In this document: positions 1 to 64,000 of the stretch, piece by piece
Layout: every line of letters starts with the position of its first letter
How positions within the stretch are numbered: position 1 is the first letter of the stretch
Assembly (NCBI GenBank): GCA_013398955.1
Contig: VWPU01002148.1
Coordinates: 116,965 to 180,964 of the forward strand
From: Callaeas wilsoni
Lineage: Eukaryota > Chordata > Aves > Passeriformes > Callaeidae
Length of the DNA: 64,000 nucleotides
Reading direction: 5' to 3'
Translations under genes and position numbers: made by a program
Notes under the pieces: generated by a model
The model's database searches: none
The model's input: only the letters and a program-made list of their open reading frames with translations
What the model was told of the DNA's origin: nothing

Positions 1-3000
1 CTTGCCCTGTGTACCACACTACTCTTGAGAGTGACTTTGGTTTCCCTGCTGGGTTTCCTGGCTGGAGGATGCTCTGCCAACCATGGACAGATAGCCCCCT
101 CTGCCAGCAAGTGGTAGAAACTCTCCCTGCATCTGGGAAAAAAAAAACAAAATTGCAAAATCCACACCTACTTTTTAAAATTATTTTTGAAATAAACATC
201 AATTCTCTCAATCTTTTGTGGACATCCTTCATTCCCAAAAAGTTCTAAACCATACTGATTGCCTCCATTTCCCAAGCTGGAGTAACAACTCTTCCGAAAA
301 CATACTTAGAGGATTTCAGCTGTTGGTGCAAGACAAGGTGGCTGTCACAGAGCACCAGTGGTGAAAGGATTCTTATAACTTTCCCTGGTCCCAAATGGAG
401 GCATAATATTTAAACAAAGCTGCAGACACATCGATAATGAAAATCTGGTGAACCACTTACTCTTGACTCTCAGGAATGCTGAATGCAGAATATCCATTAG
501 TTTCCTGACAACATGGATTATTTATAGGCAAGTCTGATAGCACCACCTATTATTAAGGTTGCTCAATACTTCCTATTCTATGACCCCTGGTTTCAGTCTT
601 TTTATACCTTTGCCACCTGGGATGAATTTTGCATACTGATGCCTGTCTTCAACTATCCTTGTTGAAAGTTCAGTCCTTTCAGGAGCAAGATTATTAAGAT
701 ACACAATGTTTTTGTTCATGTTTTAGAGGAATCTGGGAACCTTACCGAAATTTTTCATTTTCTCTTATTCTGCAAGAACTTAAATTTCATCAGAACAGAG
801 CATAATTTTTGTTTGCATGTAAGAAAATATCCCAAATATGGCAAATTTATGAGCACATGAAGGGGGGAAAAAAAAAGACACCAACAAACAAAAGAACACA
901 TTTTTCATATGAACTGAAAAAAGAATGCCAAAATAAACCAAACCACTGAAGACCCATTACCAGTGAACAGTTGTTATTTTTATATGAATCATTCCTTCCT
1001 AACAAGCAAAAAGATTCTAGCCCAAGGCTATGGAGAAGGGGGAAAGGCTTGGTTTTCCCTCCTGGAATGGCTGTTCTTTGGTGTCCAAAAGAAGCAAGTT
1101 AATGTAGTACTGGACTTGAGCACATTGCCTGAGACTGAAAGCAGTGGAGCACTACTAATGCTGTGCCACTGTTTTCAGTGCTGATGTCAATTTATCTACT
1201 GACAGAGAAAAGCCTCTCTGTTATCTGCTGCTTGTACCCTGAGCACTTCTGGGCTTCGGGTCAATTAACACATTCTTCCAGGCTGGAACAATTATACAAT
1301 TGTTGGTTTCAACTATAATAAGGAATGAAAGTGCCAACAGCAACCTGAGACATTTTTCTGATCCTACAATGAAGACAGCCACATTAAAAACGTTCCAGAT
1401 TTGATACATAAAACATGTGCATGCTTAGAATCTACTGATGACAAGCAAATCTCATTCAGCCAGGTTTGCATGTCAGGGATATGTAGAAACATAAGAAATA
1501 ATTCCTGGCATAAACACTATAGAGGACAAAACACTTAAAGATCCAATCCATCCAGAGAAGCAAAAGGGAATGAGCTGTGATTCCTTATACAGTATTTTGA
1601 CAATGTGAATTAAAGTTCCAGTGCAATCACAGCTCTGCTGCCTTTGACACCTTGACGGAAGAAGTGATCTGTACATGTGCACTCCCCATAGGAAATGCTG
1701 AGGGTCAAACACCACAGCCCTTAAACACTGACTTTGAATTGGAAAATTTATCTCCAAGGACAACTCCAGCAAAGAAAACTAAGTTAAACAGGGTTTTTTT
1801 TAGTTGCTATCTGTTGCTTTGTTTCCAAGAGTCAAGCAAATAGACCTGACCAGAAGAATTGTACAGAAAACAATGACAGCCCCAAACACACCAAACTTCT
1901 GGATAGCTTAGTCAGTACATGCCTTTACAGGCGAGAGCGGCATGGAATAAAACCAGGGATGCAAAGGCGTGTCAAGTGGCTTCTATATCGCATCAGGTTG
2001 ACAGGAATCTACAGAAGAAAGACCAGCCTGCTGTCCCCATTCAGAAGAGTAATCAGGACACTTTTTCAAAGCCTTTACTGGCCTACTGCCTGTGCTGGAG
2101 TCATCCAGCTGTCAGAGCATCATGCTGCTCCTGCTACAGCCCTTCATGTCTGCCAACTCCTGAATTACTGGAAAATTACTTGGCAAAATGACATGGGGAT
2201 AAAAGAGACAATCCCAGAACCTTCCTCATCACAGATGAAAAGGAATATTCCATTGCTATCTGTGTTCTCTGCCAAAGAAATTAAATTAACTGACATTACC
2301 TCCTTTGCATATCAGTTTTTAATAGCTCTTATGCTAGATAAGAAAAGGAAATTGCTGAAGACTGCCACTAGTGAGCTAAAGAAACATGAAGTTTGCACTA
2401 AATGTGTGCACTACTATGCTACACTTTATTGCTTGTGCTGTTTTCCTCCATCCAGTTTCATTTCAAGTGGAAACTCAGTTTTCCAAATTTCCCAAGGATT
2501 TGGGAAAGCAGCAGAGGTTAAAGTAGGGAATGGAATACATGCCTCAGGCAATCCAGCCTGACTTTAGCTGTTGTAAAAAAATCTCCACAGCCAAGTTACT
2601 TTATTGAACTCAAATGGCCCAAAGAGAGATTTGTTGAGTTAGTTTGGTTTAAGGCTGTGCACCAATATTGAACTTCAATGGTGTTTCTCTTGAGAATGCA
2701 CAACTGTAAGAAGATTCTACCAGCCTATGATTTCAGCCAAATCATCCCCTTTTAGAAGGTGCTCACAACTTCTTTCAGTGGTGTTGTTTTTAAAGCATTT
2801 CTACCCTATTATTTGTCATTATTTCCACTGCATTGCTGTGGAACATTTAAAAATGTTTTAGCATCTGTAATGACTTTTTATGTCTTCGTCTTTAAAACTT
2901 TCTTGTGTACTAAACAAACACAAAAGCCCTGATAATAAGTTTAACCTTCTAAATGGGTCTGCAGGAGGAAGTCACATATATTTAGGCTTCTATTCCTTAG

Positions 3001-6000
3001 CTGATCTCTTACCAGATCCTGAACAGCAACTAAAGAAACCTATTCATTTTACTATTCTTCAGAAAGATTTCTATGTTTTTAACAATTTCACCCAGAAAGC
3101 CACCTGAAGTTACTATCCTTTTGTGATGTGCTAAACAGGTATGAGATGAGAGACAGGTTCTACCAGAAAACTTACAATCAAAACACCAGGAATGACACAG
3201 AGAAGCAGGAGTGGAAGAGAAGCAAGGCAGAATGAAAAATAAAGCCATTGAAGTCAGATGAAAGCATCCTTGGTCAATGATTTTTTTTGTATGAGCCATT
3301 TTAGGGGAAAATATTAAGCGCTACATTTCAATAACAGTACCTCTAGTCTCTTAAGTAAATATGTATCAAGAATACATTCATAATTATAACAGCACTGCAC
3401 AGCAGGTATGAAACAGCATTCCAGGAAGACCAATAGGGCATGGTAAAAAAGTTGTGCTGGGCCAAGGAACCCCAGTCCTCCTTTATGCACAGGTTTTATT
3501 GCATCTTCAGCTATTATATCTTATGTACATACATTCTGTCATTGTGACTTCAAAGTATTTTATCAAGCTGGCAACATACACAAAAAGTTTAACAAAACTA
3601 ACAAGCAAACAAAAAAAAAACCCAAACAGAAAAACTCCCAACCAGAATGTCTGGATAGTCTTATTACAGACTACATTCATCTAGTACAGAAAGTACAAAG
3701 TTCATTCCCCAAACAGAAGTATATCAACAAAATGGTCATGACAAAAATCAATGAACGCATAAGCAGACTTTTCAAATCTTCCAAGTTACTGGCAGCCCAG
3801 AGAAGTTTTTCACAAGCTCTATGACACTTCTAAGTCTATTTTCAGGAATATGACTAGGCATAGGGTAGGAATTCAGCCAGGAACTCTGGAGTGCCATGGA
3901 AAAATAGAAAGGTAGCTGTGAAAGCCTGCAGAGAGTGTGAAGAAGAATCCAATAGAAGGAGAGCTTCAGAATTAGCATACCTTGAAAAGTAACTTCTGTC
4001 AGATACAATATGCCTTTTTATCTTTTATATACATAGGAAGTTTACATATTAATGTTTGCATGATGGTAAATCGGAGGACTGCTTCATTAGATTTGAAGGA
4101 GCACTTCTCCTCAGGCCAGGCCTCTGGTTTGACTCAGATTGAATTACAAAGCTAAACAGAACAGGAAGGATCTGTGCTCCTAATTCTGCTTGATAGATCA
4201 CTTTGTCATTTTCAGATGCCAGATTGAAGATAGCCGCCTCTCCCTTGGCAGAGAACAGCGCTTTTAAGCTCCAGGCTATCAGAGAGAGCAAGCGCCCACA
4301 GTACGTGCACAGACTGACAGTTGCATTAAGATGTTTCCTGCTGCTTCTTTAAAAACTTATGGCAACCTGCTCGTTATTAGCCTTCTGTACTTGGACAGAG
4401 TTAAATTGGGTGAGATGAAGTGGAAGTCACAGCTGAAGGTGCTCTGGGCTGTAACACAGCAGAGTAACCACACACCTCTGCAGATGTCCTGACTGGGGAA
4501 TCATCCTATGAGAATAGGAAGCACGTTTAGCGGAGATTATGCAGAATGAATGGGAAAAGTCTTCAGGAAATTAGTTTTTTCCCATTCTTTCTGAATCTGA
4601 GGGGATCCAAAGGCACTTCATTATCATAACTGTTTCATGTTTAGTTATGGTTGTTGAAAGCTCTTCTCTTAATTTGCTGTACAACTCTCAAATTGCTGAT
4701 TAAGGAACAAAATAGACCAAATACGAAGGCAGATCTGAGAACATGTGGAGCCCATTAACGGAACAAATTCATGGCTTGTTTTCACTTATCCGATTCAGTA
4801 TTTTTAGGGGTCTTTTGTTTTCTGCAATTTATCAGGTGCAAGCTAAAAGGATATTAACCAGACTTTAGCCAATGTACATGTGTCTACACACAAACCTATC
4901 AGCTAAAGTAATGTAATACCATCCCCAATATGGAACTACTGAATCCCAGACATACAGCTAAAAGCCTGCAAATTCTCCCCCCTACATCCTGTTTTCTAGT
5001 ATACTAAGCCACCAAAAAAAATTGGAATAAAAATAACAAAGGCAGAAGGTTTCAGGAGTTTTCAGGCAGTTGGTAACAGGCTGCTATTCTGCTATAACTG
5101 CTCGAGCAATAAGCAGTGCACAGGCCCCTGGGGCTCACCGGCAGTGAAGCATCAAATATTTCTGATACACTACTACAATAACATGTTGCTCTTGCACAGG
5201 ACCTTTCCCATAAGATGGATACACAGAAGAGGAAATAGTAAACTGCCCAGGCCCTCTAGAGGTAAGGTCAGTGTTACTCACATTTGACAAGTTCTGTGTA
5301 ACCTAAAAATATTGAAATAATCATTCCTAATCCTCACTGAGGAATTTTCAAGCATCTCAAAACACTTTAGAGACAAAGTCTGGCATTTGTGTAGAGAGAC
5401 AGAAGCGGTTTTCCCAGGCTAAAGCTGAGAATCTAGCCATGACCATCTCTCATCCTTGTTCAATTTTCTAGTCTCTATCCTTGATAAATCTTATTGTAAA
5501 TAAATTTATCCACTAAGTCTTAATAAAACTTTAATTTTTCAAAAAATATTTTTAATTCTTTAAGATAATTATCATGCAACACTGATTACCTAGGAAAAAA
5601 AGACTCAAAAATAAGCTACTCGCATGCAGGAAACTACATGTACAAGAATGGGCACTAAATAAAACACATGCAGCTGCTGAAGAAAGCTCCTTCCCTTGTT
5701 CCAATCAGACTGTTAACCAGGAATCAGATCAGGAATTTGCAACTGGGGGGCAGAAAGAAGACAGGATGAAAATCTTCCTGATTTGAAATACATCATTTTC
5801 CCTGAAATTCCACAGGAACCTCTGGAGCATGCAACTGCTCCAGTTTAAAACTGGAAAGGAGACTATCCCTGTCACTGGTTAGACATGAGCGGATAAACAT
5901 GAAGCAGGGTACATGAATGAGACAAAAAGAGAAATAGATCAAATCTACTTTATTCTACTCCCACTTTTTCTGAATTCTCACCATTGTAATAGGAGCTCAG

Positions 6001-9000
6001 ACAGCTGCTCATGACCCTGGTGGAGCCAGAAGAGGCTCAGGTGACAGAGCTCACACGATGGCCAGGCATTGGGATTAAGCATGGAAGCACAAGAGAGCAA
6101 CATTGGCTGGGTGACCTCCAAAGGAAGAGAAAGGTGGCCTTGTGCTCTGCAGAGTAATTTTGTTTAATGATTTCTTAGTCCTTTCTTACACTTTGGACCA
6201 TTTGGGGAGGAGGTTATTGGGGGATTTTATGGTAAAGTGTAAAGGAGATTATTAATGGAAATTCAACTTTTCTTTACTTTAAATCATTCATTGCTTTAAA
6301 TGAGGTTAGTTGTATAAGCTAGAAAAATTGATCTAGATGAACAAATGTGTTCTGCCTTAATCCATCTGTGGTGATTTCAACTCTTCTGAAATACACAATT
6401 TCATCTTCAAGGAAAAAAATCTTCAATGAGGTCAGTCAGCATCCACTACAGGAGCCTGAATTTGTGGTAAAGCATCTGAGACAAAACGCACTAAAAGGAA
6501 GTCCCAAGTTTCAGCCTTACACTTAGCTAGACCTGTTTAAACCCCACAGTGTAGATAAGTTGGTTTTGGGGGGTTTTTCCTTAGCTTCTTTTGTTTTATT
6601 TAGCTTATCTAGATGGATTTTGTAATACAGATGAACATGTGGCCACACACAGATGTTGTTTCTAGCACAAAGGAGGGAATATCTAGCCAGATGCAGGGGA
6701 ATAGATACAGGCAAAGAATTACTGGTTTTCAGAAAAGCAATATCTGTTTACATATTCCAGAGATTTGTTTTGACTCAAAATGCACATGGGAAATTTTTAG
6801 ACATGTATTTTGCTGAGAGACTGGCAATTCACAGAAACAGAACGCAAAAGGCGGTATCATTTCACAGATCAAGGCTAGTCTGAGCGTCTGATGGACAAGT
6901 ATATGATGTTGGTCCCTAGGAAGACCAGTAAGGACTCTTAACAGTTTACACAACATGGTAAAAGATAGCAATTGCATTTATTTTCTTAGTCCTCATATTT
7001 ATTCAGATCACATTATCCAAAAGGAAGAGGAATCCTACATCTGTCATTAGAAATGCTATTCAATTATATTCAACTAAAATATAACCATTTTTAACAACAG
7101 AGCTATATTAACAAATTAACAGGGCAAATTAACAACAGTGCAGTTGCTGGAGGGCCAAGGAACGGAACAAGCATAAGCCCTGCAGTAATCACTTAATGTA
7201 TCACGAGAAAGTAGGAATTCATTGGCTATAATATTTTCAATAATTTGCTCAGCTGTTCTGCAAAGAGATGCAGCGAGTACTTCAGTGGAAAAGTACACAT
7301 CTTTATTATAAGTTTTCTCTAATATGCTAGTGCACTGGGACTTGGCATGCTTGCTTTTCTCATCTAATTAAAAAAAAAGGAGATGATTCATTGATAGTGG
7401 AAATGATTCCTAAAGTAAATTGCAGCCTCTGCTGTGCTTTGGTATTTGTAAGCAGTAACTGGAAACTGTTGCATTTGTGCCACGAAAGAAGATAATACCG
7501 ACGTTTCATCTCAAATATGTGCACAGCACATCAGTGTTAGTGAGGGCCTCCACGATATGTGCCCAAGCAAACACTGCACTCAAAGGTCATCACTGTTCTG
7601 CTGAAGCTGGCCACAGCACTGGGCTGTGCAGAAAAGGCGAGACCATGCAACGTCCCACAAGAAGAAAGTGACCTCTGCTAAAGGAAGAAAGCTTGAATGG
7701 TCACAAAGGTTGTCTTCCCCTTTGTCTCCATTTTGGTTTCCAGATCTATCCTTGGAACGAATTCTAGGGTTTGTCTATTGTTTACAGTACTAGTGTTAAA
7801 GACTTCATGAGAGAAATTAGAAAACCAGTTCACCGTGATAAATGAAAGACATTAATTTGACTAAGTGAAAGGGAAACAGCACTTGGCAGCAGGAGGAAGA
7901 CAACTCCTGCACTGTCAGATGCCACAAGAGAATCCTCTGCCAAAACCCTCCAAAAAGATATTATGTTAAAAGCACTACATCACCAAAAGCTTGCACTGGC
8001 AAATCATCACTCCGCCTTGAACCATCTCTGTCCCAAGGACACCTTCTGCCCATGAAAGCTGTAGCTCTGTGTGTGTTAACCCCTTCACACACATCCCACG
8101 TTAAGCAGGAGACACAAATAGCTCGTAATGGGACATGGCATGCCCTTAAATTCTAGACTGTGCTTTTACTGAATGAGCTTCATGTAAAAACACATAAAAC
8201 TATATGTTTACACCCCAAAATATTCACAGCTTACTCATTTATTTGTGCTGAAGTTGGATCAACATAAACACACCAGACTCGTTGAGATAAAACCTGATCC
8301 AAAATCTAAGATTTATGAGTGATATTTTTTATGTTTCTTAAATAGAAGAATGAATCATAATTCTTGACCAGTCTGCATCTGGATTTGAATTTCACGCATC
8401 TTTTACAGTTCCAAAACAAAGCTAATGGATGCTGCTGTGACTCATATTAGCAATCACATCACATTAAAAAAATTCCGTTCAAGATGGAGTGCTTGAGCTA
8501 GAGGGCAGGCTGCATCCCCTGGAAACTCAATTCCCTCTTCTCTCGATGAATCTTATCACTTTCTTTATTTCAGTTTTATATCATTATATTGACCTGATCA
8601 ACTGAAGCTCATTTTAAACCAGATCAAAACTGGGATCCATTCTTCTTATGAAACTGTGAGAATGAACACTGTGAATTAAAGTCAGGCTGCATCACTTTAA
8701 AAATCACCCAAACACACAAATCCTGTTGTTCTCATTACCTCTTTCTCCTTTTCTTTCCAAGCAGTACATTCACGACCACATAATTTATCACAAACCAGAA
8801 GCTTGGCATACCCAAAGTTGCCCCAAATGAGCAAACGCAGTAAATCTTATCCTGAATATAATGTATTTTCACATTAGCAGGCATGCACACCAGCTGCTGA
8901 ACAGTGTGAAAGACACCCAAGGTTTATCCAAAACAAAAGGTTAATCATCCTGATCAACCTGAGTACCTGGGATCCTTTCGTCTTGTCTTTAGCATTGATC

Positions 9001-9247
9001 TAGTGAAAATAAAGTCTGAATTTAAACACTTGTTTTATATATAGATATATGGAGATACATATAGATATAGATATATAAATGTATGGCTTTTTCTGTTTTG
9101 TTTGAGCTTATTTGTGATGCCCACCAAATGCAATCAATGAGGCACAAAAGGTTTCCTGCATGACCATGCTAGCACTATGAGGAGGGTAAAATTAAAACTG
9201 ATGTCGTGGAAGTCAGCCTTTTGAAATGCAGGGTCAGAGAACAATTT
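1..9247. other. Gene-free AT-rich stretch
   Basis: No exon, RNA gene or clear mobile element was recognised here, apart from the candidate open frame at 1,959-2,561, listed separately. The sequence is AT-rich with short A or T runs and a small TA/GATA-like patch near 9,040-9,080. Short open frames occur on both strands, but none shows a known domain or a convincing exon with matching splice sites. A patch at 5,340-5,450 faintly recalls the tail of an ancient amniote SINE, but too weakly to call. Most likely intergenic or deep intronic DNA. Confidence 0.6.
1959..2561 (+). CDS. Hypothetical 200-codon open frame (unverified)
   Basis: An uninterrupted frame from a true ATG (G at -3, C at +4) to TGA. 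It is the longest open frame in the window outside GC-rich or tandem-repeat sequence. The predicted product begins basic (MQRRVKWLLYRIR), has a Cys-rich patch near residues 145-162 (CTKCVHYYATLYCLCC), and shows no signal peptide, transmembrane pattern or motif that I recognise. No flanking exon, nearby poly(A) signal or coding-style composition supports it, and another frame overlaps its start. It could be a chance frame, a lineage-specific transcript or a decayed pseudogene. I do not assign a function. Confidence 0.12.
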   Translation: MQRRVKWLLYRIRLTGIYRRKTSLLSPFRRVIRTLFQSLYWPTACAGVIQLSEHHAAPATALHVCQLLNYWKITWQNDMGIKETIPEPSSSQMKRNIPLLSVFSAKEIKLTDITSFAYQFLIALMLDKKRKLLKTATSELKKHEVCTKCVHYYATLYCLCCFPPSSFISSGNSVFQISQGFGKAAEVKVGNGIHASGNPA

Positions 9248-9412
9248 AGATTGGAAAAAGCTCCTGTCTGGTGGAGTTTTGAGTATCTCTGTGGATGGAG
9301 GCTCCACCACCTCTCTGGACCCTGGGCTGTTGCCTGGCTACATTTTTTCCTTGATATCTCATAGGATTTTCCCTCACTTGCCATTACGTCTGTCTGATGG
9401 TGCCGTCTGCCC
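9248..9412 (-). mobile_element. Degraded CR1 LINE fragment (3' region)
   Basis: Read on the + strand this matches the antisense CR1 3' region that is common in birds. There is a remnant of the ttggaaaagacct block at 9,252, then 'gagtatctctgtggatgga' and 'ctccaccacctctctgga', which correspond to the CR1 phrase for a brief headline and first sentence of the consensus. A poorer match to the next block ('attttttccttgatatctc') follows. The element therefore lies on the minus strand, is 5' truncated, and is old, with many substitutions. CR1 is the dominant LINE of bird genomes. The right-hand boundary is uncertain and the identification is from memory of the consensus. Confidence 0.6.
9394..9412 (+). 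repeat. Copy 1 of an exact 19-bp direct repeat
   Basis: The 19-mer ctgatggtgccgtctgccc occurs here and again at 10,148-10,166, in the same orientation and 754 bp apart. Both copies are followed within 3-9 bp by gcagcc. An exact 19-bp match is unlikely by chance in 64 kb, so the two sites may share descent from a dispersed repeat or a local duplication, but outside this core the flanks no longer align by eye. Confidence 0.6.
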
Positions 9413-10147
9413 TATTTTCTGCAGCCTCCTGCTGGGTAGATTCAGCCCTGTCACTGAGCTGGGATAATGCCACACAGCCAGGCTGTCCACACCACCTGCA
9501 TGGTTTAATGCATCCTACAGCAATGCAGCAGTGGCTATGAAACATCTCGTCAGTCAGATACTCTTCTGCCTCTTTACGTTGTCTTTTATGAACTGCCCTC
9601 ACTGTCAGCGCTCAACTTGGTTATAGATATTTGAATATATTAACCTTGCAGGGGTAAGAAGAATTTATCTGGCACATGCCCAGAAGTTCAAGCATATATC
9701 AGCTTCTGAATCCGAACCACTTGTCTGTATTGACACTTTTAATAAGATTTAAACTATAAAATTGGACTCCCTCCTAAGTAACCCATAAGCAATTTTTTTC
9801 TAATATCAATCCTAGAACAAAGAGGGTATGATATAACTTGGCAGAAGTATGCTAAAAATTACACCAAATATTTCCAAACCTTTGAGAAAACATTTATTAA
9901 GAACCTCAATTTCAAAAATTATTTAATAAAATCTGTATTTATCATTCTTTTTCAGGTTAGAGGGTCAGCTCTGACATTGTCTCTGAACTGCCTTTCCTAT
10001 TTCTGCCTCAAATTTCATTATATCACAAGAGGCCAGATTCAGACCAGATGTTACCAGGCAAAAATCAACTGACTCCTTCAGTGAGGAAGTTACGCCTGTT
10101 TCCTAGAGAAGGGTATTTAGTTCCACAGGCTCTCACTGGCAAAAAAA

Positions 10148-10166
10148 CTGATGGTGCCGTCTGCCC
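10148..10166 (+). repeat. Copy 2 of the exact 19-bp direct repeat
   Basis: Second copy of ctgatggtgccgtctgccc, followed by attgcagcc, where the first copy has tattttctgcagcc. The surrounding 10,040-10,300 sequence is not otherwise recognisable as CR1 or LTR. See the copy at 9,394 for comparison. Confidence 0.6.
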
Positions 10167-10749
10167 ATTGCAGCCAGACAGAACCATCCTACTGAGGAGA
10201 CACTGGGAAACATCATATTTCCCACAGTGGGAGCAATCTCCCCTGAATCTCCACACGGTCGGCAGCGTGCCATTAAAGCCACTTAGGATAACAAGCCCTG
10301 TATAAACAGATTATCCAACAGAAAAGTTTTGTCAATATTGGTTCATATTCTACAACGTAACATTCGAATGCAGGTTTAGTACTGCAGAAAGAGAACTAAA
10401 ATCTAGAAGCATCAAATCTAAAACCTTGGAATAAATACTGTTTATTATGGAAAATAATATTCCAATACTTAACTCAGCTTTTGCATCTGTGACAGTATTT
10501 CATAGGTCTGGTATTTGACAGTGAGGGAAGTATTAAGTACATGAAAACATCAACAAAACCTAAGTGAGGATTTTGTACAACAGGAATTCCTATAATTTTT
10601 TTCCAGCAGAAATAAGGAAGTTACAGCTTTCCACATGCTCCTGTTGAACTGAGCTAACCCTTACAACATGGCTTGCTGAAAACAAACTGGATTGCTCAAC
10701 ATCTGTCCTGCAGCCTTCATTAACACAATGAACATTAACTGAAGTCAGC

Positions 10750-10990
10750 CGTACAGCATTATCGCTCAGCATCTGCACAGCACCTCGCTGGGAGACGCGG
10801 GGCTGGCTGCCTTTCCTGCAGCACGCCCGCTTCCATCCCCTTCGCGCGAGGCCCTGAGGGAGAGGCTCCCTCCTGGCAGGCTCTGGGGCTCCCCTTGGCC
10901 CCACCACTGCTCCCAGCCACCTCCAGTGCTCTCCGTGGGGGTTCCCAAGCCTGGCCCATCCCTCTGCACCACCACAGCCTTTCTGGGCTG
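10750..10990. other. Small GC-rich block with a CpG cluster
   Basis: About ten CpGs fall between 10,750 and 10,855, including ttcgcgcgagg and gagacgcgggg, in a neighbourhood that is otherwise CpG-poor. The adjoining 10,861-10,980 is GC-rich but almost free of CpG. The open frames on both strands here (up to 145 codons) are explained by low stop-codon frequency in GC-rich DNA and resemble no known protein. It could be a weak regulatory element or the remnant of an older repeat. Nothing in the sequence decides between these. Confidence 0.35.
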
Positions 10991-13900
10991 CAAAGCTCAC
11001 AAAATAAACCCCTTCGAAAGCAAACAACTAAGGTAGCAAACTGCTGGCTGTTGGCAGGAAAATTGGATGAGAAGCAGAAGGTGGGATTTTTCCTTTTGCA
11101 CCTGAAAAAATGTAGGCCAATCAATTCCTTCATGCTAAGTCAATCACACCCAGCTCAACAAAAATTGGTTAAAGCATACTCAATATATTCTCATATCAGA
11201 GAAGAAATCCATCTGCAGCCAGCAAAAGGCCCACAAACTGAGTGTATCCTGTGCTCAAAGAGCAACATATATGAAATACAGCCTTAAAACTCTGCAAGAC
11301 ATACAATTTAAAAAAAAGCTAAAAACATAAGCCCAGAATTAAAATTATGAGCTACAGTTAATTATATTTAGAATTATGGTCTCCTTAAATAGATGACTTC
11401 AAATACTAATGCCTTAAATATACATTGTAATGTTCATTGTAGGCTGTAAAGTCATATAATTGAAAGTTTTTTTGAGGAGATTCAGATACTCGAATAAATG
11501 CAGATTAATTTTTGCTCAGGAAAAAAGAAAACAATTTAGATCTGCAGCTTTCGAATTTGCAACCACTCTGGCAAAATCTTTTATTTCAAAAGGGAAGAAA
11601 AAGGAGATGTCATCAAAGTTTTGTTGCAATATTTTCAAAGTAAAAAACTGACAAATTGTTTCAAGGCCAAATTTACTCCAGTTTTAACACCTGAAAATTA
11701 AGGTAAAATATTCTGCATTTGATTAATTATTTGAAATAAGTATCCTATTGATTTCATTGCATTTCCTTTCATGTCAATGTAATAGACCATTTCACTGGCA
11801 AGGAGGGAAGCTCCCAAATGACTATTTTCTAAATATGAGGAGAAAATATATTTGCTGCATAATTTTACCAATCATTTTTCTTTATCTTTACTCCCTCCCC
11901 CTCCATCCAACCTCCTTATATTCAGATGGTTTCTCTGACTAACGGAACCAGAGGAAACATAAAACACTCTCAAATGCACTCAGTAATTTCACTGCTCTGC
12001 AGAATGACAGCAAGGCCCAGGTCTATCAGCTCTCATCCAGATGATGTTCTCAAATCAAGGGCAATTTTTTTTCTTTAATTTCAACAGGAACAAGCCTAGA
12101 GCTGAACAAAATTAGAAATTATGGACTTCATGTAGATAAAATTATCTAGCAGCTGTTATGTGGAAAACTATAAGATTATCGCAGTGGTACCTACTGGCCT
12201 TAAAACACTTGCATTTATTAAAACATTATCAAGAGATAAGAATTGCAGTCAAAGTCTTGGAAATTAAATTTAGTCACAGCAAACATACACTTCTTAGACG
12301 GTATAAATGGCCTAAGCTTCACAGAAGCTGAAGAAACCACACTCACACAGCCAGCATATACACTTTTCATATGGCAATGCTATATGAAAAACATAATTGT
12401 ATAATGCATACACATATATGTGTATTTTATAAATAGAATGCTATATAATGCTTTTTGAATGTCTTTCAACTTCATAAAAGGGTACAGTACAAGGCACCGT
12501 GTTCTGTAAGATATCTTAAATGAACTAAGTTTAGCCCTGTTTTATTTGTCAGTATGAAGAAGAAATGTGGTATAAAAAGTTTATAAAAATTGAATTTTTA
12601 AAAGAAATTAGAGCAGAGTTCATACATATCCTAGAAATAAAAATATGGGACAAAGAAAGCCCTTTGACTACTCTCAATTCTCTAAAGAGTTAATAATGAG
12701 TCCTCAGACAAATTATTTGTGTGTTCCACCACTCAAAGTAGAAAATCCTATTTTACCATCCAGGCCACTTAGGGGTATTCACCCATGTGGCAGACATTTT
12801 CAACCACTGCTGCTGAACTCATTAACCTGACAGGCCTCTGTTCACATTATGGAAAAAAATGGAAGAAAATTTCTTTCTTTTGACTGTCTGCATGAATCAT
12901 AAATCCTTCATGGCAGGTTTTCTTTCAGAGTCTCTCTCTATGACAAAATCTGCTCACATAGTAGGGTAAGACCTGCAGGACCATCCAGGCCTTCTGGGCA
13001 TCAAACTGCAACTACTCAAGATAAGGTTTGGTTACATCAATCTTCCTCATTTCAGATAATAAATGCAGGTTCCTGTCAGACTGACAGGACAAGTGTGCTA
13101 CAAGTCCCATGAGCTGAATGCAGTTCTTTGACAAAAAATTTTAGCAAACAAAGCCAAGCATGTGCAAAGTCAACATAACAGCTAACATCTAATCAAAAAT
13201 TTACCAGAAACATCCCAGAGAAAAGTATTCAAAGCCTGTTTAATCCAAACGGTAATCTTTCCTAGGATTACTGTCTTACTATCTTGCATAATTTCACTGT
13301 TACCTGCCTTTTTTCTATTCCTTTCTGTAACCATCAAGAGCAGAAGCCATGTGGCACCATTGTCATTGCCACATCATTATCTGTTGCAGCAGAAATACAG
13401 CAATGAGCAAACAAACAAACATCCCTACTTTTTTTTTTTTTCCTGACACCACCACTACAGGGGAAAGCAAAAAAAAAAATAAACCCCAGAAGAGCCCCAA
13501 AGCAATTTAGTCAATGAATATGACTGCTATCAGTTACCACACTGGAAATGTTGTGGGAGTTTTCCTGGCCTGTTTGTAGATGTGTGTGCTTGTTTTTACA
13601 AGGTTCTCCACCAAGAACAAAACACCAGCAAGCCTTGTGTCTCCTGTAGAGTTGATTATATTAGATCATTTTATCTTACTGACAGAGGGGAGAGACAGGC
13701 TGGGCGTGATGAATGGCTATTGTTATACCCTACCTGACCACCCTGGCGCCCACCCAGGCACGCAGCCTGATGGCAATCAGGTAGCCTGACTCATGTGATA
13801 TTTGACAAAGGATAGGTCAAGATCCTCCCCATCTGTTATCAGGAAAAGCCTTCTGTCTACTTGCAGCAATACCGCAGTGTTACATTTACCACTGAAAAAA

Positions 13901-15132
13901 TATGTGCAGTTTGCAGGTTTCTCTGCTATTGTATTTACATGATTAAAAAGGAAAATGAAGCACTTGGATTGGAATAAATGGTATTTCTCTTATGTCAGCA
14001 CAGCCTAGCAATCACATATGCTTAAAATAGACCGTGTTCTTGAGCATCCCCAACACAGTGAAATGTGAGCATCTACAGTTAGCTACCCTTATCCGTGTTC
14101 AGCTGACTAAATTATGAGCCTGCTATAAAACTTGTGTAGAACTGACTCACGGGGAAAATTTTGCAAGATATCACAGGCATTAATACCAATACAAGTGTTT
14201 GGCTGTCTGATGTATGTAGCTGCAGCTTGAAAAACTCAGAAATGGGAGCACTTCTGTTGTGAGAGAAGAAATTCCAGGAACTGCAATACGGAACTGTGCA
14301 CAGGGAATTACAAATACATTAAAGTTGAAAACCTTTTTCTACCTCTAATGGCATGAAATAAAATACAGAATGATGAGCAGTAAGTGCATCTGTAAGACCA
14401 AACAACATTGTAATTTTGGACCATCTAACCTGAATATCCTGAGACATCTAAGTTTTTCTACTGCAACTATAACCCTGCACCTTTGTGGAAGCAGTACTGT
14501 AGTACTAGACTAGATGATGCTTTTCCGTTCAGTCACATAATTTGTGAAAGAAACTAATTGTCAAAAGAACACCTTCCACATTCAGGGGTACAGTCACATC
14601 TAGCTCATGTGTCTTGCAGGACATTAATCCTATTCAGTATGGGAACCGAATGCTTCTAGGTGACTTTTCTTGCCTTCACCATAAAATTAGATAAACTTTT
14701 TCTGCTCTTTCTGTGTAGGGTTCAGCACCTGTCAGTTTGCCAATATTAACAGCAAGCAACTTACTACAATAATTAATATCTCTTAATAATTTATTACTAG
14801 GGATTGTAATTATTTCTTTTTTTCTGTAGAGAGTTACTCTTGATAGATTAGGCAGGCACAGACTTTCCTACTCTTAAAGCTGGCCTTGTTGCTAGGCAGC
14901 AAACAAGAACATGATCACACACTTTGGAAGATCTCACCAGATCAATTATCATCCTTTTTTCTTTGTTTTGACCTTGATGCTTTAGGATTTTAGCTTTTAT
15001 ATTTTCATATATTTGTAATCCTGTAATTCTTTAGTGTGTAACTCTGAACTCCATATAGAGTGTTAGCAGCTGCTTTTCCCCTTTTTGTCAGACACAATTC
15101 CTCTCTAGGCCTGAGAATCAAGGACACCTCAC
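10991..15132. other. Gene-free AT-rich stretch
   Basis: No exon, RNA gene or recognisable mobile element was seen. There are homopolymer runs (for example a run of about 13-14 T near 13,429-13,441) and short A-rich patches. Open frames are short and featureless. Confidence 0.6.
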
Positions 15133-15417
15133 TGTCTCAGGCCCCGAGAAATGTAAACAAAAGTGAGTTGGGGGGAGCAAACAGAGAATGGGACTCCACT
15201 ACCTGAAGCTGTAATTGGACAATTAACCTCTGATATGCAAATAGACAAAACTTACATCTGTTCAAAAAACCTGTGGCTGTGTCCATCCTGGGTGCAGTCT
15301 CTGTGAGACTCCTGCACTGCCCAAGGTGTGCCCTGTGAAGGCCTTTCAATAAATCCCTGCCCTTTATCCTTTCATTCTGTCCAGCCTCTGCTCCAGGTCA
15401 GCCTCTACAAGGCATCA
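15133..15417 (+). mobile_element. Solo LTR of an avian endogenous retrovirus
   Basis: A 285-bp unit that begins TGTCTCAGG and ends GGCATCA, so it has the TG...CA ends of a retroviral LTR. It carries an AATAAA signal at 15,348-15,353, followed by a C/T-rich U5-like tail (gtccagcctctgctccaggt). Phrases such as 'ctacctgaagctg', 'gatatgcaaatag' and 'aaggcctttcaataaat' resemble bird ERV LTRs that I remember. No internal gag, pol or env sequence flanks it, so it is a solo LTR left by recombination. A target-site duplication is not clear: the right flank is acctga and the left flank is cctcac. The retrovirus class is uncertain. Confidence 0.62.
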
Positions 15418-16995
15418 ACCTGAGCCTAATACTGACATTTTTCTATTCCGTAGTTTGGTGGGTGCTTTGGACTTAGTTCATTTATAACTTGAGGCTCTTA
15501 TTTTCTTTTCATTCAAGAAAGTCATATGCAACTACTTCCTGTCTCTGCAGGCTGAGGACAAAGATGATCAGCTGTGGAGTATTATTGCTAGCTAGCTCAG
15601 TCAAAAAGAAATGTATGTTCATCAACTGCATCATGCACAAACACACAATGTCACTGCACAACTTTTAGCAAAGCTAAAATCCCCCATGATATATGGTAGC
15701 TAGCAGGCTGAAGGACCCAGGACCTGAGCACAAAATTTCTTTCTTATAGAATCCCTAGATAGTCGAGATTCTGATTTTCAACCCTTGCAGGGCCAACCGA
15801 TGAATTTAGTAAAAGTTGGGGTTGAAGACTGGAGCTTATTTCAGTCTATAATTGCACAGATGCTTCCAGAAGTTACATATTGTAATTATACCACCCCATA
15901 TGATGTAGGTGCTTGTGTATGTTTTAGCAGCAACCTGGGTACTATATCATAGCAGCACTCCAGGATGACAAGTGGAGTAAATCATCTCTAGCCTGGAACT
16001 ATAACACAGAGTTCTCCAACATGGCTTTATTGCCCTGTATAAATTATTAGGCAGTTAAGAGACAAATACTTCTGGCAAAGTCCATAGTGATAGACAGCAT
16101 AGCAATGAATTTCCTTGTCATTTGCTACTGATTGTCAAGCAGTTTGGCTCTATGAGAGCAGTAGATTTAAATGAAGACCTTGAATAAATGCAGTGCCTTG
16201 AAATGGGGTTTTCTTTCTTCCTTTTCTGTAGTTAAAGCTGAAGCAACTCCCTGTCCCACAAACAGAAACAGCGACATACTACTGAAAGAACTTGCCCTCT
16301 TCCATGGAGTGCAACCTGTGGCTTGGTGTCACCACTGAATACTGGACCTGTTCAAACATAGCTTTTGAACATTGATGCAACAGTTTGCATTCGTGCTGAG
16401 TGGACTATAGGTCCTTCAGCTCTAAGTTGGAATGTTCTACACCTACTTTGCACTTTGTAGGTGAATGTAAACGCACAGAACCTAAGGCAATGGAGCAGTG
16501 CAAACTCATATAGCTGGTAAACGTACAAGATCTGAGAAACTTAGAGAGGCATGATGACGAACTCCATGAAAACAGGTAAAACAACTCTTTTCAATCCAAG
16601 TTACTTAATATAAAAAAGACTTTCTGTTATGCAATTAAAATTCATACACGATCCATAAAATCTGCTCTTAATGACCATAATCCCATGAAAAGCCAGTAAT
16701 GACTCATTACACAAACCTTTCTCCTAATATTTTCTACTACAACAAAAACCTAAGGCCCATGTTATATATTTTATAAATCATATATGCCACTTTACAAACA
16801 TCCTCACAATGCAGTAAAACTGCATTCAATACAGCAGTTTCTGCAGCTAGGGACAGAAAATCACCATTTTTCAAATTATGAACTAACAGGATTTCCCATT
16901 CATGATTATGTAGAAAATAGGTTGTGGATGCTGAAATGCTGTTAGCAGGGAAATTTTCTCTGCTTGCATTCATTCTGTGAGAACTTTTCCTTTGC
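15418..16995. other. Gene-free stretch between two LTRs
   Basis: No gene recognised. An acceptor-like tract (cccttgcag, ending at 15,790) leads into a 74-codon open frame at 15,728-15,949, with an ATG at 15,800. It has no matching donor, no family resemblance and no supporting context, so it is not annotated as an exon. Confidence 0.55.
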
Positions 16996-17310
16996 TGTGT
17001 CAGCTATGTAAACAATAGATAGGGTTTTTGTAAATAGCATTCATATCTGGTATCTTCTGACCTTGTGTACATGATATTAGGAAAAAACATTTCTAAGTGG
17101 GTGTCTGAGATTTTGACCAATCACCCTAGGAGAAGTGTAAGCACTGTTCAATTGCTTTATAGAACTAGAATATATAAATGGTATTGTAAATTTAATAAAT
17201 AATTAATTCCTCGCTCTGACTCCTGCCTCGCTGCATCTCTGAACCCCTGCTTGGAAGCCCACAATAGGTAATTACAACAAATCAGGGGATCAAACATTAA
17301 TCCCCTAACA
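16996..17310 (+). mobile_element. LTR-like sequence, probable avian ERV solo LTR
   Basis: The order of signals is that of an LTR promoter: CCAAT at 17,117-17,121, TATATAA at 17,171-17,177, AATAAA at 17,194-17,199, then a C/T-rich U5-like tail (cctcgctctgactcctgcct, then cccctgcttggaagccc). This resembles bird ERV LTRs known to me. Boundaries are uncertain. A 5' end at TGTGTCAG (16,996) or TGTAAATAG (17,029) and a 3' end at acaaca (17,279) or cctaaca (17,310) are all possible, and none gives a clean target-site duplication. No retroviral coding region is attached. Confidence 0.5.
17284..17306. repeat. 7-bp inverted repeat at the LTR 3' edge
   Basis: AGGGGAT and ATCCCCT face each other across a 9-base loop (caaacatta). 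It may be part of the LTR U5 end, because several avian LTRs finish with a short GGGGA/TCCCC stem, or it may be incidental. Confidence 0.5.
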
Positions 17311-17338
17311 TATAGATTTTTATCATAAAAATCTATAT
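17310..17338. repeat. 29-bp near-perfect DNA palindrome
   Basis: Two 14-bp arms pair perfectly around one central base (C at 17,324). The left arm is atatagatttttat and the right arm is ataaaaatctatat. It is AT-rich and starts at the last base of one candidate LTR 3' end. Such a palindrome can extrude as a cruciform or bind a symmetric dimeric protein. No function is shown by the sequence. Confidence 0.85.
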
Positions 17339-20300
17339 CAGTCTAGAACATTACCTTTTTTTTTCCTCTATGGAAAATGACTGTTGATGGGTTATTCCTA
17401 GAATTGAGCTGCATTCACATAAAAGTAATGAGAAAAAATGAAGTGTTCGCATTTATTTTTGTTCAAAGTCACGTCTCTTGCAATGTGAGTCTTAATCCAG
17501 AATTCAGAAAATGCTGAAGTCAAATACAGAGGTGCACAATCAGGTTTGCATTTCAAGTTTACTATTAATTCTTGGAACACTTCCCACCAGATAAAAAGGT
17601 TTCTAATCATAGTCTCAACTAAGACTGACACATCCTCCGCTTCTGGAGTGCTTTTGGCTTTGCATCGATCGTCTGAGTCCCAAGGGAGAACCAGAGATAA
17701 CGATTCCACCGCACACAACCAAACGCTTCACAAACGTCGCATCATGATGCGGCCAAAGCAGGGGTTGCCAAGTAGCTCATGTGACACACAGATGGACATA
17801 GCCACAGCCAATGACAACAAAGGCAAATGTACAACCTCTTTTGCTCAACTAATAAATCTGTGTTCAAATATATTACTCATTGTAGATTTATATTTGTGCT
17901 CAGCTTTTGAGGTGGCATGTGATAATCTTGCTAAGTACTAATTTATGCGTATTCTATCCATATTGAGCAGATGAAAACTTGTGTTGTCTCTACAAATGAA
18001 TATCTACAATGAGCTTTGAAAATATTAATATCTAAATTATCACACCTCTAAAATCCCTCATTAAGAAAAATTACTTCCAAATCTCCACACAGGTTGCTTG
18101 TAGTCTGTGTTACTCATTGCAGTAATGATCATTTATTTATGGTCCTGTTTTGCACCAAAAAGTTTTAAGCCTGTGACATTCACAGGCCCAAAAATCTTCT
18201 GTTTCAGCAGACTGAGGAACTGTCTAAATTCCTAAGAGGACACTTATGTGCTAATGAAAACAACACTACAATAAATCAGAAATGAACTAGTAAATCCTGC
18301 ATTGACAGGAAATAAGTGCGCATGCAAATATTTAGATCTTTAAAAATTAGTCTGTGTGCCATTTCCATTCCACAGCCAATAAGCAAGGGCTTTATCCCTT
18401 TGGTTGACATGACTCTTACTAATGCTTAAAAGCATGTTTCCTATTTCATCTAGAAAATGTAATTTGTGAGATATTTTATAACACAAGGCACAGGAAAAGA
18501 AAAATATACTATTTGTATCTGCTTTTCTGGATGTATTACACTTAGGGAAAAAAATTATTACAAGCCTAGAATCTACACAGTGCTGGTTGTAACCAAATAG
18601 TCCCTTTGAGGAATTTACAGGAAGAGGTATGCTTTTGAAACAATCATATGTATAAATAGTTAGCAGATACATGGTGGTATAATATTTTGCCTCATCATTT
18701 TCCATCTATTTGTTTGAGAACTCAAATTTCTATAGGGAAAAGACAAAACTAAAAAAATCCCTGTACTTAAAATTACACATTTTGATTCAATTTAACTTCG
18801 AGGCAAAGGAAAAATAAAAACAGGAAAAAAATACAGTGATAGAAAGACTTCTCCTGGAGGACAAGATTGTTTGATCCAGCCTGTCCACACTACATAGCAT
18901 CTGATGACAGGTTCTTTAACAGCGCTATAAAACATGCTAACAGTGCTATTAAGATTACTTATACCATCTCCCAACACAGGCATAAATGCTCTTGGCGCAG
19001 CCACATTTTGTACCCGCCTCTGCCAAATTTCAAAGAAGCTGCAGATAAGACACAAGAAGTAGAGAAACAGACACTCGTTTGCAGCCTGGAAAAATCCAAG
19101 ATCCTCTTCCATTAAGGAAAGACATCACTAAGTAAGGTCATAAGGCACAAAGACGTGTCAGGCCCTAAAAGAAACAGTGCTCCTCCAAGAATGTTAGGTA
19201 GGTACCCAAGTAATGGGTAGAGTTAGAGGGTAATCCCTCAAAAAGCATTCTAAAGATAACTGGGGAGCTACAGGATAAGTGGTAGTGTACAGTTACCAGT
19301 GGCTGAAAAACAAGGAGGAAATATGTGGTTAAATTCCATCCAAGCAACAGTGGTTGATTTTTGACTGTGAACCTCAGAAGTAAGCAGAGGACACTGTTTA
19401 AATCAGAAAAGCCTCGAGGAGCTCAGAAGGACTAACAAGAGCCTCCTAAGAAAACAGCAGGCAAAATGTACCTTTGGCATATGCCCAGCTGCGAGAACTG
19501 AGAGGACACCAGCTCTTTTTCCAATTCCAGGTACCTTACTGGTTTCTACTTTAACTTCCAGAAGAAGGAACATAACACGGACTGATAGCTCAGCAAAAAT
19601 CTTTCTTCTGTATCCAGAGATAATCAAGAAGTAAAGTAAGCGATATTGCAAATAAGAAAATAAGACTACAATATCAAGTTTGGCAGAAAGAAAAATTATT
19701 ATTATTATTATTATTATTATGGCCTTCTAATGCTAAGTCCTCATGCTGTCAACAGATTTCTGGCATGTCTTAGTCAAAGTAACTGCAAATATTAACCTAC
19801 ACATTTTATAGCATTTGTTCAGGAGCAAAATAAATAAATAAATAAAGCTGGAAGTCTAATAAGAAATATTTCTCTGAAAACTCCAAATAAATCTAGAGAC
19901 TCCACTGATAAAAAAACATCAGCGACAAAAAATTGAAAATAATTGAAAGGAAGGTTGAACTTCAAGATCTTCTAGAATTATTACATTTATTTGAGGAGTG
20001 TCTATTTAACAATAGACTCCCTACCAAAGCCTTAACAAACACAAATTTTGAGTGTACTTCATGCCTCAGACAAAAGGAATAAGTAGTTCTAGAGCATTAT
20101 TCTTGTTTCTTAATGGAAATTAATTTTTCAATCACTTAAAATTTGCTCCAATTAACAATATAAGCTTACTAGGTTTCAACAAACTGAGATGTCTGGAAAT
20201 TCTACTGGCTCAAAAGAAACCAAAGCAAACAAACAAACAGAATCAAATCAAACAAACAAAACTCTCAAACCAACAAAAAACCCAAAGGAACATTAAATTC

Positions 20301-22549
20301 ACAGCACTTATCTCATTTTCTCCTTTCCTTGCTTTACACAGTCTCTGTGTAGAATTTAAAGGGATTAAAATGCATTCCAAAACTTCTCCTTTGAATAATT
20401 TCTATGGCCAAAATGTTATATGCTCTATTCCTGTGTGTTCCCTAATTCTTTGTGATTCTGTTTTGTCCCAGCAGAGTGCAGATGTTTTACTGAGACCTAC
20501 TGCAAACAGATCTCACAAAATACAACTATATACCGTAATAAGTAATTCAATATAAAAAGAAAATGCAGATAACACTTTGTAAGACCTATTGCAGATAATA
20601 TCCAAGCCCAGCTTTAAGCTCTTATATGAAGATTATACAGCTACGGTGTACTTTAATGGGAAGTACACTTTAACCTTGAAATAAGTATCTTAAACTTGTC
20701 CACCTGCACTCTTTGACTCACTCTCTGCAAATAGCAGTTCCTGATAAAAAGGAAAACATGCTTTTGCTACATGACTTCCAGGAGAGTCTGTAGATCAATT
20801 AGCATTTGTATTATCATCTCAGGAAGTGATATACAACCCTGGCCACTTTTTGAGCTATCTCTTGAAGAGCCTCTTATCCCTCTGTCAACTCACATTTGTC
20901 TGCTCGTGAAGTTACTGGAAAGAATGACTCAACATTAATTTCAATTATGGCAGAGTGAAAGCCCATTCATAAATATTGCCTCTGACAGACTTCACTTGGC
21001 TTCTTGAAGCTGACCTTGATTAACTAGCACACACTCTATATGCCAAATAGAAAAGGAATCAAGAACTTGCAACATTGCTTTAACTCAATGCGCAGTATAA
21101 CAGGGAAAAAAGAAAAAAAGTTCACATTACAAAAATTAAAACAAGATTTCAATATATTAAAGCAATTTCCAGCAATCATGCCATCTTAGTAACATCCTTT
21201 AATGTAATCACCTTTGGAGATGCACCAAAGGCAAGATTTCATTCATTCTGAGGCACATCTAATTGAATCTTAAAGTATCAGCATCAGGGTTTCTTTCCTT
21301 TGTGAATGCCTGCAGAAATGTATTGGATCAGGTTTCAAGTATTTGTAATTTATTCATAATATAAGTATAGTTTGATGGAAGTCCAGTTATCCTAAGAACC
21401 AGTTTGGAGGTATACAGTGCGCCAGTTCCCAAATATAAAAGAATTCTGAGAAGCACATATGTATACAGCACACGCTATATAGACAGAAGATTCCCAGAAA
21501 ATGAACAAATAGTCTTTCTGTGTGAGATATGAGACAGCAGATGGTGAGGTTAGTTTTTCTGTAACATTAGCATCTTTTCCCTGATTGTCATAGTGCCTCA
21601 GGGTCCTTTGAGCATTTAAAAACCCAGTACGATAAGGCAAGAAACAAACACAAGGAGAGACTAAAGTCCAAACCTGAAAGTACCTAGAAGCATAAGGATT
21701 ATTGATTACTAAAGTCATGGGCTTTCAAGGTTTTTGTTCTTTTGAGAATCAGGCCTAAATTATTATCCAAAGTGGAAAGGAAAGTTTGAGGGAATGAACT
21801 TCCACCTCTATCTTCTGTGCCAGCCTGCACAATCACCCCTTACTTTCTTGGTTTATTGTGTCTTCATGTTTTGAAGTGCTGAAGCTGCCAGAAGATGAGG
21901 CCATGCGCACCTCTTCCCAACAAAAAAAATTGTGAAAACAGCTTTGGTGGAACTGTCAACTACAAAATTCACATGACTCTGTCCTAGTGTACAGGGCAGG
22001 ATAAATACTGTTCAGATGATCTATAAAAGGCAGCTGAAAAAAACCAAAAAGAGCCACCAACTTTGAAGAGGCATCCACTTTTTAAATGACCTCAGATACC
22101 GTGCTGTCTTCAGGGTTTGGTTTTTCAAGTTTATGCATGTCACAGTTAGTTATCTGAGTGGGATTATGTATTGGAAACCTATATGGTTAAGAAAGGGCTT
22201 TTAATGCCAACCGAGAGACAATCTCCTCTGCAGTCACAGCAATACCGTACTATGCTTCCTTTCTGCCCAAAATGTGCACAGATACCTTGCAGCTGTTGAG
22301 TCCATTTCAAAATAATATATTGGTTAATTTAATTAAAACTTCAATGCAAGATGTTCTCGGGAGACTATATGAAATCACAAACACTAGAGTACAGAGACAA
22401 TATGCTACTGAGCTAATTGTAAATAGATCTAAAAAGCCCTTCATCCTAATTTAGTGATAAAATCTATTTCCCAAGCTTCTTTCAGTCAGGTGATATTTTC
22501 TGCTGAGATATGTCCTCTGTGTAAAGCCAATATTCACTAAAAGCAATTA
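17339..22549. other. Gene-free AT-rich stretch
   Basis: No exon or RNA gene recognised. It contains the (ATT)n microsatellite at 19,695, a short (TAAA)n near 19,830-19,845, and an A-rich (CAAA)n-like patch at 20,220-20,285. Open frames up to 131 codons (17,546-17,941) show no known domain. Confidence 0.6.
19695..19720 (+). repeat. (ATT)n microsatellite
   Basis: About eight and a half uninterrupted ATT units (26 bp), directly visible. It follows an A run (agaaaaa), which is a common origin for such repeats. Likely polymorphic in length. Confidence 0.92.
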
Positions 22550-23040
22550 CTGGTGTTGGCAGAACAAGTATTGAGGAGCAGTGGGAGAAGCCCGCCCGGT
22601 CTGGTTCAGGATCTCTTTCTCTCTTGGCACTGGGTGTTTGCTCTTGAGGGGGTTACGCCCCACTGCTGTCGATAGGCTAAACCCCAGTGCATATTTTGCC
22701 TTCAGCAGCAGAGAGGACCTGTCTAACAGAAACATTTAGGAAAACTGCTGATTTCAATACTTAAACAGCAAATTAAGCCATAAGATTGAATGCAATCCTC
22801 CAAACAATGGATTTGGCAGCACAGGCCCTGCATCCCCCTTGCAGTAGTTTCCGTGGCTCCACTGGTGTGTTGCTCCTCAGAGATCTCCCACACCTGCTCC
22901 CTCCTGCCCTCCTGGCACAGCTGTGCTGGCACGTCCATCCTTCCCCGCCACTCTTCTTGACAGTGCCCTGGCACCATGACGGCCAGAAACCCAACAGGGA
23001 GGCCGCCATGACAGGGCCCTTCCTACGCTCTACCTTGTCA
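22550..23040. other. GC-rich shoulder upstream of the CpG island
   Basis: Composition becomes GC-rich from about 22,800. The frame open from 22,786 to 23,457 on the + strand (223 codons) starts at TTG, not ATG, and its inferred product is Pro/Leu/Ser-rich with no recognisable domain. Frames are open on both strands at once, as expected of GC-rich non-coding DNA. A motif gccgccatgac at 23,001-23,011 partly resembles a YY1 site. I treat this as the flank of the CpG island and not as a coding region. Confidence 0.4.
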
Positions 23041-23260
23041 CCTCTCTGCCAGCACGTCCACACCAATCTCCCAACGCCGGAACCGCGGCTCGGCTGTGCA
23101 AGCGTCAGCAGAGGCCGGGACCTCTGCCCAGAGAGGAGCCGGGAGCAGAGTCCCCTCACGCGGGCTGTGGCGGGAAACGCTCAGGAGGCGATCGCTGCAG
23201 CAGACCCTGGCGTTTCCGGCCACTTCCAGCTTTCGCGATTGCTTCGGTTCGCCGGGTTAT
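23041..23260. promoter_or_regulatory. Small CpG island, candidate promoter or enhancer
   Basis: About 22 CpG dinucleotides fall within roughly 220-240 bp, by far the densest unique-sequence cluster in an otherwise CpG-poor window. It holds E2F-like ggcgggaaa (23,169-23,177), ETS-like ccggaa (23,077-23,082) and tttccgg (23,213-23,219), and gcgatcgc near 23,187. No TATA box is evident, which is usual for CpG-island promoters. No exon with a clear donor follows on either strand, so the transcript it might drive, if any, is unknown. It could be the first-exon region of a non-coding RNA, an alternative promoter of a gene outside the window, or an orphan CpG island. Confidence 0.45.
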
Positions 23261-26200
23261 GGGTTAAGCACAAAAGAGGTGCCCCATTTGAAGCAGCCAG
23301 TGAGTTTTCCTGCCTGCCTAATACCCACCGTTCTCTATCCACACAGTCTCCTCCACCACCCTCTCCCAGTCTGAAAATCGGCATGACTACTCTGCAAATA
23401 AACTCACTTTCTTACAGGCTAGAATGTCGCCAACTGAACAGCGATTTCCATTTCTAAACAGCATCTTAATGGCCTTGTGGAAAGCACCTTTCACTTAAGG
23501 CTGTTTGTGATCCAGCTGTCACAGGATGCCATTTGTTTTCCAGCATTCCTTATGCTTCTAAGATGCCTACTTTATCAAGGCAGCACCCACTCCCCTTGAA
23601 GCATTTTAGTTCATCTCTTCTTATGATATTCATGGGCAATAAGGTACAATTTATCCTTCTGCAAATACCGATTTTATTATTTTTAAACTTCTAACACAAT
23701 TCCTTGCTGATTTCCCACACTTTGACCATGATCTTTTCCTGCATCTATTTTAGATCCATTGTGTATCCTGCTTTTTATAGGAAGCAGAGCTACTAACAGC
23801 CTTAACGTATCTCTCTTTCCAATGTTCACGCTCTTTGACTCTAATTGGCTTTCTACCAGCCAGCAGCCATGCCACAAGAACAGACTTTTTACCGTGAAGT
23901 ATCTCAATTGGCTTTAGGTAGTTCACCCAGACAATATAAATACCTCTTTGAACAATTTAGCAGCTACCATGTAAATATCTTAATTAGTGAATCAATGGAC
24001 ATTTTTCCTTCACTTTAAGGGCTGCATTGGAAGGCGAATCTCTTTGGCAATGTGTTTTAAAAACACTGGTTACTGAGTCACAATGTTGTCTTCCTAAGCA
24101 ATATGCAGTGATGCAAATGACACAATTGCTTGGCCACACCCATGATGAAAAAAAAACATGAAGCAATTGAATATTGTAATTTTCCTCTCCTCTTTTCCTA
24201 GATTGGTGCACGTCACCTCTAGAAAAGGCCAGATCCCATCCCGTGCAACACTGGCCTCAAGAAAACCACACCAATTCAGACTTTGACTTCAGTTTCCAAC
24301 TGGTAAAAACCAGAAATTGCATTAGCACTTTTCAGAGCCTTGCTGAAGCTTACCAGCATTCAGTCTTAGTCAGGAATTTATCCAACAGAAAAACTCCCAG
24401 CATCTAACAGAACAGACATTTCACAGATGTTAGTCAATTGATTAACTACGCAGTTGCAACGTAATAACCCCATACATGTGATTGGGGAATTGTAACTTGC
24501 AGCTCTTCAGCTGTTTGACACCGTTTATTGATTAGAAAAACAGATTGCCATTCTCAGAATTGTAACATAATATTTTAATTACTACCATATATAACATCTG
24601 ACTTTCAGCCCATTAGGATAAAATTATCCACATAGTGACTAAGTCCTCCTCTCACCCACAGTTCCCAAAAGCTGATTTATCAGTGATGCCTAGTCAAGCA
24701 TGATTCTGCAGCCTTTTCCCCCTACAAAACAAGTTCCATCTCTTTTTATCTCATTTTGCTAAGGGAAGACTCAATCAGAGATGTTTATAGGAAGGAAATT
24801 TGTTGAATGCTTTTTATTTCATAGTCCTTATAGAAAAGTTGAAGAAAATGGAATAAAATACCTATAACACAAATACTTTAGAGGCAGTAACCCCTACATC
24901 ACTAGACTACCCTTTTTTTCTGTTATTTGCAAGAATCTGGCATTGATGTTTGTCCCACAGTATCTGATCCCCTTTGCTACAGAAGGTAGAAATGATTAAT
25001 CTTCCAGTAGATTTCAAAAGTTACTAGCAATTCCATGCACAAAAGACTCTGCAAGATACAGGGTTTGGAGTTTACTTTTTCGACATTTTATTGACTTTTT
25101 TTCCTCCTCCTCCCCCTGGGTTGTTTAATGATCTGTGTGGGGAGTACTGATAAGCGAAATTTTAACGCTGAGAACAATGGACCTAATACCTCTCTCTAAG
25201 GAAGCCCTCCATGTCTTAAAGTGACACTTGTGCAGAATCCAATAACCCAGAACAATCCCAACAATAGTATTAGTCATTAGTTTGTGTTATAAAGGCAACA
25301 TAAACACCTTTATACAATACCCATATCTTTCCACAGGAAATACACATGCGAAGGGAATAGGTATTATTTCGACATTAAACTCATATCTTGCACTTAAGTT
25401 TCTTTTCTAAGACTAATCCTTCTGTTTAAGTAAAGTGATCATGTCCAGATATATAAGACAGCTTTTTATTTGCACTGGGAAGGCACAGAGTAAGTTGAGC
25501 TATCATAAACTAAGGTTTTCTAGCAACAAATACCTAAAGAACTTAATTAATTCCTGTCATTCAGAAGGAGCAAAAGGGAAAAGAGCAAGAAGGTGTCAGT
25601 GTGAGACACTGGTTTCTAGGAATATAACTACTTTCAGCATGTGTGTAACACCCTGTGAAAAATAAAAGTGTGTACTCTAACTGCAATTCACATCACAGAG
25701 GACTTTTAAAATAACCAGGTCTTAAGAAAGAACATTGTCCATTGCTGTATTGTACCAGTAGTCGAACAGAAACCTACCTAAAATTTAATCTCTAAAACAT
25801 AGGGTAAACTATCACCATTCAATTCCTCCAAAGAGATGCTGGCATATGGACAACCTATGTGAGAGGTTTCAAGGCAGCACAGGTGTACAAGTGTTACAAT
25901 TCCATATGCTGTGTACGAATAAGACATTTGAACTGTAAAGCGGATTTAACACGAGAATCTGAACAGAATCTCAATCATTTTACATGTGCTAATTCCAAAA
26001 GTCATTCTCATTTCAGTGTATTATGGAAGTGTATTCTCCTGTTGGAAAAATATTGTTTACACTGATACTGTTCTGAAAATAATCTCATGTGGCACATTTC
26101 TCTGAATGTGCTCTGTCACCCATCTACCCATTTGTCCTTTAGATAATCCGTGCAACACATCGATTGCCCCAGGCTCTGGTGCACGTTCTTTGCTTGTTAA

Positions 26201-27511
26201 CTGAGCAGCCGGTGGGTGTTGTCTTAAGGCAGCATAAAGGAGACTGCAGCTTGTGTTTTTAACCAGTAATGTTGTTCTGTACACTTGTATTCTGTACACT
26301 CAAAAAAACCCCTTCTCATCTCGTTACTTATAATCCCACAACAGCCATAATCACAAGAGATGAGAATCTAGAAACTCCGGAGAAGTCAAGGAAACCAAGA
26401 AATACACACAGTTTGTATCAGTTTGCACTCTTCATAGCAAGGGAGATGAGCACACAGGTTTTAGAACCAGGTACCAGAATTTGCAAAAGCTCCTGACTCT
26501 CTGCACAGTTAAAAAAAAAACAACCAATAAAAACAAAAAAACCCCCCAAACTTAACAAAAATACATTGAAACATTTTTACTGACCTCAGTTTCCTGGTGC
26601 ATTTCTGCATCAAAAACTTAAAAGTTTCCAGGTTTTTGGGGGTTTTTTGCCTTATAATTTATAAAACACAAAATTGCCTCCCTGGGCACTCCTACCAAGC
26701 AGAAAGAATGCCCTCAGAATCATATTTATCTTTAGTGGCACTCCTAATCAAAAAGGATGGGGGGAGTTATTTTGCTTTCTTGAAGAGTATAATGAATTTT
26801 AGTGGTAAAGGATTCTCTGTTACAAGCTCTTGGATTGAAGTGTATGTCCCACGGGTGTATAGAAATCAGAAAGTGGGCAATGCTCAATGACCATGGGATG
26901 AGAACAGAGTTTAAGAAGCATACAAAGGCAGTTATATAACCTATTAATTCGATGGCTTTACAGCATTTTCTGCTCTGTTGGGTACAAATGAAAGGAAAAA
27001 TTACCTATTCCAAGCCTATAAAACTTGCAATCCCTAAAAAGGACTGGCAGAATCTATTCTGGGAGATAGTGCTCATGTAACCAAGGGGGACAGTTACTTC
27101 TCTGCTGAAAATTCCAGCTGGAATTGAAATGGAGAAATAATTCTGTTCTTTCTGGAACCAAACTCTGCTCTACAATGATGAATTTTCAGCCACTCTCTGT
27201 GTAATTTCTGCTCACTAGAAAACGAAACTCACCAGCAGAAACTCTGCTTTTGTCACTGAGATTGATTTCAGGCTGGACTCTGCTTTAGCAAAGGTGGAAC
27301 CTTGCAAGTCTTTGGACTTATGGTCTGTCTTCACAGAAGGCAGATGAGAAGTAACATCAGGGGCAGTTTTATTCCAAGTAAAGAGCTTAGAAACAACTAA
27401 ATAATTACAGAAAGGAACCAAACTAAGAGTTCTGACCTGCAATACTGTGCTTGGTTGATCACTAAATCTTCTCATTAGGATAAGGAAAACCACAATTACC
27501 ACTCAAACATT
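23261..27511. other. Gene-free AT-rich stretch
   Basis: No exon or RNA gene recognised. At 26,275-26,300 the 11-mer ttctgtacact is repeated with a 4-bp spacer, a small local duplication. A run of A and C occurs at 26,508-26,560. Confidence 0.6.
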
Positions 27512-28072
27512 TGTCCTGGTTTTGGCTGGGATAGATTTAATTTTCTTCCCAGGAGTTGGTACAGTGCTTTGTTTTGGATTCAGTATAAGACTAATCTTGA
27601 TAATACACTGATGTTTTAGTTGTTGCTAAGTGGTGCTAACCCAAATCAAGGACATCTCAGTTTCCCCTGCTTTCCACTGAGGAGGTGCACAAGAAACTGG
27701 GAGGCAGCACAGCGACCAGAAGTGGCCAAAGAAATATTCCATACTACAGAGCATCATGCTCAGTACATAGACTGAAGGGAGGTACCTGGAAGAGGGACAC
27801 AGTCATGGCTCCGGGATGGTTTGACATTAGCCCATGGTGACCAATTGTCTGCTGCATCACTTGTCTTTTTTGGGTTCTCTCTCTCTCCCTCTTATTTTGT
27901 TACAGTTATTATCTTTTGCTTTGTTTCAGTTATTAAACTGTTCTTATCTCAACCTTGGTGTTCTTTTTTTTTGCCTTTCCTGATTATCCTTCCCACCCCA
28001 CTGGTGGGAGGAAGCAGAAGGGAACAAGTAGCTGTGCAGCACTTAGCTGCTGGCTGGAGTTAAATCACAACA
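27512..28072 (+). mobile_element. Solo LTR of an avian endogenous retrovirus
   Basis: A 561-bp unit beginning TGTCCTGGTTTTGGCTGGGA and ending GTTAAATCACAACA. These are the hallmark ends of a very common bird LTR family, which I remember as ERVL-type. Inside are 'tttggattcagtataaga', 'tgttttagttgttgctaag', a degraded TATA region (cagtacatagactg, near 27,757) and the 'attaaactgttcttatctcaa' block before a T-rich U5. Relative to the remembered consensus it lacks a GC-rich middle segment. No retroviral coding region flanks it. The five bases on each side (acatt, agaat) do not form a clean target-site duplication, so the insertion is not very recent. Confidence 0.8.
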
Positions 28073-31000
28073 AGAATCTTTTAAATAGTGCTTAATAAAG
28101 GATTGCAAATCAGAACAGGTTATTGTTAAATGGCTTCAGAGTTCATGTTTATAAAGAATAAAACACGATTGCAACTGGAGGAATTGCAATGTGTCAGTAA
28201 ATTCAGGATTAAAAAGTATACATAAGACTTATTCTCCCTGTGAAAACACATCTATGTTATCAAGTGGCATGTTTTCTTCTTGTTCAGAACAGAACTTTTT
28301 CAGAACATCCAGTCTCACTATCATAAGTGCACTGAACATAGGTCTTTCAGTGAAAAGCTTCTATAGGTGTTCATGTGACATATACATTTAAATCATGATC
28401 AGGAGATCCATCCTATAAAATTTTATTGAACTAAACACCAGAATGTTTATCACTGGACAATTTTACTTAAACAAAAGGTATCATTACAAAGGCTTTCTAG
28501 CGTTAGTGATTTATTGAAATGCACAGCTTTTTAAGTAGTTACAGACAATAACGAAATGTTACACTTCAGACGATTCTAGAAAAACAAAATAACGACATTA
28601 GCTTGCTTATCTGTATTGAAGGTACAATTTGCCAACTTAAATAGCCATGTCTAGAAATGAATTTAATAAATTTTGCAATCAAAATAAAATTACTATGCCC
28701 TTTCAACACAGACAACAATCTAGGCCCTAGCAAGTGTGAGGTCACTGCCACAAGTCCTTCTCTTTTTCTTTTTTTTTTCTCCTTTAAGTCAGACAAGAGC
28801 AAAAAAGCCTTGTTTATTGAAATGTTCATCCCTGCGACACTTTTTCTAGGAGGGCAAGGTGATATTGCACTCTGCAAGATGAGTTTCACCATGACTTATA
28901 TGTGACTTAAATAAAACCTTTATAGTTCACAGTAGCACAGAAGCAACAGTCTGCCACATTTCACAGGCTTACATATATTTGCACCCGCTAGCTAAGGTAA
29001 TAAAATGTTTCCTACTTCCCAAACAGGAGTTCACAAATCACATCATGTGAATGAACAGAGGACTCCCCTGGGGGACTGAGCATACCAGGTATGACAGGAA
29101 CCGTTTCTGCAACAAGCTCCACAACAAAGCATTGTCAGAATCATTGCCTAAAGTTACCCTTCAGCCTTCTCAACACTCAGATTATACACACACACACATT
29201 CAGTTTAAACATTCTCAGGATCAAGAAAGAAAATTACACACCACAAGAAATAAAACAAAAACCTAAGCAAAATCCACAACTCAGGCACCTAAATGCTCAT
29301 GTTTTACATGTGTTACTCTGTATCTGACAACTCGATTCCTACAATCAGTATATGAAGAGAGAGAATGATCTCTGGAAATTCAGGGAAATGTGCCTTACAA
29401 ATGCTTTGTACATTACCTTTATGTTAATACTTTGAAAACTTAATTCAACCATGCCGTTAACAATATAAGATAATTTCAGTTGCTTTTACTTCAACTTTCA
29501 CAATTAGTCTCATCAGGTAGCATGCGGGCATACTTGTTACAGAAGCACACTCCTTCCTTTCAAGAAGTAATTGCCAACACATTCCCCTACTCCATCAATA
29601 AAGCTTTTCTTTTTTTCCAGGCTCAATCCCTGCAGTGAAATGGCACACAGATGACAGCACTCAATTAAGTTCAGAATTAATGTAGCATGAAAGCACGGTC
29701 TTACCGAGAAGGCCAAGTGAAATTGAACACGAGGATTGCAGGTATTTTCACCATATTTTACTGCAAATGATCACTCATTTTTCCTGCCATGGAACAGGTT
29801 AGTAGGGCAATAGTCAATAAAGATGACCTTTGGAAAGCAAGGGGTTGCCTTGAACTCTTTAACATATTAATTCATTCTAATTCTTAATATTTACCAATAA
29901 CAGAGTTAATCTATACATCTGTGTTGTGGTCAAATAAGTTACTTCTGAGAGGAAGTTTGATTTTTCAACCACCTCTGTGGGTTATTGGATAACACTCTAA
30001 ACTATTTGTGAATAGTTTCCATGAACCTAATTATTAAAATTAATCTCTTTCTTTGCATGATCAGCTCTCTGGTAATTTGTGCACATGAGTACATACTTAA
30101 AAGCATATTTACAATATATGCATAACTGTGATATATTTTTTTGTGGATCAGATGAGTGACATGGCTTCAGACACTGACCTTGTTAAAGAACTAAGTTATA
30201 AATTGTGTTGGCTGAAAGTTATTATTCCTGTCTCAAGAAAACTGAGCAGGGGATGGGAGGGGGAGCAAATGTGCCTAGGGTCAAAACAGTAGAGTTTAAT
30301 TTTGAGAAACTGAAAACAAAAATGTAGAAAAGAACTTAAAATTGTCCTTGATAATTTTGACTCAATTTCTTTAAATATATCTATCTAGCTCATGTTTTTT
30401 AAATAACTCAATATGGACCACTGAATATATGAATATATTTTATGAATATGAAACTAGACACATTTAAAATTAAATTAATACAGGAATAATATTTCAGCTG
30501 TGGGAAATGTTTTGAAAAATATGATGCTCAAAACTATCCTTTTTTTCTGTGAAATTTCAGGTCTAACTATTCCCATTCCTTACCCAAAAAGGCTTCTTTC
30601 ATTTATATCCAGTCAGCAAAAGACTATCTAACAATCATCTGGCAAATCTGCAATCAGACCTGACTTGACAGCCATTACTCCTCTACATACAGGTAAGTAG
30701 TACATGGAATAACTAGAATTTCAATACAAGTTACACATAATTCTCCTAGGTTTGAATCTACATAGGAAAATTACAGAATGTGTTGATTAGCATGCTAGGG
30801 TCTCCAAAACCCATGAAAAAAATTCTCTCACCCCACAGTGTGTTCTGCACAACCAATGCACCAACTGTGATTTAAAAGCACATATCTTTCTCAGATTTCT
30901 CAACTTCTCAAGGAAAAGGCTAAAATCTTCAAGGGATCTTTTAAAGTTCAGTGTTCTCCACCTTGTTTTCCTTAGCACTCATTCTTTTTCTTCAACTGCA

Positions 31001-34000
31001 GGGCTGTTTGGTATCTGATATCAGCTCTGTCATCTTCCTGAAGGCATTTATAGGACCTTTGAATTTCAAGTGGTACCGGGAACCTCTCTTGCTGAAATCA
31101 TGGCACCATCACTTGTTTTTGTCCCCAGGGGTAAAAGGAAAATCAGTGATACCAAAAGGGAGTATAATATTTAAGAGCGCTATTGAAATTTTTCAGACAG
31201 GAGCTTGTTTATCTTCACTAAAATTTCAGACGCAAGATAATTTGAAGGGCAGTGTGGTGAATCAGAGACTGGCAGGTTAAAATAATTGAAAAGGAGCTTG
31301 AGTTTTTGTGTTAATTGCCTGCTGCAGGAGAAGTCCTGTGCTGTGTCATGCATCGAATCGGTGAGCAGAGACCCAATATTTGCTATCAATCAACATTACA
31401 AGCATTTAATGAAAAGTTTCATAATGGAAAGGCTGAGTGAGCTGAGACAGATAATTTCCATTAACCAACTCCTCTCCACAACCTACAACTCCATTATGAA
31501 GCAGCAGTCTCCAATTCTTTTAAAGCTCAGTTTCCGCATATCAAAAACAGTTTCTGCAGCACATAAGAAAACCAACAAAAAGGAAACTTTCTTGCATCTT
31601 CAGTAAGGTAGGAGAAGTGAATTGGGTCAAAAGAAGTTCCTTTGCCTTTTTTTTTTTTGTTGTTTGTGTATATGTTTTAACAGAGGTGACCTGGAAAAGA
31701 GCTGAGAAAGGTACAAGGAAAATAATGGCATAAAGCAGTTGAACCTGTCAAGCCAGATGTGATTGACAATAAATTTTAAATTAATCTAAGTAAAACTCCT
31801 GAACGCAGGACCTATATTCCCAAAAAAAACCATTTCCTTGGCAGAAGGATTTACCTCTGAGTTGTGTACCCAGCAAAGGGAGTAACAACAGGTCCCCTAA
31901 TCATTATATACCTGCTTTCTTTCTGAGATAGGAGTATGTAAAGTCCTCAAATGGAAAATAAATGTGAATCATGTAACAGAATTTACCCCTTACTAGAAGC
32001 CCTTTAAACTTAATTGAGGACACGCAGGAAAATGGAAAGCCTTCAAAGCAATCTAATGTGCAACACAGTTTTATCAAGTACCTACAAACTTCAGCTTGCA
32101 AAGCAGACTGCTAGTGTCAGGGTCTGAGTCTGCACTCAGCTAGATGTGTCTGAAGTCACCCATAGCCACATGTTACAGACAAGCTGCCCTCACACTATGT
32201 ACACACACATTCATGGTACTCATCTCCACAAACTCGCATTCTCTTACCCACATCTTCCATTTATTCATAGGTATATTAAATAAGAAGAGGGTCCTTGAGT
32301 ATAAAGTGAAAACTGCTGGAAGACAAGAACATAATCCAGACTACAGAAGGGGAAGTAAGTAAGTACCTAGAGAAAGCTAAAACTCAAGCAGCAGCTCATG
32401 TCCACAAACAAGATTAACTGTCTATCAGCTATCCTGTCTGCATTACAAATTAAATGTTTGCCTAAGACATCTAGACACAGAAGTTTTTGAGTTATTGTCA
32501 TCATATATTTTCCTCACTCTTTTTGGCAAGAGAAAAGTAACATTTGAAGGACTCACACAGATATTACTCAAAAGATTGATACTGTCTGTTCTTGGCTAGG
32601 GTTTGTGCAATGACATTAGAAGAATTTTTAGAAACTTGTCTAGCATTAAGGTGAATAATCAAGTGGTTAAATAGATAGTTTAAATGCCAGTCTATACTTA
32701 ATAATACAATTTTATTAAAACATGTATTTGAAACAAAGTTAATACAGGTTCATAGAGAATATATTAGCAAAATTTCCATAACCTAACTGTCATGTAGGTT
32801 TCTAGTGACATCACTGTCATCCCTGAAATAATGTCAATGAAGTGAGTGAGCTATGAAAAGATGAATTGTGGTCAGTCTTTGCCAGATATTTTTCTTCGTT
32901 TATTACAGAAGGAAGCTCACATAGTTCAGTCATGTTTGTGATTGTTTTAGAAGAAAATAAACAAGGAGAACAATTTTTCAAAATACAAATGCTTAGGCTG
33001 TATTTTCATTTTCATTAAGTGTGTCATTAAAGGGAATGAAAAGCAAGATAGATGTACTAGTCCAGGTGAATCAAAGTGGAGGAAAAGGAAAATTCTGCTC
33101 ACTAGTCCAGCAAGTCTAGAGGAAGAGCAAATTAGATAATTAATATTTCACTTTTTGAAATGTTATTAGTAATGCAGGACAGCTAAAACCATTTTTATAA
33201 AGTTTACTGCTATATTTATCTTCACAAATGTTGGATATTTGTATAAAATATCCCCAAACCTATAACTAATCATTGGAAATGATTGCTTTTGGTAGTTGCA
33301 TCAAATACCTAATAAAAGTAAATGTACTGAAAGAAGGGAGGATGGCAGGGAGAAGACAGGCAAATTATACCAGACACCTGAAGTGCCTGGGTTCTTACTT
33401 GCAAATCTTCAGCAACCAATTTTATTTCTATCACAGCCGTTCTGTGGGGATCCTGGGCATGCTGTTGGGGCACACCAACTAACTTCAGCCCTTTGTTTTA
33501 CTTGGCAAGAAAATTATTCTGATTAAAATACCATTCCTTCACACACAGACTATGAGACCTACTTAACCATCTAAAGCTTGATCCAATGTAGCAACATCTT
33601 TACAACCAGAAAAAGTATGTCTCTATCACAAAGATAGTAAGAATGGTACAAAATCCAAACACTGGCTTATACTTCATTGCTCCTTTCCATCCTTTGAGAT
33701 CAGCACAACCAACCAGAAAGTCTGACACAGCCCTTCTGTGAGATGGTTTCCCCTGTAGTAGCCTCTACAGTGCATTTTCTACTGCAGTTTCAGGAGTGCA
33801 GTAAATGAATTCAGTCTCAGGACAGTTACCCACATTTTCTGTAACAAGGGTATTTTCAAAGCCAACAGCCAGCAGGCAGCTGCGAGGACAAAATTGGTCC
33901 ATCTGAAGCTCCTTCCAGCTCTCTAGTGGCAAAAGCGAATTACTATAATTCCTCCCTGTATATTTCTGGCTATTATTTTTTATTGGACTAGGTATAGACG

Positions 34001-37000
34001 TGTCCCAAGAAAAATAAGGCTCATCAGGTAATTTCTAGGAAACCCTGGGCATTAATCTTGACATTACTCAAGGTTTCATGCTGCACTGCTACTTCTGCTT
34101 GAACAAAAGCAAAGCACTGTGAACATAATATACTCACACACAGGCTGTGACTTTCCAAAGCAGACAATTCATGTTGGAAGATGAATGGGAGTGGCAGGTG
34201 CAAACTAATTGAAAGTAAGAATTCCAAAATGGTGGTACCTTTAAAATATTTTTGTTTAAAATAGTTAGATGTGGATGGGAAAGGTGGGAGTGGCTTTATG
34301 ATGATTCTGCCTGAACCAGTACTATGTTCTGTGTTAAGTGCAGACAGTTACTCTTAGAAACTAAACAAAAACAAAGGTTTCTATAACTTCCCCAACTTTG
34401 CTTTGTAACAGAGCACATCTACTTCAGGTCAGGAACCAGCCACTGTGTTCCCAAGTACTACATGTCCTCAGCTTTTAAACGTGATACTTTCTTATGTTTC
34501 TAATCAAAAAAGGTCTTTGGCAGCCATGAATCACTAAAGATTGCTTTTAAAAAAAAGAAAAAGTGTATTTTTCTACACTAGGCAAGAAGGTTTCACAATT
34601 TATCCATCTTTTTCACCATATGGTCAACTTTTTCAATGCATTCTAATTAGGACTACATCCTAATTAGATCTATATCTTTAGCAGTGACTATTGTGCAGTG
34701 GGTCTGCTCACCAAGACAGCTCTCCCTAGTTTGTTTTCAGAGGAAGCTCTAAGTGCTGAAGCTGAGAAATATGTATTTCATCAGCTGAATATTTTTCAGC
34801 ATTTTTCTGGTCAACTGCCTGAAGAGAAACCAGATGCAAATCAGGATAAGATCATACTTGGCCTTCTGAGGTCTTAACACATTGTGGGGTGTGATTAGAA
34901 GTAGTGCAGTAGAATACATGTTGTTTCTAGAGATTTCTGTTCTGAAGGCACTGTCCTCCTTTCCTGCACACATGGAGATGAGTTTTCACAGAAAACTCTC
35001 AGATAAAGTTTTCCAGACCTGTCTCTAAGGAACTATACCTTCCTGCTGGCTCATTGCTCTGAGTTTTGAATTCGTCCATGTGGTTGGTGGATGGAAAGAC
35101 AAAAATCAGGAGTAAAGAAAAAGCAAGGAAGAACAGAAATGTAGGAGAATTGCAATACCTAAATCTATTCTTCCCCTGTGCCTAGCTTCATCTACAACAC
35201 TTGTGAGACTGGAGCTAACAATCCAAGCAGAAGGACAACCTGCATCACTGCTAAAGCAAGGAAATTCAGATGACAGTCACTGGGAAAAGTGCTCAGCTAT
35301 TCAGACCAGGTTTCTGGGATGAATGCCCTGCTCCTGCAATAACCCAGCAGTTTTAATCTAGTTCTGGAGCATCAACAATACATGACAAAGCCCACCAACA
35401 AAGCCTAAGTGCGGGCATGTCCCTCAGCTTCCCACAGAGAGCTTCCGGTTCTGTTGTGAACCCCCAGCTGCCTTGTGATCTAGCATTCACTGCTGATCAC
35501 GAGCACAAGGATGTCAGCAGTAATGGAAAGAAAGCAATTCGATGTGGAGAGAGGCTTGTCCTGCCTTTACAGAGCACCCTGAGCAGATTTCATGAGTGAT
35601 ATTAGCCTGCCACCTCCCTTGTCGGTGACTGGTTTTCCTACAAAAAATATGTGGATAATAAGTAAAAATATACATCTATTTTTTGGTAGTACAGTACGTG
35701 TAAACCTACTAAACTTATTAGCGTTACTGTTGGATTTCATGTGCAAACACACTCATAATTGTGTTATAAATGATGGGGGGTTGAATTTTGGTTGGATTGT
35801 TTTGTTGGCTTGCCGTGGCTAGGGTTTTCTTCAAATTTACAATGTTTCCTTTGCTTTCTAGCCCCACATCTTTGTCTAAAGTTCTTAAGTGCCATAAAAA
35901 GTATTTACATGCCTTTAAATGAACTATACATTTCACACTGCAATATTTAATCTTCCATGATATTGAGAAAATGCACTCTGTTCTTTGAAGGTAGCAGTCC
36001 ATCTCACATGTTATTACTAGAAAAGGTCATGAAAAGATCAATACATGCCTTGTGCTTACATATCTTACTAGAGAAAATTGTCCTTTACAAGCAATATTAA
36101 AAAACCTCCCCTAGAAAGAAGCGGAATCATAAGGAATAAAAGTGGTAATTAACAGAAGGCAGATGGAATGCCTTGAACTTTCAAGGTTTGATCCTGTGCA
36201 GCCTTAGAGGAGATAACAGCCAGAATAGATGCTTAACACCAAGCACAGATGTAAACAGAGCTGACTAAGAACAGTGGGAAGGGGGGATTGGTGATCTGCA
36301 TGGTTACTTACTGAGAAGAGGATGAGAATATAAGCAGTAAATTAAGCAAAAATGCTTCTTCCTGATACCCCACCCATGCATATTTTTCTAATATTGGCAT
36401 AATTCCCTGCTCCTTCTAAGCATTAACTGTATCTCAGAGCCAGTGAGGATTTTACTCATTCACAAAGGAACCAGATAACAAATATAATTTTAAGTTGTGG
36501 TGCAAGTCATCAGTTGGCCCAAAGCTTATTTTAATGATGTGTTGCTACTGCTGTTTTTCTATTACTTCAATTTTGGTTTGGCATAGGTGAGCATAAGAGA
36601 ATGAACATTTCTCTATTGTATCCAAGGCCTTGCAAAGATTTGCCATTATAGATAACATTTACAATCCATTCCTTTCCATCATTTAAAATTTGTCAGCCAA
36701 AATGTTCATACTTATCACAACTTCCTTCTTACATGGCTTTGACCACCACAAAATCGGCATCATTCATGTCCTCTTCATGCACAGAAAACTGAGGTACAGA
36801 ACAAACCAAGTCTGAGATCCAAGATGGATTTTTGTTTTGAAAGTTAGAGTTACTGCAATGTAGGAACCTAAGCTAAAATTATAATCATAGGCTCATGTTC
36901 ACTTACTGCCTAAATTCCTCCAATAAGTTGGTTTTCAGCATTTCAAATTGCCCATCTGCTTAGGGCTTGGGTTCTGCATATGCACATCAGGTAGATGAGG

Positions 37001-39543
37001 AAGACCAAAGGACCCAGAATTTTGCATTTCTATCTTACTAAAACACATAAGGCGAAGTACATCTAGATATTTTAACTCAGGGCTGGCTTAGCCTAGCAAA
37101 CATTCCCACAGTACACTGAATAAGTTTATCTCCATTATATAAGTAAGGTTTATGATCAACTTTGACCCCAGTGACATTGGCCCATTCATTCATTTTTAGG
37201 ATATCTTAGTAATGAGAACACTTACCCAAAAAAGAAAAAAGCTCTTGCTCTGAATATATTCAGAAGCAACTTTATAAGACTCATCACTACAAGAATGGAT
37301 TTCCTCCTACAGCTCATGAAATGTCCCCCATTCCTTTTCCATTTACTCTATTTGAATCCTGGGAGTCCCTTTTGAATCCTCAGAGAACAGATCAACTTCA
37401 GCGGGAGAGATTGATAATACCTCCACACAAAACAGCCTCCAGTCACACACAGCACGGCTTCAGTGAGGATGGGGGCAGAGCCCTTGCCAGACAGAGGCAA
37501 GGAGGACAACACCAGCAACCTGCATATTGTGCACATCACTAGTCAATCCTGTTTCACAAAAGAATACTGTTAAATAACTTAGTATTTTGCTACCGTGGTG
37601 TGGGGGTTTTGTTAGGGTTTCTTGGGTGGTTGGTTGGTTGTTTCGTTGGGGTTTTTAAAATTTGATTGTTTTCTCATTACTATTGTTTAAATCACTGCAA
37701 GATTCTCAGTTAAAAAAAAATTCTACATTTTGGGCATCTTCTGGGATTGAAACAAGTTTTAGTGTGTAGGTGTGCAGCTCATTTGGCTTACTAACTCCCT
37801 TCATTGAGTAGCTCAGTAGGCAACCATCTCCATCTGTTGAATTTTGTATCTTGCTGAGAAACCAAGGTCTCTTCTGGAATTTTGCATGGAAAGTTTGGAC
37901 TCTCAGTTTTCCTAGTAGGAAAAGCAGGACTAAAACAATGTGTTGTTTAATTTGTGTATCTTATTTGTTCTCAGTAACTTGTTTATCTCCTCTCATAAGG
38001 ACACTGGGACTGTGACCTGTGTGCCCACATCCAAGATAGGGACAGCTTTCAAAACTGGATATTCAAGCTTGTGTACTGATTTTCAGGCATTTCCTCAGAG
38101 CACTATTGCTGTGCTCCTTCCCTGGTAGGTGCTTAAACATTTTGTCCCAGGTAAGTGTGTCCATCTCATCATATCCCAAGCAAGAGTCTCTTAGCAGACT
38201 GAGAATCAGTTCACCATACCCAGCTGCCACAGTCTTACTTCAGCTCCTCACTTGAGCAAAGAAATGGTGTTAAAACAGCTGCCTGCACCTGGAAGCAGTT
38301 TCAGTGTCTGGTTGCAAATCTGCAGTACTGCAGAAAGTAGAGCCCAAACACAGGCTTGTGAAGGAGGCAAACACCCCTGATCCCAGCTCTGTACACTTCA
38401 GGAATGAAAAGCACCTTTATCTCTAATTGTTTTCAAAGGAAGGTCACTTTCCATGCATTGTCTACAATAGATTGTTCTGCCTTTTCTTTTTTATGGCTCA
38501 CAACATTTAGCTAACTAATAATAGAGCATTTTCCATAGGGTGTCATTCATATCCTATTACTACCAATTGTGACCAACTGTCACCATGTAGCCCTGTTTAC
38601 TTAAGCCATTGCCTAGAAACTACTGTGCTTTTCCATTTGAAGCTCAACTTTATTGCAACACAGACAAACAATGAGATGTAACCATGTGGGCAAATAAGCA
38701 GCAGCCTGCCTTCAGTAGTTTACACCTATTGTTTCACTTCCCATAAGTGGTGATTTTTGTTAGGGAAATAATTTTGGCCCAAGACATCCTGTAGGGTGAC
38801 TAAAAATCAATCTATTTTTTTCAGGACTCTCTTGGAAAACAATATATAACTTCTTTTGTCTTTTCTCTTGGAACCCATAGTCCTGAACTGTTTTGTTATT
38901 ACAGGCTTGAGGTTCTGTTGTTCAAGTTTAAATGTAGAGACACTTGAGCCAAGAATGTGTTTAATATTAGGTAGCTCTGTTCTGTGAGAAGAGATACAGA
39001 GTCAGTTTTTATCCTTCATTGCTCCTTTACTCTGGAAGGAGTCTAAGTGCCTCAAAATACAGATTACATTTTAGCCTTTTTCTAATAATTATCTACATAC
39101 ATCAAGTCATAAATTAAAGCCTAAGGCACTACTAAATAGTTGCATTGTAACTGCTAACTTCACCTCATGGTTATCAAAACCAAACAGCCAGCACAGACTG
39201 ATGGGAAATGTTAAAGTGAGCAACAACTCCTGATAGGAGAACAGTCCCTTCATTCACATCAGTGATTTGGAGGAAGCTGGGAGAATATAAATTAAGCAAA
39301 ATATTGATTTTTAACTTCCATTATTTCTTAGTCTTGGTAGCAACTCAATGCACCCTACACACGGATTTTCTTAGGCACTGAACAGGCACAAACAGTTGCC
39401 CTTTTTGTGTTCCTCACCTCAGCACATCAGACACTGAAAGCAGTAGAGAATCAATAACAACTGCTTATAGCTTTGCTGATGAACACAGACAATCCACACA
39501 CATGTGCCTGGGCTGGAGGTTTCCTGATCCAAGTGTCAGGCTG
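28073..39543. other. Gene-free AT-rich stretch
   Basis: No exon, RNA gene or recognisable mobile element in about 11.5 kb. Minor features: a 14-bp CA run at 29,185-29,198, a T run near 31,650, and GGTT repeats at 37,627-37,640. Two consecutive + strand frames (30,951-31,280 and 31,286-31,606) are over 100 codons, but the first begins with GTG and they lie in different phases. Their products match nothing I know. Confidence 0.6.
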
Positions 39544-40241
39544 AGACCCTTGCCTGCGCGGAGATCCGTAACTCCCCCAACCCTCGCCTGGGTGGAGATC
39601 CGTAACTCCCCAACCCCTCGCCGCGGGGAGATCCGTAACTCCCCAACCCCTCGCCGCGGGGAGATCCGTAACTCCCCAACCCCTCGCCGCGGGGAGATCC
39701 GTAACTCCCCAACCCCTCGCCGCGGGGAGATCCGTAACTCCCCAACCCCTCGCCGCGGGGAGATCCGTAACTCCCCAACCCCTCGCCGCGGGGAGATCCG
39801 TAACTCCCCAACCCCTCGCCGCGGGGAGATCCGTAACTCCCCAACCCCTCGCCGCGGGGAGATCCGTAACTCCCCAACCCCTCGCCGCGGGGAGATCCGT
39901 AACTCCCCAACCCCTCGCCGCGGGGAGATCCGTAACTCCCCAACCCCTCGCCGCGGGGAGATCCGTAACTCCCCAACCCCTCGCCGCGGGGAGATCCGTA
40001 ACTCCCCAACCCCTCGCCGCGGGGAGATCCGTAACTCCCCAACCCCTCGCCGCGGGGAGATCCGTAACTCCCCAACCCCTCGCCGCGGGGAGATCCGTAA
40101 CTCCCCAACCCCTCGCCGCGGGGAGATCCGTAACTCCCCAACCCCTCGCCGCGGGGAGATCCGTAACTCCCCAACCCCTCGCCGCGGGGAGATCCGTAAC
40201 TCCCCAACCCCTCGCCGCGGGGAGATCCGTAACTCCCCAAC
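39544..40241. repeat. 33-bp GC-rich minisatellite, about 21 copies
   Basis: The motif gagatccgtaact starts at 39,561, then at 39,595 and every 33 bp to 40,222, giving 21 starts. The rest of each unit is ccccaacccctcgccgcggg. The first complete period is 34 bp and diverged (it contains cccccaaccctcgcctggg), and about 15 bp before it look like a worn partial unit. From 39,628 onward the units read as identical until the array breaks off in the last copy at about 40,241. Each unit is 70% GC (23 of 33), has four CpGs and 15 C against 8 G on the + strand. GGGGAG and CTCCCC in each unit can pair across an 8-base loop. The period is a multiple of three and five of six frames lack a stop, so long open frames on both strands are a by-product; one with a true ATG runs 39,502-40,248 on the + strand. 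It is not a CRISPR array, because there are no spacers. Unit identity suggests recent expansion or homogenisation. Confidence 0.97.
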
Positions 40242-43200
40242 GCTTTGAAATGCAATCTTCCTACCAGAGACTAACGACAGAGAGGTTGCAATGACTATGC
40301 CCCAGGCTTGGTTTTCTAAGACTAGTCTAGGTAGTCTTCGTTTTATTACATATAGATATAGACAGATAAAACTAGGCAAAATACTTTTCTCCTAAACCTG
40401 ATTAAATAGATTTTATTAAGTTTCCTTCATCTTTCTGGGTTACAAATCTCAGTCTGGATTTTTATGCAATTTCAGGCTGCTAGGAAAGACGATTTGGCAG
40501 ATTCAGTGGAGATGAACTTTCCTTGCATCTCCATTAGACCTCTCCAGTCACTCAGTACTTTTTCCATTTGCTTCAGTTATGTAACCACTCTTGAAATAAC
40601 ATATGGATTTACTTCAGAAATCCAGTTTGCTCGCACTGACTGTGTTTGCAAGTGAGTGCAATCTTTGACCTTGAAATATCTCAGCAATAATCCTAGCTAA
40701 TTCTCTTAGAGGTGAAAATAAATATTCAACCAAGATATGGTCACTTTAACAACCCACATGCCTAAGCCGGTGTCTTGTCTTAGGATTACGTTGCCTGACA
40801 AACCTGTTTAGGGTGTACATGAAATACTTGCTCCTATAATGAGTCCATATATGTTATTACACTCTATACAAGTGCCTTAAACTATGTGAGAGTGAGTTTC
40901 AGTGTGCAAATTAGATTGTCTTGTTCTCAGTGCAAATTTATGCTGTTAAACCAACACATCCAGTCAATATTTAATTTAGAGCAGACAATACAGAGCAGAC
41001 TGATTATTTGCCCAATGGTTGTAGGCAAATTATGTTCGAAATAGCACAGCATGAAGACAGTGGGAAAAAAAAATACAAATATCATCTCTTTAAAAACAGA
41101 CAGTTTCATTTCTTGCTTGTCTGACTGAACAACTAAACGAAAAAATTTTAAAATCAATGCATGCAAAGAAAAATGGCCAAACAGTGAACAAGCACCATTT
41201 CCATTACTTGTTAAAAATGTCTGCAGCCATGCTAAGCTTACATTACATACAACTTCAAGCATGTGGCTCTCAAAGTAAACACTACCTGTGAAAATATTAT
41301 CTGAATTACTTTAGTTAAGGTGTGCAAAATCTATAGAATATTTTTTGAGCTCGTTTGGGTGTTTTGTTTTCAAAAATAAGCTCCAGTTCTGTACGCACCT
41401 TCAAAAAATTGAGAAATTCACATTGAATATTCCCAGTATTCCATATGGATTAGTAAGCAAGGCTGAGAATAAGACCAAGAGTAACATGAATGAGACACTT
41501 TGCGGGAAAGTGCAACAAATACATTAGCAAATATTTTAGTGATTATTTCACTAATGGTCAGGAAATTGTGGTAAAATGGCTTTTGAAATAGTCTACTGAT
41601 ATTCCTTGAAAACACAGTCCTGACAAAAGAAGTTTTGTTTCTCAAAGGTTTGTCCATGAACATTTCTTTCTTACCCTCATTTATCCCCCTCATTGTCTAC
41701 CCATCACTTTTTCCCCAGAAGAGCCCCCTTGATACCTATTCATGTGCTTTCTTTCCCAGACACACATTCTCTCTCCCTCCATTTGTTCTGAGATACAAAG
41801 AATAGGCTGCATATTGCCCAAACTTATCAGTTATAGCTAATAAATTTTGACTGGTATGAAAGGCTTCAAGTTCCATAAAATGGCAGAGTATGCAGACTAA
41901 TTAAAGGTTAAAATGTTTAAAATTGGGCCAAAGACATACAGAATAATAAAAATCCAGATATTTCAACTTCTAAGACATCTTCACTCTCCCATTGTCTTCC
42001 GTTACACATTTTGCAACCAAAATTTGTCAGGTTTAACATGCTCCCTCCACCCCCAGCACAAGACAACTTTACTTAAGAATCCAATTTGTCTGCCATTCAT
42101 CAATGCCCTCCACGTGAACCTCATGGCATCACAGAGACATTTCTATCCCCTGCATTCATAGTGCCAGAGTCTCTTGAGCCAACAAACTGTCAAATTAGTG
42201 CCAGCTCATGACAGCTTTATGATATGTAATCTTGTTCACCAGCAAATGGTCTGAGACCCCCTGCTTGCTACTGCTGTCATACAAGAAATGCTTTTTTGTG
42301 TGTCTCTGATATATTTATATTTTGAAAGCAGATCCCAGCTGGGAAAGTAGTGGTTTTGCCTCGCAAAAATCTTTCATAAGCACACTTAACTGCTCTCTCC
42401 ATGTGTTGCTTAAAAAGCAGCTTTTAGGATTTTGCTTGAAAGGTTATCTTAGGGAAAAGGAAATTAATTAAAAATTAATTAAAGATGTACTTTGTCCTGC
42501 TGATTCAATATACTTACTCACCTAGCAAGTAAAAATTTCTTACTCCTTCAACATTCAATCACAACTGACACAGTGAAAAATATATTTTGCCAGGGCTATC
42601 TAGGATGTAAAGTCCACGTATCAAAAACTGAGGTGCAGATAAATCAAGTTTATTCAAACATATTCGCAAAGAGGAAAATTCACAGGGAAACATGTCTTAG
42701 GGTTTCAAGACAATAAACAGTGGACAACAGAACAATGTGGAGAAGTTAGGAAAGTAGAATACACCCCTCTTACACAGAGTTCTTTGAGACAGGAAATTAG
42801 TCTTTCCTTTACATAACTTTATAATAACCTTGTTCTAGTCATTACAATATAAAACAACAGCAGTACACTAGCTGATTTTTTTAATGTGTCCAAAAAAAAT
42901 GAGCTTTTACATCCCTCTTTGTATAAGTGACAGTAGCTGCCTGCATTTATTTCTTAATTGGTGGCAGAACTAACCACAAGAAGTAGCCAAAGGGAAAAAT
43001 TAGTGTGTGAGAAATGCTTAAAAGCAAGAATGCTATTTTCAATTTGCTTCATTTATAATTCAAAAGATATAACTGGGAACTGCAAAGTTCCCATACAAAG
43101 CACCCTAGTGAAGTCAGTGGAAACATGAAGATTTACAGGAACAAGCCCTATAAACAAGGTAAAAATAAAAACAAAACAAAAAACCCAAGGGGACACAAAC

Positions 43201-46200
43201 ACACGGGAAACATCAGTGATGACTGTCACTTGAAAAAATTAGTTCTACAGGCACCTTCAAAAAGCTCCAAGTGTAATAGAATTGTGCTGGAAAACAGACT
43301 AATTTTTCTCTACTCCTTGTTCCTCTGGCCTAGAGGACAGCAGAAAACATTAGTGCTTTAGATAAGAAAATCTATTCATAGGGGCGGTACGCATTTCTAG
43401 GCTTGAGCTGATAGGTGTTAAGTACCAGAGCACTCAGACATACCTTCACGTGGAGTCTGGCAAGTAGTACACCCAGATTACTCGCATAAGAAACAAACAA
43501 TTAATGGACAAACTTTCCTCACCATCCAATCAATCTAGCCATGTTAGGACTTGCAGAGACTACAAGACAATGTAAAGCATTCTTGTCCTTCATCAAAAGC
43601 CTAGCTCAGGACCTTGGGCACCAGGGTAACCCAGGCACTGCACCTCCTCACGAGGCAGCCAGTAACTAGGACACATTCCTGCCACTCAGCTCTTCACCCT
43701 CCATACCCCAGAGAGGAAAGCCCAGCCCCTCTCATCTCATGGATGAGGATTCTGTAGCTTTAAGATCAAAAATCATTGCAGATATTCATCTGCTATTTTA
43801 TAACTGAAGCTAAGACACTAATTTCTTCGGGGATGAGGGTGTAGTACTTTCTTACACGGCTGCTATTAAAGCTCCACAATTAACAGAAGAGAAGAATCTG
43901 CAGCCCATCCCATTTTGTTTATTAGAAGATATTGCTTGTTCCTGTACTCTGGTCAACTAGTGTTATGTCACATAATCTGACAGTAATTTGATATCAACAG
44001 AAAATGACAGCACAAGTAAGCAAGTTTTCATCCTCTATCAAGCCATACAAATTAGTCAATTCAAAAGTACAAAGCCCACAGTTCTTCCATTCTTGCTCTT
44101 TCAGGAATTGAATATATCCATATGAATGATGATAGAATCTTGCAAAATAATTTGTCCACTGGAGTTTCAACTGGTAGAACCATTGCAAGGTACTAGTTGG
44201 AAAGACAGAACCTCAGAAGGTGCTTATGATACTTCAGTCCTCTAGGCATTTTGTGTCTTCAGATAAGAATTTTTTTATCATGAAGAAAAGAACATTATAT
44301 TGCCTATGTTGTTGTTCATACTAATATGACTTTAAAATATTGAATTCATTTTGTTAAGTAAAATCTCAAATTCATTTGGGTTCATCTAGCCCAGGACTCC
44401 AATGCAGCTAGGAGTTTGCCACGTTGTAAGAATCACAAGCACTATGCCCTAAACCCAGGCAATACAGCCAGTGGCCCTTCATATACATCTGCCTGCCTAC
44501 GAGCAGCTAAGAAATGCTGCTTGGTCTTTCCTGTCACACACCAACAATCCATCTTTCCCATTCACCTGCCATCTAATCAGAAACAGAGAAGTGACCTTTC
44601 CACTTGCGAGTTAACAAGTTAGAATTGCTGCTCACTTCACAGAAGGACAGCCAGAGACTTGAGCAAATATGTGATCTACAAATGCATTTCAATGATGCAA
44701 GGTGTAAAGCCAAGCAGAAAGATGGGGTTTTTAGTCTTTTTTTTTTTCCAGAGAAGTTTTATGGTGTAAACGACATAAATCTCTGTCTCTCCTTCCTCAG
44801 TATTAGCACACAGAAAGACACCTTTCCTCCTTAGTGCCAGTTTTCAGTCTAAACCGAGCTGCGGAAGGGAGGCGACAAACTTTCTTGACACAATAAAAAA
44901 TGAAAGCCAATCTCTGCTGCTCCTGCTGAGATGTATCCTTTCACTCTCACTGTGTGTCCAAAGCAGATAAAAGGGCTAGAGGTATTGCAGTGTATTCAAT
45001 GTACAGCACAGCTTGTATTTATAAATAATAAATATACTCAAGTATATCTATAAAATATTCTTATTCGTTGTGGTCTATGATCCTTCTATCAACGCTGCTG
45101 CTATGAAGTTAAATAAAGAGTCAGATATCTGAGTACAGACTGAAGCAATGAGCATCTGTATTGTATGGCTGAGCTTGAACCTTTCTGTGCGTGATCTCAG
45201 GTTGATGAAGTTACGTGATTACATGTTGGTAAACTTGTGTTTAAAGTCATGGGAAAACTGCACAGATCTCAGTATGAAATGTACTCAACCTTTAGCGCTC
45301 TCTACAGTTATAAACAGTGACATTCACAACTGTCACTGTTGACTGACAAATTCTAAGAAGGAATGGATCATTGTGGCAGATTTTGAAGACAAGTACTCTA
45401 GAAACCCTTCAAATCCCAGTCTGCTACAGACATGCAGTAATCACAATATGGTGTGCTCGTGCTTTGGAGCCACCTGAGAACGACTCCTGAGAACAATGAC
45501 GGATGCGTACGATTGCCAGACTCAGTTATTCTTCGAGTGTATATGCTTTGGGTCCTGAGAACAGGTAGATTGCTTTCATGGAGAAATCAGTTCTGCAGGG
45601 AAATCAGATCAATAAATCTCTCCACACATACACAGTTTCTGGCTAATTTTCCATTGCTTACTACTCAATAGAGGAGCATTATCCAGCCTGCCTTTCCTTG
45701 ATGAAGCATGTCATTAACTGCCCCTAAAAGAAGGGATCTGCTGTGCTGTACCAGACACGCTGTCCTCTAGAGGATCAGAAAGAGCCAGCGTTCCAGGCAT
45801 CGCTTCGCCACTTAGGATTGAATTTGCATTCAGGCTTCACATTAAGCAAGAACTGAAAATATTACTTCTAAATAAAGAAGAGCATGACTCTAATTCATAC
45901 TTTGTTTCATGGAAGGGCATTAAAATTAATTCTCACCACTGTGCTAAAGCTTCACATTTATCTTCAAAAAGTACTGTTCAGTATTAATAACAGATGCTCT
46001 ATCCAACTAATCCTTCACATATCCTGTCATTTGTTTTGGCTTTCAAGCTTGCTGTTCTTAATGGGTTCTTTTTCCAAATAATGCACATCGTCGTAGATGC
46101 TGTCTCACTGCAGACGGATGCGTCTCTCTTCCTCCCCCTACACACACATTTTTTGATGTGCCTTTCCAACCTACTACCAGAGTGTTAAAAACCATATCCA

Positions 46201-46337
46201 CACACAAGAATCATCTTATTTGAACTGCAGTGTACTGTACCCGTAGGTGAACTGTGAGTTAAAAGTGAGCATCATTTCATAGATAAGATATTAGAACAAG
46301 ACACACTGCATTTAATTGCAGGCTCAGCCAGGATTCC
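40242..46337. other. Gene-free AT-rich stretch
   Basis: No exon or RNA gene recognised. AATTAATT is repeated at 42,460-42,480. The segment 42,630-42,800, read on the minus strand, has an AATAAA-containing stretch that could be an old LTR or 3' end, but it is too weak to call. 44,370-44,420 contains 'catctagcccaggactcc', faintly like an old amniote repeat. The hairpin at 45,313 is listed separately. Confidence 0.6.
45313..45340. repeat. 10-bp stem, 8-base loop inverted repeat
   Basis: aacagtgaca and tgtcactgtt are perfect reverse complements separated by ttcacaac. No poly-T tail follows and no gene is adjacent. It could form a small hairpin in DNA or RNA. It is too short for a microRNA precursor as it stands. 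Confidence 0.8.
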
Positions 46338-46410
46338 CTACAGCCTTAGGTAAAATCCATAATCCTTAAGACAGACCTTTCTGATCTGTAAAATGAGAAT
46401 AGTTACATTG
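46338..46410 (+). mobile_element. MIR-like ancient SINE fragment
   Basis: The run 'ccttaggtaaaatccataat' followed by 'ctgatctgtaaaatgagaat' matches the central to 3' part of MIR (ccttgggcaag... and catctgtaaaatggggata) in the right order and at about the right spacing. The fragment is old and diverged, as expected for a pre-mammal-bird-split repeat. Identification is from memory of the consensus. Confidence 0.5.
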
Positions 46411-49400
46411 TCCATACAGGTTTTTTTTATTTTTGAGCAATTTTGAGGCTTACTGTTTTGTACTTGCTGATGTTCAATATTTAACATCTCAGAACACTGA
46501 TAGAGATCTCTGAACATTTCAAGGAAGAATAACAAGAAAAGCAGAAAATAATCCTCATAAGTCGGGCTGAGTTTTTTTCCATGCATATATATTTATAGAA
46601 AAACTAACAGTTTTCATTCTTTCTTTGCCAGAAATGGGATACAAACTCTTTGACACAATTAGATAGGAAGAATCAAAGCCCATCTGACAGTTCCCTTCAT
46701 GAAAAGATTAGAGCCATGGCTGGAGGCAGGATCATCTCTTTCTCCTTTTCACTGACAAAATCTGTGATAAATTGCTATATAAACCTCATTCTCTCTCTTT
46801 GAGCAATTACGTAGTTGTCGTTTGATTTTATATAGCTATATAAATAGCTATAGGTATCTATACAGGTACATAAAAATCACACTCCAACAAAACATGGCAC
46901 CAGTGCTTGGCAGACTACATAAAGATGACTTTTGTAAAATCAAAATACCATTCTGATTCATAAGACAATTTGTAAAGGAAAAGTAGTGAAGCAGTATTAA
47001 GCTAATATAGAAATAAAAACATATATAAAAGAAGTTCTGATATATATACACACACATATATACTCCCACACATAGGACATATAGAGAGAAAAATGTCTGT
47101 TTCAAAGTCCAGAGCAGAATTTCCCATTCACTAGGTAATACCAATGTGAAAATTAATCATTGCTGTCTTAAAATAAGTTGGTAAAAATACCAATAAGATG
47201 CACAAGATAGAAAATCTGTCTATCACCAGAAGTTATAGTTGGTACAACAATATTATAAATTATCTATATGCATATCCTTTCCCTTAGTGATTCCTTTGAT
47301 TAACACTCTTCCAGGAAGATGGCATACAATCTTCATGCTATATTGTAATCATCAATAAACTGATGGTTTTGTAGTGTATATGCATTTCTACACACATGTG
47401 CTCCACAGAAATTACTCTGGCACCATTCTTGTATGATTCCCGTTCCGCATGTGCACCAAAGCATACGCTTAATTTAAATTCTGTGGGTGAAGTTAAACGT
47501 GGGTTTGTGTCCTGCATCTAGGCAGTTTAAATATCACAGAGAAATAAGAATTTTGTTTGATCCTAATTTGGACTGGACTTCTGCAGGTTCTATACACAGC
47601 TCATCACATACTGTGAACTCTTTCATCTCCTTAAAAATTGGGCTTGAGATTTGAAGACAGAATTTTGAAAATTTTTTTTAAAAACTGAAAACCTCACACG
47701 TGTCACTAGCAAGAGCACAGGGGAACATGCATGCACATAAAAGACTTCAGTGTCACTGGCAATTCTATGCCATTTTCTATGAATTTCACAATCTCCAAGT
47801 TAAAGGCAGCTGAAAAAGACAGGGATTAAGTTTTTGATAGTTACCTTTAGTCTTGTACATCACTAACCATTGACATTTTACATCTTGTACCATGGAATGC
47901 CTTAAGGAGAGGCAGCAGCAAAACACACATGTGCATTGCCTTAACTCAACCCAGTTTCTACGGCACCCAGGCTCCCGAATTTCTGATGAACTTCCCCATT
48001 CTGGTGCCTTCTGAGGTAGAGACAAAGGTTAAGAGACACAGCGCAGTAATAAAGAGACAACTGAGACTTCCAAGTTTCCTGTTCCTGCAAACACTGGCAT
48101 TGCTCCGGGAACAGAGGGAAGAACAGTCTGTTAAAGTACTATTGTATCCACTAGCTCAAACATCTGCAGAAATGAGGGATTTACTCTTCTTCCCCTGCTC
48201 CTTTCTCACAGCTTCTTGGACACTTACAACTACAAACTCTTGCAATGCCTTGTGGACTTCATACCACAATACTGACTTAAATCTCACAGCACAGAGTCCC
48301 ACTTTAATTTTATTTAGCTCATAACACTAAGCTTCTGTAGCAGCTTTTCGAAGCATTATACTGAGAAGTCTCAGAAAAAAAATAAAACATTTTTTGATCC
48401 CAAGGAGTAAGGAAAAGCATCCACATAATATTTTATTACATGTGACTAGCTTTCAGTGTTGAAACTAAAGCTTTGGAGAAGGCTACAGAATATAAAATCA
48501 AAGTCCCAAGGAGTTTCAGATGATCCAGAGTCAAGCTGAATATATCTAACACATTGAAAGTTTTGTTATAAGTAATTGAGAACAGTAAGACAGAGCCTTT
48601 TCTATATTAGCATAAATAATATGCTACACTGGAAAAAGATTTATTTTTAAGCTTTAAAAATACTGTTTCAAAAACATAGGTAGGACTTCATCCTGAAGTG
48701 AATAACAATGTACGCTGAAACCACTTCTCAAGTCTCCCCAGAATTACTTCTTGAAGCATTGGAAGCATGGAAATAAATTAATACAATGAAACACTGATTT
48801 AAATAGTTCTAAACCAGTGCATTATCTGAAGAGAGATATAAGCGTAATCCAGCTCGTTACCAAATGGCATTAGCTCATGTTCTGAGCATCCTTACTGTAG
48901 TGAGCTATATTTGCTCTCTTCTGAGACTACATACACCTCCCTTTCCTAGCCATTAGAACTAAAATTGGTATTTAAGAGTTGGAACAACTTGGCATGTGAA
49001 AAGGTTAGTCCTCATCCAGCACTAATTTAAGTAGATCAAGAATGGCTATCTACCTAAAGATATACATTCAGCCACATACGATACGCTCAAGGAAAAAAAA
49101 ACAGGATGAAGTTCTGTGTCAGTGACTTCTGCAGCAGACTAGACCATAATGGTCCCTGCTGTCCTCAAAATCTACTCCTCAAAATTAAAAATAAACAACA
49201 AAAAGACCCACAACAAAACCACCACTCAAGAAAAACAAGATGTACACAAATAAAAACATCACCAAAACCACACACATTCCTCACACCTGACTCTTTTTCC
49301 AATTCTGTAGTTCTATGTACGAGTTTACTTGGCTTTGGAGGGGGAGTGAACATCATCTTTGTTATAATAAATTGAGTTTTCATCTCGGAGAACTTTTAAA

Positions 49401-49709
49401 GCGCATTATCTACAGCATTCAGACATGAAAACTCTCTAGCACACATGTCCTGGCTGTATTAGATGTGCTTTCCAAGCTTAGATATAAGAGTTTAGTTCCC
49501 TCCTTGTTTCTCAGGTCAGAAAGGGCTAACAGTACTTCAAAAGAGCGCATAGTCTCAGCTGGATAAGTTTTTCACTGTGGGGGGAATTACAGTCCCAAAG
49601 GAAGCTCCTTTCTTCTATTAAAAGGAGAAATTTTGGCTGCTGAGGGAGGCAGAGCTGTGGGAGAAGGTTTTTAATGAACTCAAGTAGAAATTGTGTGAAT
49701 TAACAGCTG
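46411..49709. other. Gene-free AT-rich stretch
   Basis: No exon or RNA gene recognised. It contains a TA/CA dinucleotide patch at 47,040-47,065 and short A-rich runs. The 131-codon frame at 47,929-48,324 has no recognisable domain. Confidence 0.6.
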
Positions 49710-49783
49710 TGTCACTGGATCAGGAGTCAGGAGATATGTGCTCTATTCCTGGCTTTGTGACCTCAGGCAGATCGGTTTTACTT
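49710..49783 (+). mobile_element. MIR-like ancient SINE fragment (core region)
   Basis: 'ggatcaggagtcaggagat', then 'ctctattcctggct' and 'tgtgacctcaggcagat', follow the order of the core of amniote MIR-type SINEs (gagtcaggagacctgggttc, tattcccggctctg, tgtgaccttgggcaagt). A small deletion lies between 'ctggct' and 'tgtgacc'. The element is truncated on both sides and strongly diverged. Confidence 0.5.
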
Positions 49784-52700
49784 AATAATTACTGCACTAC
49801 AAGTAATTGGTAGCCAAAAAATCATGTAATGCAATACTCATACAGTACTGTTAGCCATTTTATGTTGCTTTCAGATTAGTAGCAAATGAGACAGGAGGTG
49901 TCTCAGCCCTTCTGAAGGGATAAAGTGGAAAGAGAAGACCAAACCCAGGACCTGGTTTGCAGAGTGCCACATGCATGTACAGTGCGGAGCAAAGGCTGAA
50001 CGGGCAGACAGCGAGGGAGAAAGACATCCAAGAGGTATGATTGCCCTAGACCTACTGGCCAAGCAAGGAAACATCCAGGCAGCAACTACCACCCCCTCCA
50101 ACTTGGTCTCTTCAAAAAAAATTCATCAGTATTACAGAAAAAAATTGGAAGAGTTACATATTAAAAACAAAACAAAACACCAACAAGAAAAAAAACACCC
50201 AGCCTAGAAATCACCAAGCATTTTGACACACAAGCCCAATAAACTTCCAGCATTGTCTAGGACTTTGCTGGTCACAACATCAAGCATTTTTAAGGAAACC
50301 GGTGAAATATAACAAATTGTGCGACGGGTCATAGCTTGGCTTCTGAAAGCAACAAGGATGGCTTAAAGCTTGGAAGGGTGGGAGGATTATTAATCCTCTA
50401 AATACTCTTTTATTACAAGACTATAAATCACTTTGCTATGTATTATAAAACAAAGACTATATCCCAAAGCTTAATACAATTTAGAAAGATTATGCATCCT
50501 CTTCCCTTCTGGTTTCACAGTCTTTCCCCATTTGGTATTAACTCAGACAACCTGTCTCTTCACATTAGCTTCAAGCTGCCTCTAAACTTTCAGTGCACCC
50601 TGAGTATGAGATTTCTGTTCTCAATCTGCACCTTAACCGTAAAGTTTCTAGTTATACTGTCAATATTTTCCCTGGGTCAGGTCAATATTTGATCTCCTGG
50701 CTTTCTTCACAAATGAAATTAATACTGCAGCAAGAAAAAGCCCTCTGAGTTTTATCAGTTTTGAAACATAAGTTCAAAAAGGAAACCTCAGGTGTCTTCT
50801 GAAAATGGAAGGAAAATATCCCAGCTATGAACTTTAGACAATGATGGTAGTTTTTACTATCTACCTAAATTATTGTATTCGAATACTCTTCAGAAAGCCA
50901 CCCTTAAGTATTAGGATACAGTACTCTGATTTGCTGCAAATTAAAAAGTTAGATATGATTGCGCTTTCTTTCCCCTTTCTACATAAATTTGTATGGCTAT
51001 AGAACTCTATAACCCAAAAGAATGTTACAGCATAAATTCTTCATCCGAAGAACTACCCAAAGGCAGCATCCCCTGGTGTAGCTGACCTCCAGCTGCATTA
51101 ACAGGTGTTTGCTGCAGTGCTCACGTACCGTGTCCAGTTTGCCACAGTGAAAATAAAAATTTAACACTAAAAGCCCACACGGCATTTTTCAACTTCCTTT
51201 GCTATCCAGAAAAAGGTGAAACATCCTGCTGTGGGGTAACAGAGCCCTGCAGCTCGTCCTCAGTGGACGGGAATGGCCTCAGACATGATGAGCTATGGCT
51301 TGGCAAGCACAACTCAAAGCTGGGTGTCTCAGCACTGTGACAGCACACACACTCAGAACAGGTTGGCTCTCTGCACCCCAAGATCAAAGGCAAAAACCTT
51401 ATGGTCCAAAGCCCTCTTCTCTAGAAACACATCATCAGCTTCAACACGTACAGAACATGAGCTTAAATCCAGCAGCATGAGGAGAACACCTTCGTAAAAG
51501 GCTTTTCAGCTCCAGCCCAGTAAAATCGGATTGCTCAGCTAAATTAAAAGCTGTATTTTTTCATACCATTCAGGAACAATTACACATATAACGTACTCAA
51601 ACTATGAATTTGTAGAAATATCATATTTGGTTGCCAGAATAAGCACATCTTTTTTCCATTCCTTTTGTTGTATTTATCACCAACACACAACCATAGTCCA
51701 TACAAAATTATTGAAAACCTGTGAGAACAAAGAGTATGTTCAGAAGAAATATACTTTATTTCTGCAATCAAGTAGCATTATAATGGAGTTTCTAAAGACT
51801 GAAATATTTCAATTATTATTATGTGGGAATGAATGTAAAACATTTTGTACTTTTCCTATATTTCCTGCCTGTATTTGCATGAACTTGGTTGAAAGAAACG
51901 AGTCTTGTCTTTTCTAACAAGCCAGAAAGGTTAAACCCCTATCCCAATAAGAAAATAAACACATTAAGAAAATGCTATAACTGATGGATCACGTGTGCTT
52001 TCTACTACTTCAGTGTAACACCAGCATGTTTTAGACAAAGGAAATTCTCCAATCCCATATTACTCCAGTAGTATTTGCAAGGATTATGTAAACCTCTACC
52101 ACTTCTCCAGTAACGTGGTAAAATGAACCACAATCAGTAAAACACAGCAGCCTGGTACAGTGACCAAAGGCAGTGAGAGCAAACATCATCAGATGGAAGC
52201 CAGGCACAGCCAGGAGAGCCCCACACCGAAGGGTTTGCCTGTGGCATAAGCCAGGCTCAGCTGCCCTTCCTGCCTCTGACCATTCTTCACACCCACCATA
52301 TGTCATTTCGCACCATGAGATTCCTTCCCAGAGCACAGAATAAGAAGATTACCTCTGCTGGCCCCTTTTGCACCTTGGTCCCGCAGACCAGGGACACACT
52401 TTGGCAGGTAGATATTCTGAGCTCATTTTTGCTGCTCTTTGTTTTGCTAACTTGTGAAGCATGAAAGCAGTATTCATTTATACATCATAGAATAAAAAAC
52501 ACCTGGCTCAAGTGCCTGCTCAAGTATCAGTCGAAATATAAATTACTAGTATAGAACTTCTGCAAAGAGTATTTCTATATCTACTTCCCAGTGCCCAGCA
52601 GGTAACAAGACACTTTCCACAGAAGGAAGCCAGCCTAACTTCTCTTGTTCCTATGAGGAAGGCTGGATCACAGGACAGGGAAACAGCAGCCACAGAAAGA

Positions 52701-55700
52701 GGGATCTCAGTCAGTCTGTGTTGCAGGCAGAGCTGCAGCCATGCTGAGCACTGAGCAGCAGCAGTTGGCCTCTCTGAGCAGTACCCCAGTACAACAGTGG
52801 CCAAGGAGCCTCTGGGCACCCTATTTTGCCAGTAGCTCCTGCTGCAGGATGGGCAGCAACAGGACAACGCCTCCTCGGACACCAGAGAAGGGAAGTTCCC
52901 GTAACTGCAGTATCTGGGGGAAGAAATTGTCTGCTTAAGTGTGTACAAACCCAATTTCCTTCCTGATGTCCTGTCCTTTCCTCCCTTCAATAAGGCACCG
53001 CTTTATTGTGTTACTTGGCAAAGAGCAGTTTGTTCAACACAAGGGTAATTAGTTTAAATTATCTGTGTAGGAGCTTTAACCAGTATTTGTAAGTGACCTC
53101 TAAAGGGTCCTTGTTGCTGTCAGCAGCATTCTGACAGGAAGTTAGAGGCTCAGTGCACTAATAAGCAAACCAACGCTGCTTACTTACTGTATATACATCT
53201 AGTAACCAGACAGTTACTGCTTCCAGTTGCAGAGTAGCAGGGGAAAAACTTGGACTTTCAGCTGCCAATTCATGAAAAAAAAAAATTTAAATGTATCAAC
53301 AAAATTCCCCCCCTTTCTCAACACAGAAGGGAGAAAAGGCACACTTGCCTTGTCATAGCACTCCTCCTTTCTGTCCTCAGACCAAGAAAGCAGTCTGGGA
53401 TTACAGTAAAACTGCAGCAATTACTGAACTACTGCTCTGAAAAATACAGGCCCTTTGCCTCTAGGGGCCCTGTTCTTGCACTTCCAACAGAAGACTTCCT
53501 AACAGAGGAGGAGGTCTGACATCTTCATTTCTTTCCATTAATGAAATACTGCTAAGGGTAAACACCTTTTAACAGAAATCATCTGTTATCACCAGCGTGA
53601 ATGAATATCATAAAAAAAGCACCTAATATTGTGTCCTGTAGTAAGCCATGGATTTTAGCTCTATCACAGGTATTTGTGCTAACTTGTAATGTAGATAATT
53701 TAGGAAGAGAAATGATTTAAAACAGTTTGCACAAAAATCTAGCAAAGTAACAATCCGTAATAAACCAGCTATAATCCTGCTCTCAAGATTTTTCTAGGCA
53801 GTGTGTAAATCCAGTTGAGGCTTTCCACCTATTACACAGAAAAAGACTTTCCAGGCAAGTCCAGATGCTTAACTAGAGCTTTGCTCAAAAGCCAGAGAAC
53901 AGAACAGGAGGTCACTGAAGACAGGAACACATGGAAGCAAACTGCTACCATGCAGCTGCATGGGACAAAAAAGATGCAACAGAGACAATGAAGGTTGCTG
54001 AAGTTAAAAAAAAATGGTTTATACCAGTCATCTGTTTAAAAAAATACTTTAGCAAACCTTTACTGCCCATCTAAATACAAATAATTCCTTAAACAGAGAT
54101 AGCACATAGCATGACTGGGCTCAGCAATGCCAACCTGCTCAGCCAAAACCAATCACTGAAGTCAGAGCTATTTCTCCAAGTATTCGACAAGAACACCTCT
54201 CTTCCGCTCACCTGGCTCACTGGAGTCCCTGCCTTGGCTCTGCTCTCACACTTCTCAACCCATCCAGGAGCCGAGTCTCCAGGCCAGCCATCACTCTGCA
54301 AACGCCATTTCCCAAGGGGCGACAGATGAGCGCATGCTGGCCTGTTTCCACCTCAGATTTACTGCACTCTAGGGAGAATAAATCTTAATATCTAAGGAAA
54401 AACAATCAATGTAAACTTATTACAAAGTGCGCAATTTATGAGCTTATTTTTTAAAGTTAGTCAAAGTATCATGGTTTTTTCTTCGTTAAGTTTTGCTTCC
54501 TTTTTTTGCCCCCATTATTTGACTAACAGGAATTGAAGGCAGTAAAAGTTAGTTTAAAAAGTACCTCCTTCTTCCTGTCTTAAAAGCAAAGTATTCCCTG
54601 GATATTGCAAAAAAATTAACAGTATTATTTTATACCAAGACAAAAGAGTTACACTTGCCTGCTATTTATTAGTAACAATATTCACTCCAAATATTCATGG
54701 ACTTGGGCACACAGCTGAAATTGCAACATGGTACTGATGGAAGAACAAAAATAAGCCGTGGCTTTTCCTTTTTACTTTACATACCACCTCAGGCATCATT
54801 CCTGCCTCAACACTCAGGCAAGAAGCAACAGCCACCCCATGCTGCTGCTCATGCATCACCAGAGTTTTGGTGGAGGAAAAGGGACCTCAGCCAGATAAAG
54901 AGAGCAGAAAGCCCCAGATATTCGAGGTCTGCCTGCCTGCTCTCACAGCTCCAGCACTGCCAAGTCACCTCTTCACATTTCACATCTCTGAGAACTGTTA
55001 CTGCTCCTGACCCCATTATTCTAGTTTTTCCTCCTAACGAGCATCCCTTTACCTAAGGCAAATGCAGCAAATTCTGCACCAGAAATTGCTTCAGAGCTGT
55101 ATCATACATTGTAAATGTCAAGGATGAGTATTTCTTTTTTGTCTGTTTTACAAATATGTTTCACTGTATTATACCAAACCAAGAGGCTTGGAGAGGTGGG
55201 GCCTGTATCCTTCTGTTTGTACAATTTATTTGATTCAGTGCATAGCATTTTCTACAGCTGCAGCACCCTGTTCTGTAGGAGGAAATGCCATATAAGTATT
55301 CTTAAACTCCAAGGAAGCTGAGGTTAAAGAGCCCTCTACTGAAAGTTCTCACAAGTTTGCTACACTTTATAACCTTTTTTTCTCCTCCACATGTCTCAGA
55401 ACAGTTTCATTGATCACTCAAGCAATAACAGCACAACCTTCCTCCATAGCCAGTACTGTCAAACAGTCAAATCCTGGAGATATTCTCCGTGTTTATTAAA
55501 AATGCTTTCTCATTCTGCTGATAGCAACAGTGCTTACTAAGTCTGAACTTTTAATTGCCCAGTATAATCAGAGAACAGCCTTCAAGGCCTGCATTTAGCT
55601 AACTAGGTTTACAAATATGCATGCACCCAGGTGTTCTGCCGGCAAAGAAGAAGAATATGAAGTTCTTCCTCCCAAAAGTGTACAGCAAAACTTTTAAATC

Positions 55701-57214
55701 ACTTTGTTTGGGAAAAAAAAATGTTATGGAATAAATAGAAGAGTGTTGATAGTTCCAAATTTTACAGAATATCAATTAAATTCCTTTTCAGTACAAAACT
55801 CGGTGTAAAAAGAGAAAAATATGAGAAATTGTAAATAAATTACAGCAAACTTTCCACTGATGGCAACTGGAGGATAAAACACTCAGTTATCTGCCACAGC
55901 GAAGGTTAAGAGGACAAAAGAATGAATTGGGTGGACATGAAAAATTGAAGGAAAGACAAATTCGGAACTGATGTCAGGCCACACATTTTAATTGCGGAAC
56001 TGAATGCCAGACATTAACACAGAGCCGGGGTCATCCAGAGAACGATCAAAGGGCACTTGGGGGACATTGGGCACTGGGGTGCAGCAACTTTCTACAGAAA
56101 ATCTTCCTGGTCTTTACTTACTTGTACTGTAGCTGTGTTATATGAAGTAGCTAACATCAACTGGGGTGCTCCTTCAAGACAAAGAAAAAAACCACAGAAA
56201 GAAAGAAAAAACTCATACCACTGAGGCTGTCAATCATAAGCAAAAGAAAACTACAGCCATTCAAAATAAACTGCCCCTTCGGAGCTGAGGTCACCCTGTC
56301 AATATCAATCTTCTCATTTTGATGCACATTAAGAGCTATTGGAGTGTCCGCTTTCATCCTATGACTGTGAATTGACCTTACTGACACTACTGAACACAAT
56401 ATGGTCATTTAGGGATGTGGTAATTATTGGTAACTGCACTAACAAAGTTAGTAGCACACAGGGCATCATTGCTCTGGCTTATATTGCCACCTGGCCTTTA
56501 TTTTAAGAGATTTATTCTCATTTCAGATGCCTTGAAAGCTACATACACATCAGTCCCTTATTTATAGTTATTTCCCGTGGGATTCCCATGACAGCTTCTA
56601 CTAAAAAAGAGTATTTTCACCTGAAAAAAAAAGCCAAAACAAAACTGTTGCTTAAAAAGTCTGAATTAAGCCTATCAAAAGTCATACTACACAAACACAA
56701 ATCCTCTTACAATCTTATCATAGTACCTTTCTGTATTCCCTATCTTTTGTCAAAACACAACGCAGCTGGGTCAGGAGTGAGGCCTCCTGCCCGGTGTTGC
56801 AGCCTGTCACTACAGAGGTGACACAGCCCCAACACCTCTGATACACACCAGCCCACCTGAAGCAAACCCCGCCAAGCTGCCCCTCCCTCTCTCCAGGATT
56901 GTACTCCGCTTCCACAATGAATCAGAAGGTAAAACTGTCTCCAAGACTCGAGATGGGGAGGGCAGGTGCCTAAAATCTGTATACATACTCCTTTTTGCAC
57001 GGCTCCTGAGCAGCTGCAGCCTGGTGAGCCCGAGAGGTGGCCGTGCTGGGGAGCAGCGGCCAGCCCAGGCACACACAGCAGCTGCCAGAGATAAGCCACA
57101 GTGCTTCCTCGGGCAGCAGCTTCCTTCGGTCTGAAATTGCCTTTACTGATTTACTGACTAAGATATATAATGTGATCACCGTAGGGATGACTTTCCGTTA
57201 AAAGGAAAGAGAAA
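49784..57214. other. Gene-free stretch, mixed composition
   Basis: No exon, RNA gene or clear mobile element recognised. GC content rises locally at 52,180-52,400 and 52,560-52,930, and at 56,760-57,130, where scattered CpGs occur without forming a convincing island. Open frames up to 156 codons there have no known domain. Confidence 0.55.
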
Positions 57215-57220
57215 TAATCA

Positions 57221-57255
57221 ATAGTAGCTTGGGCTGGAAAGGGACCTTGGAATTG
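57221..57255 (-). mobile_element. Possible CR1 3'-end scrap
   Basis: 'gcttgggctggaaagggacc' at 57,227-57,246 matches the antisense CR1 tail phrase (gtttgggttggaagggacctt). What follows does not continue the CR1 consensus, so this is either a very short or heavily decayed fragment, or coincidence. Confidence 0.35.
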
Positions 57256-58383
57256 ATTTGGAGATGACATGCTGGGCTTAGGCCCAAAGCAGAGATCCTG
57301 GCCAAGCAGAGTCTAATGCTTTTAGAGTTCATTTAAAGATGACCCCAAATCAAATTTCCAATTGTAGGGGTCTAATTCACTCCAGATTGTTTAGAAACAC
57401 TGCTAAGAAAAAAGAAAAATCCCAACACAAATACCCTTCTGAGGTTTTGGAGTTCAACTTAATACATTTTTAAGCAGACCTTGTATTTTATCCCATGCTT
57501 GTTCACTTGTGTTGCTATAGGTTGTCACATTCTGCTAACCCGGAAGATCAATCAGAGGCAAGTTTCTCCGACAGCTTGCAAACACGACTGTTTTCTTCAC
57601 ACTGTTTCTATTCAGTGCTACTTCTGCCACAGACAGACCCACATTTTTAAAGCTATGTATTTTCCCTTGAAATAGATACAAGATGCAGTAGCAAGGAGAA
57701 GGCACGATACTTCACCTATTTAAACTAAGCACTCAAAAATATTCCACCTCGTTTCACCATATCACAAGTAAGACTTGAGAAGTCACCTGGCTCTAGAGAT
57801 TGCCACACATTCATCCCTCCAGACTGCAGCAGTCCCATCACATCAGATTCATCTGCAGTGCAGTCTTACCTGCCAACTGTGCCAGCAGCATTTGCTTCAT
57901 AACTGAGAGAAAAGCAAGAATAAACCCCATGCTGATGACCTGGCAAAAGGTCACTGAATCTCACTTCACCATGAAATGCCACTATAGACATTCAGAAAAA
58001 GATCCAGAGCACCAGAAATGCAGCAGTGACAGAAAACCTGTCATCTGCTGCTCAGAGTAGCTCCAGCAGCCTGAGCAGGAGCTTTGCAGAGTTCTCAATG
58101 CCAAAGCCCCAGTGTTTTTGCCTAAAGAAAGCATCACTTTGCAAAGACAAGGGAGATGGGGGTGAACGTGGTGGAAAGAAGAGGGGAAATAGAGGTGAAA
58201 ACCACTTCTTTCAAGTGAGTCATACTCACTTTGACTGTTTCTTCAGCTGTGTCTTGACAAACAATTAATGCTACATTTTCACACTACCACTCATTTGGCA
58301 GAAGATATTTAAGTCAATACAAAACACAGATCGGATTTCAAATTAGCAAGATCACCAAAGAATTATATGACAAGAACGATAGC

Positions 58384-58482
58384 AAGCCTGTGCTGGCACC
58401 AGGCTTCAGCATGCCACCTGGTATTCCAGATTGCACTGATCCCAGCCTGTGCTGGTCCCCACCACCTGGTGCATTGCAAAAT
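58384..58482 (+). repeat. Imperfect tandem duplication, period about 59 bp
   Basis: agcctgtgctgg occurs at 58,385 and 58,444. In each case it is followed by ccacctggt and then attgca in the same order, with small gaps between the blocks. It is therefore a diverged two-copy duplication. It lies within otherwise unremarkable, moderately GC-rich sequence. Confidence 0.65.
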
Positions 58483-59987
58483 GCCTCTTCTGCACTATTG
58501 CAAGGCTTTCTGAGCAGCCCTCTTGGAGGGAGGGCCCTTCTGTTTCCAAGGTCACCCACACTTCCAAGAAACAGCCTTGCAGAAGGGCTGCTTGGCTCCA
58601 TCGGACCTTTATTTGCATCTCAGCACTGGAAGAGCAGTTCAGCCTGCTGACTGACCAGTGATCCTATCACTGCACTCCTCCTCATGACCAGGACTACTTT
58701 CTCATGCCCAATGTGCTCATTGAAGGCAGCTGTACTCCTCCTTGACATGACCCACACTGGGCACCCCTACTCCAAAAGGATGTGCACGCTTCTGCCCAAA
58801 TCAGCTTCTCCTTGCTGCCAGAACTTTATGGACCAGCTCATTTGCTCCCGTGCTGAGCCAGTTTGATAACAGCTCGTGCCCCTTTCCTGGTCACAGCTGG
58901 GGCCAGACCATGAAGCAAAGCAGGTCCCTCAGAAAGCCCTGCTGTTTCTGGGTAGGGGGCATCTTGTGCTGTATCATCTGACCAGGAAGCAGAACTTCTT
59001 AAATGTAAGCAAATTCCCTATTCCAGAAATTACCCGGAGAAGGATCTGTTGCTATATTTAGCAACAGATAATTTTGTAAATCTGAACAATAATGAAATAA
59101 TGAACTGTGGAGCAGGAGAGGTCACATGCCTAATCCTCACTGATGAGCAGAGAGAAGTCATACCAGGGTCCAGACCATATTCCCCACTGAAACCTCACTT
59201 CTGGCAGGAGTAAGTCACCACTATTGTTGCACACAGGCAGCTCTGTATTGCTATTTATCTTCTTTACAACTAACAGCAAAAAACTCCAGGGGTGAAGGCT
59301 GAAGAAAAAATTGGCAGAGACTGCAAGCCTTGGCTGGGGCCTCTCTAGGAGTGCTCACAAGGACACAGCACACAGTACCTGGTGCTCCAGCCCTTGCCAG
59401 CCCCAACAAGCAGCTGGACCCCATGCCAGAACACAACGTTCAGAAAGCAGCACAATCTAAAATACACCAGCCCAGCCAGCTCCTTGCACTACATGTAAGG
59501 AGTAACAGGACTGATAGAAAATTCATAAAAGCAACAGCATACTTGGCTTAGGAAGTCATTTCCTTACATTAGTCAGTGGCTTCTGAGGAGATTTCCAGCA
59601 GTGCCAAGGAATCAGTAGTGCAGCAGATCCTTCCTTCTTGCCTGGTTCCACCACCTTCTTCCAAGTGCAGCAGCTTTAATGACTGCGTTCAACCTTTTCA
59701 TGGACCAACTGCAGCCACCTGGCACTGAAGATTTGCTGCTGAAACACCTGCAAAGCAAGGTGTAGCAGATCAGTTACCACTCACCTTAATCAAAAAAGCC
59801 TGTGTCTCATCTGCTAGATCACAGAACCCTAGCAAATTTTCTGGGATCTAGTTAGCAGGCCAGTGGGGAGGGGAGCCAAGGGATTGCTGGGGACACACAG
59901 AGCCTGCCTGGAGGTGGGGCAGTGCTGCTGCTACAGCTGAGCTCCTGAGGCAAAACAAGTACAGGAGAGCTAGGAAGTGACTTCACA

Positions 59988-60120
59988 GAACATTCTGAGT
60001 TGGAAGGGACCCTCAAGGATCCCCAAATCCAACTCTCTTAAGTGAATGGTCCACACAGGGATCGAACCTGTGACCTTGGCACTGTTAGCATCATGCTCTG
60101 TCCAATTGAGCCAATAAAAG
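59988..60120 (-). mobile_element. TguSINE1-like tRNA-Ile/CR1 SINE
   Basis: Read on the minus strand, the element begins with a tRNA-derived head. Its A box tggctcaattgg (60,113-60,102) fits TRGCNNARYNGG, and its B box ggttcgatccc (60,068-60,058) fits the polymerase III consensus. The T arm still pairs (acagg/cctgt), and the anticodon-arm sequence tgatgctaacagtgcca resembles tRNA-Ile(AAT), with AAC now at the anticodon position. The 3' part is a CR1-type tail: gggtcccttccaactcagaa, then tgttctgtga. This head-plus-tail architecture is that of TguSINE1, which is spread by CR1 machinery in songbirds. No acceptor stem is retained, so it is not a working tRNA gene. No clear target-site duplication, as is usual for CR1-mobilised copies. 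Confidence 0.85.
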
Positions 60121-63100
60121 ATTGGTGGAAGGTCTGGTTGCATATTGAGAGGGAAAAAAATACATGAACTGAAATAAAATCTGCCAAAATGAAGTTAAAT
60201 CCTTATTATTTTTTTAAAATACCCCACATTTTCACTTACAGGATAAAGATACATGGAATTACTGCTTTGTGACTCACAGCTACAATGTTCTAAATCCAGC
60301 ACCAGGAACACTAAAGGACATTTGCTGTGCCATTGCTCTGTTTCCCACCTTGGCAAAAGCAGATAATTTATGATCTCTCTGCTATCAGAGCAGCTTAGAG
60401 GCTTCTTACACTTACACGAGTAAAAACCATTGAGACTGTTAGAGTGGATGTAGAATAAAAATGCAAAATATATCTACTACACAACTCTTCATATTAGCTA
60501 TAGCTGGAAGGAAAATAGGAGGTTCAGCAGATTAATTGCTTTACTCATTATGCCAAATTATACATTCCAAAAGGCAACTAGTGGCATGAAAATAATATGT
60601 GTATGCTAGAGGACATTAATAGAGGGGTAAGAATTTCCTACCATTAACAGTGCTAGTTTATGTTTTTAACTTTACAACAAGTTAGCCATACATTACTAAA
60701 GCTTCTCAACAGCTCTCTCAGTAGAAATTAAACCTTGAGCTCACAAATTTTGACACCTCTATCTTTTCATAATAACAAACCCTAAATGAGATAAATTAAT
60801 ACTTTTCTGCAGTGATTAGGAAAAAATCCCTGATTCAAATCGTGCAAGAGCAGCCTCAAAGGCAAAAGTCCACTCATCCTATCCTCCCCTAATACATGCT
60901 AATGTGTTTCAGTGAGGACATTAACATTTAAGAGCAGCCAGGTCTGCTTCACCTGCTCCAGTGCAGCAGAGGCTGCTTTGGAGTGACAGCCAGAAGCCCC
61001 GTGGCACAGGCTGCCCTCAGTGGGACACTCTGTGCACACCCCAGCCCACAGCACGGGTGTGTGCCCACGGCCCCGTTCCTGCCAGCAAGGTGGAAGAGCA
61101 AGGGAAGACCTCTGAGAACGTCTTACAGGCTGGAATGTGGTAAATCACTGATACTGTGAGAGTCAGAGAAATCTCTTCTGAGCTGGGAGAGCAAGAGGCT
61201 AGGGTGGGTTCTGCTCTACACCATTAGGCACAGTTGAATGAAAGGAACATTTCCCTACCGAGCCCTTTTACCCCAACAACAACAGGATGAATTATGTCCC
61301 ATATGTATTACAGTTCATTTCTTGAGAAGAAGAAAGTGGCATCTTTTAGTTTTCCAGAAGTGAAAGGCTGGATCACTATCTTTCCCGCTTGCAAGCCTCA
61401 GGGACTAACAGGCATCACTCCATCTGGGAGACAAAAATCTGCCCTTCCAGCTGAGACCATAACCCAAGAGTATTGATCAAACGTCCACCTCCTTTCCACA
61501 TAATAGAATTTCCCAGTGAGCTAATTGTTTTTTCTTCTTTCATCTCCATAAATGAGGTCAATGGCAAGGGCAAAGAAGAGAGAATTAGCTCTAAGTGTTC
61601 TTGGCTTCAAAACAGACAGAGCTTCCAGATTTTGGAGAGTGTTCTACAGGATTTATAAAGTATCATGGGACCTCCCAAATATCTGAATTTAGAATTCCTT
61701 CAGCTTAGGACAAGGCTTGCCTGCACTGCCCAAATATTTATGCTTATCTACACCCGCTGTTACAGTTTGGCAATGCCACTTGTAGGTCACTGATGGCCCT
61801 CATGCTGTCCCTCCAACAGGGACCATCTCTCACCCACAGCTCCTAAAGCATTTTGCAAAAACACGTAAAACTTGCCAAGAGAGGTGGCAGCAGGCACGTA
61901 GCACAGCGCAGCTCCGTGCCTTGTCCTCGTTACCTTCTGCCTGCAGGGACAGCTGAGCAGCACCTCCTGCCCTGCAGCCCCGTGCTGGGAGAGCAAGCGA
62001 GGCGAGGCAGAGGCGTGACAATGCAGGTTTGTGCAGGCAGATACACACCCACATCAGGCTCACAGAAAGGAACGCTCGACCGCCAGCAAAGGTGCCAATG
62101 ACAGAATTAAAACCCGATTCCTGAGAGAGAAGTAGGTACTTTGACTTTCTCTTCCAAAACAGCAATGGTTCTCTGAGGTCTGGCTATCACCCCTCCTCTC
62201 TTTTTTTTGCCCCCAAAACATGGGCATTCCTTTGTGCAGTATAAAAACTCTACAGGGCCCATTAGTATCTCAAGCAGAATTAAAAACAAGAATCAGGAAT
62301 GATGGTCAGAGACAGGCACATGAAGACCTCTCCTTCTATGGGTAGGGAAGCAATTTATTTGCTGCCGAACTCTTCACAGAGTGTTTTCCCAAATTTTGGG
62401 GACAGCTAGAATTGAAAAAAAGTTACACTGGTAGTATAAACAGCAAGTTCTCCACCAGAAAGATTAAAAAAAAAACCAAAACAACAAACCCAACTCGCCT
62501 TTACAAGTCTATCCCGTACTTTTTAATGTCTGAGTCCCAGTGCTATCACACTAACAGCTGGCTGTGTGTGGTGAGGCTTCTGGCACACTCAGGGCTATTG
62601 CAGCCTCTGCTTTACAACCCTCAGGTTACAACTGAGTCAAAACTGTCCAAGGACAAGACAAGAGGGCACAGCCAGAGCAGGGACGAGGCTGTGTGGGGTG
62701 ACCAGACAGTTACGGCCTCACCAGACCTTGTTCCTACCAGAACCACCCCTGCAGCACAGGTGGGAGGAGGGCTCTCCTCTCCTGGGCAGCCAACCAAACA
62801 GCACAGGTGGAAACAGTTTACACTCTCCCAGTCAAGGCAAGGTGAACCTCAGCTGTGAAATTCCCAGGTGTTTGCTGTTCCTTCGTTAACACTGGTGCTG
62901 AAGCTGTACAAAACATTTTGCATTCTGGAAAGACGCCTTTAAACCAAGCTCTGAGTTTTGTGGGGTTTGCAGAGACCACCTCTCAAGAGACAGAACAGAC
63001 CCAGCAGATGTTACTGGTCTCAAAGCAGACGAGGTACCCTGTCCTGAGGGAGCAGCCCCCATTAACCAAAAGCTAGAACACGAGTCAGGTCAATAATAAC

Positions 63101-64000
63101 ACCATATCCAACATTTGCAAATGGAATTCTGCGAAGCAAAATTTTTATTGGAACATTCCTGACACATTTACATATGCTTTCACCACACTTTTGCCAGAAA
63201 GAACACCTTACAGAATAGAAAACCTGCCAAAACCATACGCGGTTCAACTCTGGGAATAATTTTTGAAAGTCTGTTCCTTCCTGGATGTGAGCAAAGGTTA
63301 TTATGTGTCTAGAATAGAGACAGTCCAGACAGATGGAGCATCATGGGGGGAGGAGGACTGAACTCAGGATCTGTTTGTTTCCTGAAGAGCCTTTGGTAAT
63401 GAACTTTGTAAAAGAGTTTTTGTGAATCCAAGTAAATTAAATTGCTTTATATAGCACTGGGATAAACAACTTATTGATAATTAGATTTTTTAAAATTGCT
63501 TAAGCAATGAATCTTGGAAACAGAAGAAGCAGGAAAAATTGGATAAAATAATTTAAAAATGCACACCCACCAGTAGGCTGAAAATGAATCCTCTTCCAAA
63601 AAAGAGTTTCTCATTCAAATCATACGAGCAATCCCATCAAAAGTCAGCGGTTTATTATTTTCAGGAACAGAGATCTCTATCTCTCTTTTCAAGCTATGAC
63701 CAGTCTCAGATCACAGAATCATCTATCAAGATCCTCAATAATCCATCTTGTTCCCTGTGTTGTTACTGTCTGTAATGAACAATGTGCCCTAGAAACTATC
63801 ATGTGATCCGAAGACCTCTGAATCTTTAACAGGATGCAGTCTTGTAAGATTTGCAGCCTCTCCTGATAATTTCTGAAAGGGGATATAACACTACAAACAC
63901 ATGCTGAAAATTTGAGCATAAAAGAGAATTCCTTTAACACAGTGGTGTTTTTCCTTGGCATCAGATATATATTACTCAGAAAAAACAACAAACACAAAAA
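60121..64000. other. Gene-free stretch with mild CpG enrichment
   Basis: No exon or RNA gene recognised. About a dozen CpGs lie between 61,866 and 62,085 (for example aagcgaggcgagg and gctcgaccgcc), a mild cluster with no clear promoter motif. A segment at 63,708-63,745 (tcacagaatcatct...caagatcctc) faintly recalls the antisense CR1 tail with a deletion. Open frames up to 148 codons (62,412-62,858) have no recognisable domain. Confidence 0.5.

Follow-up and report, generated by a model that had tools for sequence, protein, structure and literature searches.

Layout of the array and its units

The window analysed here is a stretch of 64,000 nucleotides from Callaeas wilsoni, which corresponds to bases 116965-180964 of its contig and reaches the contig end. 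The assembly consists of 1,003,439,812 bases in 12,470 contigs. Within the window lies a GC-rich tandem array (Table 1), to which Tandem Repeats Finder assigned a period of 33, 21.0 copies, 98% matches, and a score of 1330. The other two tandem repeats listed for the window score 52 and 70, far below it. The sequence-only reading had placed the array at 39544..40241; its end agrees with the program, but its start lies three bases before the 39547 given by Tandem Repeats Finder.

The 16-base block GGAGATCCGTAACTCC occurs 21 times in the array, with a spacing of 34 once and then of 33 nineteen times. The earlier description of about 21 units at an exact 33-bp period is therefore right for the number of units and for 19 of them, but not for the first two, which are 34 bp long. 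The remaining 19 units are identical letter by letter over 627 bp. Identity had been claimed from 39,628 onward, which is borne out and was slightly conservative, as the perfect units already begin at 39615. Chance is of no concern as an explanation for 19 identical 33-mers.

The two edge units were aligned pairwise with the 33-bp core, and the columns given here are those of a 34-column alignment for which equally scoring placings exist (6 and 3 optimal alignments). Edge unit 1 has T for C in column 5, an extra T in column 9, and C for G in column 13, and its AA near the end is displaced by one relative to the core. Edge unit 2 shares this extra T, and its two other differences from the core are at columns 11 and 13. 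The extra T thus stands at one common place in both edge units, and each of them also differs from the core at two nearby positions. In total, six columns vary in the edge units, and all of them fall outside the 16-base GGAGATCCGTAACTCC block, with a probability of about 0.014. When the AA shift is set aside, the other four variable columns lie within the first 15 of the 34, with a probability of 0.029. These probabilities of about 1-3% are post hoc and come from two units, and the sparing of GGAGATCCGTAACTCC may be taken as a faint hint of constraint.

Table 1. Positions of the array, its parts, and the two open frames through it that were annotated (coordinates within the window).
Feature	Position	Strand	Basis or result
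Whole minisatellite array, 21 units	39547..40241	.	Tandem Repeats Finder; GGAGATCCGTAACTCC x21
Two divergent 34-bp edge units, both with a T that is missing from the other 19	39547..39614	+	Pairwise alignments
19 letter-identical 33-bp units CCCTCGCCGCGGGGAGATCCGTAACTCCCCAAC, 4 CpGs each	39615..40241 (627 bp)	+	
Inverted repeat GGGGAG-8 nt-CTCCCC, hairpin-capable, as placed in the first of the 19 perfect units, which all have it	39625..39644	+	
Open frame (PRRGEIRNSPT)n, judged not coding	39382..40245	+	No Pfam match; no homologous protein, 7994 candidates scored
Open frame (LGSYGSPRGEG)n, judged not coding	39539..40270	-	Pfam Mucin-like, 60.7 bits; no homologous protein, 7995 candidates scored

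Coding potential of the array and the surrounding window

Five of the six reading frames run through the array without a stop codon, with stop-to-stop lengths of 240-308 aa. Together with a 33-bp period that is divisible by three, these frames could be read as a coding repeat exon, and a reverse frame matches the Pfam family PF16058 (Mucin-like) well above its cut-off of 28.7 bits. However, a period that is divisible by three and holds no in-frame stop keeps frames open by itself. Eight scrambles of the 11-residue unit were made, and seven were scanned against PF16058. Two of the seven also matched the family at E 0.1 or better, and five gave no match. In versions of 12 copies, the real unit scored 39.8 bits and the scrambles 46.8 and 25.2 bits. 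In addition, three of the five frames were compared with 5.8 billion proteins, and none of the roughly 8,000 candidates scored for each frame, chosen as those with most words in common, reached E 0.01. A coding repeat was rejected, since the open frames follow from the period and the Mucin-like match recurs with scrambled units; this explanation is extremely improbable. The PF16058 match of the array frame is compositional. As an observation on the family itself, PF16058 matches scrambled G/S/P/R-rich 11-residue tandem repeats, in one case with 46.8 bits against the cut-off of 28.7, so hits in repetitive frames need a scrambled control. A match to DUF5812 in an array frame was weak, fell under the curated Pfam cut-off, and was discarded.

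The region around the array had been described as gene-free, and the window is likely to be so. Outside the array there are 138 frames of at least 75 aa that contain no stop, and 25 of them were scanned against Pfam. None of the 25 reached a curated cut-off, which fits the description, although introns, or exons that encode no Pfam domain, could still be present. In a coding-score scan, the array's own frames came first, and no clear exon elsewhere was apparent by eye. A GWT1 match in the frame at 40930-41310 was rejected as weak and under the curated Pfam cut-off. No Rfam family was found in the window at gathering thresholds. A pattern for the CR1-like 3' end matched the window once with two mismatches, which equals the chance expectation.

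Uniqueness of the array in the assembly

The 20-base core GGGGAGATCCGTAACTCCCC was searched exactly through the whole assembly. It has 19 exact matches, and all 19 lie inside the array. No exact match was found on the opposite strand of the whole assembly, and the reversed control also gave none. The count is 19 and not 21 because the full 20-mer is absent from both edge units. Satellites occupy many or long arrays, and a satellite family would be expected to do so genome-wide, whereas all exact core matches here fall in one array. Judged by exact matching, the array is a single-locus minisatellite and not a dispersed satellite.

GC-rich tandem repeats within transposable elements are known in general, and the array could accordingly be the internal tandem repeat of such an element or of a dispersed satellite family. 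This explanation is highly implausible, as exact matches of the 20-base core are confined to one locus in the assembly and a self comparison of the 64-kb window at E 1e-5 revealed no second copy of a dispersed repeat. No sign of a target-site duplication was seen, as the longest word common to both array edges is 6 bp.

The sequence-only reading did not recognise the unit as a named avian satellite, and this agrees with a literature check in which six unit strings, searched as letters, had no hit in 5.39 million papers; the agreement extends as far as that check. A 22-base unit pattern had no match in viral contigs. Bacterial relatives were also considered and rejected. An 18-base pattern had three matches in bacterial genome contigs, each a single word and none in an array, against about seven chance matches expected in 257 billion bases. 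The array is a new locus of a class, the minisatellites, that is already known.

A comparison sample of 147,238 bases was drawn from 15 further stretches of the assembly, including one that lies just upstream on the contig of the window. The best array with a period of 11-60 in this sample scores 110, against 1330 here. The sample shows that arrays so long and clean are not found on every stretch, and it is too small to call them rare. Arrays of longer units do occur elsewhere in the assembly, since a stretch of contig C2400 (L023:7904-9697) holds one array of 396-bp units (3.0 copies) and one of 348-bp units (2.8 copies), with scores of about 1700. Another stretch, from contig C200 (L015:1-7238), has a GC content of 65.9% and several weak GC-rich tandem repeats, while the other 14 stretches have 36-42% GC. 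The C200 stretch perhaps comes from a microchromosome.

The copy number of 21 is taken from one assembly, in which a perfect repeat of 627 bp can be mis-sized. The true array might have few copies or many more, with 21 being the assembler's number. This is suggested by a perfect repeat that exceeds short-read length and by the fragmentation of the assembly, with its 12,470 contigs and 929 unknown bases in the stretches sampled. In contrast, the sequence of the two divergent edge units is distinct, as is that of the clean right junction, so a tandem arrangement, with several units as a minimum, is likely real. Moreover, short-read assemblers collapse such arrays more often than they inflate them. 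An assembly artefact is therefore improbable as an explanation of the array.

DNA structure of the unit

The inverted repeat of each perfect unit is predicted to form a hairpin with a perfect 6-bp stem and an 8-nt loop, with a folding energy of -5.6 kcal/mol (DNA parameters). When three units were folded in tandem, shuffled units were at least as stable in 63 of 500 cases on the forward strand and in 76 of 500 on the reverse strand. No G-quadruplex motif (four G-runs, loops 1-7) was found in the array on either strand. The G4Hunter score of the array averages -0.70, with windows from -0.58 to -1.0, and the extremes elsewhere in the window are -1.55 and 1.64. The hairpin and G-quadruplex signals do not rise above those of shuffled units or of the rest of the window, and structure does not appear to be a distinguishing feature of the array. 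Structure may still aid the instability of the array. Inverted repeats were also detected around the array. Two canonical G-quadruplex motifs lie on the forward strand at 56051-56079 and 59865-59892, toward the right end of the window, which is richer in GC.

Base composition and the CpG island question

The array has a GC content of 69.1%, against 39.8% for the window, which confirms the earlier statement of a 70% GC unit in AT-rich surroundings. In the 698 bp at 39544-40241 there are 81 CpGs, or 82 when one straddling the right edge is counted, as anticipated by the earlier estimate of about 80 in 0.7 kb. The observed/expected ratio of CpG is 1.07 in the array and 0.21 in the whole window. 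None of the 76 CpGs in the 19 core units is decayed.

In sequence terms, a CpG island is defined by a GC content above 50%, a CpG observed/expected ratio above 0.6, and a length of at least 200 bp. With 0.69 GC and a ratio of 1.07 over 698 bp, the array falls within this definition, and it also passes a 300-bp CpG-island scan. Apart from the array, one stretch alone in the window passes that scan, at 22901-23475, with GC up to 0.66, observed/expected up to 0.83, and 31 CpGs. It overlaps a 226-aa open frame at 22777-23454 on the forward strand, which has no Pfam match, and it is possibly a promoter or an exon.

The flanks of the array were searched for a halo of raised GC or CpG over 1 kb on both sides, and none was found. 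The left 1 kb contains one CpG (4th percentile of the window) at a GC of 0.386, and the right 1 kb contains eight (70th percentile) at a GC of 0.362, compared with window medians of seven CpGs and a GC of 0.39 per 1 kb. The CpG density ends at the array edges, which matches the expectation for an amplified CpG-rich unit.

The cited parts of PMC5519329 and PMC12047795 describe birds as lacking PRDM9, with an enrichment of recombination close to CpG islands and with stable hotspots. In the zebra finch, crossovers are 1.36-fold and non-crossovers 1.54-fold enriched near CpG islands (excerpt of PMC12047795). The array could be a recombination hotspot or a CpG island that is unmethylated in the germline. 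In such a PRDM9-less host, its open CpGs would receive breaks, and GC-biased conversion would keep it GC-rich and uniform. The density of CpGs and their complete preservation in the core speak for this explanation, as does the enrichment in the zebra finch. However, the intact CpGs are equally well explained by recent expansion. A long-lived hotspot would be expected, given the stability of bird hotspots, to raise GC and CpG beside the array, and the flanks, above all the left one, show no such halo. Two substitutions between edge and core units are of the A/T<->G/C type, with G/C as the core state each time, and the AA shift adds one count in either direction; these are too few to show a bias. 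The earlier suggestion of a recombination or methylation hotspot thus finds no support, and this explanation is unlikely. In the absence of a flanking halo, the array is probably not a long-standing CpG island.

Origin and age of the array

Minisatellites are tandem arrays with units of roughly 9-100 bp (range as stated in the excerpt of PMC2599865), and the array consists of 21 units of 33 bp. Very probably, it is an ordinary single-locus GC-rich minisatellite (VNTR) that was recently amplified or has been kept uniform. The 19 inner units are identical and all lack the extra T, so they would most simply descend from a single founder unit. The earlier proposal of recent expansion or homogenisation is strengthened by the 19 perfect copies, which hold a state absent from both edge units.

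The following course of events can be hypothesized for such a minisatellite. A pair of 34-bp units, represented by the two visible edge units, would have been present first. One copy would then have lost the T and diverged at other positions, giving the 33-bp founder with the state common to the 19 inner units. This founder would then have multiplied to 19 copies in recent times, or homogenisation would have kept the units alike; in either case the mechanism would be unequal exchange, replication slippage, or short-tract conversion from unit to unit. Slippage could perhaps have been aided to some degree by the hairpin-forming inverted repeat that each unit carries. The CpG density would be a by-product of the amplification of a CpG-rich unit and not a regulatory CpG island, as the bare flanks suggest. 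The mean non-crossover tract of the zebra finch is about 32 bp (cited part of PMC12047795), which is about the length of one unit, so conversion unit by unit would be feasible.

The germline mutation rate of the zebra finch is 5.0e-9 per bp per generation, as given in the excerpt of PMC12047795. If a finch-like rate and zero homogenisation are presupposed, as conversion between units resets the clock, the lack of differences across 627 bp, 76 CpGs included, sets the 95% upper limit of the age at 9.6e5 generations when CpGs mutate at the rate of other sites. With a higher CpG rate, the same bound becomes 4.9e5 (fivefold), 3.0e5 (tenfold), or 1.7e5 (twentyfold) generations. On these sequence-based estimates, the common ancestor of the units lies at most about 0.2-1 million generations back, or homogenisation is still going on.

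The ordinary minisatellite is probably without a function of its own, and its copy number would differ among individuals, so that the array is probably variable in length between them. As such, it would be of little importance beyond being a likely polymorphic marker. A different outcome would follow if the amplification had created a newborn CpG island. According to this proposal, the amplification of the unit put about 80 CpGs into AT-rich DNA within about the last million generations or less, and in a PRDM9-less genome this may by itself have turned the locus into an unmethylated, recombination-active site. Such a site may be too young for a GC halo to have formed. The proposal is a long shot. 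If it were true, the locus would be a natural test of whether CpG density alone creates a hotspot. An array that is both unmethylated and recombination-active would be a clean, dated case of the birth of a CpG island by tandem amplification in a PRDM9-less genome.

Comparison with known repeat systems

In the chicken assembly galGal4, 12,310 minisatellite arrays with units of 11-60 bp make up 1.27% of the assembly (cited part of PMC4992247), which shows that minisatellites are common in birds. The ordinary minisatellite reading places the present array in the same class, as its 33-bp unit lies within the range of 11-60, is arranged head to tail, and is apparently non-coding. It exceeds every array of period 11-60 in the 147 kb sampled from the same genome, in uniformity as well as in score. 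Avian satellite DNA shares tandem repetition with it. The thrush Turdus leucomelas has a 23-bp satellite and a satellitome with units from 21 to 1644 bp (excerpt of PMC11375038). Unlike avian satellites, the core here occupies one place of the assembly by exact matching.

MSY1 is a minisatellite of the human Y chromosome whose unit of 25 bp has a predicted hairpin (excerpt of PMC2599865). Like MSY1 as described there, the present array has a hairpin-forming inverted repeat in each unit, and its variants lie in blocks, as runs of one unit type. However, the predicted hairpin of MSY1 is AT-rich and its units are never of another length in the account of the same excerpt, whereas the hairpin here is GC-rich and no better than those of shuffled units, and the edge units are 34 bp long. 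The mutation rate of MSY1 is 3.8% in 1071 father-son pairs, from a study cited in that excerpt. It is a measured rate, whereas the present array is known from the sequence of one assembly.

The human minisatellites CEB1, CEB25, and HRAS1 are GC-rich, as is the present array, and such arrays can destabilise chromosomes in yeast tests (cited part of PMC3486850). According to the same part of that source, the behaviour of CEB1 needs a G-quadruplex, whereas the present array is without a short-loop G-quadruplex motif and its mean G4Hunter score is only -0.70. Among the systems compared, MSY1 together with CEB1, CEB25, and HRAS1 would, by analogy, be the nearest studied counterparts of this array.
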